Source: Massilia sp. UMI-21 (GTDB lineage Bacteria > Pseudomonadota > Gammaproteobacteria > Burkholderiales > Burkholderiaceae_D). From it: a stretch of 64,000 nt of DNA. A program made the position numbers and the translations under genes. The stretch covers positions 2,418,001 through 2,482,000 of the forward strand of contig CP063848.1 of the NCBI GenBank assembly GCA_015277795.1. The letters are read 5' to 3'. Under the pieces are notes generated by a model that saw nothing but the letters and a program-made list of their open reading frames with translations, made no database searches and was not told the origin of the DNA. Numbering within the stretch: the stretch's first letter is position 1; each line of letters begins with the position of its first letter. Positions 1 to 64,000 of the stretch are shown one piece after another.

Positions 1-121
1 GAACATGTAGATGTAAGCAGATGTGAAAGCATGCACAGAGTGTAAGAGTGGACGGCGGCGCACCCGGGAACAGGTTTGCGAATGGTAAAGTCATGCCATC
101 GACAAACTGTAGAGGCATCCC

Positions 122-628
122 ATGAAAGCCCTGATCCTTTGCGCAGCCCTGGCGATCGCTTCCTTCCCGGCCATGGCCCAGACCAATGTCAGCATCAGCG
201 TCGGCCAGCCCGGCTTCTACGGCCGCCTGGACATCGGCGAGTTCGGCCCGCCGCCGGTGTACGTGGCGCAGCCGATCATCGTCGAGCGCTACCAGCGCGT
301 GCGCGCCCAACCGGTGTACCTGCGGGTGCCGCCGGGCCACCGCAAGCACTGGGCGAAGCATTGCCGCAAGTACGGCGCCTGCGGCCAGCCGGTGCTGTTC
401 GTACAGGACCGCTGGTACAGCGACGTGTATGCGCCGCGCTACCGTGAAGTCCACTACCGCGAGCGCCACCACGAGCGTGCGCCGGTCCGGGTGCACTACG
501 AGGAGCGGGACCACGGCGGCGGCCACGGCAAGGGACATGGACACGGCGGCGGCCATGGCAAGGGTCATGGCAAGGGTCATGGACATGGCGGCGGCCACGG
601 CGGCGGCCACGGCGGCGGCCACCACTAA
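122..628 (+). CDS. Secreted protein with Gly/His-rich tail
   Basis: A 168-residue protein with a clear signal peptide (residues 1-19, ending Ala-Met-Ala before Gln-Thr-Asn). The middle third is rich in Tyr, Arg and Pro and has no domain I recognise. From about residue 130 to the end it is almost pure Gly, His and Lys (HGGGHGKGHGHGG-type repeats), which suggests metal or polyanion binding in the periplasm or outside the cell; that is inference. The tail comes from a tandem GGC/CAC-rich repeat at about 511-625. A GAGG ribosome site lies just before the ATG. I cannot give a function. Confidence 0.75.
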   Translation: MKALILCAALAIASFPAMAQTNVSISVGQPGFYGRLDIGEFGPPPVYVAQPIIVERYQRVRAQPVYLRVPPGHRKHWAKHCRKYGACGQPVLFVQDRWYSDVYAPRYREVHYRERHHERAPVRVHYEERDHGGGHGKGHGHGGGHGKGHGKGHGHGGGHGGGHGGGHH

Positions 629-648
629 GGGCACCGGCGCGCCCCCGC

Positions 649-1632
649 TCAGCCGGGCACGGGCGCCTCTGCCGGCAGCAGGCCCTCGGCGACGAGTTCC
701 TGCCAGAAGGCTGCCGGAATCCGTATTGCCATCAACTCCGCATTGCGGCGCAGGTGCCGGGTGCTGCTGGCCCCGGGGATGGTCGCCACCACCACCGGAT
801 GGGCGGTGCCGAACTGCAGCGCGGCCGCGGGCAGGTCGACCCCGTGGCGCGCCGCCACCTGGCGTAGCCGCTCGCGCCGTTCGTGGTGCTGCGGCCTGGC
901 CGGCACGTAGTCGTAGTGGTCGCCGCCGGCCAGGAAGCCGGAATTGAACGGCCCGCCCAGCACCACGCCGGCGCCGCGCTCGCCGCACAGCGGAAACAGG
1001 CTCTCCAGCGGCGTGGTTTCCATCAGGGTGTAGCGGCCGGCCAGCAGGAAGATGTCGGGATCCGAATCGCGCAGCGCGCGCAGGCAGGGCTCGACCGTGT
1101 TCACCCCGAGTCCCCAGGCCGCGATCAGGCCTTCCTCGCGCATCCGCACCAGCTCCTCGAAGGCGCCGCCGCGGCCGGCCGCGATCCGGTACTGGCGCTC
1201 GAATCCGTCCCCCAGGTGGTCGGGCGAGAGGTCGTGCACGTAGACGATGTCGATTGCCCCAATGGCCAGGCGCTGCAGGCTGTCCTCGACCGAGCGGCGG
1301 GCGCCGCCGGCCGTGTAGTCGGTCAGGCGCCGGAACGGCAGCGAGGACACGAAAGGCGGGGCGATATCGCCGGCCGGGTCGGGCAGCAGCAGGCGCCCGA
1401 CCTTGGTCGACAGCGTGTAGTCGCGCCGCGGCCGGGTGCGCAGGGCATGGCCGAAACGGTGCTCGGACAGGCCGGTGCCGTAGTGCGGCGCGGTGTCGAA
1501 GTAGCGGATGCCCGCTTCCCATGCCGTGTCGACGGTGGTGCGGGCCGCCTCGTCGCCGGTGGTGTGGTACATGTCGCCCAGCCCGGTGCCGCCGAGGCCC
1601 AGGCGCGTGATCGGTCGGTAGCGCTGGCTCAC
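649..1632 (-). CDS. Aldo/keto reductase (aldose/fucose dehydrogenase-like)
   Basis: A 327-residue cytoplasmic NAD(P)-dependent oxidoreductase with the aldo/keto reductase barrel. The catalytic tetrad is visible in order: Asp in FDTAP and Tyr in HYGTG (about residues 46-52), Lys in STKVG (about 77) and His in YVHDL (about 131). The overall pattern is closest to the D-threo-aldose 1-dehydrogenase/L-fucose dehydrogenase branch; substrate is inferred only. Translation starts with GTG preceded by an AGGAAAGGA ribosome site. It is divergent from the NDH-2 gene across a gap of about 190 bp and has no obvious operon partner. Confidence 0.85.
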   Translation of the reverse strand: MSQRYRPITRLGLGGTGLGDMYHTTGDEAARTTVDTAWEAGIRYFDTAPHYGTGLSEHRFGHALRTRPRRDYTLSTKVGRLLLPDPAGDIAPPFVSSLPFRRLTDYTAGGARRSVEDSLQRLAIGAIDIVYVHDLSPDHLGDGFERQYRIAAGRGGAFEELVRMREEGLIAAWGLGVNTVEPCLRALRDSDPDIFLLAGRYTLMETTPLESLFPLCGERGAGVVLGGPFNSGFLAGGDHYDYVPARPQHHERRERLRQVAARHGVDLPAAALQFGTAHPVVVATIPGASSTRHLRRNAELMAIRIPAAFWQELVAEGLLPAEAPVPG

Positions 1633-1825
1633 GTGTTGTCCTTTCCTGTTCCGATGGTCGATGTCCGGCCATGCTACACCGGCGCCAGGGGGCGCACCGT
1701 TGGCGGCGCCGGCGCGGCCCGCGCCGGGCCGTCCTGGCGGCTACGCGCTTTGCCTCGACGTAGTAAGATTGCCACATCGCCCATGTGCCGGCATTGCTGG
1801 ACGGGCGCCATGAGAGGAGCTTACT

Positions 1826-3127
1826 TTGCGTAGCGAATTCGTGATCGTGGGTGGCGGTGCGGGCGGCCTGGAACTGGCCTGCAAACTGGGCCGCAAGCTG
1901 GGGCCGTCGAAGGTGACGCTGGTCGACAGCCGGCTGTACCACATCTGGAAGCCCTCGCTGCACGAAGTGGCGGCCGGCACCCTCGACATCCACCAGGAAG
2001 GCCTGTCCTACCAGATGCTGGCGCACGACAACGGCTTCAACTTCGTGCTAGGACCGATGACCGCGCTCGACGCCGGTGCCAAGGCCATTACCGTGGGCGC
2101 GGTGCTGTCCGCCAGCGACAACGACGAGGTGCTGCCGGAGCGCCGCCTCGCCTACGGCGCGCTGGTGCTGGCGATCGGCAGCACCTCGAACTACTTCGGC
2201 GTGCCGGGCGCCGAGGAGCACACCATTTCCCTGAACGCCACCGAAGACGCCGAGCGCTTCCGCCTGCGCATGCTGCGCCTGATGCTGGCCGCCGAGCAGG
2301 ATCACGAGGAAGGCAAGGGCACCGGGCTGGACGTCGTGATCATCGGCGGCGGCGCCACCGGCGTCGAACTGGCGGCCGAGCTGCGCGAAGCTTCCGGCGC
2401 CTACGTCACCTACGGTTTCGACCAGCTCGACGTCGGGCGCGACGTGCGCATCACGATTCTCGAGGGTGCGCCGCGGGTGCTGGCGCCGCTGCCGGAAAAG
2501 GTGTCCAGCGCGGCCGGCGAGCTGCTGGCCAAGCGCGGCATTCGCGTGGTGACCGACTGCCGGGTCACGCGCATCGAGCGCGACAGGGTGATCGACAAGG
2601 ACGGCAATGTGTATCCCGCCAAGCTGTGCGTCTGGGCCGCGGGCATCAAGGCGCCCGACCTGCTGGCCAGGCTCGGCCTGCCGACCGCGAAGGGCGGGCA
2701 GGTCGAGGTGGACGCGCAGCTGCGTGTGAAGGGTGTGTCCGACATCCATGCGCTGGGCGACTGCGCCGCCTGCATCGACGGCAAGGGCAACGCGGTGCCG
2801 CCGCGCGCCCAGGCAGCGCACCAGCAGGCCGACTACCTGGTCGCGGCTTTCCTGCGCCAGGCCAGGGGGCTCCCGCCCGCGGCGCGCCCCTATGAATACC
2901 GCGACTACGGTTCGCTGGTGTCGGTGGGCCGCGACACCAGCGTGGGCAGCCTGATGGGTTCATTGCGCGGCGCCAGCTGGTTCGTGCAGGGCACGATGGC
3001 GCGCCTGATGTACACCAGCCTGCACCTGATGCACCACCGCGCCGTGCTCGGCACCATGCGTACCGGCGTGCTGGCGCTGGCGCGCTTCCTGGTGCGGCGC
3101 GCCACGCCGCTGGTCAAGCTCCACTGA
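1826..3127 (+). CDS. ndh: Type II NADH dehydrogenase (NDH-2)
   Basis: A 433-residue flavoprotein that passes electrons from NADH to quinone without pumping protons. The FAD-binding GGGAGG motif is at residues 8-13 and a second nucleotide-binding motif (IGGGATGVELA) is near residue 172. The third FAD-binding signature, HALGDCAAC, is near 310. The C-terminal about 60 residues are basic and amphipathic, as expected for membrane attachment of NDH-2. The start is a TTG with a strong GAGAGGAG site 8 bases upstream. It stands alone as a transcription unit and converges with the kinase gene at 3185. Confidence 0.88.
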   Translation: MRSEFVIVGGGAGGLELACKLGRKLGPSKVTLVDSRLYHIWKPSLHEVAAGTLDIHQEGLSYQMLAHDNGFNFVLGPMTALDAGAKAITVGAVLSASDNDEVLPERRLAYGALVLAIGSTSNYFGVPGAEEHTISLNATEDAERFRLRMLRLMLAAEQDHEEGKGTGLDVVIIGGGATGVELAAELREASGAYVTYGFDQLDVGRDVRITILEGAPRVLAPLPEKVSSAAGELLAKRGIRVVTDCRVTRIERDRVIDKDGNVYPAKLCVWAAGIKAPDLLARLGLPTAKGGQVEVDAQLRVKGVSDIHALGDCAACIDGKGNAVPPRAQAAHQQADYLVAAFLRQARGLPPAARPYEYRDYGSLVSVGRDTSVGSLMGSLRGASWFVQGTMARLMYTSLHLMHHRAVLGTMRTGVLALARFLVRRATPLVKLH

Positions 3128-3184
3128 ACCGGCGCCATGGATCGGCAGGGGCGGGGCGCTTCGCGGGCCCTGCGGACATCCCTG

Positions 3185-3931
3185 TCAGGGCGCCGGCGCC
3201 TGCCTCGGCAGCGTCATGCGCAGCACGGCGCCGCCGCTCTCGTGCCCGCCGAACTCCAGCTCCCCGCCCAGGAAACGGGCCCGCTCGCGCAGCAGGCGCA
3301 GGCCGTGGCAGGTGGTCGATTCGAGCGCCTGGCAGCCCTTGCCGTCCCGCGCCGGGCCGCTGCCGTTGTCGCGCACGGTCAGCATCACCTGGTCGCCATC
3401 GTCGTCCAGGATCAGGTCGACTTCGGTCGCGCGTGCATGCGCGAGCGCGTTGCGCAGGCCTTCCTCGGCGCAGCGCAGCAGCACCACGCCCTGGGTGCGT
3501 GTATAGGATGCGTCGTCGTCGGGCAGGCTGGCGCGCGCCTTGATGTCGTGGGCGGCGCCGAAATTGGCCACCAGCTCGGCCAGCGCGGCCTTCAGCCCAA
3601 GGAACTCGAGCTTGTCGTTCCACAGCTCGAGCTGCATCTTGCGGTTGGTCTCGATGATATTCGCGAGCAACTGCTTCATCTGCGCGCTGCGGTCGCGCAT
3701 CGACTGGTTCTCGGCCGGAATGTGTTGCGAGAGCAGGGCCAGGTGCATGGTCAGCGCGGTCATCGACGAGCCGAGGCTGTCGTGGAGCTGGCGCGCCAGC
3801 AGCCGGCGTTCCTCGTCCCAGCAGGCGGCGAGGTAGCCCAGCATCTCGGTGAGTTCAGCGCTGCGGTCCGCGCCCGGCACTGTCGATGCGACAGCGGCCG
3901 TGCCGGACTGCGGATGTGCCGGTTCGGTCAT
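3185..3931 (-). CDS. Orphan sensor histidine kinase (HisKA_3 type)
   Basis: A 248-residue kinase with no membrane segment and no recognisable sensor domain. The dimerisation/phosphoacceptor segment around His50 (ARQLHDSLGSS) is of the NarX/DesK class, and an ATPase domain follows with a DNGSGP G1 box near residue 195. The N-terminal 30 residues are low complexity. No NarL-type response regulator lies next to it, so the partner is encoded elsewhere. It is divergent from the hemerythrin gene; the roughly 195-bp gap should hold both promoters. The soluble form suggests a cytoplasmic input or a protein partner, which is inference. Confidence 0.8.
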   Translation of the reverse strand: MTEPAHPQSGTAAVASTVPGADRSAELTEMLGYLAACWDEERRLLARQLHDSLGSSMTALTMHLALLSQHIPAENQSMRDRSAQMKQLLANIIETNRKMQLELWNDKLEFLGLKAALAELVANFGAAHDIKARASLPDDDASYTRTQGVVLLRCAEEGLRNALAHARATEVDLILDDDGDQVMLTVRDNGSGPARDGKGCQALESTTCHGLRLLRERARFLGGELEFGGHESGGAVLRMTLPRQAPAP

Positions 3932-4125
3932 CGTAGGCTCGGTTGAATGTTTCCCAAATCATACAACAGTTGGCGCGCCGGCGGCGCGCAAGCCCAGTGC
4001 ATTGCACGGACAGGGCCGGAAGGCAGCGTGCGCTGCCGTACAGTCGTGGCGGCGGATTCCGGCGAAGCTTGGGGCGTGGCGGATGCCACTTTATCAATAG
4101 ACGCATCTAACAACGGGGTACAACA

Positions 4126-4581
4126 ATGACGACCGCAAACAAAACGCAGGATGCCATCACGCTCTTGACCACGCAGCACCGTGAAGTCCACGCAATGTTC
4201 GAGAAGTTCGAGAACATGACCGACCGCGCCAAGGTCAGCAAGAAGAAACTTGCCGACGAAATCTGTCAGGCGCTCATCATGCACACCACGATCGAGGAAG
4301 AAATCCTGTATCCGGCGATCCGTGAAGCCAGCCAGGACACCGAAGACATGGTCGACGAAGCCGTGGTCGAACATGCGTCGGCCAAGGACCTGATTGCCCA
4401 GGTCCAGGAAATGGACCCGGGCGACGACCTGTACGACGCCAAGGTGAAGGTGCTGGGCGAACTGGTCGACCACCACGTCGAGGAAGAAGAGCAGGAAATG
4501 TTCCCGAAGATGAAGGAACTGAAGCTGGATCTGCAGGCACTGGGACAGGAAATGGCCGCGCGCGCGGCGGAGCTGCAGTAA
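4126..4581 (+). CDS. Hemerythrin HHE domain protein
   Basis: A 151-residue four-helix hemerythrin-like protein. The expected di-iron ligands can be seen: His18/His22 (QHREVH), His53 with Glu57 (HTTIEEE), His83 (VEHAS), His117 with Glu121 (HHVEEEE). Such proteins bind O2, NO or reactive species and often act in stress protection, but the role here is not shown by sequence. It is divergent from the orphan kinase at 3185 and converges tail to tail with the hybrid kinase at 4607, with a GC-rich hairpin (near 4586-4605) in the 25-bp gap. Confidence 0.88.
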   Translation: MTTANKTQDAITLLTTQHREVHAMFEKFENMTDRAKVSKKKLADEICQALIMHTTIEEEILYPAIREASQDTEDMVDEAVVEHASAKDLIAQVQEMDPGDDLYDAKVKVLGELVDHHVEEEEQEMFPKMKELKLDLQALGQEMAARAAELQ

Positions 4582-4606
4582 GGGCTTGCCGGCGCAGGCC
4601 GGCTGC

Positions 4607-6232
4607 TCAGGCCGCGTCGGCGGCCTGCAGGCTGGCGGGCGCCAGCGCTTCCAGTAACTGTTCCATGCCTACCGGCTTGACCAGGTGCTGGTCGAAGCCT
4701 GCCTCGAGCACCCGGCGCTGGTCTTCCGCGAGTCCGTAGCCGGTCAGCGCGATCAGCCGGATTCCGCGCGTGCTCGGATCGCGCCGCAGGCGGCGCGCCA
4801 CCTCGTAGCCGTCGATGCCGGGCAGGCCGATGTCCACCAGGGCCGCGGCCGGCTTGCCGGCCAGCGCCGCCGCCACGCCCTGCAGGCCGTCGGCGGCCGT
4901 GGCGACCGGGAAGCCATGCGCGGCCAGCATGGTCGCCATCATCTCGCGACCGTCTTCGTTGTCTTCGATGAGCAGCACCGAGGGCTTGGTGCCGTCGCCG
5001 TCGTGCTGTCCGTTCCCGGCCGGGCCGGCCGACACCGGTTCGGTGCGCGGCAGGCGGATCATGAAGGTGCTGCCGCTGCCGCTGCCGGCGCTGTGCGCGC
5101 TGACGCTGCCTCCATGCAGTTCCACCAGGCGCCGCACCAGCGACAGTCCGATGCCCAGGCCGCCCTGGGAGCGGTCGATCGAGATCGCGCCCTGCACGAA
5201 CACGTCGAACACGTGCGGCAGCAGTTCTTCCGGGATGCCGACGCCGCTGTCGCGTACCGTCAGCACGACGTCCTGGCCCGATTGGGCCAGGCCGATGTCG
5301 ATGCTGCCGCCGGCGGGGGTGTACTTGAGTGCGTTGTCCAGCAGGTTCGAGGTGATCTGTTCGAGCCGGGTCGGGTCGCCGTCGACCCAGTTCGGGGCCA
5401 GGTCGACGCTGAAGCGGTAGCCGGCGGTGCGCCCGGTGGCGCGGAAGGTTTCCAGGCAGCCCGACACCAGGTTCGACAAGTCGATCGGCTTGCACGCCAA
5501 TAAGATCTTGCCTGACATCGCGCGCGACAGGTCGAGCAGGTCGTCGACGATGCGCGACAGGTGCTGGCTCTGGCGCTGGATGATCTGCTTGGCGCGCGCG
5601 ACCGTCTCGGTATTCGCGCCGGCCATCCCGATCAGCGAGGAAGCGCTGCTGATCGCCGACAGCGGGTTGCGCAGTTCGTGACCGAGCATGGCGAGGAATT
5701 CGTCCTTGGCGTGGCTCTTGCGTTCGGCGTCGCGGCGCTCTTCCATCTCGCGCACCAGGCGGCGGTTGGTGGCGGTCAGTTCGGTGGTGCGCTGCGAGAG
5801 TTTTTCGGCCTGGCGCTTGAGTTGCTCGTTCTTCATGGCGAGCGCCACGAACACCGACACCTTGGCATGCAGGATTTGCGGAATCACCGGGGTAAACAGG
5901 AAGTCGGCGGCGCCGCGCTGGTAGGCTTTGAGGCGATCGATCTCGTCGGCCAGGAAGGCGGTGACGAAGATGATCGGAATGTCGGCCGAGCGCGCGCGCT
6001 GGTGGATCGCCTCGGCAGTCTCGAAGCCGTCCATGCCGGGCATGTTCACGTCCAGCAGGATCACGGCGAAATCGTGGAGCAGCACCTGGCGCAGCGCTTC
6101 CTGCCCGGAGCGGGCGGAATGCACGACGTAATTGCTTTCATCCGCCCACTGGTCGAGCAGACTCGTCAGCGCTAACAGGCTGGCGGCGTCGTCATTGACG
6201 ACCAGGATCTTGGGTTTGTCTGTGTGGGCCAC
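4607..6232 (-). CDS. REC-HisKA-HATPase-REC hybrid kinase
   Basis: A 541-residue cytoplasmic hybrid kinase. Receiver 1 spans about residues 8-125 with Asp61 as phosphoacceptor, but the conserved Lys of receiver strand 5 is replaced by Thr114 (FLFTPV). A coiled coil (about 132-175) leads into HisKA with His185 (LGHELRNP). The ATPase domain covers about 280-395 with GGLGIGLSL. Receiver 2 (about 425-535) is complete, with Asp in LVDIGLPG and Lys in LVKPVG. Start is GTG behind GGAACC. It is divergent from the small stress-type gene at 6495. The architecture suggests phosphorelay integration rather than membrane sensing. Confidence 0.88.
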   Translation of the reverse strand: MAHTDKPKILVVNDDAASLLALTSLLDQWADESNYVVHSARSGQEALRQVLLHDFAVILLDVNMPGMDGFETAEAIHQRARSADIPIIFVTAFLADEIDRLKAYQRGAADFLFTPVIPQILHAKVSVFVALAMKNEQLKRQAEKLSQRTTELTATNRRLVREMEERRDAERKSHAKDEFLAMLGHELRNPLSAISSASSLIGMAGANTETVARAKQIIQRQSQHLSRIVDDLLDLSRAMSGKILLACKPIDLSNLVSGCLETFRATGRTAGYRFSVDLAPNWVDGDPTRLEQITSNLLDNALKYTPAGGSIDIGLAQSGQDVVLTVRDSGVGIPEELLPHVFDVFVQGAISIDRSQGGLGIGLSLVRRLVELHGGSVSAHSAGSGSGSTFMIRLPRTEPVSAGPAGNGQHDGDGTKPSVLLIEDNEDGREMMATMLAAHGFPVATAADGLQGVAAALAGKPAAALVDIGLPGIDGYEVARRLRRDPSTRGIRLIALTGYGLAEDQRRVLEAGFDQHLVKPVGMEQLLEALAPASLQAADAA

Positions 6233-6401
6233 GATGGTTCCGATACCTTTTCCTCAAAAGGTACTTCTTCCAAGAAACAGCATTCCAAGGAAAATTATTG
6301 CTTCGAAGAAAATCGCCGTAATAACGTGGAATGATATCACGCGCCAATTAAGTGCAAACAGGCAAAACCTCAATCGTGCGCATGGTGACGATGTACGGTG
6401 A

Positions 6402-6944
<543 letters not shown>

Positions 6945-6974
6945 GCGCGCCGAGCGCATTCCCGGCACACCGGA

Positions 6975-7008
6975 CGGGCCACGGGCGGCGCAGGCTGCAC
7001 GTGGCCCG
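6975..7008 (+). terminator. Hairpin after the 6495 gene, U-poor
   Basis: CGGGCCACG at 6975-6983 pairs with CGTGGCCCG at 7000-7008 (9 bp). The base after it is TATTCATTC rather than a T run, so termination would be weak or Rho-assisted. The first IS1595 copy and its target repeat begin immediately after, so the insertion may have separated the stem from its original downstream sequence. Confidence 0.4.
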
Positions 7009-7017
7009 TATTCATTC

Positions 7018-8086
7018 GGCTCTGTCAGCGTTAACTATGGATGAGGCGTGAACTGCTGAGCTCCTCCCTGGTCGAACACCTGTCTCCATCGACGGGAAGC
7101 GGCCATGAAAACACCCGGCTTCAAAAAATGGTTCGCACGACTCCCCGCGCTGAACGGGGCGCAGCGCCAACAAACACTGGCGGCATTGCAGCCGGCCGCG
7201 GGGCTGGACCGGATCGTCGCCCTCATCGAGCAGATCCGCGCACCCCAACGCGCGTGTCCGCGCTGCGCCTCCCAGCGCTGCCACCGGCACGGCCATGCCA
7301 ATGGCCTGCAGCGCTACCGCTGCAGGGAATGCGGCCGCAGCTTCAACGACCTGAGCGGCACGCCTTTCGCGCGGCTGCGCCTGCGCGAAAAATGGCTCGA
7401 CTACCTGGACGCATTGATCGCGGCCAAATCGGTGCGGCGTGCCGCCCTTGACGTCGGCGTGCACCGCAACACCGCGTTTCGCTGGCGCCACCGCTTCGTC
7501 GACCGGGTCAAGCACAGCCAGCCAGAGCAATTGAGCGGCATCGTCGAGGCCGATGAAATGTTCATCCTGGAATCGCAAAAAGGCGCGCGCAAGCTGGACC
7601 GGCCGCCGAGAAAGCGGGGCGGGGCGGCGCGCAAACGCGGCATCTCGAGCGAGCTCGACTGCATCCTGGTCGCGCGCGACCGCGCCAGGCAGACCATCGG
7701 CGCGCTGGTCGGGCGCGGGGCCTTGAGGGCTGTGCACCTGGAACGCCACCTGCTGCCCAGGCTCGATCGGCAAGCACTCCTGGTCAGCGACGCCAACGCT
7801 GCCTACCGGGCGTTTTCACGCAAACATGGGATCGCCCACCAGGCGGTCAACCTGCGCGCGGGCGTGCGGGTGCGCCGCCAGGCTGGCGGCGCCCTCCACG
7901 TCCAGAATGTCAACGCCTTCCATCAGCGTCTGCGCGACTGGCTGGCCCGCTTCCGCGGCGTGGCATCGCGCTACCTGCCGAACTACCTGGGCTGGCACCG
8001 CGCGCTCGACTGCGCACGCGTAATTGCTGCGGAACAGTTCTTACGCGTCGCAATCGGCGTCATCAACATGTAAAGGTGACAGCGCC
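7018..8086 (+). mobile_element. IS1595-family element, copy 1 (ISXO2-like)
   Basis: A complete 1069-bp insertion sequence. The left end GGCTCTGTCAGCGTTAAC and the right end (reverse complement GGCGCTGTCACCTTTAC) are imperfect inverted repeats. The 8-bp sequence ATTCATTC stands at 7010-7017 and again at 8087-8094, which fits the 8-bp target duplication usual for this family. One intact transposase fills the interior. Confidence 0.9.
7105..8073 (+). CDS. IS1595 family transposase, copy 1
   Basis: A 322-residue transposase with an N-terminal zinc ribbon (CPRC, then CREC near residues 51-75) and the catalytic core of the IS1595/ISXO2 group. Acidic residues are in VEADEMF (about 150) and LVSDANAAY (about 227), followed by the NVNAFHQRLRDW segment (about 270) that carries the later active-site positions. 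The frame is intact, so the element may be active. It differs from copy 2 at roughly nine residues, for example CASQRC against CACPRC and IAAKSV against IAATSV. Confidence 0.9.
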   Translation: MKTPGFKKWFARLPALNGAQRQQTLAALQPAAGLDRIVALIEQIRAPQRACPRCASQRCHRHGHANGLQRYRCRECGRSFNDLSGTPFARLRLREKWLDYLDALIAAKSVRRAALDVGVHRNTAFRWRHRFVDRVKHSQPEQLSGIVEADEMFILESQKGARKLDRPPRKRGGAARKRGISSELDCILVARDRARQTIGALVGRGALRAVHLERHLLPRLDRQALLVSDANAAYRAFSRKHGIAHQAVNLRAGVRVRRQAGGALHVQNVNAFHQRLRDWLARFRGVASRYLPNYLGWHRALDCARVIAAEQFLRVAIGVINM

Positions 8087-8094
8087 ATTCATTC

Positions 8095-9163
8095 GGCTCT
8101 GTCAGCGTTAACTATGGATGAGGCGTGAACTGCTGAGCTCCTCCCTGGTCGAACACCTGTCTCCATCGACAGGAAGCGGCCATGAAAACACCCGGCTTCA
8201 AAAAATGGTTCGCACGACTCCCCGCGCTGAACGGGGCGCAGCGCCAACAAACACTGGCGGCATTGCAGCCGGCCGCCGGGCTGGACCGGATCGTCGCCCT
8301 GATCGAGCAGATCCGCGCACCCCAACGCGCCTGTCCGCGCTGCGCCTGCCCGCGCTGCCATCGGCACGGCCATACCAACGGCCTGCAGCGCTACCGCTGC
8401 CGGGAATGCGGCCGCAGCTTCAACGACCTGAGCGGCACGCCTTTCGCGCGGCTGCGCCTGCGCGAAAAATGGCTCGACTACCTGGACGCATTGATCGCGG
8501 CCACATCGGTACGCCGCGCCGCCCTTGACGTGGGCGTGCACCGCAACACCGCGTTTCGCTGGCGCCACCGCTTCGTCGACCGGGTCAAGCACGACCAACC
8601 AGAGCAACTGAGCGGCATCGTCGAGGCCGATGAAATGTTCATCCTGGAATCGCAAAAGGGCGCGCGCAAGCTGGACCGGGCGCCGAGAAAGCGTGGCGGC
8701 GCGGCGCGCAAACGCGGCATCTCGAGCGAGCTCGACTGCATCCTGGTGGCACGCGACCGCGCCAGGCAGACCATCGGCGCGCTGGTCGGGCGCGGGGCCT
8801 TGAAGACGGTGCACCTGGAACGCCACCTGCTGCCCAGGCTCGACCGGCAAGCACTCCTGGTCAGCGACGCCAACGCTGCCTACCGGGCGTTTTCACGCAA
8901 ACATGGGATCGCCCACCAGGCGGTCAACCTGCGCGCCGGCGTGCGGGTGCGCCGCCAGGCTGGCGGCGCCCTCCACGTCCAGAATGTCAACGCCTTCCAT
9001 CAGCGTCTGCGCGACTGGCTGGCCCGCTTCCGCGGCGTGGCATCGCGCTACCTGCCGAACTACCTGGGCTGGCACCGCGCGCTCGACGGCGCACGCGTAA
9101 TTGCTGCGGAACAGTTCTTACGCGTCGCAATCGGCGTCATCAACATGTAAAGGTGACAGCGCC
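8095..9163 (+). mobile_element. IS1595-family element, copy 2, tandem with copy 1
   Basis: A second 1069-bp element in the same orientation, separated from copy 1 only by the 8-bp ATTCATTC. It has the same terminal inverted repeats. After its right end a single extra C (9164) precedes a third ATTCATTC (9165-9172). The two copies have diverged at many positions, so this is not a fresh duplication. Confidence 0.9.
8182..9150 (+). CDS. IS1595 family transposase, copy 2
   Basis: A 322-residue transposase, full length and in frame, with the same zinc ribbon (CPRC/CREC) and catalytic segments (VEADEMF, LVSDANAAY, NVNAFHQRL) as the neighbour at 7105. The substitutions against copy 1 are scattered and mostly conservative. 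Both copies appear capable of making protein. The short upstream region including the ATG context is the same in both elements. Confidence 0.9.
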   Translation: MKTPGFKKWFARLPALNGAQRQQTLAALQPAAGLDRIVALIEQIRAPQRACPRCACPRCHRHGHTNGLQRYRCRECGRSFNDLSGTPFARLRLREKWLDYLDALIAATSVRRAALDVGVHRNTAFRWRHRFVDRVKHDQPEQLSGIVEADEMFILESQKGARKLDRAPRKRGGAARKRGISSELDCILVARDRARQTIGALVGRGALKTVHLERHLLPRLDRQALLVSDANAAYRAFSRKHGIAHQAVNLRAGVRVRRQAGGALHVQNVNAFHQRLRDWLARFRGVASRYLPNYLGWHRALDGARVIAAEQFLRVAIGVINM

Positions 9164-9344
9164 CATTCATTCCGGCACGCCGCCTGCGCGCCTGCACCGG
9201 TGCCCAATCAGCGGAGCAAGGTAATGGGTGGGCGTCGATCTTGGCGGGAGCCGGGGAGCCAGGCCAAGCAGGATGAGCCCGGCCTGAACAAGACAGCCGG
9301 AACGATGCCAGCGGCACCATTCCGGCCAGCAGAGTGGAGGGGGA

Positions 9345-10337
9345 TCAGCGGTGGACTGCAGGTTCCACTGCGGGCGCCGCGGCCGGCGTCTTTGCCGTTG
9401 TCTGGCGATTGGCTGCCGGCGAGCAGAAGCGGTTCTTGCCGGCGCGCTTGGCTTCGTACAGGGCGTAGTCAGCGATGCTGATCAGGGCGTCCACCGATTC
9501 GGCGTCGTCCGGATAGATGCTGATGCCGATCGAGGTCGACAGGCGCAGGGTCAGGTCGTTGACGAAATAGGGCTCGGACACCGCTTCGACCAATTTGGCC
9601 GCCGGTCCCTGGGCGTCGGCCAGGCTGTGGATTTCGCCCAGCACCACCATGAACTCGTCGCCGCCGAGGCGCGCCACGGTGTCTTCCTTGCGCGAGCTCG
9701 CCAGCAGGCGCTGCGACACCATCTTCAGGATGTCGTCGCCATAGGCGTGGCCATAGGTGTCGTTGATCGCCTTGAAGCCGTCCAGGTCGAGGTACATGAT
9801 CGCGGCCTTGGTGTGGCTGCGGTTGGCGTGCTGCAGGGCGGTCTCGATGCGGTCCTCGAGCAGGCGGCGGTTGGGCAGGCCGGTGAGGGCGTCATGCAGG
9901 GCCAATTCCTGTTGCGCGCGGCTGTACTGCGCCAGTTCCTTGTAGAGCAGGCGCACTTCGAGCATGTTATGGATGCGCTTGTGCACCTCGAGCAGGTCGA
10001 ACGGTTTGCTGATGAAGTCGCGCGCACCCGCTTCCAGGGCGGCGATCTTGAAGCTCGGCTGGGCCGTCAGGGCCAGTACCGGCAGGTAGCCTCCCTGTTC
10101 GATTTCCTTCAGCCCCTTCATGACCTGGAAGCCGTTCAGGCCGGGCATCTGCAGGTCGAGCAGGATCAGGTCGTAGTTGTGCTCGCGGTGCAGCGGGCAT
10201 ACCTGTTCAGGCAGCATCGTCGAACTGACGCAAGTGTAGCCTTCCTCGCGCAATATCTCTTCCATCAGCTCGATATTGTCGGGCGAGTCGTCCACCACCA
10301 GGATCTTCGCGTTCAAAATGTCTTGTCTGCTCGGCAT
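9345..10337 (-). CDS. Response regulator diguanylate cyclase (REC-GGDEF)
   Basis: A 330-residue soluble enzyme expected to make cyclic di-GMP from two GTP when phosphorylated. The receiver spans residues 11-125 with Asp61 and Lys111. The GGDEF domain follows with the active motif GGDEF at 225-229 and a product-inhibition site RKED at 216-219, exactly five residues upstream. I chose the ATG at 10337, preceded by an AAGAGAAC site, over one 57 bp further upstream. It lies just upstream, in the same direction, of the IS pair's far side and is separated from the 10464 kinase by about 125 bp. Confidence 0.9.
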   Translation of the reverse strand: MPSRQDILNAKILVVDDSPDNIELMEEILREEGYTCVSSTMLPEQVCPLHREHNYDLILLDLQMPGLNGFQVMKGLKEIEQGGYLPVLALTAQPSFKIAALEAGARDFISKPFDLLEVHKRIHNMLEVRLLYKELAQYSRAQQELALHDALTGLPNRRLLEDRIETALQHANRSHTKAAIMYLDLDGFKAINDTYGHAYGDDILKMVSQRLLASSRKEDTVARLGGDEFMVVLGEIHSLADAQGPAAKLVEAVSEPYFVNDLTLRLSTSIGISIYPDDAESVDALISIADYALYEAKRAGKNRFCSPAANRQTTAKTPAAAPAVEPAVHR

Positions 10338-10463
10338 GCTTGTTCTCTTGTATGCTGTCGGCAATGCACCCATTTCCTTTTGGAATGGATACATCCCATC
10401 TCTTCATAGTCTAACAAAGCCCATAAAATTTCTTGTAGGACAGCGCCGCGTGTCGCGGTAGGA

Positions 10464-13400
10464 TCATCCACGACCGTGTCCTCGCGTACTCGCCGCCGTC
10501 ATCGGCGTGGCCGGAACGGCCACGGAGGCCACTGCGGCAATCAGTTCGCCCGGTTCCACCGGCTTCGAAATATGGGTTGAAAATCCTGCTTCGAGCGCCT
10601 TCAGGCGGTCTTCCGGCCGGGCGAAGGCGGTCAGCGCGATCGCCGGCAACTGGCCGCCGGCTTCGCGCGGCAGCGCCCGCACCCAGGCGATCAGCTCGAA
10701 TCCGTCGACCTCGGGCATGCCGAGGTCGCTGATCAGCACGTCCGGCCGGTCGGTGCGCATGGCGTCGAAGGCTTCGCGCGCGCTGGCCGCAACCCGCACC
10801 CGGGCGTGGCAGTCGGTCAGGATGCGCGCAATCAGTTCACGTCCATCGCGGGCGTCGTCCACGACCAGCACCGTCAAGCCGTTCAGGTCGCGCACCGCGG
10901 CGTCCGGCGCTTCCGGCGCCGGCGTGTGGGCGGGCGTGACCCGTCCGGCGCGGCCCGCATCCGCCGGCGCCTCGGCGCGCGGCAGTTCGATGGTGAAGCT
11001 GGCCCCCAGGCCCTCGCCGGGACTGTCGGCCCGCACCGTGCCGCCGTGCTGCTCGACAAGGTGCTTGACGATCGACAGGCCCAGTCCCAGGCCGCCATGG
11101 CGCCGGGTCATGGAGGCGTCTTCCTGGCGGAAGCGCTCGAAGACGTGCGTGATGAATTCGGGCCGGATGCCGGCGCCGTTGTCGTGTACCGTGATCGCCA
11201 CCACCTTGCCGCCTTCGCCCTCGCGCTCGCGCACTTCCACGCTCACCTTGCCGTCGCGCGGCGTGAACTTGATCGCGTTCGACAGCAGGTTCCAGATTAC
11301 CTGCTGCAACCTGCCGGTGTCGCCGGCCACCAGCGCGCCCGGCGCCGCATAGTGCTTGTCGATGGTGATGTGCTTGGCGTCGGCCGCCGGGCGCACGGTC
11401 TCGATGGCGGCGTCGATGAAGGCGGCGGGAGCGGTCGCCTGCATGTCGAGCAGTACCTTGCCCGAGGTGATGCGGCTCATGTCGAGCAGATCCTCGATCA
11501 GCTGGGCCTGGGCGCGCGCGTTGCGTTCGATGGTCTGCAGGCCGCGCTGCAGGTCGGCGCCGTCGCGGCTGCCGCGGCGCAGCACCTGCGACCAGCCGAG
11601 GATGGCCGACAGCGGCGTGCGCAGCTCGTGCGACAGGGTGGCCAGGAATTCGTCCTTCATCTGGCTGCTGCGCTCGGCCTCGGCGCGGGCCTCGCGCTCG
11701 TTTTCGAGCAGCAGCTTGCGTTCTTCGGCGGCGCGGCGGGTGGCCTCGTACAGGCGGGTGTTCTCGACCGCGATCGCGGCCTGGGCGGCGATGCCGCGCA
11801 CGATACGCTCGCTGCGCTCGGTAAACACGCCCGGTTCGGGGTGGCCGAAGAACATGGTGCCGAGCAGTTCGCCCGAGCGCGGCGCCACCGGCACCGCCAT
11901 GTAGGCACGCAGGCAGGGCTGGCCGGCCGGCAGGCCGAATGCGGGCGCCAGGTCGGCATGCTGCGGGTCGCGGGTGATGTCGTCGATCCGCACCAGGCGC
12001 TCGCCGCGCAGTGCGGGCGGGTACAGCGCAGTCGTGCGCGCCGCGTCGAAGCTCTGGAATTCGTGCGCGACCCCACCCGCCACGGTGGCCGTCGAGAACA
12101 GGGTGCCGTCGCCTTCGGCGCCGTAGTGGATGAAGGCGCCGCAGCGCGCGCCGCTGACCCCCAGCGCCGCTTCGGTGGCGGCGCGCAGCAGCGAACGCAG
12201 GTCGCGGGTCGAGGCCAGCACGCTGCCGGTATTGTTGAGCAGTTCGAGCACGTGCGACTCGTCGCGCAGCGCCTGCTCGACGCGCTTGACCTGGTCGACA
12301 TCGGTATTGGTGCCGAACCAGTGCACCACGCGGCCGTCGGCGTCGCGCACCGCGCTCAGGCGCGTCAGGTACCAGCGGTAGTTACCGTCGGCGCCGCGCA
12401 AGGGGAATTCCATTTCGAAGGGTTCGCCGCTGCGGATGGTCTCGTGCCAGCGCGCCATCACGGCCGGCACGGTATCCGGCTCGATCACGTCTTCCCAGCC
12501 CCAGCCGACACTTTGCTCCGGCGTGCGCCCGGTATAGGCATACCAGCGGTCGTTGAACCAGACGATGGCGCCGTCGGTGCCGGCCATCCAGGCCAGTTGC
12601 GGAATGGTATTGGCCAGCGCGCGCAGCAGCTCCTCGCTCTGGCGCAAGGTGTCTTCGGCGCTTTTCCTGGCGCTGATGTCCTGGACCACGCCGGTCATGC
12701 CGACCAGGGTTTCCTGGCCCTTGCGCTCGGCATAGTCGGGACGGCCGACCAATGCGACCCAGCGCGGCGCCGCTTGGGCGGCCTCGTCCGCATCGCCGCC
12801 GGGGCTGGTCAGCACCCGGCATTCGATGTTCAGGTCGGCGCGCGCCTTGAAGGCCTTGAGCACGGCGCGCCGCACCTGGGTGCGGTGCGCGGGGTGCAGG
12901 CGGGTGCGCAGCTGCGGCCAGGGCAGCGGCGTCTCGGCCGGCAGGCCGAGGATGCCGGCCGCGCGCGGCCCCAGGATCACCCGGTCGCGTGCGGCGTCCC
13001 AGCGCCAGTCGCCCAGGCGGCCGGCGGCCAGCGCCACCTGCAGGCGGTTGTTGTTCTCGACCAGGGCCTGCTGGTCCAGCTTGCGCTGGGTGATGTCCTG
13101 GAAGTACAGGGTCAGCCCGTCCGGCGAGGGGTGCAGGCGCATCTCGAGCCAGCACTGCAGGCGGGCGTAATAGAAATCGCGCACCACGGTCTCGCGCTGC
13201 TCCATGGCGCGCAGACAATCCTGGGCGACCGAGGTGCCGTGCAGGTCCTCGAACTCTTCCCACAGGTTCTTGCCGAGCAGGCCGGCGCGGTGCTTCTCGA
13301 GCGGCGCGATCATGTCGAGCGCGCGGCCATTGATATACGTGATGCGCCAGTCGCGGTCGACCGCGCAGAAACCGTCCGACAGGCTCTCGAGCATGTTTTC

Positions 13401-13538
13401 CATGCGCTCGCTGGCGCGCCGCAGCGCCTCCTGCGCGGCCATCAGCTCTTCTTCGGCGCGCTGGCGTGCGGCAAGCACGCTCTGCGCATTGCGCAAGGCC
13501 GCCGTGCGCATCATCTCGAGTTCGCGTTCGTCGCTCAT
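10464..13538 (-). CDS. PAS/GAF hybrid sensor histidine kinase
   Basis: A 1024-residue soluble hybrid kinase. Order: N-terminal coiled coil (1-45), PAS (about 45-150), a second PAS-like module (about 165-285), a third PAS with PAC (about 300-415), GAF (about 425-590), HisKA with His near 638 (SHELRTPLSA), ATPase domain (about 745-860, GGLGLGLSI), and a C-terminal receiver (about 890-1010) with Asp in ISDLGMPEVDG and Lys in ISKPVE. The ATG at 13538 overlaps the TGA of the upstream MetE-like gene as ATGA, so the two are translationally coupled. The stacked PAS/GAF modules suggest small-molecule or redox input. Confidence 0.9.
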   Translation of the reverse strand: MSDERELEMMRTAALRNAQSVLAARQRAEEELMAAQEALRRASERMENMLESLSDGFCAVDRDWRITYINGRALDMIAPLEKHRAGLLGKNLWEEFEDLHGTSVAQDCLRAMEQRETVVRDFYYARLQCWLEMRLHPSPDGLTLYFQDITQRKLDQQALVENNNRLQVALAAGRLGDWRWDAARDRVILGPRAAGILGLPAETPLPWPQLRTRLHPAHRTQVRRAVLKAFKARADLNIECRVLTSPGGDADEAAQAAPRWVALVGRPDYAERKGQETLVGMTGVVQDISARKSAEDTLRQSEELLRALANTIPQLAWMAGTDGAIVWFNDRWYAYTGRTPEQSVGWGWEDVIEPDTVPAVMARWHETIRSGEPFEMEFPLRGADGNYRWYLTRLSAVRDADGRVVHWFGTNTDVDQVKRVEQALRDESHVLELLNNTGSVLASTRDLRSLLRAATEAALGVSGARCGAFIHYGAEGDGTLFSTATVAGGVAHEFQSFDAARTTALYPPALRGERLVRIDDITRDPQHADLAPAFGLPAGQPCLRAYMAVPVAPRSGELLGTMFFGHPEPGVFTERSERIVRGIAAQAAIAVENTRLYEATRRAAEERKLLLENEREARAEAERSSQMKDEFLATLSHELRTPLSAILGWSQVLRRGSRDGADLQRGLQTIERNARAQAQLIEDLLDMSRITSGKVLLDMQATAPAAFIDAAIETVRPAADAKHITIDKHYAAPGALVAGDTGRLQQVIWNLLSNAIKFTPRDGKVSVEVREREGEGGKVVAITVHDNGAGIRPEFITHVFERFRQEDASMTRRHGGLGLGLSIVKHLVEQHGGTVRADSPGEGLGASFTIELPRAEAPADAGRAGRVTPAHTPAPEAPDAAVRDLNGLTVLVVDDARDGRELIARILTDCHARVRVAASAREAFDAMRTDRPDVLISDLGMPEVDGFELIAWVRALPREAGGQLPAIALTAFARPEDRLKALEAGFSTHISKPVEPGELIAAVASVAVPATPMTAASTRGHGRG

Positions 13539-14626
13539 GCGGCCCCCACCAGGAGCGCAGCGGCGAGGCGCGTGCCCTCGACCCGCGCGCGCAGCTTGGC
13601 GAACGCGGTGGGCCGGCCGACGCCGTCGTCGTCGAAGAAGGGGGCGAAACCGGCATCGTCGGTGGTGCCGAGCCGCTGCGGATCCAGGTAGCGCGCAGCC
13701 AGCAAGACCCGGTCGCGCACCTGTTCGGCGCTTTCGATGCGGGGATCGAGCGGGTCGGTCACGCCGACGAACACGCGCTGGTCCGGGCGCGCGTAGTCGC
13801 GCGCGTTGCGCAGTACGCGCTCGGGCTCGGGCTGGCCGGCCATGGCGATATAGAAGCTGCCGGCGCGGATCTCGAACAGTGCCGGTAACAGCTCGGCGTA
13901 GTCGACATGGCCGGCCTCGGCCGCATCGGCGCCGTCGAGCCACACCCCGGCGGCCGACACGTGCACGCCGATCAGGGCGCGCTCGGCGCTCGAAAAGCGG
14001 GCCAGGGCCATGTTGTTCAGGTGGACGAAGCTGGCCAGCAGGGCGCCGCTCGGGTCGAGCCGCATGGCCAGCGGACCTTCGGCAAAATCGACTTGCACCT
14101 TGTGGGCGCCCGCCTCGAGGCAGCGCCGGATCTCGGTCTCGTGCTCGCGCACCAGGTCGTCCAGGAATTGTTCGCGCGGGTAGCCCGGCAGGCCGTCGGG
14201 CGGGTAGAGCAGCGACAGGGCCGATGGCGAGATGATCGCCTGCTTAACCGGTTGGCAGGCGTAACGCTGCGCCGCGCGCACGTATTCGTCGGCGTAGCGC
14301 TGATAGCGGAACGGGCCGCGGGTCAGGCGCGGCATGCGCTGCGGCCTACCCTTGCCGCGGGGCGAGACGGGAATCCGGAAGCCGTCCGGCGCGGTATTGG
14401 CCGCCCCACGCACCGGGTAGCACCAAAAATTGTCGAGCTTGCCTTGTTCGCCGTCGCTGATCACGGGCGATCCGCTGGCCTCGAAGGCGGCTACGGTCGT
14501 GCGCACCGCCGCGTCGAGCAGGGGCGCGAGCTGGCTGGCTCCGGCGCCGCCGCGGATTGCGGCGACCAGCTCGGGCGGGCGGGGAATGCTGCCGATTGGT
14601 TCAGTCGGTATCATCATCGCTGGCAT
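13535..14626 (-). CDS. MetE-like (cobalamin-independent methionine synthase II family) protein without zinc cysteines
   Basis: About 363 residues, related to the C-terminal catalytic barrel of MetE and to the single-domain 'methionine synthase II' group. The substrate-side motifs EPIGSIPRP near the start, ISDGEQGK (about 57) and VDFAEGPLAMRL (about 180) are kept. The two zinc-site segments are altered: the family's HxC is HVS here (His222, Ser224) and the Cys of GTTDDCGF is Ala (about 325). Methyl transfer to a thiol by the usual zinc mechanism therefore looks lost. ATGs at 14617 and 14614 or a GTG at 14647 are alternative starts. Its stop overlaps the start of the hybrid kinase. Confidence 0.75.
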   Translation of the reverse strand: MPAMMIPTEPIGSIPRPPELVAAIRGGAGASQLAPLLDAAVRTTVAAFEASGSPVISDGEQGKLDNFWCYPVRGAANTAPDGFRIPVSPRGKGRPQRMPRLTRGPFRYQRYADEYVRAAQRYACQPVKQAIISPSALSLLYPPDGLPGYPREQFLDDLVREHETEIRRCLEAGAHKVQVDFAEGPLAMRLDPSGALLASFVHLNNMALARFSSAERALIGVHVSAAGVWLDGADAAEAGHVDYAELLPALFEIRAGSFYIAMAGQPEPERVLRNARDYARPDQRVFVGVTDPLDPRIESAEQVRDRVLLAARYLDPQRLGTTDDAGFAPFFDDDGVGRPTAFAKLRARVEGTRLAAALLVGAA

Positions 14627-14723
14627 GGTGGCAGACGGCGGGCGCACGGCTGCGCCGGGCCCGGCGCGACCAATGAGGGCCCATTGTAGCCCAGCCGGGA
14701 CCTGTCGGGTCGGACAACCGGGA

Positions 14724-15578
14724 TCACCTTCCGTTCGCCGCGCGCTGCGACACCTTTGCCAGGGCGTCCTGCAGCTGGTCCAGTTCGTAGGGCTTCTGGA
14801 GCGACAGGTACGGAAATTCGAGGTGGCGCAACAGCGAGTCGCCGTAGCCGGATGCGAAGATCACTTTCAGCGCGGGGTAGTCGGCGAGGGCGCGCCGCGC
14901 CAGGTCGACGCCCGACATGCCCGGCAGGCTGACGTCCGAGAACAGCACGTGGTAGCGCTGCTTTCCCAGCAGCGCCAGGGCCTCGTCGGGATGGGCCACG
15001 CCGTCCGCCTCGTGGCCGAAGGCCTTGAGCATTTCGCACACCAGGTACTGCGAATCGAGGTTGTCTTCGACCACCAGGATGCGCAGCCCGGCATCCGGTG
15101 CATCCTGTTCGGCAAGCAGCGGGGTAGTAGCGGGCGGCGCCAGCAGGATGTGCACGCCCCCAACGCCGCCGGCGCCGTCGGCCACCGGGGTCAGGCGCAG
15201 GTCGACGCAATGCTCGCGCGGGCCGTCCGCGTGACGGAAGTGCAGGACGGCATGCTCGACCACGCCGGGCTGTCCGGACCAGGCCTGCTGCAGTGCGCCG
15301 CCGGCGCCGGACAGCGGCGGCGGCAGTACCGAGGGCACCGAGCCGCCGGGCACCCTGCCGCAGCCGAGGCCGGCCAGCACGGCGTAGGCTTCGTTGAAGA
15401 CCAGGACCGTCTCGCGCCCCCATACGAGCAAGCCGGGCACGGGCGTATTGAGCAGCAGGTCGGCAGCCACGCGCAGCGGGACCGGCCAGCCGGACGGTTC
15501 GCCCAGGCTCGACCCGGTCCAATCGTAGGAGGCAGCGTTGCGTGGGTCGTTGGCACTGCGCGGATCGAATTCAGGCAT
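14724..15578 (-). CDS. PAS-like/receiver two-domain protein
   Basis: A 284-residue soluble protein. Residues 15-150 resemble the N-terminal PAS-like module often found before kinases in this group (SLGEPSGWPVPLR, then WGRETVLVFNEAYAVL). Residues about 168-280 are a receiver with acidic pair VVEDN, phosphoacceptor Asp in FSDVSLPG and Lys in LQKPYE. There is no kinase or output domain, so it may act as a phosphate sink or shuttle. It is co-directional with the MetE-like/kinase pair downstream, about 100 bp away. An intrinsic terminator lies about 95 bp upstream of its start, inside or ahead of its leader. Confidence 0.8.
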   Translation of the reverse strand: MPEFDPRSANDPRNAASYDWTGSSLGEPSGWPVPLRVAADLLLNTPVPGLLVWGRETVLVFNEAYAVLAGLGCGRVPGGSVPSVLPPPLSGAGGALQQAWSGQPGVVEHAVLHFRHADGPREHCVDLRLTPVADGAGGVGGVHILLAPPATTPLLAEQDAPDAGLRILVVEDNLDSQYLVCEMLKAFGHEADGVAHPDEALALLGKQRYHVLFSDVSLPGMSGVDLARRALADYPALKVIFASGYGDSLLRHLEFPYLSLQKPYELDQLQDALAKVSQRAANGR

Positions 15579-15673
15579 GGGAGAAATGTTGTAGGAACGA
15601 AAACATGGCGGCCATCCTACACCAAATGCCGCCTTGCTGCCCTGACGATCCGTGCGGCCTGCATGGCCGGGAC

Positions 15674-15703
15674 AAAAAAAAGCCCGCTTACGGGAAGCGG
15701 GCT
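15674..15703 (-). terminator. Strong intrinsic terminator, minus strand
   Basis: AGCCCGCTT (15681-15689) pairs perfectly with AAGCGGGCT (15695-15703), and eight A's on the plus strand (15674-15681) give a run of U's on a minus-strand transcript. No protein gene lies directly upstream on the minus strand, so it ends either a small RNA or an attenuated leader of the gene at 14724. Confidence 0.8.
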
Positions 15704-15792
15704 GAATCTATTTCCTTGGAGGAGAATAGAGGAGACAGAAGCATCATGCTGCATTGCCGCAAATTGGTCCAATTTATATTTCCAATGGCGGT
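15675..15792 (-). ncRNA. Candidate small RNA with anti-Shine-Dalgarno stretches
   Basis: A minus-strand transcript of about 115 nt is proposed, ending at the terminator 15674-15703. A consensus -35 TTGACA lies at 15820-15825, followed at 16 bp by a weak TATTCC. The predicted RNA carries UCUCCUCUAUUCUCCUCC (15717-15734 region), two copies of an anti-Shine-Dalgarno-like sequence in a single-stranded-looking stretch before the terminator stem. No long open frame fits the interval. It could also be an attenuator leader for the gene at 14724. Sequence evidence only. Confidence 0.35.
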
Positions 15793-15910
15793 CATCAGGA
15801 ATATTGATGAGTCCTGGCTTGTCAACAGGGCCGTGGCATGCGCGCGACGCCGGCCGCGCAGCAATCGTGCGCACTTGGTGCATGACAGAAAATGTTCTAG
15901 GATGGCAACT

Positions 15911-16206
15911 ATGTCAAAACCTTCCCCGCTTGCCTGCGTTTGTGCGGCACTGCTTTCGCTGCACACAGGTAGCGGGCCTGCGTCCGCCCAGTCCGACCCG
16001 CCGCTTGCCGCCCAGGCAGCCACGCGCCCGCGCAGCCGGGCTATCATGAACTCGACGTCAGGATCGCGTGGCAGGCGCGCCCCGGCCTCGAACCGGCCCT
16101 CGCGGGCCGTAACCTGCCGCAAGCCGGCCATCCCGGGCTCGGGGCGGCGGGCATGCGCTACCTGGCCGAACGCGGTGTGTTCGCCAGCGCAACGCTGCGT
16201 TTTTGA
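15911..16206 (+). pseudogene. TonB-dependent receptor pseudogene (internal deletion)
   Basis: Starts with an ATG and a good signal peptide (MSKPSPLACVCAALLSL..., cleavage near Ala-Gln at residues 27-28). From about 16020 the reading frame that makes sense shifts by +2 and reads GYHELDVRIAWQARPG... to MRYLAERGVFASATLRF and a TGA at 16204-16206. That is the last strands of a TonB-dependent outer-membrane receptor, ending in the aromatic residue required by the barrel assembly machinery. The plug and nearly all of the barrel, usually about 600 residues, are missing. The stop is 6 bp before yfiR, so the receptor was the first gene of this operon. Confidence 0.85.
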
Positions 16207-16212
16207 AGGCCC

Positions 16213-16805
16213 ATGACAAGAATGAAGACACACCCTCCCGATCGACCGCGACGCCGCCTGGCCTGCAGGACGGTCGCATTGCCGCTGCTGCTGGCGGCGG
16301 CCGGCACCGCGCCGCGCGCCATGGCCGATGCCGGCGGGCTCGCGCTCGAGCGCCGGGTCAAGGCGGCCTTCCTGTACAAGTTCCTGGGCTATGCGGAATT
16401 CCCGCCGGAAGCCTTTTCCGATCCGGCCGGGCCGCTGACGATCGGCGTGGTCGGCGCCGAGAACATGGCCGCCGAACTGGCGCGCATCGCCGCCGGGCGG
16501 ATGGTCGCGGGGCGTCCGATCGCGGTGCGGCGGGTCAACGAGCACGAAGCCGTGCCGCCGGTGCACCTGCTGTTCGTAGCCGGCAATGACACCGAACGCG
16601 CCGCCCGTGTGCTGCGCGCCGCGTCCGGCGCCTGGCTCACCGTGACCGAGTGCGAAGGCTGCCTGCGCCATGGCAGCGTGATCAACTTCCGCATCGTCGA
16701 TGAACGCGTGCGCTTCGACGTGTCGCTCGATGCCGCCGAAAGGAAGAACGTCAAGCTCAGTTCGCGCCTGCTGACCGTCGCCAACCGGATCCAGAAGGGA
16801 GGGGC

Positions 16806-16809
<4 letters not shown>
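16213..16809 (+). CDS. YfiR family periplasmic protein
   Basis: A 198-residue protein of the YfiR/DUF4154 family, with an Arg-rich signal peptide (residues 1-36, ending near AMA-DAG). The family signature ERRVKAAFLYKFLGYAEFP is at about 47-65. The closing segment (INFRIVDERVRFDVS, then LSSRLLTVA) also fits. In Pseudomonas YfiR restrains the diguanylate cyclase YfiN; here the partner is a hybrid histidine kinase, whose ATG overlaps the YfiR stop as ATGA. A GAAGG site sits across the stop codon of the receptor pseudogene. Regulation of the kinase's periplasmic part by YfiR is inference. Confidence 0.85.
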
Positions 16810-18701
<1,892 letters not shown>

Positions 18702-18771
18702 GCAGCCGGGAAGGCGGCGGCAGCGCGCCCGGGAAGGCGGCGCGACCCGGGCTGCGCCCGCTGCCTCGGCT

Positions 18772-18895
18772 TGCCCGGCGAGCTCCTGGTCGGTGACGCC
18801 AATGCCGCCTGTCGCGCGTGTTCACGACAACATGGCTTCGCGCACCGGGCGGCGCGTCGCGAGCGGCGTCATCGACAAGCAAGGGTGACAGCGCC
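18772..18895 (+). mobile_element. IS1595-family 3' remnant
   Basis: The frame from 18771 reads GELLVGDANAACRACSRQHGFAHRAA, which matches the IS1595 transposases at 7105 and 8182 (LLVSDANAAYRAFSRKHGIAHQA). It then jumps to the element's last bases. The right terminal repeat (GGTGACAGCGCC) ends at 18895. The left two thirds and part of the C-terminal coding region are gone. It is a decayed relative of the intact pair 10 kb away. Confidence 0.8.
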
Positions 18896-18915
18896 ATCAC
18901 GCACCGTGGCAGCGC

Positions 18916-18947
18916 AAAAAAAAACGGAAGCGCTGGTGCGCTTCCGT
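18916..18947 (-). terminator. Intrinsic terminator of the PEP-CTERM gene
   Basis: ACGGAAGCGC (18924-18933) pairs with GCGCTTCCGT (18938-18947) around a TGGT loop. Nine A's on the plus strand (18916-18924) give the U run on the minus strand. It lies 24 bp after the stop of the gene at 18971. Confidence 0.9.
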
Positions 18948-18970
18948 CGCTGTGCCGTACCGGGACGGTA

Positions 18971-19516
18971 TCAGGCCTGCTTGGCCTTGCGGCGGCGAGC
19001 CAGGAAGCCCAGGACGCCGAGGCCGCCCAGCATCATGCCGTAGGTTTCCGGCTCCGGAACCGGCGCCAGCATCACTGCGCCGCCGAACGAGGCGCCGGCA
19101 TCCGACACCAGGTTACCGCTGACTTGCAGGTAGTAGTTACCGGCCATCAGGTTGTCGGAGGTGATGCTCCAGACATCGATCGCGCCGCTTTGCAGCATGG
19201 TGCCGTTGGTGATCAGGGAGTCGTCTTCGCCGTACAGGGCCAGGCCGGTGATGTCCAGGCCGGTGTCGGCGCCGCGGCTGATCGACGAGATGATCGCATC
19301 AAGATTCATGCCCATGTCACCGTCGACGGTGAAGGTGAACTGATCTTGGAAGGTATTGCCTTCGTTGTCAGCGGCGAAGGTATCGCCGAAGAAGGCGCTG
19401 TTATCGATCAGTTCCAGGGCCTGTGGCGTATCGCCAATCATGTCCTGGGCCATTACGGCCGACGAACCGAACGAAGCGGAAGCAATCACCATTGCAGCAA
19501 TCAGAGATTTTTTCAT
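18971..19516 (-). CDS. FxDxF-type PEP-CTERM sorted protein
   Basis: A 181-residue exported protein. Signal peptide at 1-23 (ending VMAQ). The FxDxFTF-like signature is FQDQFTFTV at about 56-64. The tail is a PEP-CTERM sorting signal: VPEPETYGMM, a hydrophobic helix (LGGLGVLGFLA) and a basic end RRRKAKQA. Such tails are cut by exosortase, and the proteins are surface or matrix components; the exosortase itself is not in this window. GAGGAAA lies 7 bases before the ATG. The upstream 300 bp contain a perfect 16-bp palindrome and repeated ATATGCTTGA. Confidence 0.9.
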   Translation of the reverse strand: MKKSLIAAMVIASASFGSSAVMAQDMIGDTPQALELIDNSAFFGDTFAADNEGNTFQDQFTFTVDGDMGMNLDAIISSISRGADTGLDITGLALYGEDDSLITNGTMLQSGAIDVWSITSDNLMAGNYYLQVSGNLVSDAGASFGGAVMLAPVPEPETYGMMLGGLGVLGFLARRRKAKQA

Positions 19517-19681
19517 TTCTATTTCCTCGCATTAGAATCAGCCGCGTCCTGCAGCCTGGGTTTCAAGTATCGGGGAACTTCATGCTATCAAAGGGATAAA
19601 AAAAAGCACGCGGAAGTGTGATTGAACGGGCAATTCATCGAATTCGTTCCAACAATCAAAAGATTTCCAAGGGGATATGCT

Positions 19682-19697
19682 TGAAGCGGCCGCTTCA
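19682..19697. promoter_or_regulatory. 16-bp perfect palindrome upstream of the PEP-CTERM gene
   Basis: TGAAGCGGCCGCTTCA, about 165 bp upstream of the ATG at 19516. The 10-mer ATATGCTTGA occurs at 19675-19684, overlapping its left edge, and again at 19715-19724. The rest of the 19517-19978 interval holds no gene that I can see. Nothing matches a clear sigma-54 -24/-12 box. The palindrome is a candidate operator. Confidence 0.45.
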
Positions 19698-19978
19698 TAG
19701 GGAAGCCCGACCCAATATGCTTGATGAGTAGAAAATTTTCGCCGGGTTGCCGAAAAAGCGTCAGTACAGTCCTACAAGGACGGAAGGGCGTTTCTGGCGT
19801 CGAGCCCGTGCGATTTCAGCCCGGTTTAATGATTGAAGCGTAGAAGTTGATGGGTTTTAGGTGTTTTTTGCCGAGCCAATCACAGCGTGGATGGCAATCG
19901 GCGCGGCGCCGACGCGCCAGGCGCAAGAGAATGCGACTACTTGAACAGGACAATACCGGGGGGGGGCTTGGAGAAAAG

Positions 19979-20009
19979 AAAAATGGCCCAGAATCGCTTC
20001 TGAGCCATT
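19979..20009 (-). terminator. Terminator of tRNA-Arg copy 1
   Basis: AATGGCCCAGAA (19982-19993) pairs with TTCTGAGCCATT (19998-20009), with one G-U pair. A-rich sequence on the plus strand just before it (19973-19983) gives U's on the minus strand. It sits 10 bp behind the tRNA. This stem differs from the terminators of the other three copies. Confidence 0.75.
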
Positions 20010-20019
20010 AAAGAAAATT

Positions 20020-20096
20020 TGGTGCGGCTGGCAGGAATCGAACCCACGACCCCTTGGTTCGTAGCCAAGTACTCTATCCAGCTGAGCTACAGCCGC
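20020..20096 (-). tRNA. tRNA-Arg (anticodon ACG), copy 1
   Basis: A 77-nt cloverleaf read on the minus strand. Acceptor GCGGCTG pairs with CAGCCGC, the anticodon stem CTTGG/CCAAG encloses loop CTACGAA with anticodon ACG, and the T arm contains GGTTCGATTCC. The 3' CCA is encoded. It should read CGU and, after A-to-I editing, CGC and CGA. Confidence 0.97.
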
Positions 20097-20107
20097 CCGA
20101 GGCACGC

Positions 20108-20135
20108 ATTATAGCAGTACCGGCCGGATTGGCAA
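20108..20135 (-). promoter_or_regulatory. Promoter of tRNA-Arg copy 1
   Basis: On the minus strand TTGCCA (20130-20135) and consensus TATAAT (20108-20113) are 16 bp apart, ending about 12 bp before the tRNA. The same pair precedes copies 2 and 3. The rest of 20136-20399 shows no gene that I can support. Confidence 0.85.
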
Positions 20136-20399
20136 ACCCCCGTCGATCGCTCCCTGTCAGCACCAAGTAGTCATGTCCCGCCGCGCTAAATAGAGATGTC
20201 CCCCAGGATGCGTCCCAGGGGGGAGGATGGGACAGGGATCGCGATGATGGCCAGGGATGTACTGCGCAGCGGCAAACCAGGCGTTGCCGGATCGCCTGGT
20301 CGAGGAAATGCGCCTGAGCCGGCGATTTGCCGTAACGCCGGGCCGGCGACGCGCACGTCCCCGGGGGCGGCTCGGCCGTGCATGCCGGACGAGCGGGGA

Positions 20400-21041
20400 T
20401 CAGGGACGCTTCAGCCGGCCGATGACGCTCGCCACCTTGGTGGTAATCACGTCGACGGCCGGATCGTTGGCGCCGTGCGGCAAGATGACGTCGGCGTAGC
20501 GCTTGGTCGGTTCGATGAATTGCTTGTGCATCGGGCGCACCGTTCCCAGGTACTGGTCCACGATGCTTTCCAGTGAGCGGCCGCGTTCGGCGATATCCCT
20601 TTGCATGCGGCGGATGAAGCGGACGTCCGCTGCGGTGTCGACAAAGATCTTCAGCGACATCATGTTGCGCAAGTCCGGATCGTACAGGGCAAACAGGCCT
20701 TCGATCACGACCACCGGAGCCGGTTTCACCGGGATGGTCTTGTTGGAGCGGTTGTCGATCGTGAAGTCGTACTCGGGCATCTCGATCGGCTGGCCATCGC
20801 GCAGGGCCTGGACGTGCTGCACCAGCAGCGGCCAGTCGAAGGCCTGCGGGTGGTCGTAGTTCTGCTTGCGGCGCACTTCGGGGGACAGTCCGGACTGGTC
20901 GCGGTAGTAGTCGTCCTGCATCACGACCGAGACCATGTCGGCGCCGAACGACGCCAGCACCTGCTGGGACACCGTCGACTTGCCACTGCCGCTGCCGCCG
21001 GCGACGCCGATGATAAACGGGGGGAGGGAAATCTCATTCAT
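20400..21041 (-). CDS. udk: Uridine kinase
   Basis: A 213-residue cytoplasmic enzyme that phosphorylates uridine and cytidine in pyrimidine salvage. The P-loop GVAGGSGSGKST is at residues 11-22. Downstream are the kinase-family segments DDYYRDQSGL (about 44) and YDHPQAFDWP (about 63), VVIEGLFALYDP (about 104) and RRMQRD (about 132). I chose the ATG at 21041 (MNEISLPPF) because family similarity begins there and the longer frame runs into tRNA copy 2. It lies between tRNA-Arg copies 1 and 2, all on the same strand. Confidence 0.92.
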   Translation of the reverse strand: MNEISLPPFIIGVAGGSGSGKSTVSQQVLASFGADMVSVVMQDDYYRDQSGLSPEVRRKQNYDHPQAFDWPLLVQHVQALRDGQPIEMPEYDFTIDNRSNKTIPVKPAPVVVIEGLFALYDPDLRNMMSLKIFVDTAADVRFIRRMQRDIAERGRSLESIVDQYLGTVRPMHKQFIEPTKRYADVILPHGANDPAVDVITTKVASVIGRLKRP

Positions 21042-21155
21042 CCCAGCATGATACCGGAGCGCCACCCGAACCGACAGGGGGAGGGGCTGGCCCTGCTTGT
21101 CCCGGCCCCACGCCAAGGCGGGCGGAGCAGCGGCGGAGCAAAAACCGACGCAACG

Positions 21156-21187
21156 AAAAAAGGGACCAGATTCTTCAATCTGGTCCC
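21156..21187 (-). terminator. Terminator of tRNA-Arg copy 2
   Basis: GGGACCAGATT (21162-21172) and AATCTGGTCCC (21177-21187) form an 11-bp perfect stem with a CTTC loop. Six A's on the plus strand precede it. The same module follows copies 3 and 4. Confidence 0.9.
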
Positions 21188-21195
21188 TCGTATTC

Positions 21196-21272
21196 TGGTG
21201 CGGCTGGCAGGAATCGAACCCACGACCCCTTGGTTCGTAGCCAAGTACTCTATCCAGCTGAGCTACAGCCGC
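21196..21272 (-). tRNA. tRNA-Arg (anticodon ACG), copy 2
   Basis: The same 77-nt sequence as copy 1, including encoded CCA. Its start lies 221 bp before copy 3 with a nearly identical surround, so copies 2 and 3 are a tandem duplication of a complete promoter-tRNA-terminator unit. Confidence 0.97.
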
Positions 21273-21283
21273 CCGATGCACGC

Positions 21284-21312
21284 ATTATAGCAGGCCGTTC
21301 GCGCATTGGCAA
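21284..21312 (-). promoter_or_regulatory. Promoter of tRNA-Arg copy 2
   Basis: TTGCCA (21307-21312) and TATAAT (21284-21289) with a 17-bp spacer on the minus strand. Confidence 0.85.
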
Positions 21313-21376
21313 AACCTCATCGGCGCCCTGCAGGAGATGGCGTTCGCGCTGCCTCCGCCCGTGCGCGCCCGCAACG

Positions 21377-21408
21377 AAAAAAGGGACCAGATTCTTCAAT
21401 CTGGTCCC
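21377..21408 (-). terminator. Terminator of tRNA-Arg copy 3
   Basis: The same 11-bp stem and CTTC loop as at 21156, with the same six-A tract, shifted by exactly 221 bp. Confidence 0.9.
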
Positions 21409-21416
21409 TCGTATTC

Positions 21417-21493
21417 TGGTGCGGCTGGCAGGAATCGAACCCACGACCCCTTGGTTCGTAGCCAAGTACTCTATCCAGCTGAGCTACAGCCGC
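21417..21493 (-). tRNA. tRNA-Arg (anticodon ACG), copy 3
   Basis: Identical to copies 1, 2 and 4 across the tRNA body, with encoded CCA. Confidence 0.97.
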
Positions 21494-21504
21494 CCGATGC
21501 ACGC

Positions 21505-21532
21505 ATTATAGCAGGGCTTCGCGCATTGGCAA
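21505..21532 (-). promoter_or_regulatory. Promoter of tRNA-Arg copy 3
   Basis: TTGCCA (21527-21532) and TATAAT (21505-21510) with a 16-bp spacer. Confidence 0.85.
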
Positions 21533-21547
21533 AATCTCATTGGCGTG

Positions 21548-21625
21548 TCGCCGGATTGACTGCCGGATTTGCCGGCGAATCTGCCGCCGCATCTGCCGCC
21601 GAATCTGCCGCCGAATCTGCCACAC
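21548..21625. repeat. Degenerate 12-bp tandem repeat between tRNA copies 3 and 4
   Basis: About six imperfect copies of a unit like GCCGCCGAATCT (variants with GGATTT, GCATCT). It fills the extra space that makes the copy 3-4 interval 46 bp longer than the copy 2-3 interval. It is non-coding. Confidence 0.7.
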
Positions 21626-21643
21626 CAATGTGCGCCCATAACG

Positions 21644-21675
21644 AAAAAAGGGACCAGATTCTTCAATCTGGTCCC
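21644..21675 (-). terminator. Terminator of tRNA-Arg copy 4
   Basis: The same 11-bp stem module as at copies 2 and 3, with the plus-strand A tract at 21644-21649. Confidence 0.9.
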
Positions 21676-21683
21676 TCGTATTC

Positions 21684-21760
21684 TGGTGCGGCTGGCAGGA
21701 ATCGAACCCACGACCCCTTGGTTCGTAGCCAAGTACTCTATCCAGCTGAGCTACAGCCGC
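21684..21760 (-). tRNA. tRNA-Arg (anticodon ACG), copy 4
   Basis: Identical tRNA body. TATAAT is conserved on the minus strand at 21772-21777, but the -35 region is not TTGCCA (best is TTCCGC with a long spacer), so this copy may be weaker. Confidence 0.97.
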
Positions 21761-21867
21761 CCGATGCACGCATTATAGCAGCGCGTCCCGGTTTGCGGAA
21801 GTCTCATTTTTTTCCGCAGGCCAACGAGCTCTGGTAGATTAGCCGGGTTGGATCATCGAGGACTCGT

Positions 21868-24800
21868 ATGTTTGCCTGGAAGCCGGGATCGCGCCTTGCC
21901 CTGTGCGCCCTGATATTGCTGTCGACCTGGGCCGGTGCCGCCCTGGGCGCGCCGCGCAGCCTGCGCTTCGAGCGCCTGTCGATCGAGCAGGGGATGTCGC
22001 AGCAATCGGTGCTGACCATCCTGCAGGACCGGCGCGGCTTCATGTGGTTCGGCACCCAGGCCGGGCTGAACCGCTTCGACGGCTACCGCTTCACCGTCTA
22101 CCGCAACGACCCGGCCAAGGCCGACAGCATTCCCGACAACTATGTGCTGGCCTCGTACGAGGACGGGCAGGGGCGACTGTGGTTCGGCACCAAGGGCGGA
22201 CTGACCCGCTTCGACCACGCCAGCGGCAGCTTCGTGCGCTACAGGGCCCCGGACGCGCCGGACCGGCGCGCCGCCGGCCCCAACGCGGGCCGCGCCTATG
22301 CCGGCAACCGCGCGGTACTGGCGATCCAGCCCGCGCCCGGCGGCGGATTGTGGCTGGCCACCGGCGACGGCCTGCAGTTCCTCGACCCCGTCACCGGCCG
22401 CCTGCGCAGTTACCGCCACGACCCGGCCGACCCGGCGACCTTGCGCGACAACCGCGTCAGCGCGCTGGCCCTCGACGGGCATGGCAACCTGTGGATCGGT
22501 ACCGCGGCTGGCCTGGACCGCTTGCCCGCGGGCGCGGAGCGCTTCGAGCATCACGACGTCGACCCGCGCGACCCGCAGCGCAACACCGTGCTGGCGCTCT
22601 CGATGGGGCCGCGCGATACCCTGTGGATCGGCACCGCGGCGGGACTGGAGGCGTGGCGCCTGGGCGACGGGACGCCGTTCGCCCAGCCCCAGCGCCGCCG
22701 CGTCGGCAGCCAGGACGGTCTCGGCGAGTCGCGCGTGAATGCCCTGTATCACGACGGCGGCAGCACCCTGTGGGTGGGCACCGACATGGACGGCCTGAAG
22801 TGGCTGGACCCGGCCACCGGACGCTTCCTCAGCTACCGCAATGATCCGGCCGACCAGCATTCGCTGTCGGACAACCAGGTCAGCGCCATGCTGGTGGACC
22901 GGACCGGCACCCTGTGGGCAGGCACGCAGTTCGGCGGCGTCAACCGCACCGACCTGGCCAGCGGCGGCTTCGTGCGCTATGGCGGCAACGATGGCCTGGG
23001 ACGCGCCAAGGTGCGCGCGATCGCGGAGGATCCGGACGGCAGTGTCTGGATCGGCACCACCGGCGACGGCCTGATGCGCATGACGCGGCCCGGCGAACAG
23101 GTCGAACGCGTCGGCAGCGGCGAGCTGCCGGGCGAGGTGGTCACCGCGCTGGCGCACGCCGGCGGCCGCACCTGGATCGGCACCCCGACCGGCCTGGCCT
23201 GGCGCGATGCGGCCGGGCGCTTCGGCCGCCGCGCGCTCGGGACCAATCCCGGCGTCAACTACGTGCAGGCGATCCACGCCGGGCGCAGCGGCACGCTGTG
23301 GATCGTCACGCGCGGCGGCCTGGCGGCGCTGGCGCCCGGGCGCGGGCCTCTTGATGACCGGATGCGCCTCTGGCGCCACGACGACGCCGACCCCGGCAGC
23401 CTGGGAGAGAACTACGGCTTCACGGCGCTGGAAGACCGCCAGGGCATGGTCTGGATCGGCACCGAGACCGGCCTGGAACGCTTCGACCCGGCGAGCGGAC
23501 GCTTCGCCCACTTCCGGCACGACCCGGCCGATCCGCACAGCCTGCGCCACAGCCGCGTCTATTACTTGCTGGAGTCGGCGCGTGGCGAGCTGTGGGTCGG
23601 TACGGCGGGCGGCCTGCACCGCATGCAACGGGAGAAGGGCCGGGTGCGCTTCCGTTTCTATCCGTTCGGCAGCGGGCCGGAGGCGCGGCCGATCGGGGCG
23701 ATGATCGAGGACGAGCATGGCTTCATCTGGGCCAGCACGACCACCGGCATCACGCGCATCGACCCACGCTCCGGGGCCACCAAGAGCTATACCGCCAAGG
23801 ATGGCCTGGTGGACGGCTCCTATTTCGTCGGCGCCGCCATGCGCAGCAGCGATGGCCAGTTCTGGTTCGGCGGCGTCAACGGCCTGAGCTCGTTCATGCC
23901 GGATGGCGTGCGCGACAATCCGTATGCGCCCGAAGTCGTGATCACCGACTTCCTGGTGCTGAACCGCTCGCGCGCCGCGCCCGACCTGCACCGGCAGTCC
24001 GAGCTGACACTGTCGTACCGCGATTCGGTGTTCGCCCTCGAATTCGCCGCGCTGCACTACGCCGACCCGGACGGCAACCGCTACGCCTACCAGCTGGAAG
24101 GCTTCGACCAGGGCTGGGTCGACGCCGACGCCCGCCGGCGCTACGCGACCTACACCAACCTCGACCCGGGAAGCTATGTGTTCCGGGTGCGCGCCAGCAA
24201 CAAGGACGGCGTCTGGAGCGCGCAGCCGGCCGTGCTGCACATCACGATCACCCCGCCGTTCTGGAAGACCTGGTGGTTCCGCACCCTGGCCGTGCTGGCC
24301 ACGCTGGCGCTGTTCACTGCCGGCTACCGGCTGCGGATCCGCGCCCTGGTCGCACAGAAGCTGTTGCTGGAGCAGGAGGTCGGCGCGCGCACCACCGAGC
24401 TGCGGCGCCAGAAGGAGTCGGCCGAGCGGCGCAAGCGCGAGGTCGAGGAACAGAAGGAAGTGGTGGAGCAGGCGCACCGCAACATCGCGCTGCTGTCGGA
24501 TGTCGGACGCGCCCTGACCGCCAACCTCGACCGCGAGGCCATCATGCGCACGCTGTACGAGCAGGTGCATGCCCTGATGGACGCGACCCTGTTCGCGGTG
24601 GTGCTGCGCCACCCGGAGCGCGGCATGCTCGAGTACGCGTATGCGGTGGCGGACGGCGAGCGGCGCCCCGCGTTCGAACTGGCGGAAGACCCCGACCGCC
24701 ACCTGGCCGCCTGGGCCATCGTGCGCGGACGCGAGGTGCTGGCCGGGCAGCCGCGGCATGCGCTGCCGCACGCCTTGCTGGACTACCTGCCGGCGTTGCC

Positions 24801-25845
24801 CTCGGAGCGCGCGTTCGAACTGGCGCTGCCCTGCGCCTGGCGCGCCGGCATGGCGCCGCGCTCGCTGCTGATGGTGCCGGTGGTGGTGGGCGAACGGGTG
24901 CTGGGCGCGCTGACGGTGCAGAGCCCGGCCGCCCAGGCCTACGGGCAGGTGCACCTCGACATGCTGGAAACCCTGGCCGCCTATGCCGGCGTCGCGATCG
25001 ACAATGCCAGCGCCTACCACCAGCTCAAGGAGACCCAGGCCCAGCTTGCGGCCCAGGAAAAGCTGGCCTCGCTCGGTTCGCTGGTGGCCGGCGTCGCCCA
25101 CGAGCTGAACACCCCGATCGGCAACAGCCTCCTGATGGCCAGCACGCTGCAGGAAAAGACCAGCGACATCGCGGCGCGCTTCGACAATGCCAGCCTGCGC
25201 CGTTCCGACCTGGTCGACTATGTGGCGGCCGCGCGCGAGGCCGCCGGGCTGATCATGCGCAGCCTGCACAATGCGGCGGACCTGGTCAACAGCTTCCGCC
25301 AGGTGTCGGTCGACCAGGCCAGCGCGCAGCGGCGCCGCTTCGACCTGGCCCAGGCCTGCCAGGAAATCGCCGCGACCATGATGAACAAGGTACGCCTGGC
25401 CGGCCACCGGCTGGAACTCGCGGTGCCGCCGGGGATCGTGATGGACAGCTTCCCGGGGCCGCTGGGACAGGTCCTGATCAACTTCGTCAACAACGCCTTG
25501 CTGCATGCCTTCGCCGGACCGGGCGGGGGCATGCTGCTGTCGGCCACCCCCGTCGAGGGCGGCAGCGTGCGCATTGAATTCCGCGATGACGGGCGCGGCA
25601 TCGCGCCGGAGCACCTGGCGCGCATCTTCGATCCGTTCTTCACCACCCGCATGGGACAGGGCGGCACCGGACTGGGGCTGAACATCAGCTGGAACATCGT
25701 CGCCACGCTGCTGGGCGGGTCGGTGCGGGCCGAGAGCCAGCCGGGGCAGGGTGCGGCCTTCATCCTCGAGCTGCCCTTGCGCGCCCCCGAGCCGCAGGCG
25801 GCCGGGCCCGATGCGCAGCCGCCGGCGCCGGCCGGCGGCAAGTAG
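21868..25845 (+). CDS. Two-component propeller sensor histidine kinase
   Basis: A 1325-residue membrane kinase. Signal peptide (1-28), then fourteen WxGT-type propeller repeats (for example LWFGTKGGL, LWIGTAAGL, VWIGTETGL) to about residue 690, enough for two seven-bladed propellers. A Y_Y_Y domain (about 700-790), one TM (about 806-828), a coiled coil (about 835-880), GAF (about 885-1050), HisKA with His1078 (GVAHELNTPIGN) and an ATPase domain (about 1190-1310, GGTGLGLNIS) follow. There is no receiver or DNA-binding domain, unlike Bacteroidetes HTCS proteins, so it needs a separate regulator, which is not adjacent. The start is supported by GAGGA. Confidence 0.92.
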   Translation: MFAWKPGSRLALCALILLSTWAGAALGAPRSLRFERLSIEQGMSQQSVLTILQDRRGFMWFGTQAGLNRFDGYRFTVYRNDPAKADSIPDNYVLASYEDGQGRLWFGTKGGLTRFDHASGSFVRYRAPDAPDRRAAGPNAGRAYAGNRAVLAIQPAPGGGLWLATGDGLQFLDPVTGRLRSYRHDPADPATLRDNRVSALALDGHGNLWIGTAAGLDRLPAGAERFEHHDVDPRDPQRNTVLALSMGPRDTLWIGTAAGLEAWRLGDGTPFAQPQRRRVGSQDGLGESRVNALYHDGGSTLWVGTDMDGLKWLDPATGRFLSYRNDPADQHSLSDNQVSAMLVDRTGTLWAGTQFGGVNRTDLASGGFVRYGGNDGLGRAKVRAIAEDPDGSVWIGTTGDGLMRMTRPGEQVERVGSGELPGEVVTALAHAGGRTWIGTPTGLAWRDAAGRFGRRALGTNPGVNYVQAIHAGRSGTLWIVTRGGLAALAPGRGPLDDRMRLWRHDDADPGSLGENYGFTALEDRQGMVWIGTETGLERFDPASGRFAHFRHDPADPHSLRHSRVYYLLESARGELWVGTAGGLHRMQREKGRVRFRFYPFGSGPEARPIGAMIEDEHGFIWASTTTGITRIDPRSGATKSYTAKDGLVDGSYFVGAAMRSSDGQFWFGGVNGLSSFMPDGVRDNPYAPEVVITDFLVLNRSRAAPDLHRQSELTLSYRDSVFALEFAALHYADPDGNRYAYQLEGFDQGWVDADARRRYATYTNLDPGSYVFRVRASNKDGVWSAQPAVLHITITPPFWKTWWFRTLAVLATLALFTAGYRLRIRALVAQKLLLEQEVGARTTELRRQKESAERRKREVEEQKEVVEQAHRNIALLSDVGRALTANLDREAIMRTLYEQVHALMDATLFAVVLRHPERGMLEYAYAVADGERRPAFELAEDPDRHLAAWAIVRGREVLAGQPRHALPHALLDYLPALPSERAFELALPCAWRAGMAPRSLLMVPVVVGERVLGALTVQSPAAQAYGQVHLDMLETLAAYAGVAIDNASAYHQLKETQAQLAAQEKLASLGSLVAGVAHELNTPIGNSLLMASTLQEKTSDIAARFDNASLRRSDLVDYVAAAREAAGLIMRSLHNAADLVNSFRQVSVDQASAQRRRFDLAQACQEIAATMMNKVRLAGHRLELAVPPGIVMDSFPGPLGQVLINFVNNALLHAFAGPGGGMLLSATPVEGGSVRIEFRDDGRGIAPEHLARIFDPFFTTRMGQGGTGLGLNISWNIVATLLGGSVRAESQPGQGAAFILELPLRAPEPQAAGPDAQPPAPAGGK

Positions 25846-25863
25846 CGACGCGCGGCGCGACGC

Positions 25864-26811
25864 TCAGCCGGCGATGTTCTGCGGGCGGCCCGCGGCCCAG
25901 GCGTCGATGTTATCGACCAGCATGTCGGCCAGGGTCTGCATCGCGCCGGCGCTGGCCCAGGCCACGTGCGGAGTCAGGATGAAATTCGGCAGGCGCAGCC
26001 GCAGCAGCGGATTGTCGGGCAGTGGCGGCTCCTGGCCGAGGACGTCGAAGCCGGCGCCGCCGATGCGGCCGCCTCGCAAGGCCTCGGCCAGCGCCGCCTC
26101 GTCCACCAGTCCGCCGCGCGCGGTGTTGATCAACAGGGCGTGCCGCCGCATCAGGCCGAGTTCGCGCGCGCCGATCAGGTGCCGGGTCTGGTCCGTCAGC
26201 GGCAGGTGCAGGCTGACGACGTCGGATGTGGCCAGCAGTCGGTCGAGCGGCAGTTGCGGCACGCCGGCGTCCTCGATGGGCGAGCGCGAGGTGGCCGCGA
26301 CCTCCATGCCGAAGGCGCGCCCGAGCTGGGCGACGCGCTTGCCCAGCGCGCCATAGCCGACGATGCCCAGGCGGCTGCCGGCCAGGTCGCCGATCGGGTG
26401 GTCGAGCAGGCAAAAGCGGCTCGAGGCCTCCCAGCGCCCGGCTTCCACGTCGGCACAATAGGCCCGCAGGTTGCGGCGCAGCGCAAGCAGCAGCGCGAAG
26501 CAGTGCTCGGGCACCGACACCAGCGAATAGTCGCGGATGTTCGATACCACGATGCCGCGCGTGCGGCAGGCCGCGAGGTCGACGTGGTCGGTGCCGGTGG
26601 CGGCGACCGCCACCATTTTCAGGTCGGGCAGGCGCGCGATCGCGGCGGCGCGCAAGGGCACCTTGTTGGTAACGGCCACGCTGGCGCCGGCCAGGCGCGC
26701 GACCACCTGGTCCTCGCTGGTGCCGGGATGGTCCTGCCAGCGGTGCGCGAATGCGGGTGGGCGAAGCCGGGCCTGGAGGCTGTCGCGGTCGAGGAAGACG
26801 ATTCGGTGCAT
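25864..26811 (-). CDS. D-2-hydroxyacid dehydrogenase, glycerate dehydrogenase-like
   Basis: A 315-residue NAD-dependent enzyme. The Rossmann motif GIVGYGALGKRVA is near residue 150. The catalytic residues are in place: Arg in INTARGG (about 236), Glu in GFDVLGQEPP (about 265) and His in LTPHVAWAS (about 288). The pattern is closest to hydroxypyruvate reductase/glycerate dehydrogenase; phosphoglycerate specificity is unlikely because no ACT domain follows. I preferred the ATG at 26811 (MHRIVFLD) to one 21 bp upstream. The gene converges with the propeller kinase, 18 bp away. Confidence 0.85.
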   Translation of the reverse strand: MHRIVFLDRDSLQARLRPPAFAHRWQDHPGTSEDQVVARLAGASVAVTNKVPLRAAAIARLPDLKMVAVAATGTDHVDLAACRTRGIVVSNIRDYSLVSVPEHCFALLLALRRNLRAYCADVEAGRWEASSRFCLLDHPIGDLAGSRLGIVGYGALGKRVAQLGRAFGMEVAATSRSPIEDAGVPQLPLDRLLATSDVVSLHLPLTDQTRHLIGARELGLMRRHALLINTARGGLVDEAALAEALRGGRIGGAGFDVLGQEPPLPDNPLLRLRLPNFILTPHVAWASAGAMQTLADMLVDNIDAWAAGRPQNIAG

Positions 26812-26867
26812 GGCGTGCTCGCGGCGGGACAAAAGCGCATTGTAGCCGCCAGCGCGGCTGGAACGAC

Positions 26868-26892
26868 AAAGGACAGGGCGAACCTGTCCTTT
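26868..26892 (-). terminator. Hairpin terminator after the 26919 gene
   Basis: AAAGGACAGG (26868-26877) and CCTGTCCTTT (26883-26892) form a perfect 10-bp stem. U's at the stem end are three long and are followed by GUCG, so it is moderate in strength. Confidence 0.65.
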
Positions 26893-26918
26893 GCGATATG
26901 GGGGGCCTGGGCGGCGTA

Positions 26919-27221
26919 TTATTGATGGGTGCTGCTGGCGCTGCTGGTGCTGATGATACTGGTGCTGGTTTTGTCCTTGCTGGCCTCGGCCTGGTCGGCT
27001 TCGCGTGCGGCCCTGGCGTCGGCCTCGTCAGCCTTGGCCTTGCTGCTGGCCGCGTCCGGCTTCGCCTCGGCTTTCTCCGGCCTGGCATCCGTTTTCGCAT
27101 GCTGCCTGTCGTGCCTGGCCTCGGCCCTGGCCACTTCCTTCGGGGCTTTGGCATCCGGCGTCTGGGCGAACGCGGAGCCGACGAACAGTCCGGCGATCAG
27201 GGTAGCAAGGATCTTGCGCAT
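26919..27221 (-). CDS. Small secreted Ala/Lys/Asp-rich protein
   Basis: A 100-residue protein with a signal peptide (residues 1-19, FVGSAFAQ). The mature part is low complexity, mostly Ala, Lys, Asp, Glu and Arg, and probably disordered or a single charged helix. A Ser/Thr-rich end (TSTSIISTSSASSTHQ) follows. The ATG at 27221 has an AGGAAAG site. The function is unknown. It is divergent from ligD with about 200 bp between them. Confidence 0.7.
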   Translation of the reverse strand: MRKILATLIAGLFVGSAFAQTPDAKAPKEVARAEARHDRQHAKTDARPEKAEAKPDAASSKAKADEADARAAREADQAEASKDKTSTSIISTSSASSTHQ

Positions 27222-27423
27222 GGTGCTTTCCTGGTTCGGGTTGGAAACCGGGACCCCGTCGCCGGGCATCCCCATGTCACTGGGCATTCAACGCCGCCGC
27301 GCGAGCCCGCGTTGACGGGCTTTACATCCGGTTACAAGTCGGATGATACGGTTAGCTGCCGTACAGTCGGGCCGGCCAGCACGGTCCTACACTGGCCGCA
27401 CGCCGATAGCCGGGAGGTGCCAC

Positions 27424-30072
27424 ATGCCAGACGCGCTCAAACTGTACAAGGCCAAGCGCAATTTCGATATCACGTCCGAGCCCGCCGAAGGCGGCGCGCC
27501 CGGCACGGAGGCGCTGACTTTCGTCATCCAGAAGCATTGGGCGAGCCGCCTGCACTACGATTTTCGCCTGGAACTCGACGGCGCGATGAAGAGCTGGGCC
27601 GTGCCCAAGGGGCCGAGCTACGACACCCACGACAAGCGCATGGCCGTGCACGTCGAGGATCATCCGATTTCGTATTCGGATTTTGAAGGCACCATTCCAC
27701 CCAAACAATATGGGGCGGGTAAAGTCATCATCTGGGACAAGGGCACCTGGGAGCCGGTCGGCGACCCGCACGAGGGCTATCGCAAAGGCAACCTGAAGTT
27801 CGAGATCCATGGCCACAAGATGCGCGGGCGCTGGGTACTGGTGCGCATGAAGGGCCGTGCCGGCGACAAGCAGGAAGCCTGGCTCCTGATCAAGGAAAAC
27901 GACGAGTACGCCCGCCCTGCGGAAGAATTCTCGGTGATCGACGAGCTGCCGGACAGCGTCAAGGCATTGCCGATGCCGAAGCGTGCGCGCAAGCCTGCTG
28001 CGAAACGGCGTGCGGCCCACACCGCCACCAAGCCTGCCGCCAAGGCGGCCACCAAGGCGGCCACCAAGCCTGCCGCCAAGGCTGCCGCCAAGCCCGCGGC
28101 GAAAGCGGCGCGCGGCAGGAAGGCGAGCCCGGCCGGCCTGCCGGAGGGCGTGGAGCAGGCCGCCTTGCCCGAGGCGTTCACCCCCGAGCTGGCGACCCTG
28201 GTCGACGCCGCGCCGCCCGATCCCGAAAATTGGGTGTTCGAAGTCAAGTTCGACGGTTACCGCATGCTGGCGCGGGTCGAGGACGGCGCGGTGCGCCTGA
28301 TCACGCGCAATGCCAATGACTGGACCGACAAGCTCAAGCCGCTGCACGACGAGCTGGTGCGCATGAAACTGCCGGACGGCTGGTACGACGGCGAGATCGT
28401 GGTCCACGACGAGCACGGCAAGCCGAACTTCGGCCTGCTGCAGCAGGCCTTCGACGGCGTGCGCACCGACGACATCGCGTACTTCCTGTTCGATGCACCC
28501 TACTGCAAGGGCTACGACCTGCGCGACGTGCCCCTGGTCGAACGCCGCGCCGCGCTCGAGCAGATCCTCAAGAAAGCCAAGTCCGACAAGGTGCGCTTCT
28601 CGGGCGAATTCGGCGCCAATCCCGAGGAGCTGGTGGTCGCCGCCTGCAAGATCGGCCTGGAAGGCGTGATCGGCAAGCGCCGCGATTCGCGCTACGTGTC
28701 GCGCCGCTCGCCCGACTGGATCAAGCTCAAGTGCGGACTGCGCCAGGAATTCGTGATCGGCGGCTTCACCGACCCCAAGGGCTCGCGCAAGGGCATCGGC
28801 TCGCTGCTGCTCGGCACCTACGACCGCGAAGGGGTGCTGCGCTATGCCGGCAACGTCGGCTCGGGTTTCAACCATGCCTCGCTGACGGACATCAAGGAGC
28901 GCCTGGAAGCGCTGCGGTCCGACCGGAGCCCGTTCGCGCCGCGCGCGGTGCCGGGGCGCCAGCACCACTGGGTCAAGCCGGTGCTGGTGGCCGAGGTGAG
29001 CTTCTCGGAATGGACCAGCACCGGGTCGGTACGCCATCCAGTATTTCAGGGCCTGCGCCAGGACAAGCCGGCGCGCGGCATCACGCGCGAGGAACCGCGC
29101 CACATCGAGGACAGCGAGGTGGGCAGGCAGCGGCCGGTCCGCGCCGACGCGCCGGCATCGCCGCCGCCGGCCGGCCTGCACGGCAAGCTGCCCGAGACAC
29201 TGCGCGTGACCCACCCTGAGCGGGTGATCGACCCGTCCACCGGCATCACCAAGCTCGACATGATCCGCTACTACGCCCTGGTGGGCGAGCTGATGATGGA
29301 ACACCTCAAGCGCCGGCCGCTCACCCTGGTGCGCGCGCCGAGCGGGATCGACGCCGAACTGGTGTTCCAGAAACACGCCGACGTCAAGAAACTCCCGGGC
29401 GTGAAGCGGATGGACCCGGCACTCGATCCGGACAACCCGCCGATGCTGGAGATCGTCAGCGTCGAGGGCATCCTGTCGGTGGCACAGTGGAACGCGATCG
29501 AGCTGCACACCCAGAACGCGGTGGCGAAACACTACGACAAGCCCGACCGCATGGTGTTCGACCTCGACCCGGGCGAGGGCGTGGCCTGGCCCGCGATGCA
29601 GGAAGCGGCCCGGATCATGCACGCCTTCCTCGACGAGCTGGGCCTCCCTTGCTTTCTCAAGACCAGCGGCGGCAAGGGGCTGCACGTGGTGGTGCCGGTC
29701 AAACCGGAGTACGGCTGGGAGTCGGTCAAGGCCTTCTCGCAAGCCATCGTGCGGCACCTGGCCGAGACCCTGCCCGACCGCTTCGCCGCCAAAAGCGGCC
29801 CCAAAAACCGGGTCGGCAAGATCTTCATCGACTACCTGCGCAACGGCCGCGGCGCCACCACCATCTGCGCCTGGGGCGCACGCGCCAGGCCGGGCATGGG
29901 GATTTCGGTGCCCCTGGCCTGGGACGAACTCGACCAGCTGAAGTCGAGCGCGCAGTGGACGGTGGCCAACGTGCACACCCGGCTGGACCAGGGCAACGCG
30001 CCCTGGGCCGGGTATGCCAGGGCGGCCAAGGGCCTGAGCAAGGCGATGAAGTTGCTGGGTTTCGATGCGTGA
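27424..30072 (+). CDS. ligD: ATP-dependent DNA ligase LigD (PE-ligase-polymerase)
   Basis: An 882-residue three-domain non-homologous end-joining enzyme in the Pseudomonas order. The 3'-phosphoesterase domain is first (about 30-190, with HWASRLHYDFRLEL). A Lys/Ala repeat linker follows (about 195-245). The ligase domain has active-site Lys275 in FEVKFDGYRM and later IKLKCG. The primase-like polymerase domain is last (about 590-870, with VFDLDPGEG and KTSGGKGLHV). GGGAGGTG precedes the ATG. Its partner Ku is 3.5 kb away on the other strand. Confidence 0.95.
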   Translation: MPDALKLYKAKRNFDITSEPAEGGAPGTEALTFVIQKHWASRLHYDFRLELDGAMKSWAVPKGPSYDTHDKRMAVHVEDHPISYSDFEGTIPPKQYGAGKVIIWDKGTWEPVGDPHEGYRKGNLKFEIHGHKMRGRWVLVRMKGRAGDKQEAWLLIKENDEYARPAEEFSVIDELPDSVKALPMPKRARKPAAKRRAAHTATKPAAKAATKAATKPAAKAAAKPAAKAARGRKASPAGLPEGVEQAALPEAFTPELATLVDAAPPDPENWVFEVKFDGYRMLARVEDGAVRLITRNANDWTDKLKPLHDELVRMKLPDGWYDGEIVVHDEHGKPNFGLLQQAFDGVRTDDIAYFLFDAPYCKGYDLRDVPLVERRAALEQILKKAKSDKVRFSGEFGANPEELVVAACKIGLEGVIGKRRDSRYVSRRSPDWIKLKCGLRQEFVIGGFTDPKGSRKGIGSLLLGTYDREGVLRYAGNVGSGFNHASLTDIKERLEALRSDRSPFAPRAVPGRQHHWVKPVLVAEVSFSEWTSTGSVRHPVFQGLRQDKPARGITREEPRHIEDSEVGRQRPVRADAPASPPPAGLHGKLPETLRVTHPERVIDPSTGITKLDMIRYYALVGELMMEHLKRRPLTLVRAPSGIDAELVFQKHADVKKLPGVKRMDPALDPDNPPMLEIVSVEGILSVAQWNAIELHTQNAVAKHYDKPDRMVFDLDPGEGVAWPAMQEAARIMHAFLDELGLPCFLKTSGGKGLHVVVPVKPEYGWESVKAFSQAIVRHLAETLPDRFAAKSGPKNRVGKIFIDYLRNGRGATTICAWGARARPGMGISVPLAWDELDQLKSSAQWTVANVHTRLDQGNAPWAGYARAAKGLSKAMKLLGFDA
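28018..28110 (+). repeat. Lys/Ala repeat linker in ligD
   Basis: Imperfect 12-bp units of the GCCACCAAGCCT/GCCGCCAAGGCG type encode an (A-T/A-K-P/A)n linker between the phosphoesterase and ligase domains. It is in frame, so loss or gain of units changes linker length only. Confidence 0.75.
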
Positions 30073-30119
30073 GCGGCTGCCGGCGGCGCTCCCGACGCAC
30101 ACGGCCAGCAGCGCCTGCC

Positions 30120-31583
30120 TCAGTCGATGTGACGGCCCCGCGCCTTCAGCGCAGCCCTGACGCCACGCCCGTAGGCCGGATCCGCCCGGTCGAACTGGCG
30201 CAGCTGGCGCCGCAGGATGTCCTCGTCCACCCCGCTGAGCGGCGCGGCCAGGTTGTCGCACAGGTCCTGCCGCGCCGAAGGCGTCATCAGGCGGAACAAA
30301 TTGCCGGCCTGGGTGGTGTCGTCTTCCATGCCGCGGAAATCGTAGCGGCCCGCGTCCCCGGTGATCGGCAGCTCCGGCTCGCCATGCCCCATGCCCAGCG
30401 CGCCGCGGCCTTCACCGTCGATGGTGGCATAGTTGCGCGCGGCGCCGCCGTTGGCGATCGCCATCGCGCCGTCGCGCTGCTGGTTGTGGAAAGGGCAGCG
30501 CGGGGCGTTCACCGGCAGGTGCTGGTGGTTGGTGCCGACCCGGTACAGCTGGGCGTCGTGGTAGGCGAACAGGCGGCCCTGCAGCATCTTGTCCGGCGAG
30601 TAGCCCATGCCCGGCACCACGTTGGCCGGTGAAAACGCGGCCTGCTCGACTTCGGCGTGGTAATTGTCCGGATTACGGTTCAGTTCGAGTACGCCGACCT
30701 GCAGCATCGGGAAGTCGCCGTGCGGCCAGACCTTGGTCAGGTCGAAGGGGTTCCAGCCGGTGCGCCGCTCCCAGTCGTCGAGTTGCGCGGCCGTCGCGAT
30801 CTGCACCTTGACATCCCACTGCGGGAAGTCCCCGCCCGCGATGGCCTGGAACAGGTCGCGCTGGGCGTAGTCCGGATCGGTGCCGGCGATCCGGGCCGCA
30901 TCGGAAGCGCCGAGGTTGCGGATGCCCTGGCGGGTCTTGAAATGCCACTTCACGTAGACGCGCTCGCCCGCCTCGTTGATCAGGCTGTACGTGTGGCTGC
31001 CGAAACCGTCCATGTGGCGGTAGCCATCCGGGATGCCGCGATCTGAAAACAGGATGGTCACCTGGTGCAGGCTTTCCGGGGCCCTGCTCCAGAAGTCGAA
31101 CATCATGTTGGCCGACTTCAGGTTGGTTTGCGGGTCGCGCTTCTGGGTGTGGATGAAGTCCGGGAACTTGATCGGGTCCTTGAGGAAGAACACCGGGGTG
31201 TTGTTGCCGACCAGGTCCCAGTTGCCTTCTTCGGTATAGAAGCGCAGCGCGAAACCCCTTGGATCGCGTTCCGTGTCGGCGCTGCCTTTCTCGCCGCCGA
31301 CGGTCGAGAAGCGCAGGAATACCGGGGTGGTCTTGCCGATCTCCGCGAACAATTTCGCCTTGGTATGGGCGCGCAGGTCGCCGGTGACGGTGAAGCTTCC
31401 ATGGGCGCCCGAGCCCTTGGCGTGGACCACGCGCTCGGGAATGCGCTCGCGGTTGAAGTGCTGCAGTTTCTCGATCAGGTGGAAGTCCTGCAGCAGCAAG
31501 GGGCCGCGCGGCCCCGCGCTGAGCGAGTTCTGGTTGTCGGCGACCGGGATGCCGGAGGCAGTGGTCAGGCGCGTATGGGTCAT
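30120..31583 (-). CDS. Monofunctional catalase (small-subunit, clade 3 type)
   Basis: A 487-residue heme catalase that breaks down hydrogen peroxide. Distal His54 is in RVVHAKGSGAHG, the distal Asn region is in FFLKDPIKFPD, and the proximal heme Tyr region is RLFAYHDAQLYR (about 334-345). No signal peptide and no C-terminal flavodoxin-like extension are present, so it is the short cytoplasmic form. It is 71 bp downstream of the App1-type gene. A perfect 12-bp inverted repeat in the leader covers the GAGGAGA ribosome site. It converges with ligD. Confidence 0.93.
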   Translation of the reverse strand: MTHTRLTTASGIPVADNQNSLSAGPRGPLLLQDFHLIEKLQHFNRERIPERVVHAKGSGAHGSFTVTGDLRAHTKAKLFAEIGKTTPVFLRFSTVGGEKGSADTERDPRGFALRFYTEEGNWDLVGNNTPVFFLKDPIKFPDFIHTQKRDPQTNLKSANMMFDFWSRAPESLHQVTILFSDRGIPDGYRHMDGFGSHTYSLINEAGERVYVKWHFKTRQGIRNLGASDAARIAGTDPDYAQRDLFQAIAGGDFPQWDVKVQIATAAQLDDWERRTGWNPFDLTKVWPHGDFPMLQVGVLELNRNPDNYHAEVEQAAFSPANVVPGMGYSPDKMLQGRLFAYHDAQLYRVGTNHQHLPVNAPRCPFHNQQRDGAMAIANGGAARNYATIDGEGRGALGMGHGEPELPITGDAGRYDFRGMEDDTTQAGNLFRLMTPSARQDLCDNLAAPLSGVDEDILRRQLRQFDRADPAYGRGVRAALKARGRHID

Positions 31584-31587
31584 GCGG

Positions 31588-31620
31588 GAATCTCCTCATG
31601 GGTAATTGATGAGGAGATTC
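31588..31620 (-). promoter_or_regulatory. Perfect inverted repeat over the catalase ribosome-binding site
   Basis: GAATCTCCTCAT (31588-31599) and ATGAGGAGATTC (31609-31620) are exact reverse complements with a 9-base centre. On the catalase mRNA the 3' arm carries the Shine-Dalgarno GAGGAGA, 4 bases before the ATG, and the 5' arm is its exact complement. Upstream, 31617-31622 reads TAGAAT on the minus strand, a possible -10, so the repeat could instead be a DNA operator over -10/+1. The AT-rich run 31630-31655 lies just upstream. Confidence 0.7.
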
Positions 31621-31654
31621 TATGGCCGGCTTGATTATTAATAAATTTGATTAA

Positions 31655-33154
31655 TTAGATCGGAGTAATAGGTTTTGATAATCCCGACGTCAGGGGCGGC
31701 GCGCCATCGTCCTCGCGCTCGTCGGCGCGGATCGACGCCAGCCGGTCGACCGCGATCAGGCCCTCAGCCGCCGCATGGGAAGCGGCGAACACGCTGTCGG
31801 GCGAGAGCACCAGCTGGGCGCCGGTGCTGCGGACTTCCTCGATCAGGCGGTCGAGGGCGTCGATGCGCGAGGGATCGGGATTGACGTTGCGGATGTAGAT
31901 CATCTTCACCGCATGCGGATGGCGGCGCACGACTTCGGCATAGATTTCCGGATCCTGCTCGCCGCTGTCGCCGATCAGCACGAATTGCATGCCGGGATAG
32001 AAATCCAGGATGCGCTCGATCTGTTCCAGCTTGTGGTTGCCGTGCTCGGTGAGCTTGAGCACCTGGCGCACGCTCAGTTCGCGCAGCAGCAGGGGGCCGA
32101 CCGGGATACCCTGCAGCTTGAGGAAGTCGACCAGCGGCCCGTACAGGTGCCAGGGACTGCTCGAGACGTAGAACAGGGGATTGTCCTCGTTGCCCCCCAG
32201 GCCGTCGCGCAGCGCGCGGTAGAAGCCGGCCACGCCCTTGAACGGCTTGCGCGTGTGGTGGTTGCTGCGGGCCAGCATCAGCGCCATGTTCAGCTTGTTG
32301 GTGACGTTGGTCCACAGGACGGTATCGTCGATGTCGCTGATGATGCCGAAGCGGGCGCCGGTGGCCGGCACCTTGATGTCGGCGCTGGCGCGCAGCGGCG
32401 CGCCGTCCGGCTGCAGGTTGTCCGGAAATTCGAGCTCGACCCGGTGCCAGCCTTCCGCGAGCGGCGTGCCGGACGCGAAGTCGAAGGAAAAGTAGCCGCC
32501 GCGGTCGGATCGCGTCTCATGGGTGGCGCCGCCGAAATGGGCCAGCACGCGCGCATCGGCCACTTCGTCCGATTCCAGGCGCTGGTACAGGGCCAGCAGG
32601 TTCTGCCAGCCGCTGTCGGCGCCGCTCTGTTCGCGAAAGTCGGCTTCGTCCAGCAGCCGGCCCTTGAGCCAGATGCGGCCGGCATTGCCGAAGCCGAGGT
32701 AGGGCGCCGCCATCAGGCGCCGTCCACGCTCGGGGGCGCGCAGCCGGCGCCAGGCCAGGCTGGCCAGGGCCCCGGCGCTGCGCGCCAGGCGCCGGCCCAG
32801 GGGCATGGCAGGGGTCGTCGGCGCACTGGCCGGTCGCAGCGTATCGGCCGCCGTGGCCGCCGTGGCCGCCGTGGCCGAGCGCGCTGCGCCGCGTTCGACC
32901 CAGACGTTGCCGAGCGGATCGCGGGTCGCTTGCAGGGCCTGCAGGGTTTGCCTGATCTGGCCGGGCTGGCGCGGGTCGACCGGCGTTGCCATGACGTGCA
33001 CCGAAGCGCCGGTCTCGCGCAGGCTGGCGATGTCCGCTTCCGAGAGCAGGCCGGGATTGAGGAAGAGCGCGGCCTTGCCGAGGTCGACGCGGGCGGCGAT
33101 ATCGTCGAAACCGGCGCGGGTGAGCACGAGGAAGGGCATGGCGCTGTCTGGCAT
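31655..33154 (-). CDS. App1-type phosphatidate phosphatase domain protein
   Basis: A 499-residue soluble protein. The C-terminal half contains the HAD-like App1/DUF2183 catalytic domain: ISDIDDTVLWTNV (about 275-287) with the DxDDT nucleophile, FYVSSSPWHLY (about 330) and FVLIGDSGEQD (about 390). A beta-rich segment precedes it. The N-terminal about 100 residues (LTRAGFDDIAARVDLGKAALFLNPG) form a separate unknown domain, joined by an Ala-rich linker with a 9-bp repeat at 32845-32871. An inner ATG at 33139 is an alternative start. It lies upstream of catalase on the same strand. Confidence 0.8.
   Translation of the reverse strand: MPDSAMPFLVLTRAGFDDIAARVDLGKAALFLNPGLLSEADIASLRETGASVHVMATPVDPRQPGQIRQTLQALQATRDPLGNVWVERGAARSATAATAATAADTLRPASAPTTPAMPLGRRLARSAGALASLAWRRLRAPERGRRLMAAPYLGFGNAGRIWLKGRLLDEADFREQSGADSGWQNLLALYQRLESDEVADARVLAHFGGATHETRSDRGGYFSFDFASGTPLAEGWHRVELEFPDNLQPDGAPLRASADIKVPATGARFGIISDIDDTVLWTNVTNKLNMALMLARSNHHTRKPFKGVAGFYRALRDGLGGNEDNPLFYVSSSPWHLYGPLVDFLKLQGIPVGPLLLRELSVRQVLKLTEHGNHKLEQIERILDFYPGMQFVLIGDSGEQDPEIYAEVVRRHPHAVKMIYIRNVNPDPSRIDALDRLIEEVRSTGAQLVLSPDSVFAASHAAAEGLIAVDRLASIRADEREDDGAPPLTSGLSKPITPI
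32845..32871 (-). repeat. 9-bp tandem repeat in the App1-type gene
   Basis: Three exact copies of GCCGCCGTG (plus strand) encode an Ala-Thr-Ala run in the linker after the N-terminal domain. The repeat stays in frame. Confidence 0.8.
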
Positions 33155-33308
33155 GGTCGGATCGGGCGTAGTCGGGATATGCCAAGTATCGCTCAGGCGG
33201 GCGGAATCGCACGCACGCCAAGCGGGTGGCGGCCAGGGCGCGCGGCAAGCGCCGGCCAGTGTCCCGGATTTTCCCCGGATTTATTCGAGGTATCTCGCAT
33301 TCAGGACA

Positions 33309-33545
33309 CTAGGACGACTCGTTCTTGAAGATGCCCCGCACGTTCATCGCCATCAGCGCCGCCTGCAGGACGATCAGCGCCCAGGCCTGGTCGTGGACAC
33401 CCCACACGATCCACAGCACGTTGCTGAGGATGAACATGCTGAAGCCGAACACGCGCCGCTCGGCGCGCTTGGAGCCGATCAGGTAGGCCGCATACAGCGT
33501 GACCAGCATCGCCGGCCACTGGAGGAAATCGATCAATTCATCCAT
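33309..33545 (-). CDS. Small three-helix membrane protein behind ku
   Basis: A 78-residue protein with three hydrophobic segments at about 6-23, 32-49 and 52-68, joined by short basic loops (GSKRAERR). NVLWIVWGV in the second helix and the size recall SemiSWEET/PnuC-like half-transporters, but that is only a resemblance. Its ATG is 3 nt after the ku stop codon, so it is almost certainly co-translated with Ku. The function is unknown. Confidence 0.7.
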   Translation of the reverse strand: MDELIDFLQWPAMLVTLYAAYLIGSKRAERRVFGFSMFILSNVLWIVWGVHDQAWALIVLQAALMAMNVRGIFKNESS

Positions 33546-33548
33546 CCG

Positions 33549-34643
33549 TCACGCCGCCTTCCTGCGGCGCGCGGGGGCCGTCGATGGGGCGCCGCCGGAT
33601 GCGGTGGAGGTCTTCCTGGCGGCGGTCTTCCTGGCGGCCGGCTTGGCAGCGGCTTTCGGCGCGCTCTTCGAAGCGGTGCGCTTCGGCGCGGCGCCGCTGG
33701 CGGCCACCCGGTCGCTGCCGTGCGAGGCCGTCTTGCGCGCGCGCGGCGGCGGCGCTTCCTGCTCGTCGTCGTCCTCGGCGGCGGGGCGGCGCTTCCTTGA
33801 CGGCGGCGGTTCGTCGTCATCGTCGTCGTCGGCCGCGGGCCTGGAAGCTTTCTTGCCCAGGCTGGCCTGCAACAGCGAGACCAGGTCGATCACCTTGCCG
33901 CTCTCGCGCCTGGCCTCGCCCGGTTCGGGCTGGGTGATGGTCTTGGTCTGGTGCGCCTTGACCTTCTTCTCGATCAGGGCCATGACGTCCTCGCGGTAGC
34001 TGTCGTGGTACTGCTCGGGGTCCCAGTCCTCGGCCATGCCCTGTACGAGTGCCATTGCCATCTTGAGTTCCTTGTCGGTGATCGCGGCCTTCTTGTCGTC
34101 GGCCGCGGGGATCTTGAGCTCGCCCGCGTCGCGGATCTCGTCGGCGTAGCGCAGCGTGTTCATGACGATGGCGTCGCCCACGCACACCAGCGCCGCGAGG
34201 TGCTGCTTGACGCGGATGACGACGCGCGCGATGCCGATCTTGCCCGCCTTGCGCAAGGTCTCGCGCAGCAGCGCGTAGACCTTCTCGCCGCCCTTGCCGG
34301 GCGCCAGGTAGTAGGGCTGTTCGAAGTAGAGCAGCGACACGTCCTCGGCATCCACGAAGGCCAGGATGTCGATGGTCTGGGTCGCCTCCGGGTTGGCGCG
34401 CCGCAGGTCTTCTTCCGACAGCACGACGTACTCGCCGCTGGTGTACTCGTAGCCCTTGACGATGTCGTCCCAGGAGACTTCCTTGCCGTTGCCTTTGTTG
34501 TAGCGCTTGAACCCGACCGGCGAGAAGTCGCGCCGGTCGAGCATGGTCAGGTCGAGCCCTTTGCTGTCGACCGCCGTGTACATATCGACAGGGATGTGCA
34601 CCAGCCCGAAGCTGATCGCACCCTTCCACATGCTGCGCGGCAT
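33549..34643 (-). CDS. ku: Ku DNA end-binding protein
   Basis: A 364-residue bacterial Ku that binds broken DNA ends and recruits LigD. The core opens with WKGAISFGLVHIPV (6-19) and continues through LLYFEQPYYLAPG (about 109-121) and ELKMAMALVQGM (about 193). After about residue 255 there is an unusually long tail: an acidic stretch (ADDDDDDEPPP), then Lys/Ala/Pro-rich sequence of histone-like character, which in other Ku proteins promotes DNA binding and threading. Start ATG at 34643. The small membrane protein gene follows immediately, and an SDR gene lies upstream. Confidence 0.95.
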   Translation of the reverse strand: MPRSMWKGAISFGLVHIPVDMYTAVDSKGLDLTMLDRRDFSPVGFKRYNKGNGKEVSWDDIVKGYEYTSGEYVVLSEEDLRRANPEATQTIDILAFVDAEDVSLLYFEQPYYLAPGKGGEKVYALLRETLRKAGKIGIARVVIRVKQHLAALVCVGDAIVMNTLRYADEIRDAGELKIPAADDKKAAITDKELKMAMALVQGMAEDWDPEQYHDSYREDVMALIEKKVKAHQTKTITQPEPGEARRESGKVIDLVSLLQASLGKKASRPAADDDDDDEPPPSRKRRPAAEDDDEQEAPPPRARKTASHGSDRVAASGAAPKRTASKSAPKAAAKPAARKTAARKTSTASGGAPSTAPARRRKAA

Positions 34644-34683
34644 GGATTTCTCCTTCCAGGTGATGGACCTCGTCCGCGGGTCC

Positions 34684-35658
34684 TTATTCGCCGACCTTGC
34701 CGGTGACCGGCAGGATCACGCCCGTGATGTAGCCCGAGCACACCGGCGACGCCAGGAACACGTAGGCCGGCGACAGTTCCTCCGGCTGGGCGGGGCGCTT
34801 GAAGGTGGTGCTGGCGCCGAACTCCTGGATATCCTCGGGCGACTGGTCGGCCGGGTTCAGCGGCGTCCAGACCGGGCCCGGCGCCACGCAGTTGACGCGG
34901 ATGCCCTGCTCGATCACGCTGGCCGCGAGCGACATCGTGAAGGCGTGGATCGCGCCCTTGGTGGCGGAGTAGTCGAGCAGATTCTTCGATCCTTTCAGGC
35001 CGGTCACCGAACCGGTGTTGATGATCGACGAGCCCTGCTTGAGGTGGGGCAGGGCCGCGCGCGCCATGTGGAAGTAGCCGTAGATATTGGTGCGGAAGGT
35101 CTCGTCCAGGCGCTCTTCCGTGATGTCCAGCAGCGAGCCGGCATGTTCCTGGAAGGCGGCGTTGTTCACCAGCACGTCGAGGTGGCCGAATTCGGCGACC
35201 ACTTTCTCGACCGCATCCTTGCAGAACCCCGGATCCTTGACGTCGCCCGCGATGGTCAGGCAGCGCCGGCCCTCGGCCTCGACGCAGCGCCTGGTCTCGG
35301 CGGCGTCTTCATGCTCGTTCAGGTACATCACGGCCACGTCGGCGCCCTCGCGCGCGAACAGCACCGCGACCGCGCGCCCGATGCCCGAATCGGCGCCGGT
35401 GACGATCGCCGTCATGCCATCGAGCTTGCCACTGCCCTTGTACTGTTCAGCCATGAACCGGGGCTTGAGCTCCATCCGGGCTTCGAGGCCCGGCTTGGCG
35501 AGGTGCTGCGCAGGCATCGGCGGGGCCGGCTGCCGGACCCCGGTCTGCACCGCCTCGTCGTGATTGTCGCTCTCGCCCTTCTGCATGCTGCCGTCGCGCT
35601 GGTCCTGGCGGTTCTGAATCGCCTTCTGCTTGTTTGCCGCTTCATCCTGGTTTGCCAT
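34684..35658 (-). CDS. SDR family oxidoreductase (YghA-like)
   Basis: A 324-residue short-chain dehydrogenase. A hydrophilic N-terminal extension of about 80 residues precedes the Rossmann motif VTGADSGIGRA (about 86-96). NNAAF (about 165), catalytic Ser in NTGSVTG (about 220) and YSATK (about 232-236) are present. The extension and general pattern match the YghA/general-stress SDR group, with aldehyde or sugar substrates unknown. It lies 40 bp upstream of ku on the same strand, and so may share its transcript. Confidence 0.88.
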   Translation of the reverse strand: MANQDEAANKQKAIQNRQDQRDGSMQKGESDNHDEAVQTGVRQPAPPMPAQHLAKPGLEARMELKPRFMAEQYKGSGKLDGMTAIVTGADSGIGRAVAVLFAREGADVAVMYLNEHEDAAETRRCVEAEGRRCLTIAGDVKDPGFCKDAVEKVVAEFGHLDVLVNNAAFQEHAGSLLDITEERLDETFRTNIYGYFHMARAALPHLKQGSSIINTGSVTGLKGSKNLLDYSATKGAIHAFTMSLAASVIEQGIRVNCVAPGPVWTPLNPADQSPEDIQEFGASTTFKRPAQPEELSPAYVFLASPVCSGYITGVILPVTGKVGE

Positions 35659-35833
35659 TGCCTACTCCCGTGAACGTTCAATCGACCAGGAAGAGTATTC
35701 ATTGGGGCGTGCGTGCGCGACGGTGCGCTCCCACACACTCGAGACAATTCTTCTCTATCTAGGTCCGGTGCTTTATGGCAAACTTTCCATCCCGTCTTCA
35801 GCATGTGCTGGTGGGGAATACAAGGAGGAAGGG

Positions 35834-37336
35834 ATGTCTCAGCAGGAAGGCGCGCGCCGGGGCCGCAGCGGCTTGTTCGTCAATCCGGTGGGGCCGCGCC
35901 GCGCCGAATTCGCGCGCGCCTGCGCCGACCTGTTCGGCGACCTGCGGCTGGCCGACGGCGCCGACGAGGCCGGCGCCCTGCTGGCGCAACAGCCGGCCGA
36001 CCTGCTGGTGCTCGACCTCGAGCGCTTCGAGATCGGGATCGACCTGCCTCGCCTCGGCCAGCTGGTGGCGCGGTGCGGGGGCGGCCAGGTGCTGGTCCTG
36101 TGCCCGTTCGCCAACGCTCGCTGGCTGCCGGCGCTGATGGCGCATGGCCCGCTGGACTACCTGGTCGGGCCGCTCGCATCCGGCGCACTGCGCGCCGAAC
36201 TGGCCGCGCGCCTGGAGCAGGAGCGCGCGCCGGCGCCGGCGCCCGGCCCGGCCGGGACCGAACTGGCGGCGCTGCTGGCGGTGCGCGCCGCGGCGCAGGG
36301 AGCGCTGGCCGAGGCCGACGACAGCACCCGTTTCGGCGAGCGCCTGTGCGCGGCCCTGCTGGGCTGGCCGGGCGTGGTGCACGCGGCGATGTTCCAGCTG
36401 CATGCATCCGCGGAAGGGGGCGGCGACCTGCGCCTGCAAGCCTGGCACGACAGCCGGCCGGCGCCGGCGGGCCTCGACCTGGCCGCGCTCCTGGGACGGG
36501 CGGACGACCTGCTGCACGCGCCGCTGCGCCACGCCTTCCCCGGCCTGCTGGCGGCGGCCACCGGCGAACTTGCGCTGCTCGATACGCCGGACAAGGCCGG
36601 CGAGCCGGCGCTGGCCGAGGCGCTGCGTGGAAAGGGCGTGCAGATGGTGCTCGGCCTGCCGATCCCCGCCGTCGGCCCGGACGCGCGCCGGCCCACCGCC
36701 GGCGCGCTGTGCCTGATGTTCGATGCGGCGCATCCGTTCTCGCGGGCCGGGTTCGCGGCGCTCGACGACCTGGCGCAACTGGCCGCCTTCGGCCTGCGCA
36801 TGGCCGCCCTGGTGCACGAGAGCGAAGCCCTGCTGGCCCGGGTCACCCAGCTGGCCACCCTGGACGCGCTGACCGGCGTGGCCAACCGCCGCCATGGCGA
36901 GCAGCTGCTCGAACAGGAAGTCAAGCGTGCGCGCCGCTACCGCCTGCCGCTGGCGCTGATCGCCTTCGACATCGACCGCTTCCGCAACATCAACGATACC
37001 TATGGCCACCCGGTCGGCGACATGGCGCTGCGGTCGGTAGCCGATACCGTGCGCGCCGTGCTGCGCTCGAGCGATGTGCTGGTGCGCTCCGGCGGCGAGG
37101 AATTCCAGGTGATTGCGCCGCACACCAGCGCCATCGAAGGCTTGAAGCTGGCCGAGAAGCTGCGCGCGGCGATCGAGGCGGTGGAGATCCCGGGCTGCGA
37201 CCACCTGACCATCAGCCTCGGCGTGGCCCAGCTGGGCGAACTCGAAACCGGCGATTCGCTGGCGGTGCGGGTGAATGCCGCCCTGGCCCGCGCCAAGCGG
37301 GCAGGGCGCAACTGCGTCGAGCTGGCGATGCGCTGA
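35834..37336 (+). CDS. GGDEF diguanylate cyclase with receiver-like and GAF modules
   Basis: A 500-residue soluble protein. Residues 10-125 look like a degenerate receiver (a lone LVLDLE, no acidic pair or Lys). About 140-325 resembles a GAF domain. The GGDEF domain (about 335-498) has GGEEF and a product-inhibition RSSD placed five residues before it, so it should be catalytic and feedback-inhibited. The ATG at 35834 is set by a strong AAGGAGGA 6 bases upstream. It is divergent from the SDR gene; the 175-bp gap carries both promoters. Confidence 0.87.
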   Translation: MSQQEGARRGRSGLFVNPVGPRRAEFARACADLFGDLRLADGADEAGALLAQQPADLLVLDLERFEIGIDLPRLGQLVARCGGGQVLVLCPFANARWLPALMAHGPLDYLVGPLASGALRAELAARLEQERAPAPAPGPAGTELAALLAVRAAAQGALAEADDSTRFGERLCAALLGWPGVVHAAMFQLHASAEGGGDLRLQAWHDSRPAPAGLDLAALLGRADDLLHAPLRHAFPGLLAAATGELALLDTPDKAGEPALAEALRGKGVQMVLGLPIPAVGPDARRPTAGALCLMFDAAHPFSRAGFAALDDLAQLAAFGLRMAALVHESEALLARVTQLATLDALTGVANRRHGEQLLEQEVKRARRYRLPLALIAFDIDRFRNINDTYGHPVGDMALRSVADTVRAVLRSSDVLVRSGGEEFQVIAPHTSAIEGLKLAEKLRAAIEAVEIPGCDHLTISLGVAQLGELETGDSLAVRVNAALARAKRAGRNCVELAMR

Positions 37337-37417
37337 GCACGCGGCTGCGCGGCTATGTGGCTGCGCGCCGTCCTGCCGCTGTGATAGGCTAGCGGCTTTC
37401 CTCTCAGGCAATACCTT

Positions 37418-39049
37418 ATGCTTCAGTGGCTGCAGCACTACCGGCGTTCGATGCTACCGGGCGACATCAGCGCCGGTATCGTGGTGGCGATGATGATGAT
37501 CCCGCAGGGCATGGCCTATGCCCTGGTGGCGGGCCTGCCGCCGGTGGCCGGGATCTACGCCAGCATCGTGCCGCCGCTGCTGTACGCGCTGTTCGGCACC
37601 AGCAGCACCCAGTCGGTCGGCCCGATGGCGATCATCTCGCTGATGACGGCGTCCACGCTGGCGCCGCTGGCCACCCCCGGCAGCGCCCTGTACGGGGTGC
37701 TGGCGGCGCAACTGGCGCTGCTGTCGGGCGCGGTGCTGCTGGCCTGCGGCCTGCTGCGCATCGGCTTCCTCGCCAATTTCTTCTCGCGCCCGGTGATGAG
37801 CGGCTTCACCATCGGTTCGGCGCTCCTGATCGCCTGGGGCCAGGTGCGCCCGCTGTTGGGCGCCATGCCGCCCGCCTGGCACCCGCCGAGCGCGGCGCTG
37901 GGCCTGGGCGCGCTGGCCCTCTTGGTATGGGCGCGCCAGTTCATGGCGCGCAGCCTGGTGCGCGCCGGGCTGTCGCCGGTGGCGGCCGACATCGGCACCA
38001 AGCTCGCGCCCATGCTGGTGGTACTCGCCGGCATCGCGCTGGTGCCGGCGCTGCGCCTGGACGCGCTGGGCGTGGCCACCACCGGCGCCGTGCCGGCCGG
38101 GCTGCCGGGGCTGAACCTCGCGACCTCCAGCGCCCACTGGCAGGCGCTGCTGCAACCGGCGCTCCTGATCGGTTTCATGGTGTTCCTGATCAGCATGTCG
38201 GGCGCGCAGACGCTGGCGCTCAAGCGCGGCGAAAAGCTGGGCAGCAACCGTGAGCTGCTGGGCTTGGGCGCGGCCAATCTCGGCAGCGCCCTGAGCGGCG
38301 GCTTCCCGGTCACCGGCAGCATCTCGCGTTCGGCGGTCAACTTCGCGGCCGGCGCCAACAGCCAGCTGGCGGGCGTCATCACGGCCGTGCTGCTGGCCGT
38401 GGCGCTGGTGGCGCCCACCGGCTGGCTGGCGCTGTTGCCGCTGCCGGTGCTGGCGGCGACCATCATCGTGGCGGTGCTCGGCATGCTCGACCTGTCGCTG
38501 CTGCACACCGCCTGGCGCTACGACCGCGCCGACGCCATCGCGCTGCTGGCCACCGCCGCCGGGGTGCTGGCGCTGGGGGTCGAGGCGGGGGTGGTGGTGG
38601 GCGTGGCGTTGTCGATGGGCGTATTGATCTGGCGCGCCAGCCGCCCGCATATCGCGGTGCTCGGCCGCATCGCCGGCACCGAGCATTTCCGCAACGTCGA
38701 CCGCTATCCGGCCGAGACCGCGCCCGGCCTGCTCATGCTGCGCGTGGACGCCGGTTTGTTCTTCGGGAACGTCGAAGCGGTCAACCAGCGCATCGAGGAC
38801 GAACTCGCGGCGCGTCCCGACACGCGCCACCTGGTGCTGGTGATGTCGGCGGTGAATGCGATCGATACCTCGGCCCTGTTCGGGCTGGGAGAGCTGAATT
38901 CCTCGCTGCGCCAGCGCGGCGTGCTGCTGCACCTGGCCGAGGTCAAGGGGCCGGTGATGGACCGCCTGAAGCACAGCACCCTGCTGGAGGCGCTCGACGG
39001 CCGGCTGTTCCTGAGCTCCGCGATGGCCTGGAGCGCACTGGCAGGCTGA
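37418..39049 (+). CDS. SulP family anion transporter with STAS domain
   Basis: A 543-residue inner-membrane transporter. The transport domain has the family's first signature (IPQGMAYALVAGLPPVAGIYAS, about residues 27-48), followed by about twelve hydrophobic spans to about residue 410. The C-terminal STAS domain (about 430-540) includes VNAIDTSALFGL. Likely substrates are sulfate or bicarbonate, not resolvable here. It is a single gene, converging with the acyltransferase across three copies of a 9-bp repeat. Confidence 0.9.
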   Translation: MLQWLQHYRRSMLPGDISAGIVVAMMMIPQGMAYALVAGLPPVAGIYASIVPPLLYALFGTSSTQSVGPMAIISLMTASTLAPLATPGSALYGVLAAQLALLSGAVLLACGLLRIGFLANFFSRPVMSGFTIGSALLIAWGQVRPLLGAMPPAWHPPSAALGLGALALLVWARQFMARSLVRAGLSPVAADIGTKLAPMLVVLAGIALVPALRLDALGVATTGAVPAGLPGLNLATSSAHWQALLQPALLIGFMVFLISMSGAQTLALKRGEKLGSNRELLGLGAANLGSALSGGFPVTGSISRSAVNFAAGANSQLAGVITAVLLAVALVAPTGWLALLPLPVLAATIIVAVLGMLDLSLLHTAWRYDRADAIALLATAAGVLALGVEAGVVVGVALSMGVLIWRASRPHIAVLGRIAGTEHFRNVDRYPAETAPGLLMLRVDAGLFFGNVEAVNQRIEDELAARPDTRHLVLVMSAVNAIDTSALFGLGELNSSLRQRGVLLHLAEVKGPVMDRLKHSTLLEALDGRLFLSSAMAWSALAG

Positions 39050-39075
39050 TTCTGCTGATTCTGCTGATTCTGCTG
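39049..39075. repeat. 9-bp tandem repeat filling a convergent gene gap
   Basis: Three exact copies of ATTCTGCTG start in the last base of the sulP-type stop codon and end 2 bp before the acyltransferase stop. There is no terminator stem in the gap. Confidence 0.85.
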
Positions 39076-39077
39076 GT

Positions 39078-39710
39078 TCAGGCGCGGCGCCGCTGCGGCT
39101 CGGCCGGGTCGCGCGGCGGCGCCAGCTTGATCGGCGCGGCCTGGTCCGGGTAGCGCGCCTGGCGGCCCGCGTAGACCGCGGCGATGGCCGCCATGTCCTG
39201 TTCGGCGTCGCCGCTCGGGACCAGGGTGTCGACGACGCTCAGCACCTTGGCGCCGTAGTCGATGTAGACCAGCAGCAGCGGCACCCCGGCGGTGGTGGCA
39301 AGGTGGTAGAAACCGCTCTTCCAGTGCGGGCGATAGCTGCGCGTGCCCTCCGGCGTGATCCCGATCCAGCACCAGGGTGCGGCCAGCATGTCCTGGGCCA
39401 GCTTGCGGGTGGCCCCCATCGAGGCGCGGCGGTCGACCGCGATGCCGCCCCAGTAGCGCATGATGCGGCCCATGAGGCCGCGGAACAGCGAATCCTTGGC
39501 CAGCCAGCGGAACTTGAGGCCGACCGCCCACTTGCCCAGCAGGCCGATCGGAAAATCCCAGTTCGAGGTGTGCGGATAGACCACGGCGATGCCGTGCGGC
39601 CCCGGCAGAGGCTTGAAGTGCACTTGCCAGCCGGCCAGGTTCAGCAGGCGAAGCGCAGTGCGCTGGCCCCAGGTGGGAAGTGCCGCGGGACGCAGCAGGT
39701 ACTCGCTCAT
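39078..39710 (-). CDS. PlsC-like lysophospholipid acyltransferase
   Basis: A 210-residue membrane-associated acyltransferase. The HX4D catalytic box is HTSNWD (about residue 45) and the substrate motif is TPEGTRSYR (about 118). The short form and GGIAVDRR segment are typical of the 1-acylglycerol-3-phosphate acyltransferase relatives. The ATG at 39710 is preferred because GGAGA sits 5 bases upstream; the frame stays open to a TTG 21 bp earlier. Stands alone. Confidence 0.85.
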   Translation of the reverse strand: MSEYLLRPAALPTWGQRTALRLLNLAGWQVHFKPLPGPHGIAVVYPHTSNWDFPIGLLGKWAVGLKFRWLAKDSLFRGLMGRIMRYWGGIAVDRRASMGATRKLAQDMLAAPWCWIGITPEGTRSYRPHWKSGFYHLATTAGVPLLLVYIDYGAKVLSVVDTLVPSGDAEQDMAAIAAVYAGRQARYPDQAAPIKLAPPRDPAEPQRRRA

Positions 39711-39892
39711 CGATTCTCCGTCGCTGTACAAAGTCGTAGTTCCCGGCAGTTTTTTTTTGTGTTCTGACGGAAAAATAAGCGAGGCATTCTATAGCGAGCG
39801 GAAGCGGGGAACAAGCAAAAAAGTTGGCGCCCTTCATGAGGTGTGGTTATGATGCCGCACCATTTTCAGCAATATTAGCGAGCTTTCATCAC

Positions 39893-40240
39893 ATGGATAT
39901 CACGATTTACCATAACCCGCGCTGCGGCACTTCGCGTAATACCCTGGCGGCGATCCGCGAGGCCGGCCACGAGCCGCAGGTGGTGGACTACCTGTCCACG
40001 CCGCCATCGCGAGAGCAATTGCAGGCCATGATCGCCGCCGCCGGCCTGGGCGTGCGCGAGGCGGTGCGCAGCAAGGAGGCGCTGTATGGCGAACTCGGGC
40101 TGGACCAGCCGGGCGTGGACGACGACGCGCTGCTCGACGCGATGGTCGCGCATCCGGTCCTGATCAACCGTCCGTTTGTGCGCACGCCGAAAGGCGTGCG
40201 CCTGTGCCGGCCGTTCGCGCTGGTGCACGAGATCCTCTGA
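39893..40240 (+). CDS. arsC: Arsenate reductase, glutaredoxin-coupled
   Basis: A 115-residue thioredoxin-fold enzyme that reduces arsenate to arsenite. Catalytic Cys11 lies in HNPRCGTSR; the family's LINRPFV with Arg appears at about 92-98. No ars operon genes are adjacent, so it could also be a YffB-like relative with another role, but the CGTSRNTL segment fits ArsC best. The ATG at 39893 is where family similarity begins. Confidence 0.87.
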   Translation: MDITIYHNPRCGTSRNTLAAIREAGHEPQVVDYLSTPPSREQLQAMIAAAGLGVREAVRSKEALYGELGLDQPGVDDDALLDAMVAHPVLINRPFVRTPKGVRLCRPFALVHEIL

Positions 40241-40250
40241 AACCAGGCTG

Positions 40251-40295
40251 CGCTCGGCCGGGCCGCGCTGGGCCGGGCCGCGCTCGGCCGGGCTT
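40251..40295. repeat. 15-bp tandem repeat after arsC
   Basis: Three copies of CGCTCGGCCGGGCCG (one with G for C in the fifth position, the last ending CTT) fill most of the 63-bp gap between arsC and the convergent beta-helix gene. No terminator with a U run is present. Confidence 0.8.
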
Positions 40296-40303
40296 GTCGC
40301 CGC

Positions 40304-41569
40304 TTATCTGGCGCCCGGCGAGGGCACGCCCGCAGGTTCCGCCTCGGTGTAGGGCACCGCGCCGATATCGATCCGGCGCCGCGCGCGCAGCGCCACGGCA
40401 TTGCCGGCCAGGCCCTTGCCGATCGCCGGCGAGCCGGGCTGCAGGCGGAAGTCCGGCGCGGGCAGCGTGCGGCTGTAGTCGGCAAACAATGGCGCGGCGG
40501 CGATGGTGCCGGTATGCGCCCGTCCGGAAGACAGCTTCCAGTCGCCGCCGGCGTTCTGGAACACCAGGTTGTTGCGGTAGCTGATGTTGGTGCCGGTCGC
40601 GCCCTGCTCGAGGATGCCGTAGCCGTTGTCGTAGACGATGTTGTTCGATGTGTGCGTATGGTCGTTCGGCCCCTTGCTGTGATAGAAGTCGCCGCCGCCG
40701 ACCACGATGCCGGTGCCGGAGCCCACCACCGTGTTGCCGCGGATGGTCACCTGCCTGGCGTCGTGCCACAGGTGGATGCCGGCCCCGGAAGCGCGGTAGA
40801 TGAGGTTGTCGCGCACGCTCGCCGTGGTGCTGATGTAGATGCCGTGCATGTAGCGGCATTCCGGTGGGCCGATGTCGTGCACCTGGTTGCCGACCACTTC
40901 GGCGTCGATGCCCTTGTAGTAGCTGTCGATGCCGATCCCGGCGCCGCCCTTGGCTTCGCAAGGTACGTCGTTGCCGACATGGTGGATGTGGTTGTAGTGC
41001 ACGCCGTTGTGGGAGCCGCCGTTGTAGATGCCGCTGAGCCACTTCATGCCGCTCTGGTACTGGCTGCCGTCGATTTCGAAGCCGATGATGTCGAGGTAGT
41101 TGGCGCGGTTGTCCCAGGCTGCCGGCTGGCGCGAATCGAGCGGCGGCACCAGCCGCGCGCCGCCGCGTTCGGTGGACTCGAACACGATGCGCGCTTCCGC
41201 GGTGCCGTGGGTGTTGGTGCGTACGCCGCCGAAATACGTGCCCGGCGCCACGTGCACCGTGGTGCCGGGCGTGACCGCCTGCGCCGCGCGCGTGAGCGTG
41301 CGGAAGGGTTCGTCGCGGGTCCCGGGGTTGCTGTCCGAGCCGGACGGCGCCACGTACAGGTGGGTGCGCACCAGCTCCGGGATCACCAGGTCTTCCTGCC
41401 CGGTCTCGCGCAGCCGGCAGCCGGAGAGCACGACCGCCAGGCACAGGAGGGCACACAGCGGGGCACACAGCGGGGCACGCAGCGGAGCAAACCGCGCGGC
41501 GGGCGTCGTGGACAGGAAAGCGAACAGCGGACGGCCCGCGGAGCGGGCGGTGGACAGGTGGTGGTGCAT
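40304..41569 (-). CDS. Right-handed beta-helix lipoprotein
   Basis: A 421-residue exported lipoprotein. The lipobox LAVVLSGC places the lipidated Cys at residue 51 after a long leader. VAPSGSDSNPGTRDEPFRTL (about 71-90) is the typical opening of DUF1565/pectate-lyase-like proteins. The body repeats N/G-rich rungs (NHIHHVGND, NQVHDIG, NNIVYDNGYG) of a parallel beta-helix. Polysaccharide binding or cleavage is likely but unproven. GAGGGAG precedes the ATG. The signal region carries a 12-bp tandem repeat (41449-41484). Confidence 0.82.
   Translation of the reverse strand: MHHHLSTARSAGRPLFAFLSTTPAARFAPLRAPLCAPLCALLCLAVVLSGCRLRETGQEDLVIPELVRTHLYVAPSGSDSNPGTRDEPFRTLTRAAQAVTPGTTVHVAPGTYFGGVRTNTHGTAEARIVFESTERGGARLVPPLDSRQPAAWDNRANYLDIIGFEIDGSQYQSGMKWLSGIYNGGSHNGVHYNHIHHVGNDVPCEAKGGAGIGIDSYYKGIDAEVVGNQVHDIGPPECRYMHGIYISTTASVRDNLIYRASGAGIHLWHDARQVTIRGNTVVGSGTGIVVGGGDFYHSKGPNDHTHTSNNIVYDNGYGILEQGATGTNISYRNNLVFQNAGGDWKLSSGRAHTGTIAAAPLFADYSRTLPAPDFRLQPGSPAIGKGLAGNAVALRARRRIDIGAVPYTEAEPAGVPSPGAR
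41449..41484 (-). repeat. 12-bp tandem repeat in a signal peptide
   Basis: Three copies of GGGCACACAGCG (third with CGC) encode repeated Ala-Pro-Leu-Cys in the leader before the lipobox. It is in frame, so unit number would change leader length. Confidence 0.8.
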
Positions 41570-41686
41570 CTCTCCCTCGGGGCAGCGGACGTGACGGGGC
41601 CAGTTTGGCCCGGCACAAGCGGGAAGGGGGCCGGTTGCCTCAATGTGTACTTTGAGGGCGCGCAACACGGCGTGCCGCCTTGAGGT

Positions 41687-42124
41687 TTACAGCGCCTGTG
41701 TTACCACCGGCATATAGGTATCGATGAATTCGGCGGGCATGCGGCGTGGCCGCCCGCTGCTGATCTCGATGCAGACCAGGTCCCAGCGTCCGCGCAGCAC
41801 GGTGGCGCCATCGCGGTCGCGCACCAGCTGGAAACGGCGCGCCATCGACAGCCTGCCGTCGCCGGCCACCAGCCAGGTGGCCAGGGTAAGCGCCTCGCCG
41901 GGCAGGGTCGGCAGCAGGTAGTCGTATTCGCCGCGCCGGATCGCCATCGCGCGGTCGAGGCGGCGGTAGTCGTCCAGCGTCAGGCCGAGCTGCTGCGAAT
42001 GGGCCCAGCCGGCCTGCTCGCACCAGCGCACGTAGACCGCATTGTTGGTATGGTTCAGGCCGTCGATGTCGGCGGCCTCCGGCGTGACGTGCAAGGTGAA
42101 GGGGTGCGGGTAATCCCAGTCCAA
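41687..42124 (-). CDS. Acyl-CoA thioesterase, hotdog fold
   Basis: A 145-residue 4-hydroxybenzoyl-CoA-thioesterase-like protein. The family segment ADIDGLNHTNNAVYVRWCEQA is at about 18-38, followed by RRGEYDYLLPTLPGE (about 62) and later sheets. I propose a TTG start at 42124, preceded by GAGG at good spacing, because no ATG exists in frame near the conserved beginning MDWDYPHPF. The upstream frame runs on into the nuclease gene only as an unused frame. It lies 71 bp downstream of that gene. Confidence 0.82.
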   Translation of the reverse strand: MDWDYPHPFTLHVTPEAADIDGLNHTNNAVYVRWCEQAGWAHSQQLGLTLDDYRRLDRAMAIRRGEYDYLLPTLPGEALTLATWLVAGDGRLSMARRFQLVRDRDGATVLRGRWDLVCIEISSGRPRRMPAEFIDTYMPVVTQAL

Positions 42125-42195
42125 GGTGGCCTCGTGATCGAGTCGGCGAAAGCCGCTATTGTACGGCGCGCCGCAGCGGGTGCTGTCTTGACGCT

Positions 42196-43062
42196 TCAGT
42201 TGCCCCAGTCGAGCTCGACCAGCAATGCCTGGTGGTCGGAACCCTGTTCGCTCGCGTCCACCCGCACCCGCTGCACGTGCCCGGCCAGGTCGGCGCTGGC
42301 AAACACGTAATCGAAGGTGAACGGGGCGCCGGCGCCCGGGCTGGGGTCGTGCAGGCCGACCGTGGGCGCGTGGCGCCGGCCCGGCTGGGCCAGCTGCCAG
42401 CAGTCGCGCCAGGGCTGGACGCCGTCGCCGAAGGGCGCCAGCAGGCGCTGGTGCTCGGGCGAGCCGGGCAGCATGTTGAAGTCGCCCGCGAGCAGCGCCG
42501 GCATGGCGCGCGGGGGCAGGCCGAAGGGGCCGTTGCCGGCGGGCGGCGGACAGAGCGCGTGCAGGCTGGCTTCGCGGTGCAGTTCGCGCAGGCGTTCGAC
42601 CTGGGCCATGCGCTGGCGCTGCGAAAAATATTCCAGGTGGACGGTGGTGACGCGCAGCAGGCCGCCGGGCGCCGCCACGGTCAGTTCGAGCGCGCTGCGC
42701 GGCATGCTCATGACGTCGGCCTCGGCCGGCCAGGGCAGCGAATGGCGCAGCGCCTGCAGCACCGGATGGCGCGAGAACACCATCATGCCGAAGTGGCGGC
42801 GCGCGCCCCCTTGCCCATCCGCACCGGCACGCTCGCCGAGGGTGTCGCAGGCGAGGGCGGCAAAGCCCGCATAACCCGGCAGCCGTTCGCGCAGCATGGC
42901 GAACTGGTCCTCGCCCGCGGGGGTATAGCCGTTTGAAACTTCTTGTACACAAAGCATGTCAAAACTGCAAAACCGATCGAGGCATGCGATGATACGGTCG
43001 AGGTCGGTTTTGCCGTCCGGGCTGCGGCCGGATTGGATATTCCAGGTAACGAGCTTGAACAT
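42196..43062 (-). CDS. Endonuclease/exonuclease/phosphatase family protein
   Basis: A 288-residue soluble phosphodiesterase of the DNase I-like fold. The motifs are TWNIQSG (about 5-11), CVQEVSNG with catalytic Glu (about 38), LEYFSQRQRMAQVERL (about 143), GDFNM (about 196) and a closing SDHQALLVEL with His (about 275). Substrate unknown. It is followed by the thioesterase on the same strand. AAAGGA precedes the ATG. Confidence 0.87.
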   Translation of the reverse strand: MFKLVTWNIQSGRSPDGKTDLDRIIACLDRFCSFDMLCVQEVSNGYTPAGEDQFAMLRERLPGYAGFAALACDTLGERAGADGQGGARRHFGMMVFSRHPVLQALRHSLPWPAEADVMSMPRSALELTVAAPGGLLRVTTVHLEYFSQRQRMAQVERLRELHREASLHALCPPPAGNGPFGLPPRAMPALLAGDFNMLPGSPEHQRLLAPFGDGVQPWRDCWQLAQPGRRHAPTVGLHDPSPGAGAPFTFDYVFASADLAGHVQRVRVDASEQGSDHQALLVELDWGN

Positions 43063-43167
43063 GAGGGGTCCTTTCGTTGACCCTCAGGCTAACGTGCGGG
43101 CCGGGCTGGACGTTTGAACAAGCTCAGGCGGGTGGGAGAAGGCGCCGGGCAGCGCAAAGGAGAAGGG

Positions 43168-43503
43168 ATGTTTACGATGATCCTGCTGCTCTACCTGCAG
43201 CAGAACGGCGATGTAATGTTGGAGAGTACTAGCCTGCGCGGAACTTACAAGACCAGGAAGGCCTGCGAGTCGGCCGCGGTGCGCGCACGCGGACCCTTGC
43301 CGACGCCGCAGGGCTATGCGGCGGCCTGGCACGACGCGATGTGTATTCCGGTCAACCGCGGCGTGATCGTCAACGAGGGCAAGCCGGTCGACCTGGGCAA
43401 GCTGCTGCAGGGCCGCCCGCCCGTGGTCTGCGAAGGCACCGGGGCCTGGCGCCGGGTGACGGAGCTGTGCGCGCCGGCGCCGCAGTCGCCGAAGGAAAAG
43501 TGA
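43168..43503 (+). CDS. Hypothetical small protein
   Basis: A 111-residue protein. The N-terminus MFTMILLLYLQQ is hydrophobic and could be a short signal or anchor, although the central part (YKTRKACESAAVRARG) looks soluble. Four Cys residues are spread through the chain. I do not recognise the family. The ATG at 43168 is chosen for the AAAGGAG site; the frame stays open 54 bp upstream. It is divergent from the nuclease gene. Confidence 0.6.
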   Translation: MFTMILLLYLQQNGDVMLESTSLRGTYKTRKACESAAVRARGPLPTPQGYAAAWHDAMCIPVNRGVIVNEGKPVDLGKLLQGRPPVVCEGTGAWRRVTELCAPAPQSPKEK

Positions 43504-43540
43504 GGGGCGGGCCGATTCCCCGTCGCCCCATGCGGGAGCG

Positions 43541-43717
43541 CTAAGTACTCGACAAGAAATAAATGTGAGTTTTGGCAAACGGAACCGGAGGTGCGGCTTG
43601 CCGATGCGATGCAAGGCGGCGAGTGCGCCGCAGTGCGAGCACTGCAAGCAGGAGCCAACGCAGCAGCGCGCCGCTCATGGCAGCCAAAAGCACATGTATT
43701 TTTGGGCGAGTACTTAG
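43541..43717. mobile_element. MITE-like element with 35-bp terminal inverted repeats
   Basis: The left arm 43541-43576 (CTAAGTACTCG, then AAATAAATGTG and TTTTGGC) is the imperfect reverse complement of the right arm 43683-43717 (GCCAAAAGCACATG... to CGAGTACTTAG). The 11 outermost bases are identical. The 106-bp centre has no coding sense I can support. The right arm supplies the TAA stop of the gene at 43714. No transposase is inside, so this would be a non-autonomous element. Confidence 0.7.
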
Positions 43718-44466
43718 TCCGGCTTCCAGTCGGCGTGGCCGGGGCAGCTCACCTGGCCCGCGCGTCCGCCCCCTCCCTGCACGTCGAACAGCACCTCGCC
43801 GCCGCCGACGGCGCCGCCGATCTTCGGCCCGACGCTGCCGCCGCTGCGGCACTTGAACTTGCCGCCGCGGCGGAAACGGTAGATGACCTGGCCGTCGGGT
43901 GCGGTATAGGTTTCGCTGGTGACTCCCAGGCTGCGGTCCTTGTGGGCGCCCTCGAGCGCTTGCCGGAAACGTCCCCCCGAGGTGTCGGCGACCGCCGGCA
44001 CGCCGGATCTTCCTTTGCGCATCTCGCGATCGATGAGGAGGGCGTCACGCCTGGCGCGGCCGACCATCGCATCGAGCGCCGTGTCGGTTGCTGCCTGGGG
44101 CGCCGTGATGGCGAAGGGATCGGCGACAGTGGACGGCGCCTCCGGGGACAGGACCATGAGGGCCGGTTCGGGCGCCGTGTTGTGCCCCGCGTTGCGCGCC
44201 GTGTTGTGCGCCGTATTGTGCGCTGTATTGTGCGCCGTGTCGCCTACCACGGCCGTACTACGGGAGCGCGACACGGCAGCGCTGGAACGGGAGGACGGCG
44301 GTTCCGATCGAAGCGGCGGCACGGGAACCAGGTCGATGACCCGTTCCCCGCCCGGGCCCGGCGCCGGCGGATGCGCGATCCGCCAGCTCCAGGCCAGCAG
44401 CAGGTGCACGCCCAGCGTGGCCAGCAGGGGCCAGCCGGGCGTGCGGCGCGCAAGACCCGCGTGCAC
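43714..44466 (-). CDS. Hypothetical membrane-anchored protein with NTAH repeats
   Basis: A 250-residue protein with one N-terminal hydrophobic segment (about 11-28, LLATLGVHLLLAWSW) after a short basic start, TonB-like in shape. A Pro/Ser-rich stretch and five 4-residue repeats (T-A-H-N, about 77-97) follow. The C-terminal part (ETYTAPDGQVIYRFRRGGKFKC) may be a small folded domain. GTG start, 6 nt after the aminopeptidase stop, so likely in its operon. The TAA stop falls inside the MITE-like element. Confidence 0.6.
   Translation of the reverse strand: MHAGLARRTPGWPLLATLGVHLLLAWSWRIAHPPAPGPGGERVIDLVPVPPLRSEPPSSRSSAAVSRSRSTAVVGDTAHNTAHNTAHNTARNAGHNTAPEPALMVLSPEAPSTVADPFAITAPQAATDTALDAMVGRARRDALLIDREMRKGRSGVPAVADTSGGRFRQALEGAHKDRSLGVTSETYTAPDGQVIYRFRRGGKFKCRSGGSVGPKIGGAVGGGEVLFDVQGGGGRAGQVSCPGHADWKPD
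44174..44240 (-). repeat. 12-bp tandem repeat in the 43714 gene
   Basis: About five imperfect units of GTGTTGTGCGCC (plus strand) encode the HNTA run between the anchor and the C-terminal domain. It is in frame. Confidence 0.8.
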
Positions 44467-44472
44467 CCGGGA

Positions 44473-47136
44473 TCAGGACTTCGGTACGCTCAACGCCGCC
44501 TTGATCGCCACGCAGCGCTGGTCTTCCTGCAAGGTGTCGAGCAGCGCGCGGCGGGTGCCGGCCGACAGGTCCTTCATGCTGTCGGCGGCGCGCTGCAGGC
44601 GCTGGACGCTGGCTGGGGTGCAGCTCGACGGGATCATCGTGTTGGCGTAGCTGCGCATGTAGACCGGGCCGGTCACCTTGTCGAGCGCCGGCAGCTTCGC
44701 CAGGCGCTCGCCGGCGGTCTGCTCGGCCAGCTTGCGCTGTTCGACCGGGTACATGGCGCCCATCGCGGTGCGGATGCGCGAGAACGGCAGCTTGGTCTTC
44801 AGGTCCTGCACCGTGCCCAGCCACTCGGCCTTCACTTGCGGATCCGGACGCACGACGGTCGCGGCCAGCGCGGCGGCCTGGCCGGTATCCGATTTGTCGC
44901 GCGCCTGCTCGGCTGCCAGCATGCTTGCCGCGCCCTGGTAGTCATTGCGGCTCAGGCGATTGATGATGGCCCAGCGCTGATCCTGGCCGATGTTCAGGCC
45001 TTCGGTACCTTTACCTTCCAGCATGCCGGCCAGGCGCCCCAGCGCTTCCGGGCTGCTTGCCAGGCCCAGGTAGGTGCTGAACCAGCGGCGCTGGAAGTTG
45101 TCGTTGCCCTTGTGTGCGACCACGCCTTGCCAGGCCATGTCTTCCAGCGCCTTCTTGGTCTGCTTCGCGTACGCGTTATCGAGGCCCATCGCCTCGAGAT
45201 AGTATTTCGCCATGCCGACCTTGCCCAGCACGTCGCCCAGCAAGGTGTAATCCTTCTCCTGCGGCGCATTGGCCAGGGCGACCTCGATGAACTCGTTCAG
45301 CGGCAGCTTGGCGTCGCGCACGCCGTCCCACAGCGCCTGCCACAGCATCGCGCGCAGCAGCGGGTCTTCCACGCTGGCCAGGGCGCTGCGGGCGGTCTCG
45401 AAGGAACGCTTGTCGAGATTGACCTTCACGAAGCCCCAGTCCTGGTAGTTCGGGTACACCAGGTCCGGGCAGGCCGCGCCCACCATGGCCGGCACATTGG
45501 TCTTCGCACCCGCGTAGGTGACCGGCACGTTCTTGGCCAGCACCAGCTTACCGTTATCCAGCTTGAAGGCGGCGACCTGCACACGCTGTTCGCGCAGGGT
45601 CGGGAGATCCTTGCTCGGTGCGCTCTGCGCCAGCGAGAAGGCGGTGATCTTGCCGTCCTTGCCGGCGCTGCAGCTGTAGTTGGCGCTGATGGTGTTCACG
45701 CCGGCCTGGTACAGCCAGTCCTTGGTCCACTTCGAGAGGTCGCGGCCGGCGGCCTGGCCCAGGCTGCCGATGAAGTCCTCGAGCTTGGCGTTCTGCCAGG
45801 CGTATTTGGTCAGGTAGTTATGGACGCCCTTGCGGAAGACTTCCTCGCCCAGCATGTGGCGCAGCTGCTTCAGGGTCGAGGCGCCCTTCGAGTAGGTGAT
45901 CGCGTCGATGTTGTCGAACGCGTTGGCCGAGGACGGCACCGGCACTTCGATCGGGTGGGTCGAGACCTTCTGGTCCTGGATGTAGGCGCCCTGCTTGTCC
46001 TGCTGGTAGAAGGACTGCCAGGCATCCTTGAACTCGGTGGCTTCGGCGGTGGCGAGGGTCGCCATGAAGGAGGCGAAGCTCTCGTTCAGCCACAGGCCGT
46101 TCCACCACTTCATGGTGACCAGGTCGCCGAACCACTGGTGCGCCATTTCGTGCATGATGACTTCGGCCAGGCTGGCTTTCTGCGCCGGAGTCATCTCGGA
46201 CTTGTACAGGAAGCCGCCTTCGGCGAACGTGATCGCCGCCGCGTTTTCCATGGCGCCGTACAGGAAGTCCGGCACCAGCAGCTGGTCGTATTTCTCGAAC
46301 TGGTAGGGAATGCCGAAATACTCGTCGAAGAAGCCGAGGCCGGCCTTGGTGTAGCGGAACCAGTCGGCCGGGGTCACCTGCGAAGCCACCGACTGGCGCG
46401 CGAACAGGCGCATCGGGTACTTGCCGCTCTTGTCTTCCCACACCTGGTAGGGGCCGGCGTGCAGCGAGAAGTTGTAGGGGCTGAGCTTCTTGCTCTTCGG
46501 GAAGGTCCAGCGCTTGCCGCCGGCCGCGTCCACGATTCCGGATTCGCGGGTGCTGGTGATCACGTGCCAGCCGTCCGGCGCATTGACGGTGACGGTATAG
46601 GTGGCCTTCAGGTCCGGCTGGTCGAACACGGCGAACATCTGGTGCGCGGCAGCCGGCTCGAAGTGCGAGTAGGTGTAGACGCGGCCGTCGACCGGGTCGA
46701 CCATGCGGTGCAGGCCTTCGCCGTTGGTGCTGTGGGCACGCTCGTAGCCGACGGTGACGGTGTTGCGGCCCTTGACCAGGTCTTCCGGCGCCAGGGTGAT
46801 GAACCAGTTGTTGTAGCGCGGCGTGACCTGCTTGCCGTTGACGGTGAGCGAATTGATGCTTGCCTTGTCCAGGTCGATGGTCAGGGGCGCATCATTATCC
46901 TTGAGGTCGAACTCCACCGTGGTGGTGCCGGCAAAGTTCTCCTTGCCGGTCAGCGTGAAGTCGAGCACGTAGTCCACGTTCGACACGCGCGCGGAACGGG
47001 CCATGGCGTCCGCCTGCGACAGGTAGGCGTTCTCGGCGCGCGCATTGCCACCCTGGGCCGGCGCGGCGCTGACGGTGTTGAGGACGAAGGCGGAAGCGAT
47101 GGCGACGGCCATTACGCGGGGGGCGATGTGTTTCAC
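44473..47136 (-). CDS. M1 family aminopeptidase, exported
   Basis: An 887-residue zinc aminopeptidase. Signal peptide at 1-25 (VSAAPAQ). The exopeptidase motif GAMEN is at about 293, the zinc site HEMAHQWFGD at about 328 and the third ligand Glu in LWLNES 18 residues later. The following alpha-helical C-terminal domain is full length (to about 880, ERAP1_C-like). GTG start with AGGAGA. With its signal peptide it acts outside the cytoplasm, degrading peptides; this differs from cytoplasmic PepN. The gene at 43714 follows at 6 nt. Confidence 0.93.
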   Translation of the reverse strand: MKHIAPRVMAVAIASAFVLNTVSAAPAQGGNARAENAYLSQADAMARSARVSNVDYVLDFTLTGKENFAGTTTVEFDLKDNDAPLTIDLDKASINSLTVNGKQVTPRYNNWFITLAPEDLVKGRNTVTVGYERAHSTNGEGLHRMVDPVDGRVYTYSHFEPAAAHQMFAVFDQPDLKATYTVTVNAPDGWHVITSTRESGIVDAAGGKRWTFPKSKKLSPYNFSLHAGPYQVWEDKSGKYPMRLFARQSVASQVTPADWFRYTKAGLGFFDEYFGIPYQFEKYDQLLVPDFLYGAMENAAAITFAEGGFLYKSEMTPAQKASLAEVIMHEMAHQWFGDLVTMKWWNGLWLNESFASFMATLATAEATEFKDAWQSFYQQDKQGAYIQDQKVSTHPIEVPVPSSANAFDNIDAITYSKGASTLKQLRHMLGEEVFRKGVHNYLTKYAWQNAKLEDFIGSLGQAAGRDLSKWTKDWLYQAGVNTISANYSCSAGKDGKITAFSLAQSAPSKDLPTLREQRVQVAAFKLDNGKLVLAKNVPVTYAGAKTNVPAMVGAACPDLVYPNYQDWGFVKVNLDKRSFETARSALASVEDPLLRAMLWQALWDGVRDAKLPLNEFIEVALANAPQEKDYTLLGDVLGKVGMAKYYLEAMGLDNAYAKQTKKALEDMAWQGVVAHKGNDNFQRRWFSTYLGLASSPEALGRLAGMLEGKGTEGLNIGQDQRWAIINRLSRNDYQGAASMLAAEQARDKSDTGQAAALAATVVRPDPQVKAEWLGTVQDLKTKLPFSRIRTAMGAMYPVEQRKLAEQTAGERLAKLPALDKVTGPVYMRSYANTMIPSSCTPASVQRLQRAADSMKDLSAGTRRALLDTLQEDQRCVAIKAALSVPKS

Positions 47137-47338
47137 GTGGTCTCCTGGGACAGCGCAGGCTCGGTGCGCATTTAGAAATATTCGCGCAAGAATAGCATGA
47201 GCAAGGTGTCATTTACACCACATACATATGCGATTGTAGAACGTATGTACGGGTTCGTGGTGCAAGGAGGAAGTGCCGCCCGGTGCGGGAATGGGGGCCC
47301 GGCGCAGGCCGGGACCCATTCCTTCGCGTACCGCTGGC

Positions 47339-48403
47339 TTAGTTCAGCGCCGGGTAGTCGATATACCCTTCGGCGCCCGGCGCATAGAACAGCTCCGGCT
47401 TCGGCGTGTTCAGCGGCGCATCCTGCTGCAGGCGCCGCGGCAGGTCCGGATTGGCGATGAACCACACGCCGAAGGCCACCGCATCGGCTTCGCCCGACTG
47501 TATCAGCGCCTCGGCGCTTTCCTTGCTCAGCTTCTCGTTGGCGATGTAGACGCCGCCGAATTCCTTCTTCAGGTACGCGCGCAGGCTGTCGTCGCCGATG
47601 GCTTCGCGGGCGCAGATGAAGGCGATGCCGCGCTTGCCGAGTTCACGCGCCACGTAGCCGAAGGTGTCGCGCGGGTTGGTGTCGCCCATGTCGTGCGCAT
47701 CGCGGCGCGGCGCCAGGTGCATGCCGACGCGGTCGGCGCCCCAGACTTCGATGCAGGCGTCGGTCACTTCGAGCATCAGGCGCGCGCGGTTCTCCACCGG
47801 GCCGCCGTACTGGTCGCTGCGCTGGTTGGTGGAATCCTGCAGGAACTGGTCGAGCAGGTAGCCGTTGGCGCCGTGGATCTCGACGCCGTCGAAGCCGGCC
47901 CGCTTGGCGTTTTCGGCGCCCTTGCGGTAGGCCGCGACGATCGCCGGGATCTCGTGGGTTTCCAGCGCGCGCGGGGTAGGGTAGTCGCGCTTCGGGCGCA
48001 CCAGGCTGACGTGGCCCTTGGCCGCGACGCTCGAGGGCGCCACCGGCAGCTGGCCGTCGAGGAAGACCGGGTCCGAAATGCGGCCCACGTGCCACAGCTG
48101 CAGGAAGATGCGCCCGCCGGCCTGGTGCACGGCCTCGGTGACGGTCTTCCAGCCTTCCACCTGCTCGTCCGACCAGATGCCGGGGGTATCGGCGTAGCCC
48201 ACGCCCATCGGCGTGACGGCGGTGGCTTCCGACAGGATCAGGCCGGCCGAGGCGCGCTGCACATAGTATTCGGCCATCATCGCGTTCGGCACGCGGCCCG
48301 GGCCGGTGGCGCGCGAGCGGGTCAGCGGCGCCATGATGATGCGGTTCGGCAGTTCGAGTGCGCCCAGCTTGATCGGGTCAAACATCGTGGTCTTGGTGTT
48401 CAA
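47339..48403 (-). CDS. Old Yellow Enzyme family alkene reductase (NemA-like)
   Basis: A 354-residue FMN enzyme that reduces alpha,beta-unsaturated carbonyls, quinones or nitro-compounds. FMN-site segments are IIMAPLTRSRA (about 22-32), LQLWHVGRI (about 103) and the family signature GFDGVEIHGANGYLLDQFLQD (about 170-190), with catalytic Tyr in DQYGGPVENR. I chose a TTG start at 48403 because AGGAGT lies 7 bases before it, while the ATG at 48385 has none. It begins 11 bp after the ArsR-type regulator's stop, in one operon. Confidence 0.88.
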   Translation of the reverse strand: MNTKTTMFDPIKLGALELPNRIIMAPLTRSRATGPGRVPNAMMAEYYVQRASAGLILSEATAVTPMGVGYADTPGIWSDEQVEGWKTVTEAVHQAGGRIFLQLWHVGRISDPVFLDGQLPVAPSSVAAKGHVSLVRPKRDYPTPRALETHEIPAIVAAYRKGAENAKRAGFDGVEIHGANGYLLDQFLQDSTNQRSDQYGGPVENRARLMLEVTDACIEVWGADRVGMHLAPRRDAHDMGDTNPRDTFGYVARELGKRGIAFICAREAIGDDSLRAYLKKEFGGVYIANEKLSKESAEALIQSGEADAVAFGVWFIANPDLPRRLQQDAPLNTPKPELFYAPGAEGYIDYPALN

Positions 48404-48414
48404 ATGAGGTACTC

Positions 48415-48711
48415 CTAAAGTCCGTCGTTCAGTTGATCGAGGAAGGTCTGGATCACTTCCTCGTTGCGCTGGAAGAAGATGAACTGGCCGACGCGCCGCG
48501 TGCTCACCAGCCCCGCCTTGTGCAGGGTCGCCAGGTGGGCCGACACGGTCGACTGCGACAGGCCTGTGCGCTGGTCGATCAGCTTGCAGCACACGCCCAG
48601 CTCGAGCGGGTATTCCTGCTCGGCGAAGTGCCGCTGCGGCTCCTTCAGCCAGTGCAGGATCTGGCGCCGCACCGGGTTGGCCAGGGCCTTGTGGATCGCG
48701 TCGATGTCCAT
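48415..48711 (-). CDS. ArsR family regulator of the alkene reductase
   Basis: A 98-residue winged helix repressor (LANPVRRQILHWL at 10-22; recognition helix SQSTVSAHLATLHKAGLV at about 52-69). It has vicinal cysteines Cys41-Cys42 (LGVCCKL) just before the DNA-reading helix and no arsenic operon nearby, so an electrophile or oxidant signal is more plausible than a metal; that is inference. It is first in the operon with the Old Yellow Enzyme and divergent from the SMR exporter. A perfect palindrome lies in the shared promoter region. Confidence 0.85.
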   Translation of the reverse strand: MDIDAIHKALANPVRRQILHWLKEPQRHFAEQEYPLELGVCCKLIDQRTGLSQSTVSAHLATLHKAGLVSTRRVGQFIFFQRNEEVIQTFLDQLNDGL

Positions 48712-48757
48712 GCGTTCTTCCCTTATCTACAACATCTATCGGTTTTTTTCGATCCGA

Positions 48758-48777
48758 ATATCGTCATCTTACGATAT
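48758..48777. promoter_or_regulatory. Palindromic operator between arsR-type and SMR genes
   Basis: ATATCGT (48758-48764), six bases, ACGATAT (48771-48777): an exact 7-bp inverted repeat. It is 47 bp upstream of the regulator's ATG and 62 bp upstream of the exporter's ATG, just left of the exporter's -10 (TATACT, 48803-48808). It fits an ArsR-type dimer site. Confidence 0.6.
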
Positions 48778-48838
48778 ATCCGGAAATCCTGCTGGCTACC
48801 GGTATACTCGGCGCCTTTGGGTATGACGGGGAGTCACA

Positions 48839-49159
48839 ATGAGTTGGGTATATCTGTTCATCGCGGGACTGCTGGAGGTAGTGTGGGCGGTCGGCCTCAA
48901 GTACACGCAGGGCTTCACCAGGCTGATGCCATCCTTGTGGACCCTGCTGGCGATGCTCGGCAGCATAGGCATGCTGGGCCTGGCCCTGCGCCAGCTGCCG
49001 CTCGGCACCGCCTACGCGATCTGGACCGGCATCGGCACGGTCGGCACCGCGATCGCCGGCATGGTGCTGCTCAACGAACCGGCCGGCGCACTGCGCCTGG
49101 GAGCGATCGCGATGATCGCCGGCGGCATCATCGCGCTCAAGTTCCTGTCGCCCGCCTGA
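48839..49159 (+). CDS. SMR family exporter (SugE/Gdx-like)
   Basis: A 106-residue four-helix inner-membrane proton antiporter. Glu13 in [16 protein letters not shown] is the coupling residue, and [20 protein letters not shown] (about 56-75) is typical of the SugE/Gdx branch, many of which export guanidinium. A TATACT -10 at 48803-48808 leaves only about 24 nt of leader, too short for a guanidine riboswitch. It is divergent from the ArsR/alkene reductase operon and may share its operator. Confidence 0.88.
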
Positions 49160-49179
49160 GTCCTTGCTCCCTTACTCCC

Positions 49180-50151
49180 TTATTCCCGGCCGAAGGACGG
49201 GTTGGGGCGGGTCAGGTAGTACCACTCCGAATTCGCCGCGGCCTTCACGTCCGGGAACAGGATGCGGCCGCTGAATTCGGCCAGCACCTTGCTGCCGTCG
49301 GCGCGCACGCCGATCTCGTCGCCTTCGTGCACCGGGTCGAAGCTGGCCCAGGCGCGCGAGAACCGGTCGTCGGCGTGCAGCTTGTCGTGCACCACCACCA
49401 TCGACAGCGCTTCCATGTCCTCGAACGGCACCGGCGCCGGGTCCGGCGCGTCGATCAGCCCCAGGTGCGCCAGCGTATTCATGATGGCGCGGTAGGCGAC
49501 GTCGGGCGAGGTCGGGTCGAGGTGCTGGCCGCACTCCAGGGTCAGCGCATAGCCGCCGGTGGTGCGCATGTATTCGGTGGTGCCGACGCCGTAGCGCAGC
49601 ACGGTTTCCAATTCATCCACATTGCGGCTGCGGCGCTTGACGCCGTCGCCGTAGGCGGCCAGCCAGCCGTCGACAAAACGTTTCACGCCCAGGCGGCGCG
49701 CCCACGCGCGTTCTTTTTCCGCATGCTTGAAAGGCTGCAGCGCACCGTCGTTGTTCAGCGGACCGACCATCACGAAAGGCTCGCCGCCCACCGCATTGAA
49801 GGAGTGCAGGTCGAGCAGCACGTCGTGCCGGGCCAGCAGGGGGCACAGCCAGTTGGCGATGTGGTCCTCGAAGTCCTGCGGGTCGTCTTTCGGGAACAGG
49901 TTGCGGTTCAGGTTGCGGTCGCCGTTGCGGGTGTTCTGCTCGTAGGCCTTGGGGTTCACCACCGGCACGAAGCTCACGCTGCCGGCCGCGATGTGCAGCT
50001 GGCCGCTGTCGATTTCTTCCATCACGCGGCGGATGCCGACCGTGCCGCAGATTTCGTTGCCATGGGTCGCGCCCATGATGATGAGGCGCGGACCGGGCTG
50101 GAGGCCGGTGTAGTTGACGGACTTGAACTGGTAGGTGCTCGGGGAAGTCAT
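49180..50151 (-). CDS. Succinylglutamate desuccinylase/aspartoacylase family protein
   Basis: A 323-residue M14-type zinc deacylase. The zinc ligands are His and Glu in GATHGNEICG (about 28-37) and His in LLDLHSFNA (about 115). NRNLNRNLFP-like sequence (about 78-88) matches the family. It could act on an N-acyl amino acid; no arginine-catabolism genes are adjacent to make it AstE. It converges with the SMR gene at 20 bp and is divergent from the acyltransferase at 50270. Confidence 0.83.
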   Translation of the reverse strand: MTSPSTYQFKSVNYTGLQPGPRLIIMGATHGNEICGTVGIRRVMEEIDSGQLHIAAGSVSFVPVVNPKAYEQNTRNGDRNLNRNLFPKDDPQDFEDHIANWLCPLLARHDVLLDLHSFNAVGGEPFVMVGPLNNDGALQPFKHAEKERAWARRLGVKRFVDGWLAAYGDGVKRRSRNVDELETVLRYGVGTTEYMRTTGGYALTLECGQHLDPTSPDVAYRAIMNTLAHLGLIDAPDPAPVPFEDMEALSMVVVHDKLHADDRFSRAWASFDPVHEGDEIGVRADGSKVLAEFSGRILFPDVKAAANSEWYYLTRPNPSFGRE

Positions 50152-50269
50152 TGCGATGCGGATCCGGGGTAAAAGGGTTGGCGAAACGCGGGTGCCGATA
50201 TTCTATCGGCAAATTGAGAAAATGCGGCCGGCGTGGCATGATCCGCCATTTCGTCCCTCTGGAACCGGC

Positions 50270-51415
50270 ATGTCCACGTCCACCCTCCGCATCCACGGCC
50301 TCGACACCTTGCGCGCCCTCGCCGTCACGCTGGTGGTGCTGCACCACTACGTGCTGTTCGTGAGCGATGCGCCGACCTTCGGCTGGGTGGGCGAGGTCGG
50401 CTGGGTCGGGGTCGACCTGTTCTTCGCGCTGTCGGGCTACCTGATCGGCAACCAGATCTTCGCGGCGCTGGCGCGTCCGGACGGCTTCTCGCTGCGGCGC
50501 TTCTACGCGCGCCGCCTGCTGCGCACCCTGCCGAACTACTGGGTGGTGCTGGCCCTGTACTATCTGTGGCCGGCCTTCCGCGCCGATGCGCCGCTGCTGC
50601 CGCTGTGGAAGTACGCAAGCTTCGTCCAGAACTTCGCGCTGGAACCCGGCAGCGCCTTCTCGCACTCCTGGTCGCTGGCGATCGAGGAACAGTTCTACCT
50701 GTTGCTGCCGGCCCTGGCGCTGTTCGGCGCCTGGTGTGGCGCGCGGTTTGCCGCCTCGCTGCGCCTGGCCTGGGTCGCGATCGCGCTGGCATTCCTTGCC
50801 GGCATGCTGGTCCGGGCCGACCTGTGGCAGGAGATGGCAGGGCAGGACTATCAGCTTTACTTCTATTTCAAGTACATTTATTACTCTAGCTTATGCAGGG
50901 TCGACGAGTTGCTGGCCGGCGTGGCGCTGGCGCTGCTGCGCAACCACCATCCCGGCGCCTGGGGCCGGCTGACCCGGCACGGCAACCTGATGGGCCTGGG
51001 CGGACTGCTCGTGTGCGCGGTAGCCTTCTGGTGCTTCGTCGAGCAGCGCTATGGCTACGGCATCACCGTGTTCGGCTTTCCCCTGATGGCGCTCGGTTTT
51101 TCCATGCTGATCGTCTCGGCGGTGGCGACGGGCTCGGTGTTGCGCTCGCTGCGCGTGCCCGGCGCCGGGCCGCTGGCGCTGTGGTCGTACGCGATCTACC
51201 TGCTGCACAAGCCGGTCAGCGTGATGGCGGCCGGGTGGATGCAAGGGCAGGGCTATGGCGCCGAACACCCGCTGACGATCGTGGCGCTGCTGGCGCTGTC
51301 GGTGCTGACCGGCTGGCTGCTGTACCGGTTCGTGGAAACACCCTTCATGCGGCTGCGCGAGCGCTACGTGCCATCGCATTCCGTTCGGCCGGAGGCGCGA
51401 CAGCTTGTCGTGTAG
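50270..51415 (+). CDS. Acyltransferase family 3 membrane protein (OafA-like)
   Basis: A 381-residue inner-membrane O-acyltransferase with about ten hydrophobic spans. RIHGLDTLRALAVTLVVLHHY (7-27) carries the conserved Arg and His. GVDLFFALSGYLIG (about 45-58) and HSWSLAIEEQFYLLLP (about 126-141) are further family signatures. Likely target is a surface sugar. The ATG at 50270 is fixed by family similarity; the longer frame upstream crosses the promoter of the neighbour. Confidence 0.9.
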   Translation: MSTSTLRIHGLDTLRALAVTLVVLHHYVLFVSDAPTFGWVGEVGWVGVDLFFALSGYLIGNQIFAALARPDGFSLRRFYARRLLRTLPNYWVVLALYYLWPAFRADAPLLPLWKYASFVQNFALEPGSAFSHSWSLAIEEQFYLLLPALALFGAWCGARFAASLRLAWVAIALAFLAGMLVRADLWQEMAGQDYQLYFYFKYIYYSSLCRVDELLAGVALALLRNHHPGAWGRLTRHGNLMGLGGLLVCAVAFWCFVEQRYGYGITVFGFPLMALGFSMLIVSAVATGSVLRSLRVPGAGPLALWSYAIYLLHKPVSVMAAGWMQGQGYGAEHPLTIVALLALSVLTGWLLYRFVETPFMRLRERYVPSHSVRPEARQLVV

Positions 51416-51496
51416 CTGGACCCGACTGAGATTCGTAGGGTGGGCGGGTCTCCCGGCCGCGCGTTCAAGCGCTGTTCGACCAGCCGACGTGCTTCT

Positions 51497-51970
51497 TTAG
51501 TTCCGCGCTTCGATGACCCCGAAGGCCGCCGGCGCATCGGCCAGGAAGGCGAGGATGGCGTTGGCCTGCACATGCGGTTCATACCCGGACGTAGCGCGGA
51601 TCGCCTGGCGCAGGCCGGGCACGGCCTCGATGGTGTGCGGGCTGCGGTAGGCCGCCACCAGCAGTTGCGCCAGGTCGCCGGGCGCGCCCTGGCCGCGGCG
51701 CAGGCGCGCTTCGATGATGCCGAGCAGGGTGCGCTGCATGCGCGGGGTCGGGTTTTCGATTGCGCCGAACAGGGCGGGCGTGTTGGCGATGGCCTCGCAC
51801 ATGCGCTGCTCGATGGCCTCGGGCTTGCAGTCGGAAGGGATGTCGAAATAAGCCTTGTTCCAGCGCGTGCGCGCATAGGCGTGACCGGGCGGGAAGGCGT
51901 CCGCGGTCTCGAAGCCGAGCGCGCGGCTGGCGCGTCCGAGCAGGTCCAGTACGGTGTCGATCAGGGGCAT
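51497..51970 (-). CDS. Hypothetical protein
   Basis: A 157-residue soluble, mainly helical protein without signal peptide or membrane segment. FPPGHAYARTRWNKAYFDIPSD (about 26-47) and the ending FLADAPAAFGVIEARN are its most distinctive parts. I do not recognise a family. It is isolated, with small gaps on both sides and no clear operon partner. Confidence 0.6.
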   Translation of the reverse strand: MPLIDTVLDLLGRASRALGFETADAFPPGHAYARTRWNKAYFDIPSDCKPEAIEQRMCEAIANTPALFGAIENPTPRMQRTLLGIIEARLRRGQGAPGDLAQLLVAAYRSPHTIEAVPGLRQAIRATSGYEPHVQANAILAFLADAPAAFGVIEARN

Positions 51971-52036
51971 GCGGAATCGGTTTGAAACTGCGCGGGATGA
52001 GCTTGCGTCATCCCGTCAGTGTATCAGGCGCCGATG

Positions 52037-52918
52037 TCAGGCTGCAAAACGGCCCGCGCGGAAGTCGTCGAAGGCCTGGTACAGCTCTTCGGTGGTGTTC
52101 ATCACGAAGGGTCCGTGCTGCGCGATCGGCTCGTTCAGCGGCCGCCCTGCCAGCAGGATCAATTTGGTCGGCTCGACCGCCTTGATGCGCACGCCATCGG
52201 CGCCCGCCGCATTGTCCAGCACCGCCATCCGGGTCTTGCCCACGCCCTTGCCCTCGACCACCGCGTCGCCGCGATAGACGTAGAGGAAGGCGTTGTGGCC
52301 CTGCGGGATCGGCTGCTCGAACGTGACGCCGGCCGGGATGGCGATGTCGAGGTACAGCGGCAGCGTGTGTTCGCGCTGTACCGCACCGGCCACGCCATGC
52401 GTTTCGCCCGCGATCACCTGCACCGTCACGCCGTCTTCATTGGTGAAACGCGGCACTTCCTCGGTGGGGATGTCGCGGTACCACGGCGCCATCAACTTGT
52501 CCCTGGCCGGCAGGTTGAGCCACAGCTGGAAGCCTTCCATCAGGCCCGCGTCCTGTTCCGGCATCTCGGAGTGGATCACCCCGCGGCCGGCCGTCATCCA
52601 CTGCACGCCGCCGTTGGTCACCAGGCCTTCGTTGCCGGCGCTGTCGCGGTGGCGCATGCGGCCATGGAGCATGTAGGTGACGGTCTCGAAGCCGCGGTGC
52701 GGGTGCTCCGGAAAGCCGGCGATGTAGTCGCCGGCCTGGTCGCTGCCGAAGGCGTCCAGCATCAGGAAAGGGTCGAGGCGGCGCTGCAGCGAACCGGTCA
52801 GCACGCGATTGATCTTCACGCCCGCGCCGTCCATCACGAACTGGCCCTGGACCAGGCGCTCGACGCCGCGCGATAGCGTTAGCTGCGTGCGCGTCGCAGG
52901 TTTGGCTGCTTGGGTCAT
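52037..52918 (-). CDS. Pirin family protein
   Basis: A 293-residue bicupin. The N-terminal cupin has the metal-binding motif HPHRGFETVTYMLHGRMRHRD (about 62-82) and HSEM (about 111). The C-terminal cupin follows. Bacterial pirins include quercetin dioxygenases; activity is not certain. I chose the ATG at 52918 (MTQAAKPA) because AAGGAGG is 7 bases upstream. A tandem array of repeats, each carrying an ATG, lies immediately upstream of that site. Azoreductase is 77 bp beyond the array. Confidence 0.87.
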   Translation of the reverse strand: MTQAAKPATRTQLTLSRGVERLVQGQFVMDGAGVKINRVLTGSLQRRLDPFLMLDAFGSDQAGDYIAGFPEHPHRGFETVTYMLHGRMRHRDSAGNEGLVTNGGVQWMTAGRGVIHSEMPEQDAGLMEGFQLWLNLPARDKLMAPWYRDIPTEEVPRFTNEDGVTVQVIAGETHGVAGAVQREHTLPLYLDIAIPAGVTFEQPIPQGHNAFLYVYRGDAVVEGKGVGKTRMAVLDNAAGADGVRIKAVEPTKLILLAGRPLNEPIAQHGPFVMNTTEELYQAFDDFRAGRFAA

Positions 52919-52930
52919 GCTGTCCTCCTT

Positions 52931-52989
52931 GTGCTGCTCGCTCATGTGCTGCTTGCTCATGTGCTGCTGCTCATGTGCTGCTTGCTCAT
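52931..52989 (-). repeat. Tandem 15-bp repeat with start codons upstream of pirin
   Basis: Four units of GTGCTGCTTGCTCAT (plus strand; 15, 15, 14 and 15 bp). On the minus strand each reads ATGAGC(A/G)AGCAGCAC, so every unit brings an ATG. The 14-bp unit shifts frame, so only the two proximal ATGs (52945 and 52960) are in frame with pirin. Confidence 0.85.
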
Positions 52990-53036
52990 GCGTTGCTTGG
53001 TGATGGGTTGGCTGGCGCCGCCTGCGGCCAGCGCGA

Positions 53037-53633
53037 TCATGCCAGCGCGGCTTCCACCGCGGCGTCGGCTTCCTGCTGGCCCTTGGCCGCCGCTTCCGGA
53101 CCCATGTTCAGGCCCGACGAGTAGATGAAGGTGTGGTCGCTCATGCCCAGGAAGTTGAGCAGCATGCGGATGTGCGGCACTTGCGGGTCCGCGTCCGCCG
53201 GGTAGATGCCGCCGCGGGCGGTGGCCACGTACACCTTCTTGTTCTTCAGCAGGCCTTCCGGACCGGTCTCGGTATAGCGGAAGGTCACGCCGGAGCGGGC
53301 GATCGCGTCGAACCAGTTCTTCAGCTGCACCGGCATGCCGAAGTTGTACATCGGCGCGCCGATCACGATCACGTCGGCGGCCTGGGCTTCGGCGATCAGG
53401 GCGTCGTCCAGGGCCACCCGGGCCGACTGTTCGACGCTGCGCTGCCCGGCCGGGGTGAACAGGGCGCCGACGGCGGCGCCGTCCAGCAGCGGGTGCGGCT
53501 GGGCGCCGAAGTCGCGCCGCACCAGCGTGGCGTCCGGGTTCGACGACAGCAGTTTATCGACAATCAGCTGGGTGACGCGGGTCGATTCCGAATCCTTGCC
53601 GCGGACGCTGGAGGTGATGTGCAGGATGTTCAT
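53037..53633 (-). CDS. azoR: FMN-dependent NADH-azoreductase
   Basis: A 198-residue flavodoxin-fold enzyme that reduces azo compounds and quinones. [14 protein letters not shown] (5-18) binds the FMN phosphate, [17 protein letters not shown] (about 93-109) and ATARGGIY (about 139) are family motifs. The ATG at 53633 is chosen by homology (MNILHITSS). It is divergent from a LysR regulator, with a perfect palindrome in between. Confidence 0.9.
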
Positions 53634-53703
53634 ATGCTGTCCCTTGTTCAAATAAAGTGGTTGATGGACACACTGTAATGGTTCCAAAATCGTGCGGGAA
53701 GAC

Positions 53704-53729
53704 AGTAGAATGGATTACATTATTCTACT
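53704..53729. promoter_or_regulatory. LysR-type operator between azoR and its regulator
   Basis: AGTAGAAT (53704-53711), ten bases, ATTCTACT (53722-53729): an exact 8-bp inverted repeat, 13 bp before the regulator's ATG and about 70 bp before azoR. It has the spacing expected for a LysR recognition site and could serve autorepression. Confidence 0.65.
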
Positions 53730-53741
53730 GGTGGAACAATC

Positions 53742-54731
53742 ATGGACGTCGAGCCGAATGACCTGCTACTGTTCGCCCGGATCGTCGAGGCGGGCAGCTT
53801 CAGCCGCGCCGCCGAGCGCGTGCAACTGCCGAAGTCGACCGTTTCGCGCCGCATCGCGCTGCTGGAACAGAAGCTGGGCGAGCGCCTGCTTGCCCGGACC
53901 ACGCGCAAGCTGATGCTGACCGAATTCGGCGCCAGCCTGCTCGAGCATGCGCGCAAGGTGGTGGAAGAGGTGGAGGCGGCCGCCGCGCTGGCGCAGCATC
54001 GCCAGGCCGCGCCGAGCGGCAAGCTGCGCCTGTCGGTGCCGGGCGACTTCGCGAATATCGGCATGCACGAGGTGATCGCACGCTTCATCGAGCGCTACCC
54101 CAATGTCATGCTGGAAATGGACCTGTCGCCGCGCCGGGTCGACCTGATCGCCGAGAACTTCGACATCGCCATCCGCATGGGCGACCTGCCGGACGATGCC
54201 TCGCTCAATGCACGGCCCATCAATATGGAATATTTCGGCCTGTACGCCGCGCCCGCCTACCTGGCGCGCCACGGCTTGCCCGAGCATCCCGACGACCTGC
54301 CGCGGCACGAGCTCTTGTGCCTGCTCAGCCGCAACGGCGGCGCGGTGCCCTGGGTGCTCAGCCGGGGCAAGCTACGCTGGGAACGCCAGCTGCAGGGCCG
54401 CCTGACGGCCAATTCGCCCGAACTGCTGGCCAGGATCGCGGCGCGCGGGGCCGGCATTGCCGGCAGTTCGCTGACCTTCGCCCAGCCCTACCTGCGCACT
54501 GGCGAACTGGTCAGGGTGCTGCCGGAGTGGGATTTGCCGGCCGCGAGCGGCTGGGCGGTGTTTCCGGGCCGCCGGCTGATGCCGGCCAAGACCCGGGCCT
54601 TCCTGGATTTGATGGAAGAGATGTGCAAGGAGCGGGGCCAGGGCGGCGCCCGCCGACCTGGCGTCAGCGCGGACGATTCCCCATCGTCTCGCCCAGGCGC
54701 ACCGGGCGTTCCGGCGCCCACTGCCCGTTGA
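53742..54731 (+). CDS. LysR family transcriptional regulator
   Basis: A 329-residue regulator. Helix-turn-helix at about 6-65 (DLLLFARIVEAGSFSRAAER, KSTVSRRIALLEQKLGERLL), then a substrate-binding domain of the AaeR/DsdC-like group to about residue 295. The last about 25 residues are a Pro/Ser/Arg-rich tail encoded antisense to the 3' end of the decarboxylase gene (68-bp overlap). It is divergent from azoR and probably controls it. Confidence 0.88.
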   Translation: MDVEPNDLLLFARIVEAGSFSRAAERVQLPKSTVSRRIALLEQKLGERLLARTTRKLMLTEFGASLLEHARKVVEEVEAAAALAQHRQAAPSGKLRLSVPGDFANIGMHEVIARFIERYPNVMLEMDLSPRRVDLIAENFDIAIRMGDLPDDASLNARPINMEYFGLYAAPAYLARHGLPEHPDDLPRHELLCLLSRNGGAVPWVLSRGKLRWERQLQGRLTANSPELLARIAARGAGIAGSSLTFAQPYLRTGELVRVLPEWDLPAASGWAVFPGRRLMPAKTRAFLDLMEEMCKERGQGGARRPGVSADDSPSSRPGAPGVPAPTAR

Positions 54732-55524
54732 ACGAGATCGCGCCCTTCTTGAACAGCATGACGACGGTCGAGCCGAGCAGGAAGCGGCCCATCTCTTCGC
54801 CTTTCTTGAGCGCTACCTGCTGCTGGTTCGAGTCGGTACCGTAGTGCCACTCGCAGATGCGCGGCATGCGCGGCGGGTTGACCACGCCGTGCCAGCTGGT
54901 CGCCATGCTGCCGACGATGGTCGCCCCCACCAGGGTCATCACGAAGGGGCCGTGTTCGTCCGACTCGAACACGCAGACCACGCGCTCGTTGCGGGCGAAC
55001 AGGCCGGGCACGCCGCGCGCCGTGGTCGGGTTCACCGAGAACAGCTTGCCCGGCACGTAGATCATGCGGGTCAGGCGGCCGTCGCAGGGCATGTGGATGC
55101 GGTGGTAGTCCTTCGGGCTCAGGTAGAGGTTGGCGAAATGGCCGTGCCGGAAATGCTCGGCCAGCGCGTCATCGCCGCCCACCAATTCGCTCGACGTGAA
55201 CTGGTGGCCCTTGGCCTGGAAGATGTGGTGTTCGTCGATGTCGCCGAACTGGCTGATCGCGCCGTCCACCGGGCACACGAAATCGGCCTGGGCCAGCGGG
55301 CGCGCGTCGGCCCGCAGCGGGCGGGTGAAGAACTCGTTGAAGCTGCTGTAGCTCGCGATGTCCGGATTCGCCGCCTCGTCCATGTTGACGCCGTACTTGC
55401 CGACGAACCAGCGAATCAGGCGCGTGGTCATCGCGCCGCCCTTGGCGCCGGCGACGCGGCCGGCGAGATTGGTCAGCGCCGTTTTCGGCATCACATATTG
55501 GGGCAGAACTTTTATCCGGGACAC
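54664..55524 (-). CDS. psd: Phosphatidylserine decarboxylase proenzyme
   Basis: A 286-residue enzyme that makes phosphatidylethanolamine. The self-cleavage site LGST is in GRFLLGSTVVML (about 250-261), where Ser becomes the pyruvoyl group. The catalytic pair regions are CPVDGAISQFG (about 84-94) and DYHRIHMP (about 140-147), with His. Length fits the bacterial form. GTG start behind AGAGG; an ATG 33 bp in (MPKTALT) is an alternative. Its 3' end overlaps the LysR gene tail to tail. Confidence 0.93.
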   Translation of the reverse strand: MSRIKVLPQYVMPKTALTNLAGRVAGAKGGAMTTRLIRWFVGKYGVNMDEAANPDIASYSSFNEFFTRPLRADARPLAQADFVCPVDGAISQFGDIDEHHIFQAKGHQFTSSELVGGDDALAEHFRHGHFANLYLSPKDYHRIHMPCDGRLTRMIYVPGKLFSVNPTTARGVPGLFARNERVVCVFESDEHGPFVMTLVGATIVGSMATSWHGVVNPPRMPRICEWHYGTDSNQQQVALKKGEEMGRFLLGSTVVMLFKKGAISFNGQWAPERPVRLGETMGNRPR

Positions 55525-55734
55525 TTTATTAGGCCTCTTAGGGTTGCAATCGGTCGCGCATTATAACGATGATTACGTGCGGCAATGCTTGTTTGTCGCC
55601 CGTGCTGGCTGCAGTGTACTCCAGTGCCCTTACGGAAGGCGTATGCGTGGAAAATAGTTGCTACATACATACGCGATTCGCTTCGGGATCATTGGTCTGG
55701 CCGTAATATGTACTTCCTTTTTAAGGCATTCATA

Positions 55735-55753
55735 ATTGCTATGCACTAGCAAT
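55735..55753. promoter_or_regulatory. 7-bp palindrome in the AT-rich leader of the TonB receptor
   Basis: ATTGCTA (55735-55741), five bases, TAGCAAT (55747-55753). A further ATTGCTA occurs near 55779-55785. The 55525-55841 interval is much richer in A and T than its surroundings and has no gene. No convincing Fur box was found. This is a candidate regulator site. Confidence 0.45.
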
Positions 55754-55841
55754 CAAATATGCCTGGTGTGCTTTACACATTGCTATTATCTGGAATATAG
55801 TTGTTCAAATTAATCGAACAAAAACTTCTGGAGACTGGAAT

Positions 55842-58004
55842 ATGAACATGCTGCGCCCCCGCCACCTGCTCGTCCTCGCCGCCGGGCTCAGCGCCCAGAC
55901 CTTCGCCCAGCAGTCCGACGCCGGCGCACCCATCCAGCAGGTGGAAATCAAAGGGGCCGGCTATGACGCGCGCCGTGACGACACCGCAGCGCGCATCGTC
56001 GTCAAGCGCGAGGAACTGCTGCGCTACGGCGACAGCAGCGTGGCCGACGCGCTCAAGCGCATTCCGGGCGTGACGGTTACGGGCGGGGCGGGCCGCAGCA
56101 CCCAGGTCCGGATGCGCGGGCTGGGCGGCGGCTACACCCGGGTGTTGGTGAACGGCGAACGCACCCCGGCCGGCTTCGCGCTCGATACCCTCTCGCCCGA
56201 CATGATCGAGCGGATCGAGGTGCTGCGCGTGGCGAGCGCCGAGTTTTCCGCCGAGTCGGTGGCCGGCACCATCAACATCGTGCTGCGCAAGAAGGTGAGC
56301 AAGCCGCAGCGCGAGGCCAAGCTGGGCTACCTGCTCGCCGGCGACTTCCACGGCCCGAGCTTCAGCACCGAGCTGGCCGGCCGCGACGACGATTCCTCAT
56401 GGGCGTTTTCCGCCAGCGGCAACCACGACAGCATGTCGCGCGAATGGGGCGGCTTCGAGGAGAACACCCGGCCCGGCGGCATGGTGGACATGTTCCGCAC
56501 CGTTCATGCTACCGAGAACGGCCGCATGAACCGGCTGAACCTGAGCCCGCGCCTGAACTGGACCCTCGACAAGGGCGACACCCTGGGATGGGAGGCGCTG
56601 TTCACCAGCAGCAGTTTCCGCAACCACGGCCATCCCGTGGTCACGACCCTGGCGGGGCGCCCGCCCCAGACGCCCGACCTGGACACCTTCGGCGAAATGG
56701 ACGACCGGACGCTGACATCGAGCCTGAACTGGGCCCGCAGCACCGCCTCCGGCCTCAGACTCGACGTCAAGCTCGGCGCCGAATGGGCCTCGCACAAGCG
56801 CTTCGTGCGGCGCAGCGGCCGCGACGCCGGCGGCGCGCCCGAGACCGAGGGCAGCACGCTGTCCGACACCCACGCGCGCGGCCTGAACTCGCTGGGAAAG
56901 GCTTCGCGCGGCTTCGACGGCGGCCATCTGCTGGCGTTGGGCTGGGACCTGCGCGTCGACCGGAGTTCGGAGATCCGCGTCGAACGCGACCGGATCCGGG
57001 TGTTTGCGCCCGGCTACCTGCTCGATGAAGGCTTTCGCGCCAATGTCGGCCGCGCGGCGCTCTACCTGCAGGACGAATGGACCATCGATCCGCAGTGGTC
57101 GCTCTACCTGGGCGCGCGCTGGGAAGGGGTGCGCACCCGCGTGACGGGCGATGCGGTCGTGCCGACCCGGGTGCGCTCGAGCGTGTTGAGCCCGATCCTG
57201 CAGACCCTGTACAAGTTTGCAGGCAAGGACGGCAAGCAGAGCGACGGGCTGCGCCTGGCCGTCAGCCGCACCTACAAGGCCCCCGACCTGGGCGCCATCG
57301 TGCCGCAGCGTGCGGAATGGGAAAACAACAGCGCCACCGAGGCCGATTACCAGGGCAATCCCGAGCTGAAGCCGGAACTGGCCTGGGGCATCGACGCGGC
57401 CTACGAACACTACTGGGCCGAAGGGGCGATGGTCTCGGTGAGCGGCGCGCTGCGCCGCATCGACGACTACACCAGCAACCGCATCTACTTCGATGGCCTG
57501 CGCTGGATCTTCACCCCGGTCAACGATGACCGCGCGCTGCTGCGCAGCCTCGAGGTCGAGACCAGGTTTCCGCTCAAGTCGCTGTTCGCCGCCGGCCCGG
57601 CGCTCGACCTGCGCGCCAGCGTCAGCCGCAACTGGTCGCGGGTAGCGTCGGTGCCCGGCCCGCACAACCGCATGGAGCAGCAGACCCCGCTCACGGCCAA
57701 CCTCGGCCTCGACTACAAGTCGGGCGCGCTGGCCGCGGGTGCCAGCGTGGCGCACCGGCGCGGCGGCTATGTGCGGGTGGCGGCGAACCGCGGTTTCTAT
57801 ACGGTGGCCCGCACCGACCTGGATGCCTACGCGGCCTGGACCGTCGATCCGAAGACGGTGCTGCGCGTTGCGCTATCGAACCTGCTCGGCGAAGACAATG
57901 CCTTCGAGCCGAGTTACTTCGACCCGGTGGCCGGCCTGGAAAAGCGCCGTTGGGTTTATCCGGGCGGCGTCAAGCTGCGCACCACGCTCGAGATGAAGTT
58001 CTAG
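55842..58004 (+). CDS. TonB-dependent outer-membrane receptor
   Basis: A 720-residue receptor. Signal peptide at 1-22 (TFAQQ). A TonB-box-like QQVEIKG is near 30-36. The plug (about 45-160) has SVADALKRIPGVTV and GTINIVLRKK, and the barrel ends in LRTTLEMKF with terminal Phe. The substrate is not evident; no transporter genes adjoin it. GGAG lies 8 bases before the ATG. The upstream AT-rich 300 bp with a palindrome may carry its control. A tail-to-tail MFS gene follows. Confidence 0.92.
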   Translation: MNMLRPRHLLVLAAGLSAQTFAQQSDAGAPIQQVEIKGAGYDARRDDTAARIVVKREELLRYGDSSVADALKRIPGVTVTGGAGRSTQVRMRGLGGGYTRVLVNGERTPAGFALDTLSPDMIERIEVLRVASAEFSAESVAGTINIVLRKKVSKPQREAKLGYLLAGDFHGPSFSTELAGRDDDSSWAFSASGNHDSMSREWGGFEENTRPGGMVDMFRTVHATENGRMNRLNLSPRLNWTLDKGDTLGWEALFTSSSFRNHGHPVVTTLAGRPPQTPDLDTFGEMDDRTLTSSLNWARSTASGLRLDVKLGAEWASHKRFVRRSGRDAGGAPETEGSTLSDTHARGLNSLGKASRGFDGGHLLALGWDLRVDRSSEIRVERDRIRVFAPGYLLDEGFRANVGRAALYLQDEWTIDPQWSLYLGARWEGVRTRVTGDAVVPTRVRSSVLSPILQTLYKFAGKDGKQSDGLRLAVSRTYKAPDLGAIVPQRAEWENNSATEADYQGNPELKPELAWGIDAAYEHYWAEGAMVSVSGALRRIDDYTSNRIYFDGLRWIFTPVNDDRALLRSLEVETRFPLKSLFAAGPALDLRASVSRNWSRVASVPGPHNRMEQQTPLTANLGLDYKSGALAAGASVAHRRGGYVRVAANRGFYTVARTDLDAYAAWTVDPKTVLRVALSNLLGEDNAFEPSYFDPVAGLEKRRWVYPGGVKLRTTLEMKF

Positions 58005-58017
58005 CTGCTATCAGGCT

Positions 58018-59295
58018 TCAGGCCTTCACGCTCCGGGCCTCGCCATGACTGTCATGCACGCGATGGGTGCGGAAGTAATGCCAGGCCGCCAGGATCGCCG
58101 CCGCCTGCATCGCCGCGCACAGCAGGAAGTGGCTGCCCATGCGCCAGTCGCCGCGCGGCAGGTGGCTGACGCCGGCGAGGATCGCGGTGCCGATCAGCGG
58201 CGAGACGATCACCCCCAGGCTGGCGATCGACTGCAGCGAACCCATGAGCTCACCCTGCTGGTTGGCCGGGGTGGCCTTGGACACGATGGCCTGCAGCGCC
58301 GGGGCGGCGGCGAAGCCCAGCACGTTGGCGAAGATCAGGGCGTACATCATCCAGCCCTGCGTCGCCAGGCCGTAGCCGAGGAAGGCGAAGGCGCCCGAGG
58401 TGATGCCCATCAGGGCCAGCCGCACTTCCCCGAAGCGCCGGATCAGCATCGCCAGCAGCCCGGCCTGCACCAGCGCCGACACCAGGCCGACGCACAGCAT
58501 GCCGATGCCGTTGTCGCGCGGGGTCCAGTCGAAGCGGAAGGTCGTGTACAGCACCCAGGTCGACTGCAGCATCATCTGGCCGAAGGTGACCAGGGCGATG
58601 ACCAGGACCAGGCCGCGGATGTCGGTGCGCCGCACCAGGCGCAGCAGGGCCGCCAGCGGATTCAGGCGCGCCCAGGCGAAGGGCGGGCGTTGCCCGGCCG
58701 GCAGCGATTCCGGCACCATGAAGTAACCATACACGACATTCGCGGCGCCGAGCAGCGCGGCCACGTAGAAGGGCAGCCGCAAGTCGTTGTTGCCGAGCAG
58801 GCCGCCCAGCATGGGGCCGCAAATGAAACCCAGGCCGAAGGCGGCGCCGATCTTGCCGAAGCTTTTCGCGCGGTTGTCCCTGGTGGAGATATCCGAGGCG
58901 TAGGCCGCGGCCACCGACATGCTGGCCGAGGACATGCCGCCGATGATGCGGCCGACGAACAGCCAGAGCAGCGTCGGCGCCCAGGCCGTGACCAGGAAGT
59001 TGATGCACATGCCCGCCATCGAGTACAGCAGGACCGGGCGGCGGCCGATGCGGTCGCTGAGCGCGCCCAGCGCCGGCATGAACAGGAACTGCAGCACCCC
59101 GAAGGTGGCGGCCAATACCCCGAACCACAGGGCCTGGTCGTCGCGGCCCGGAACGAACTGCCCGACCAGCAGCGGCATCACCGGAACGATCAGGCCGATG
59201 CCCAGCATGTCGATGAAGATGCAGACCAGCACGAAATTCAGCTTGCCGGTACTGGCCGGCGCGGTGGTGGGCTGGGGCGCGGTCGAGCTGGTCAT
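58018..59295 (-). CDS. MFS transporter, TCR/Tet-like
   Basis: A 425-residue inner-membrane transporter with twelve predicted spans. FIDMLGIGLIVPVMP in TM1 and GALSDRIGRRPVLLYSM (about 78-94) in loop 2-3 are typical of the tetracycline-exporter (TCR/Tet) group. Drug export cannot be assigned from sequence alone. The ATG at 59295 (MTSSTAPQ) is preferred; the frame extends 60 bp further. No TetR-type regulator adjoins it. Confidence 0.88.
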   Translation of the reverse strand: MTSSTAPQPTTAPASTGKLNFVLVCIFIDMLGIGLIVPVMPLLVGQFVPGRDDQALWFGVLAATFGVLQFLFMPALGALSDRIGRRPVLLYSMAGMCINFLVTAWAPTLLWLFVGRIIGGMSSASMSVAAAYASDISTRDNRAKSFGKIGAAFGLGFICGPMLGGLLGNNDLRLPFYVAALLGAANVVYGYFMVPESLPAGQRPPFAWARLNPLAALLRLVRRTDIRGLVLVIALVTFGQMMLQSTWVLYTTFRFDWTPRDNGIGMLCVGLVSALVQAGLLAMLIRRFGEVRLALMGITSGAFAFLGYGLATQGWMMYALIFANVLGFAAAPALQAIVSKATPANQQGELMGSLQSIASLGVIVSPLIGTAILAGVSHLPRGDWRMGSHFLLCAAMQAAAILAAWHYFRTHRVHDSHGEARSVKA

Positions 59296-59382
59296 GGATG
59301 CCTCGAAGGGACGACGTGCATCTATCTTAACATTGGGAAAGCGCCGATCGGGCAAGCACCGATCAGGAAAAATGACAGGCGC

Positions 59383-60114
59383 TCAGGCGGCCCCGCTCTC
59401 GGCCGCGAACGCCGCGCGAAACGCCATCAGGCTCGCCAGCCGCTCATCGGCCAGCGCGCGCCCGCCCGCGGTCTGCATCATGTCGGGCAGCCTGGCCAGC
59501 TTGACCATGATGTGGTCGAGCGCATAGCTGCGGTCGTCGAATTCGCGCGCCAGTCCCAGCGGGTCTTGCGGGTGCGCCAGGCCGCTGCCCATGCGCCCGG
59601 CGATATAGAACATGCGCGCCAGCCCGACTGCGCCGAGGCCGTCGAGGCGGTCGGCATCCTGCACGATCTTCGCTTCCAGCGACTCGGCCGGAATAGCCGC
59701 CGAGAAGCTGTGCGCTTCGATGGCGTGCGCCACCGCGTCCAGGCGATCGGGCGGGAAATGCATCCACGCCAGCTGGTGGCGGGCCAGCTGGGCGGAACGG
59801 CGCGAGGCCTGGTCGCGCGCGGGGTCGTTCTTCGGCAGGTTGACCAGGTCGTGCAGGTAGCAGGCCGCCATCACCACCAGGGCGTCGGCTTCCGGGTGCT
59901 GGGCCAGGAGTGCCTGGGCATTGCGCCAGACGCGCTCGAGGTGGGTGCCGTCGTGGGCGCCATCCTGGGCGCCGTCGGCGTCGCTGGCGGCCATGGCGGC
60001 CATGGCGGCCAGGCGCGGCCGCCAGCTGGCGAGATCAGTCTTCGGCACGTTCTTCGGCGCGTTCTTCGGCACGTTCTTCGGCTCGTTCTTCAGCTCGTTC
60101 TTCAGTTCATTCAT
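59383..60114 (-). CDS. HD domain hydrolase with N-terminal repeat
   Basis: A 243-residue metal-dependent phosphohydrolase of the YedJ-like HD group. HLERVWRNAQ (about 57) gives the first His, CYLHDLVN (about 85) the HD pair, EAHSFS (about 130) and QDADRLDGLGA (about 150) the rest. The first 29 residues are a K-N-x-P/L repeat from a 12-bp tandem array. Its ATG overlaps the end of the upstream RNase H-like gene by 8 bp. Confidence 0.83.
   Translation of the reverse strand: MNELKNELKNEPKNVPKNAPKNVPKTDLASWRPRLAAMAAMAASDADGAQDGAHDGTHLERVWRNAQALLAQHPEADALVVMAACYLHDLVNLPKNDPARDQASRRSAQLARHQLAWMHFPPDRLDAVAHAIEAHSFSAAIPAESLEAKIVQDADRLDGLGAVGLARMFYIAGRMGSGLAHPQDPLGLAREFDDRSYALDHIMVKLARLPDMMQTAGGRALADERLASLMAFRAAFAAESGAA
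60038..60109 (-). repeat. 12-bp tandem repeat at the HD gene start
   Basis: Six units of TTCTTCGGCACG-type sequence (plus strand) run from residue 2 onward of the HD protein and into the overlap with the upstream stop codon. It encodes the Lys-Asn-x-x repeat. Confidence 0.85.
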
Positions 60115-60811
60115 GCAGCGCTTCATCGGTGGAGGGTGGCTCGGGTGGCACGGCGCGCTGCGACAGCGCGTCCGCCTGGGCATTCTTGTGGCGCGGGATC
60201 CAGCGCAGGGTGGCGCCCGGCAGGCACGCGAGCAGGGCGCGCGCCCGTTCGCGGTAGGCGCGCAGCACAGGTGCGCTGGCGCTGCCGGGCGCGTGGACGT
60301 CGTCGATCACGACCTGGCTGTCGCCGTGGATCGCGGGCGCCTGCGCGCCATGCCGTACGGCCGCTTCGAGCACCGCGATCAAGGCCTGGTATTCCGCTTC
60401 GCTGCTGTTGCCGTGTCCGGCCGTGCGCGACAGTTCGATGCGCACGCCGCCAGGCCCTTCCAGCACGGCGCCGATGCCGCAGCGTCCGGGATTGGGCCGC
60501 GCGGAACCGTCGAACCAGGCGCGCCACGCGGGGGCGGCAGGCTGGCGCACCCGCCGCGCCAGGGCCGCGGCCGCCAGCGCACGGCGCGCTGCGGCGCCGT
60601 GTTCGCCGCGCAGGCGCTCGGCCGCGCGCGCCGCCAGCAGCCGGTCCAGCCCGGCCGCGCCCGCGTGCAGCGTCAGCGTGGCGCGCAGCGCCTCGGCTTC
60701 GGGCATGCCGGTGCGGGCGGCCAGCCTGCGGCTGGCGGCGAGTTCGCCCTTGAAGGCGGCGGCGAGCAGGGTGGCGTGGTCGGCGGCGTGGTCGGCGTTT
60801 TGGTCAGGCAT
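60107..60811 (-). CDS. RNase H-like protein
   Basis: A 234-residue protein. Residues 1-90 are Ala-rich helices. The RNase HI-like domain (about 95-220) has all four acidic positions: Asp in WFDGSARPN, Glu in SSEAEYQA, Asp in HGDSQVV and Asp in NAQADAL. This is the reverse-transcriptase-like/RNase HI branch often found as a second copy beside the housekeeping rnhA. It is followed by the HD gene with an 8-bp overlap. Confidence 0.82.
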   Translation of the reverse strand: MPDQNADHAADHATLLAAAFKGELAASRRLAARTGMPEAEALRATLTLHAGAAGLDRLLAARAAERLRGEHGAAARRALAAAALARRVRQPAAPAWRAWFDGSARPNPGRCGIGAVLEGPGGVRIELSRTAGHGNSSEAEYQALIAVLEAAVRHGAQAPAIHGDSQVVIDDVHAPGSASAPVLRAYRERARALLACLPGATLRWIPRHKNAQADALSQRAVPPEPPSTDEALHE

Positions 60812-60825
60812 GGCGCAAGAATAAC

Positions 60826-60846
60826 AAAAAGGCGCCCGCAGGCGCC
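60826..60846 (-). terminator. Intrinsic terminator after the 60872 gene
   Basis: GGCGCC (60831-60836) pairs with GGCGCC (60841-60846) around CGCA, with five A's on the plus strand giving U's on the minus strand. Confidence 0.7.
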
Positions 60847-60871
60847 CGTTTCCGTTTCCGGCAGCTCGCTA

Positions 60872-61468
60872 TCAACGGCGGTAGGGATTGCCCGGCCGCC
60901 CGTCGTAACGGTTCGGTACGCCGTCGCCGTCGATATCGCGGTCGTAGCGGTTCGGCACCCCGTCGCGGTCGGTATCGTGGGCCCGGCCGTGTCCGCGGCG
61001 CTCGTAGCGGTCCGGGATGCCGTCGCGGTCGCGGTCACGGTAGCCGTGTCCGTATTCGCGTCCGTATTCGCGTCCATCGCGGTAGCCGCCGGCATGGACC
61101 GGGGCGTAGCCGCGGCGTTCGAAGCGGTCGGGCACGCCGTCGCGGTCGCGGTCCGGGCTGTAGCGGGTCCAGCGTGCCGGTTCCATGGCCCAGCCACCCT
61201 GGCGCTGCTGCCAGCGCGGCGGCGCGTAGACGTAGCCAGGACGGGCGGCGATCCAGTGGCCCGGCACCCAGGCGTGGCGGTGGCCGCGCCATGCCCAGTA
61301 ACCCGGAGCCCAGACATGGCCGTGGCGCGCGCCCGGCACGCGTTCGTAGATGGGCGCCGGCGGAGCCGAGCCGATATACAGTTGGAAGTCGGTCTGCGCC
61401 ATCGACGGCACAGGCGCGAAGGCGGCGCCAATGGCGATCAGGGCAGCGAGGGTGAGCGTGGGTTTCAT
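60872..61468 (-). CDS. Secreted protein with YxW-type and Ca-binding repeats
   Basis: A 198-residue exported protein. Signal peptide at 1-24 (PSMAQ). Residues about 50-85 carry YWAWRGHRHAWVPGHW, the 'YXWXXGXW' repeat of small envelope proteins. The C-terminal 90 residues hold four acidic DxDxDG-type repeats (DRDRDGVPDR, DRDRDGIPDR, DTDRDGVPNR, DIDGDGVPNR) like thrombospondin type 3 calcium repeats. A surface or matrix role is likely. The ATG at 61468 is fixed by the signal peptide. Confidence 0.8.
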   Translation of the reverse strand: MKPTLTLAALIAIGAAFAPVPSMAQTDFQLYIGSAPPAPIYERVPGARHGHVWAPGYWAWRGHRHAWVPGHWIAARPGYVYAPPRWQQRQGGWAMEPARWTRYSPDRDRDGVPDRFERRGYAPVHAGGYRDGREYGREYGHGYRDRDRDGIPDRYERRGHGRAHDTDRDGVPNRYDRDIDGDGVPNRYDGRPGNPYRR

Positions 61469-61654
61469 GTCGGTCTCCAGATCCAAAAACGGATGACCCA
61501 CTATATCGCCGCAGGTGGACCGCAGGGCGGTTTGAAGCAGATGCTTACAACTGAAACAGAAGCGACGGCGAACTGCGCAGTAGCGTGATACAAATGGCTG
61601 CACCCGGGGCCGCCCGCCGTCGCCGCGCTGCGACAACGGGCAGGCCCGCGGTAC

Positions 61655-61870
61655 TCATCCGCGCGCCCCGGCGGCCGCCTTCTCTTCGGCCGGCAGGCGC
61701 TTGGCGCTGACCGTCACGACCGCCATCCTGTCGCCGCTGGCCACCATGGCGTCGGCGGCGGCGTAGCTGCGCGCCTGGGCTTCCGGGATGGCGTCGACCA
61801 GGTAGCTGCCCCCTACCGCCAGGCTCATGGCGACGACGAACACGGCTTCCATATGTTTCATGATGTTCAT
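61655..61870 (-). CDS. Small exported hypothetical protein
   Basis: A 71-residue protein. The N-terminus (MKHMEAVFVVAMSLAVGGSYLVDA) is a signal peptide or single membrane anchor. The remainder is Ala-rich with VTVSAKRLPAEEKAA. AAGGAGA precedes the ATG at 61870. I do not recognise it. The following 61871-62088 stretch holds no other gene. Confidence 0.55.
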   Translation of the reverse strand: MNIMKHMEAVFVVAMSLAVGGSYLVDAIPEAQARSYAAADAMVASGDRMAVVTVSAKRLPAEEKAAAGARG

Positions 61871-62088
61871 GGTGTTTCTCCTTGCAGGTGGGTTGTCGAT
61901 GTGTGCACTGTAGGCCAGGCCCGCCCTGGCTGCGAGCAGGATGCGACGAGACGCGGAAAACGCGGAATGACCTGTCGAAAAGCCTGCGCGAACCTGCGCC
62001 CGCCGCGGCCTTGTCGACGGGTTTCAGCGCCCCCCCGCTAGGCATGGGCGGGGCGGCCACCCGGGGCCGCGCGAATGGACAGAGACCG

Positions 62089-64000
62089 ATGACAGCCAGG
62101 CTAGCGTTACTGATGGGGAGCTTCGCCGCCGGCAGGACGGCGCGGCGGCGCGCGCGCAACCTGCGCATCGGTGCGCGCCCGGCGCCCGTGGGCCGGGCAG
62201 GGGTCGACCCGTGGCTGCTGCTGGCCTGCGCTGCGGCGGCGCTCGGCGCCGTGGTGCTGGCGCTGGCGGCGCGTTCGCTGTCCGGGGCCGGCGCAGGCGC
62301 GGGATCGGCGCAAGCGGCAGGCTTGTCGGCGCTCCGGCCGCTGCTCGGCGGGGTGACCGTGCGGGTGCCGCGCGAGGCGGGCATCGAGGTGGTCCGGCAT
62401 GGCCCCGCGGCGCTGGTGGTGGCGTCCGGCATGCGCCTGGCGGCGCCGGTGCGGATCGACCTGTGCCGCCAGCCTGCACCGCTGCGGATCGGCTACCCGT
62501 TCCCGGAGGTGGCGGCGCAGGGAGCAGCCGGCAGCGTGCTGCTGGCCGCGCCCGGGTCCGCCATGCCGCGCATGCAGCTGCGCGCCGACGCTGGAGCCGG
62601 CGGCGCGCTGCGCCTGCATTGGGACGCGGGCGCCGGCAAAGCGGCGTGGGTCGGCGATGGCGGCGTGGTGCGCGGCGCCAGCGCCGAAGGCCTGTTCGCC
62701 AGGGCTGGCTGGCTGGTGTGGCAGGACGCTGCGCTGCGCTTCACCCGGCGTGCGAGCAGCACCTGTCCGCAGGCCGGCGAACTGCTGCTGCAGCGCGCCG
62801 TGCCGGGCCGGCCTGGCGCCGGGCTGGTGCAGGCCTTCGGCCCCGGCGCCGCGTTCCCGGCGCTGCCGCTGGCGCCGGGCGAGTACCGCGTGCCGGCCGC
62901 CGCCGCGCGCGGGCTGGAAGATGCCTTGCTGTTCGAACGATTGCAGGCGCGCGGACTGGTGCGCCTGGGGGCGCATGGGCTGGTCGAGCTGGCGCCGCGC
63001 GACCTGGCCGCCTGGAACGCGGCCGCGCCGGGGCAGCGCGCGCCCTTGCCGGGCTGGGAGCAGCTGCGCCCGGACCAGGACCAGCGCAAGCTGCTCGAGC
63101 GCCTGTATTACCGGGCCGACGGCGCCTTCGTGCGCGAACAGTTGCGGGTCTTCAACAGCGAGCGCCGCCTGCTGGCCTGGCGCGTGCGGCCCGGCAGCCC
63201 CGGGCAGTGGCAAGCCAGCGTCGGCGGCGTCCCGGTAGCGCAGGACGAGGGCCTGCCGGTCGCCGCGATGCGCCTGTTCGCGCGCCTGCCCGAGGCTTGG
63301 GAACCGTGGCGGCGCGTCGCCGCCTGGGACGGCGGCGGGGCGGCGGAGAGTGCCGCACACAGCGCGACGCTGGCGCTGGATGCGGCGGCGCCGGTCGAAC
63401 TGCTGCTGGTCGGGCGCCTGCGCCGTGTGACAGGCGCCTCCGCCAACATCGTCCCGGCATGCGACGGCCGCGCCTGCCGTGCGCGCGATGCCGTCCAGCG
63501 GGTGCGGCTGATACCGCAACCCGGCGCGCGCCGCATCGTGCTCGAGGCCGCGCCGCTCGACCTGGCGCGACTTGCCGGCGCCGAAGACGCCGCCTACCGT
63601 CACGTGCGGGTCGAGAACGGCCGGCTGGCATGGCGTGCGCTGCCGGCGGCGCAGTCGCCGCTGCGGCCGGCGCTGGCCGAAGTCCGGCTCGGCGGACGCG
63701 ATGGCCAGGCCCTGTGGGCGGACGGCAGGGCCAGCGCCGCGGCGCTGGCGGCCGGACTCGGTCCGCTGCTGGGCGTGCACCGCGAGCATGCGTCGAGTGT
63801 TGCCGGCATGCTGGCGCGGCTGCCGGGCAGCGCCCACGCGGCCCGGCTCAGCCTGGACCTGGAGCTGCAGGCGGCGGCGCAGGCGGCGCTGGAATGCATC
63901 GGCCTGCGCGAAGGGCAATGGGACGGCAAGCGCTGCCTCGGCGGACAAGCCGCCCCGCCCGAACGGCAGGCCGGCCTGGTGCTGCTCGACGCCGCCAACG
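62089..64000 (+). CDS. Membrane protein, possible penicillin-binding transpeptidase (partial, 5' part)
   Basis: Frame open from the ATG at 62089 to the window edge (637 codons, no stop). Codon use has the GC-rich third positions seen in other genes here. A hydrophobic segment (about 44-64, WLLLACAAAALGAVVLALAA) is the likely anchor. About 510 residues I do not recognise follow. At about 588-637 SLDLELQAAAQAAL, then RQAGLVLLDAAN, resembles the entry to a penicillin-binding transpeptidase domain (the usual GAVVVLDPxTG region). A long frame on the opposite strand (62107-63948) has shadow-like composition and I reject it. Confidence 0.5.
   Translation, partial: MTARLALLMGSFAAGRTARRRARNLRIGARPAPVGRAGVDPWLLLACAAAALGAVVLALAARSLSGAGAGAGSAQAAGLSALRPLLGGVTVRVPREAGIEVVRHGPAALVVASGMRLAAPVRIDLCRQPAPLRIGYPFPEVAAQGAAGSVLLAAPGSAMPRMQLRADAGAGGALRLHWDAGAGKAAWVGDGGVVRGASAEGLFARAGWLVWQDAALRFTRRASSTCPQAGELLLQRAVPGRPGAGLVQAFGPGAAFPALPLAPGEYRVPAAAARGLEDALLFERLQARGLVRLGAHGLVELAPRDLAAWNAAAPGQRAPLPGWEQLRPDQDQRKLLERLYYRADGAFVREQLRVFNSERRLLAWRVRPGSPGQWQASVGGVPVAQDEGLPVAAMRLFARLPEAWEPWRRVAAWDGGGAAESAAHSATLALDAAAPVELLLVGRLRRVTGASANIVPACDGRACRARDAVQRVRLIPQPGARRIVLEAAPLDLARLAGAEDAAYRHVRVENGRLAWRALPAAQSPLRPALAEVRLGGRDGQALWADGRASAAALAAGLGPLLGVHREHASSVAGMLARLPGSAHAARLSLDLELQAAAQAALECIGLREGQWDGKRCLGGQAAPPERQAGLVLLDAAN

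Follow-up and report, generated by a model that had tools for sequence, protein, structure and literature searches.

Stems that guard a ribosome-binding site against transcripts arriving from outside are known from the transposase leaders of IS10 and IS50, where outside RNA forms a stem over the ribosome site and the element's own RNA does not. RNA thermometers such as ROSE and fourU also carry a stem over the Shine-Dalgarno (SD) sequence. The layout of OxyR sites is of another kind, with ATAG-type consensus quartets that repeat every 11 nt up to the edge of a weak −35, and we know of no SD-covering stem around the start of the classic OxyR-activated catalase promoters. The layout described below comes closest to that of gene e, the lysozyme gene of phage T4. 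Longer early transcripts of e, and also of soc, 49 and I-TevI, form a helix that hides the SD or the start codon; late promoters lie just upstream of the ribosome site and give RNA devoid of the 5′ strand, which is translated well; and the structured e RNA yields 100-fold less lysozyme (PMC3014915).

We analysed a window of 64,000 nucleotides from Massilia sp. UMI-21, which is related to Janthinobacterium and Duganella; in it, a gene for a catalase of 487 aa (30120–31583, minus strand; PF00199 and PF06628) begins with an ATG at 31583. Two 12-nt arms on the same strand precede it, the 5′ arm at 31609–31620 and the 3′ arm at 31588–31599. They are 100% complementary, with 12 perfect pairs, and are separated by a loop of 9 nt (31600–31608, minus strand). 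The 3′ arm stops 4 nt short of the ATG and contains the SD core AGGAG at 31592–31596. The perfect 12-bp repeat and its overlap with the catalase SD, both of which had been pointed out in the initial annotation, were therefore confirmed. The repeat pattern had a single match in the window when up to 3 mismatches were allowed, and none in 100 shuffles.

Rarity of the repeat was assessed over 333 predicted gene starts from 464 kb (the window plus 400 kb of the same genome), which is a sample and not the whole genome. Among these starts, 287 had no repeat of at least 5 in the SD zone. The longest perfect repeat with its 3′ arm on the SD zone was that of catalase (12, the next being 9), and catalase alone had a repeat of at least 10. 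By plain duplex energy between the upstream and downstream halves, catalase ranked only 103 of 333 because GC-rich halves pair well anyway. As this energy is a poor measure in a GC-rich genome, we then used the cost of opening the SD, and both measures are given here. Catalase was first of the 69 starts with a good SD in the extra opening cost contributed by the upstream half (11.8 kcal/mol, the next being 4.9 kcal/mol), and 6 of the 69 had an extra cost of at least 3 kcal/mol. The second-strongest upstream-dependent SD lock of the sampled genome, with the extra 4.9 kcal/mol, is at L233:10571.

Upstream of the catalase we observed a promoter frame of OxyR type on the minus strand. A box of the form ATTA-N7-CTAT-N7-ATCT-N7-CAAA (31646–31682) overlaps the end of the upstream gene and abuts a weak −35, TTTATT (31640–31645), which is followed by a 17-nt spacer and the −10 TAGAAT (31617–31622), located inside and just before the 5′ arm. 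In their 11-nt steps and their position right before a weak −35, the quartets resemble those of OxyR-activated catalase promoters; the third and fourth are weak in this leader. A simple scan detected no consensus sigma-70 promoter at the catalase leader, which the weak −35 would explain. The −10 opens 12 nt ahead of the predicted +1, which is the A at 31610.

This frame is shared by most of the relatives examined. We assembled 155 catalase leaders, 14 from the 80 named loci and 141 from further loci. In 133 of the 155, CTAT precedes TAnnnT by exactly 49 nt, while each of the other offsets between 30 and 61 occurred in at most 12 leaders. These gave 122 distinct stretches, in which CTAT and TAnnnT are fixed by the way the stretches were chosen. 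Beyond these two motifs, the AT at +11/+12 from CTAT and the first T of the −35 are invariant (122/122 each), and ATTG are the commonest letters 11 nt before CTAT, giving a family profile of ATTG-N7-CTAT-N7-AT. An A is found at the predicted +1 in 103 of the 122 stretches, with a C preceding it in 84. From these observations the start should lie near 31610, where the 5′ arm has its inner end, and they back the suggestion made earlier that TAGAAT is the −10, in which case the catalase's own mRNA would lack the 5′ arm.

The genome also encodes a candidate activator. An OxyR-like regulator (G000:C1:1242469-1243356) scored 261.5 bits against PRK11151, the best of the 25 matches to this model and well ahead of the next (114.5), yet below the PRK11151 cut-off of 329. 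Its best match among solved structures is named OxyR (1.4e-98), and it has both cysteines of GHCFRDQVLEVC, which we take to be the OxyR redox cysteine motif. This regulator may bind the catalase promoter. The expectation that control of this gene would not look like plain OxyR activation is not borne out by an OxyR-type box in the promoter and an OxyR-like regulator with the cysteine pair in the genome.

We then compared the predicted folds of the two RNAs. For sense RNA that includes both arms, the folding energy is −18.4 kcal/mol (z −5.3); for RNA starting at 31611 it is −11.1 kcal/mol (z −0.6). Opening the SD at 37°C is predicted to cost 16.9 kcal/mol in the read-through RNA and 5.1 kcal/mol in the own-promoter RNA, the latter being identical for every start tried from 31613 to 31603. 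By prediction, therefore, the SD is buried in an RNA that starts upstream, as had been proposed. Over the 133 leaders with the promoter frame, the SD is still partly paired in the own-promoter RNA (median unpaired probability 0.48, compared to 0.15 in the long RNA). A strict test, which demanded an unpaired probability of the SD below 0.3 in the long RNA and above 0.6 in the short one, was passed by only 27 of 133 leaders.

A source of the longer RNA may lie next to the catalase. The upstream gene, for an APP1-type phosphatase (31655–33154; PF09949), is on the same minus strand with its stop 71 nt before the catalase ATG, and no terminator-like site was found in 31500–31800. The catalase and phosphatase genes stand between LigD (27343–30072, plus strand) and Ku (33549–34643, minus strand), the two bacterial end-joining genes, within 27343–34643; at locus L138 the gene upstream of catalase is also Ku-like by eye.

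We consider it probable that this leader is a read-through lock like that of T4 gene e, placed on a chromosomal catalase with an OxyR-type promoter. The promoter would sit in the DNA encoding the 5′ half of the stem and would start transcription at the 5′ arm's inner end. The peroxide-induced mRNA would begin at or just before the loop and carry only the 3′ half, leaving the SD comparatively free. Polymerase running in from the APP1 gene would instead produce RNA with both halves, which would pair over the SD, and little catalase would be made from that RNA. In this way catalase would answer to its own promoter, even though the search turned up no terminator between the two genes. What the sequence shows is the repeat, the promoter frame, a neighbour on the same strand and the family pattern; from these we infer the read-through from the upstream gene and its effect on translation, as well as the exact start and the binding of OxyR. 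The two models of the initial annotation, a ribosome site sealed in an mRNA starting upstream or an operator over −10 and +1, left out RNA that reads through from the upstream gene and on which the lock would act. Its repeat, SD overlap and reading of the −10 were upheld, and its operator, its thermometer and its doubt about plain OxyR control were not.

The likeness to gene e lies in a promoter located inside the region that encodes the 5′ strand. At catalase, the SD is buried in the longer RNA by prediction, and the own promoter's RNA would be devoid of the 5′ strand, judging from sequence. Gene e is a phage lysis gene with late promoters, phage timing and a measured effect, whereas the catalase is chromosomal, with an OxyR-type promoter and a predicted lock. 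Unlike gene e, the catalase lock has arms with different letters in different clades. It also differs from the IS10 and IS50 guard, which serves a mobile gene in changing surroundings, in that a peroxide-defence gene is guarded here. By analogy, the layout would be that of gene e, an OxyR-type promoter taking the part of the late one. In a literature search that lay mostly outside the subscription journals, we recognised no report of such a leader for a catalase or an OxyR promoter.

Next, the lock was followed across the relatives. The promoter frame is absent from 22 of the 155 leaders, which were left out of the lock counts; 21 of the 22 have no SD-covering repeat of at least 5 and one has a repeat of 5. 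Six named loci (L002, L003, L004, L005, L009 and L013) duplicate another leader exactly, and as five of these are among the 133 remaining leaders, the counts are slightly inflated. Adding 16 more leaders of g64 gave a set of 149, from which L254, L264 and L270 had been dropped as repeats of loci already included. The source organism's own genus is g1; g30 takes in the Janthinobacterium loci L002–L004 (identical leaders), and g64 the Duganella and Pseudoduganella loci L005 and L013 (identical leaders) and L066. The read-through RNA cost at least 3 kcal/mol more to open than the own-promoter RNA in 102 of the 149 leaders, and 10 had no excess at all. By genus, an excess of this size was found in 26/26 leaders of g1, 29/33 of g30, 39/67 of g64 and 4/10 of g36.

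We also replaced the upstream halves by those of other genera. The mean SD-opening cost with the own and the foreign halves was 10.3 and 5.7 in g1 (own higher in 26/26), 11.2 and 3.4 in g30 (32/33), 7.0 and 5.6 in g64 (43/67), and 5.8 and 5.1 in g36 (4/10). Scored by how probably the SD pairs with the upstream half, own and foreign halves gave 0.94 and 0.65 in g1, 0.93 and 0.44 in g30, 0.67 and 0.65 in g64, and 0.38 and 0.65 in g36. Dinucleotide-shuffled upstream halves were as good as the own in 16/312 cases for g1, 42/396 for g30, 159/804 for g64 and 63/120 for g36. By duplex energy alone, the own halves of g1 (−12.3) were no better than those of other genera (−12.1), and only 63 of the 133 leaders had an upstream half that beat 95 of 100 shuffles. 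The lock is not above chance in g36 and is uneven in g64.

Where the lock is present, its construction varies. In g1 the 5′ arm runs from the −10 to the +1. In g30 (28 of 33 leaders aligned), the −35/−10 spacer and the SD region are joined by about 19–20 pairs, and a loop of about 22 nt holds the −10. Part of g64 has a long stem spanning the −10 (15 of 67 leaders, picked by eye, were aligned; 51 were folded), and some leaders of this genus, such as L191, have the SD partly in an internal loop between two helices. Constant features are a 5′ strand upstream of the +1 and a 3′ strand at the SD. From these sequences, relatives in other genera appear to bury the SD with arms of unrelated sequence, differently placed around the −10.

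Compensatory changes in related genomes, a check proposed in the initial annotation, gave a thin result. In alignment A1, both sides had changed in 3 pairs and 8 cells, where shuffling gave means of 1.5 and 2.7, and 73 of 500 shuffles reached 3 double-changed pairs; there were no double-changed pairs in A3 and no consensus structure in A2. Over 151 leaders, G-U cells numbered 137 and A-C cells 182, the same ratio as in shuffled halves (1159 and 1461). A stricter subset of 62 leaders had 48 G-U and 23 A-C cells, but these came from 18 and 21 distinct events. G-U is not enriched over A-C, so this comparison does not favour a role in RNA over one in DNA.

If the lock acts on read-through RNA, its strength set against the direction of the neighbour offers a clear comparative test. 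The next upstream gene, called by a codon model for the 133 leaders, was co-directional in 116 (99 within 300 nt and 17 farther), divergent in 8 and not called in 9. The upstream proteins, judged by eye, belong to several different families; Pfam was run on two and gave APP1 and DSBA-like. The SD was mostly paired with the upstream half in 100/116 leaders with a co-directional neighbour, 4/8 with a divergent one and 5/9 uncalled (Fisher P = 0.023, not corrected for kinship). We curated the calls by eye: L205, called divergent, and L149, L199 and L208, all uncalled, became co-directional, the uncalled L001 became divergent, and the divergent L008 became unclear; the 16 added g64 leaders were all taken as co-directional. 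After this, the SD was locked in 116/136 co-directional, 2/7 divergent and 3/6 unclear cases (Fisher P = 0.002; Mann–Whitney on duplex energy P = 0.026; neither corrected for kinship). This contrast is helped by the curation and comes from few lineages, the 7 divergent cases being about 5 lineages by our reading.

A pair of close relatives illustrates the contrast. L164 has a divergent neighbour and L200 a co-directional one, and the two leaders are 93% identical in the 60 nt surrounding the start codon. The 3′ half of L164 pairs at −26.9 with the 5′ half of L200 and at only −11.6 with its own, which indicates that L164 has lost the 5′ arm and retained the 3′ arm. There are also counterexamples: with a divergent neighbour, the lock is strong in L217 (P 0.95) and still present, if weak, in L150 (0.53), and L130 is unlocked despite a co-directional neighbour. 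Most g36 members were called with a co-directional upstream gene, among them the unlocked L134, L135, L151, L153 and L179. In L211 and L217, both of g36, the divergent neighbour of catalase resembles topoisomerase IB by eye; the lock is strong in L217 and not in L211.

Other origins and uses of the repeat were weighed against these data. Template switching between imperfect arms is a known type of mutation, and it could remake inverted repeats that have no function. The chance-level lock of g36, its unevenness in g64 and the scarcity of column-wise covariation are what such a neutral origin would lead one to expect. We nevertheless regard it as unlikely: a repeat of at least 10 is rare in the sampled genome, arms unrelated in sequence recur on or beside the SD of this single gene, and the lock is weaker on average with a divergent neighbour. 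We judge it less likely still that the mRNA starts upstream and that the lock is itself regulated, either as an RNA thermometer or through opening in trans by a small RNA or protein. Burial of the SD in the long RNA would suit such control, but the promoter frame and the conserved A at +1 place the start where the 5′ arm has its inner end, and opening the read-through RNA is predicted to take 15.6 kcal/mol even at 42°C and 13.5 kcal/mol at 50°C. Nor was there an Rfam match in 31300–31900 at E values up to 1. The stem over the SD is shared with RNA thermometers, but by prediction it is too stable to melt in the physiological range, and the own-promoter RNA would be without one arm; the thermometer of the initial annotation was not supported.

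Its alternative, an operator at which a dimeric repressor would bind the dyad, agrees with the position of the dyad across −10 and +1, and the G-U and A-C counts are compatible with a DNA role. A conserved protein would need a fixed site, however, and the arm sequence, its distance to the −10 and the loop (9 nt here, and the much longer one of g30) vary by clade, which makes an operator of fixed sequence very improbable. We give equally little credence to a stem that serves the upstream gene, as a stabiliser of its 3′ end or as an RNase III site, with hiding of the SD as a by-product. Such a use would be in keeping with the usual same-strand neighbour and, should the predicted start be correct, with a full stem confined to RNA arriving from upstream. 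It is at odds with the several different upstream genes, judged by eye, that precede the same layout and with 3′ arms that end at or around the SD, and there was no direct sign of processing here. The read-through lock is thus preferred, and the case for it rests on the differing arms, the promoter frame and the neighbour, as read from sequence.

A broader proposal is that promoter-embedded stems in bacterial chromosomes are translational insulators that replace terminators, the catalase lock having been built several times within one family with unrelated arms and decaying when the neighbour turns away. This extension is tentative, and we hold it with slightly more doubt than belief. If true, an inducible gene could follow a same-strand neighbour closely with no terminator found between them, since its own promoter makes an unlocked message, and a trick of phages and transposons would be in everyday chromosomal use. 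One could then look for the same kind of insulator at other genes that must respond to no promoter but their own, and RNA-seq reads over such genes need not reflect protein.

Repeats over the SD zone were also seen elsewhere. The 66 named loci not used as leaders included 49 that could be scored, and 6 had repeats of 7–9. Repeats of 8–9 bp over the SD zone outside the family were observed in L050, L049, L052 and L058 (named Pseudomonas and Pantoea). Twelve of the 22 leaders without the promoter frame form a second group of catalases of the own genus (L099–L109 and L119). Their upstream gene is divergent in 7, co-directional in 4 (at 215–1172 nt) and uncalled in 1. Many of these leaders carry a palindrome-like CTATCGA...TCGATAG, and that of L101 has a perfect palindrome of 24 nt.
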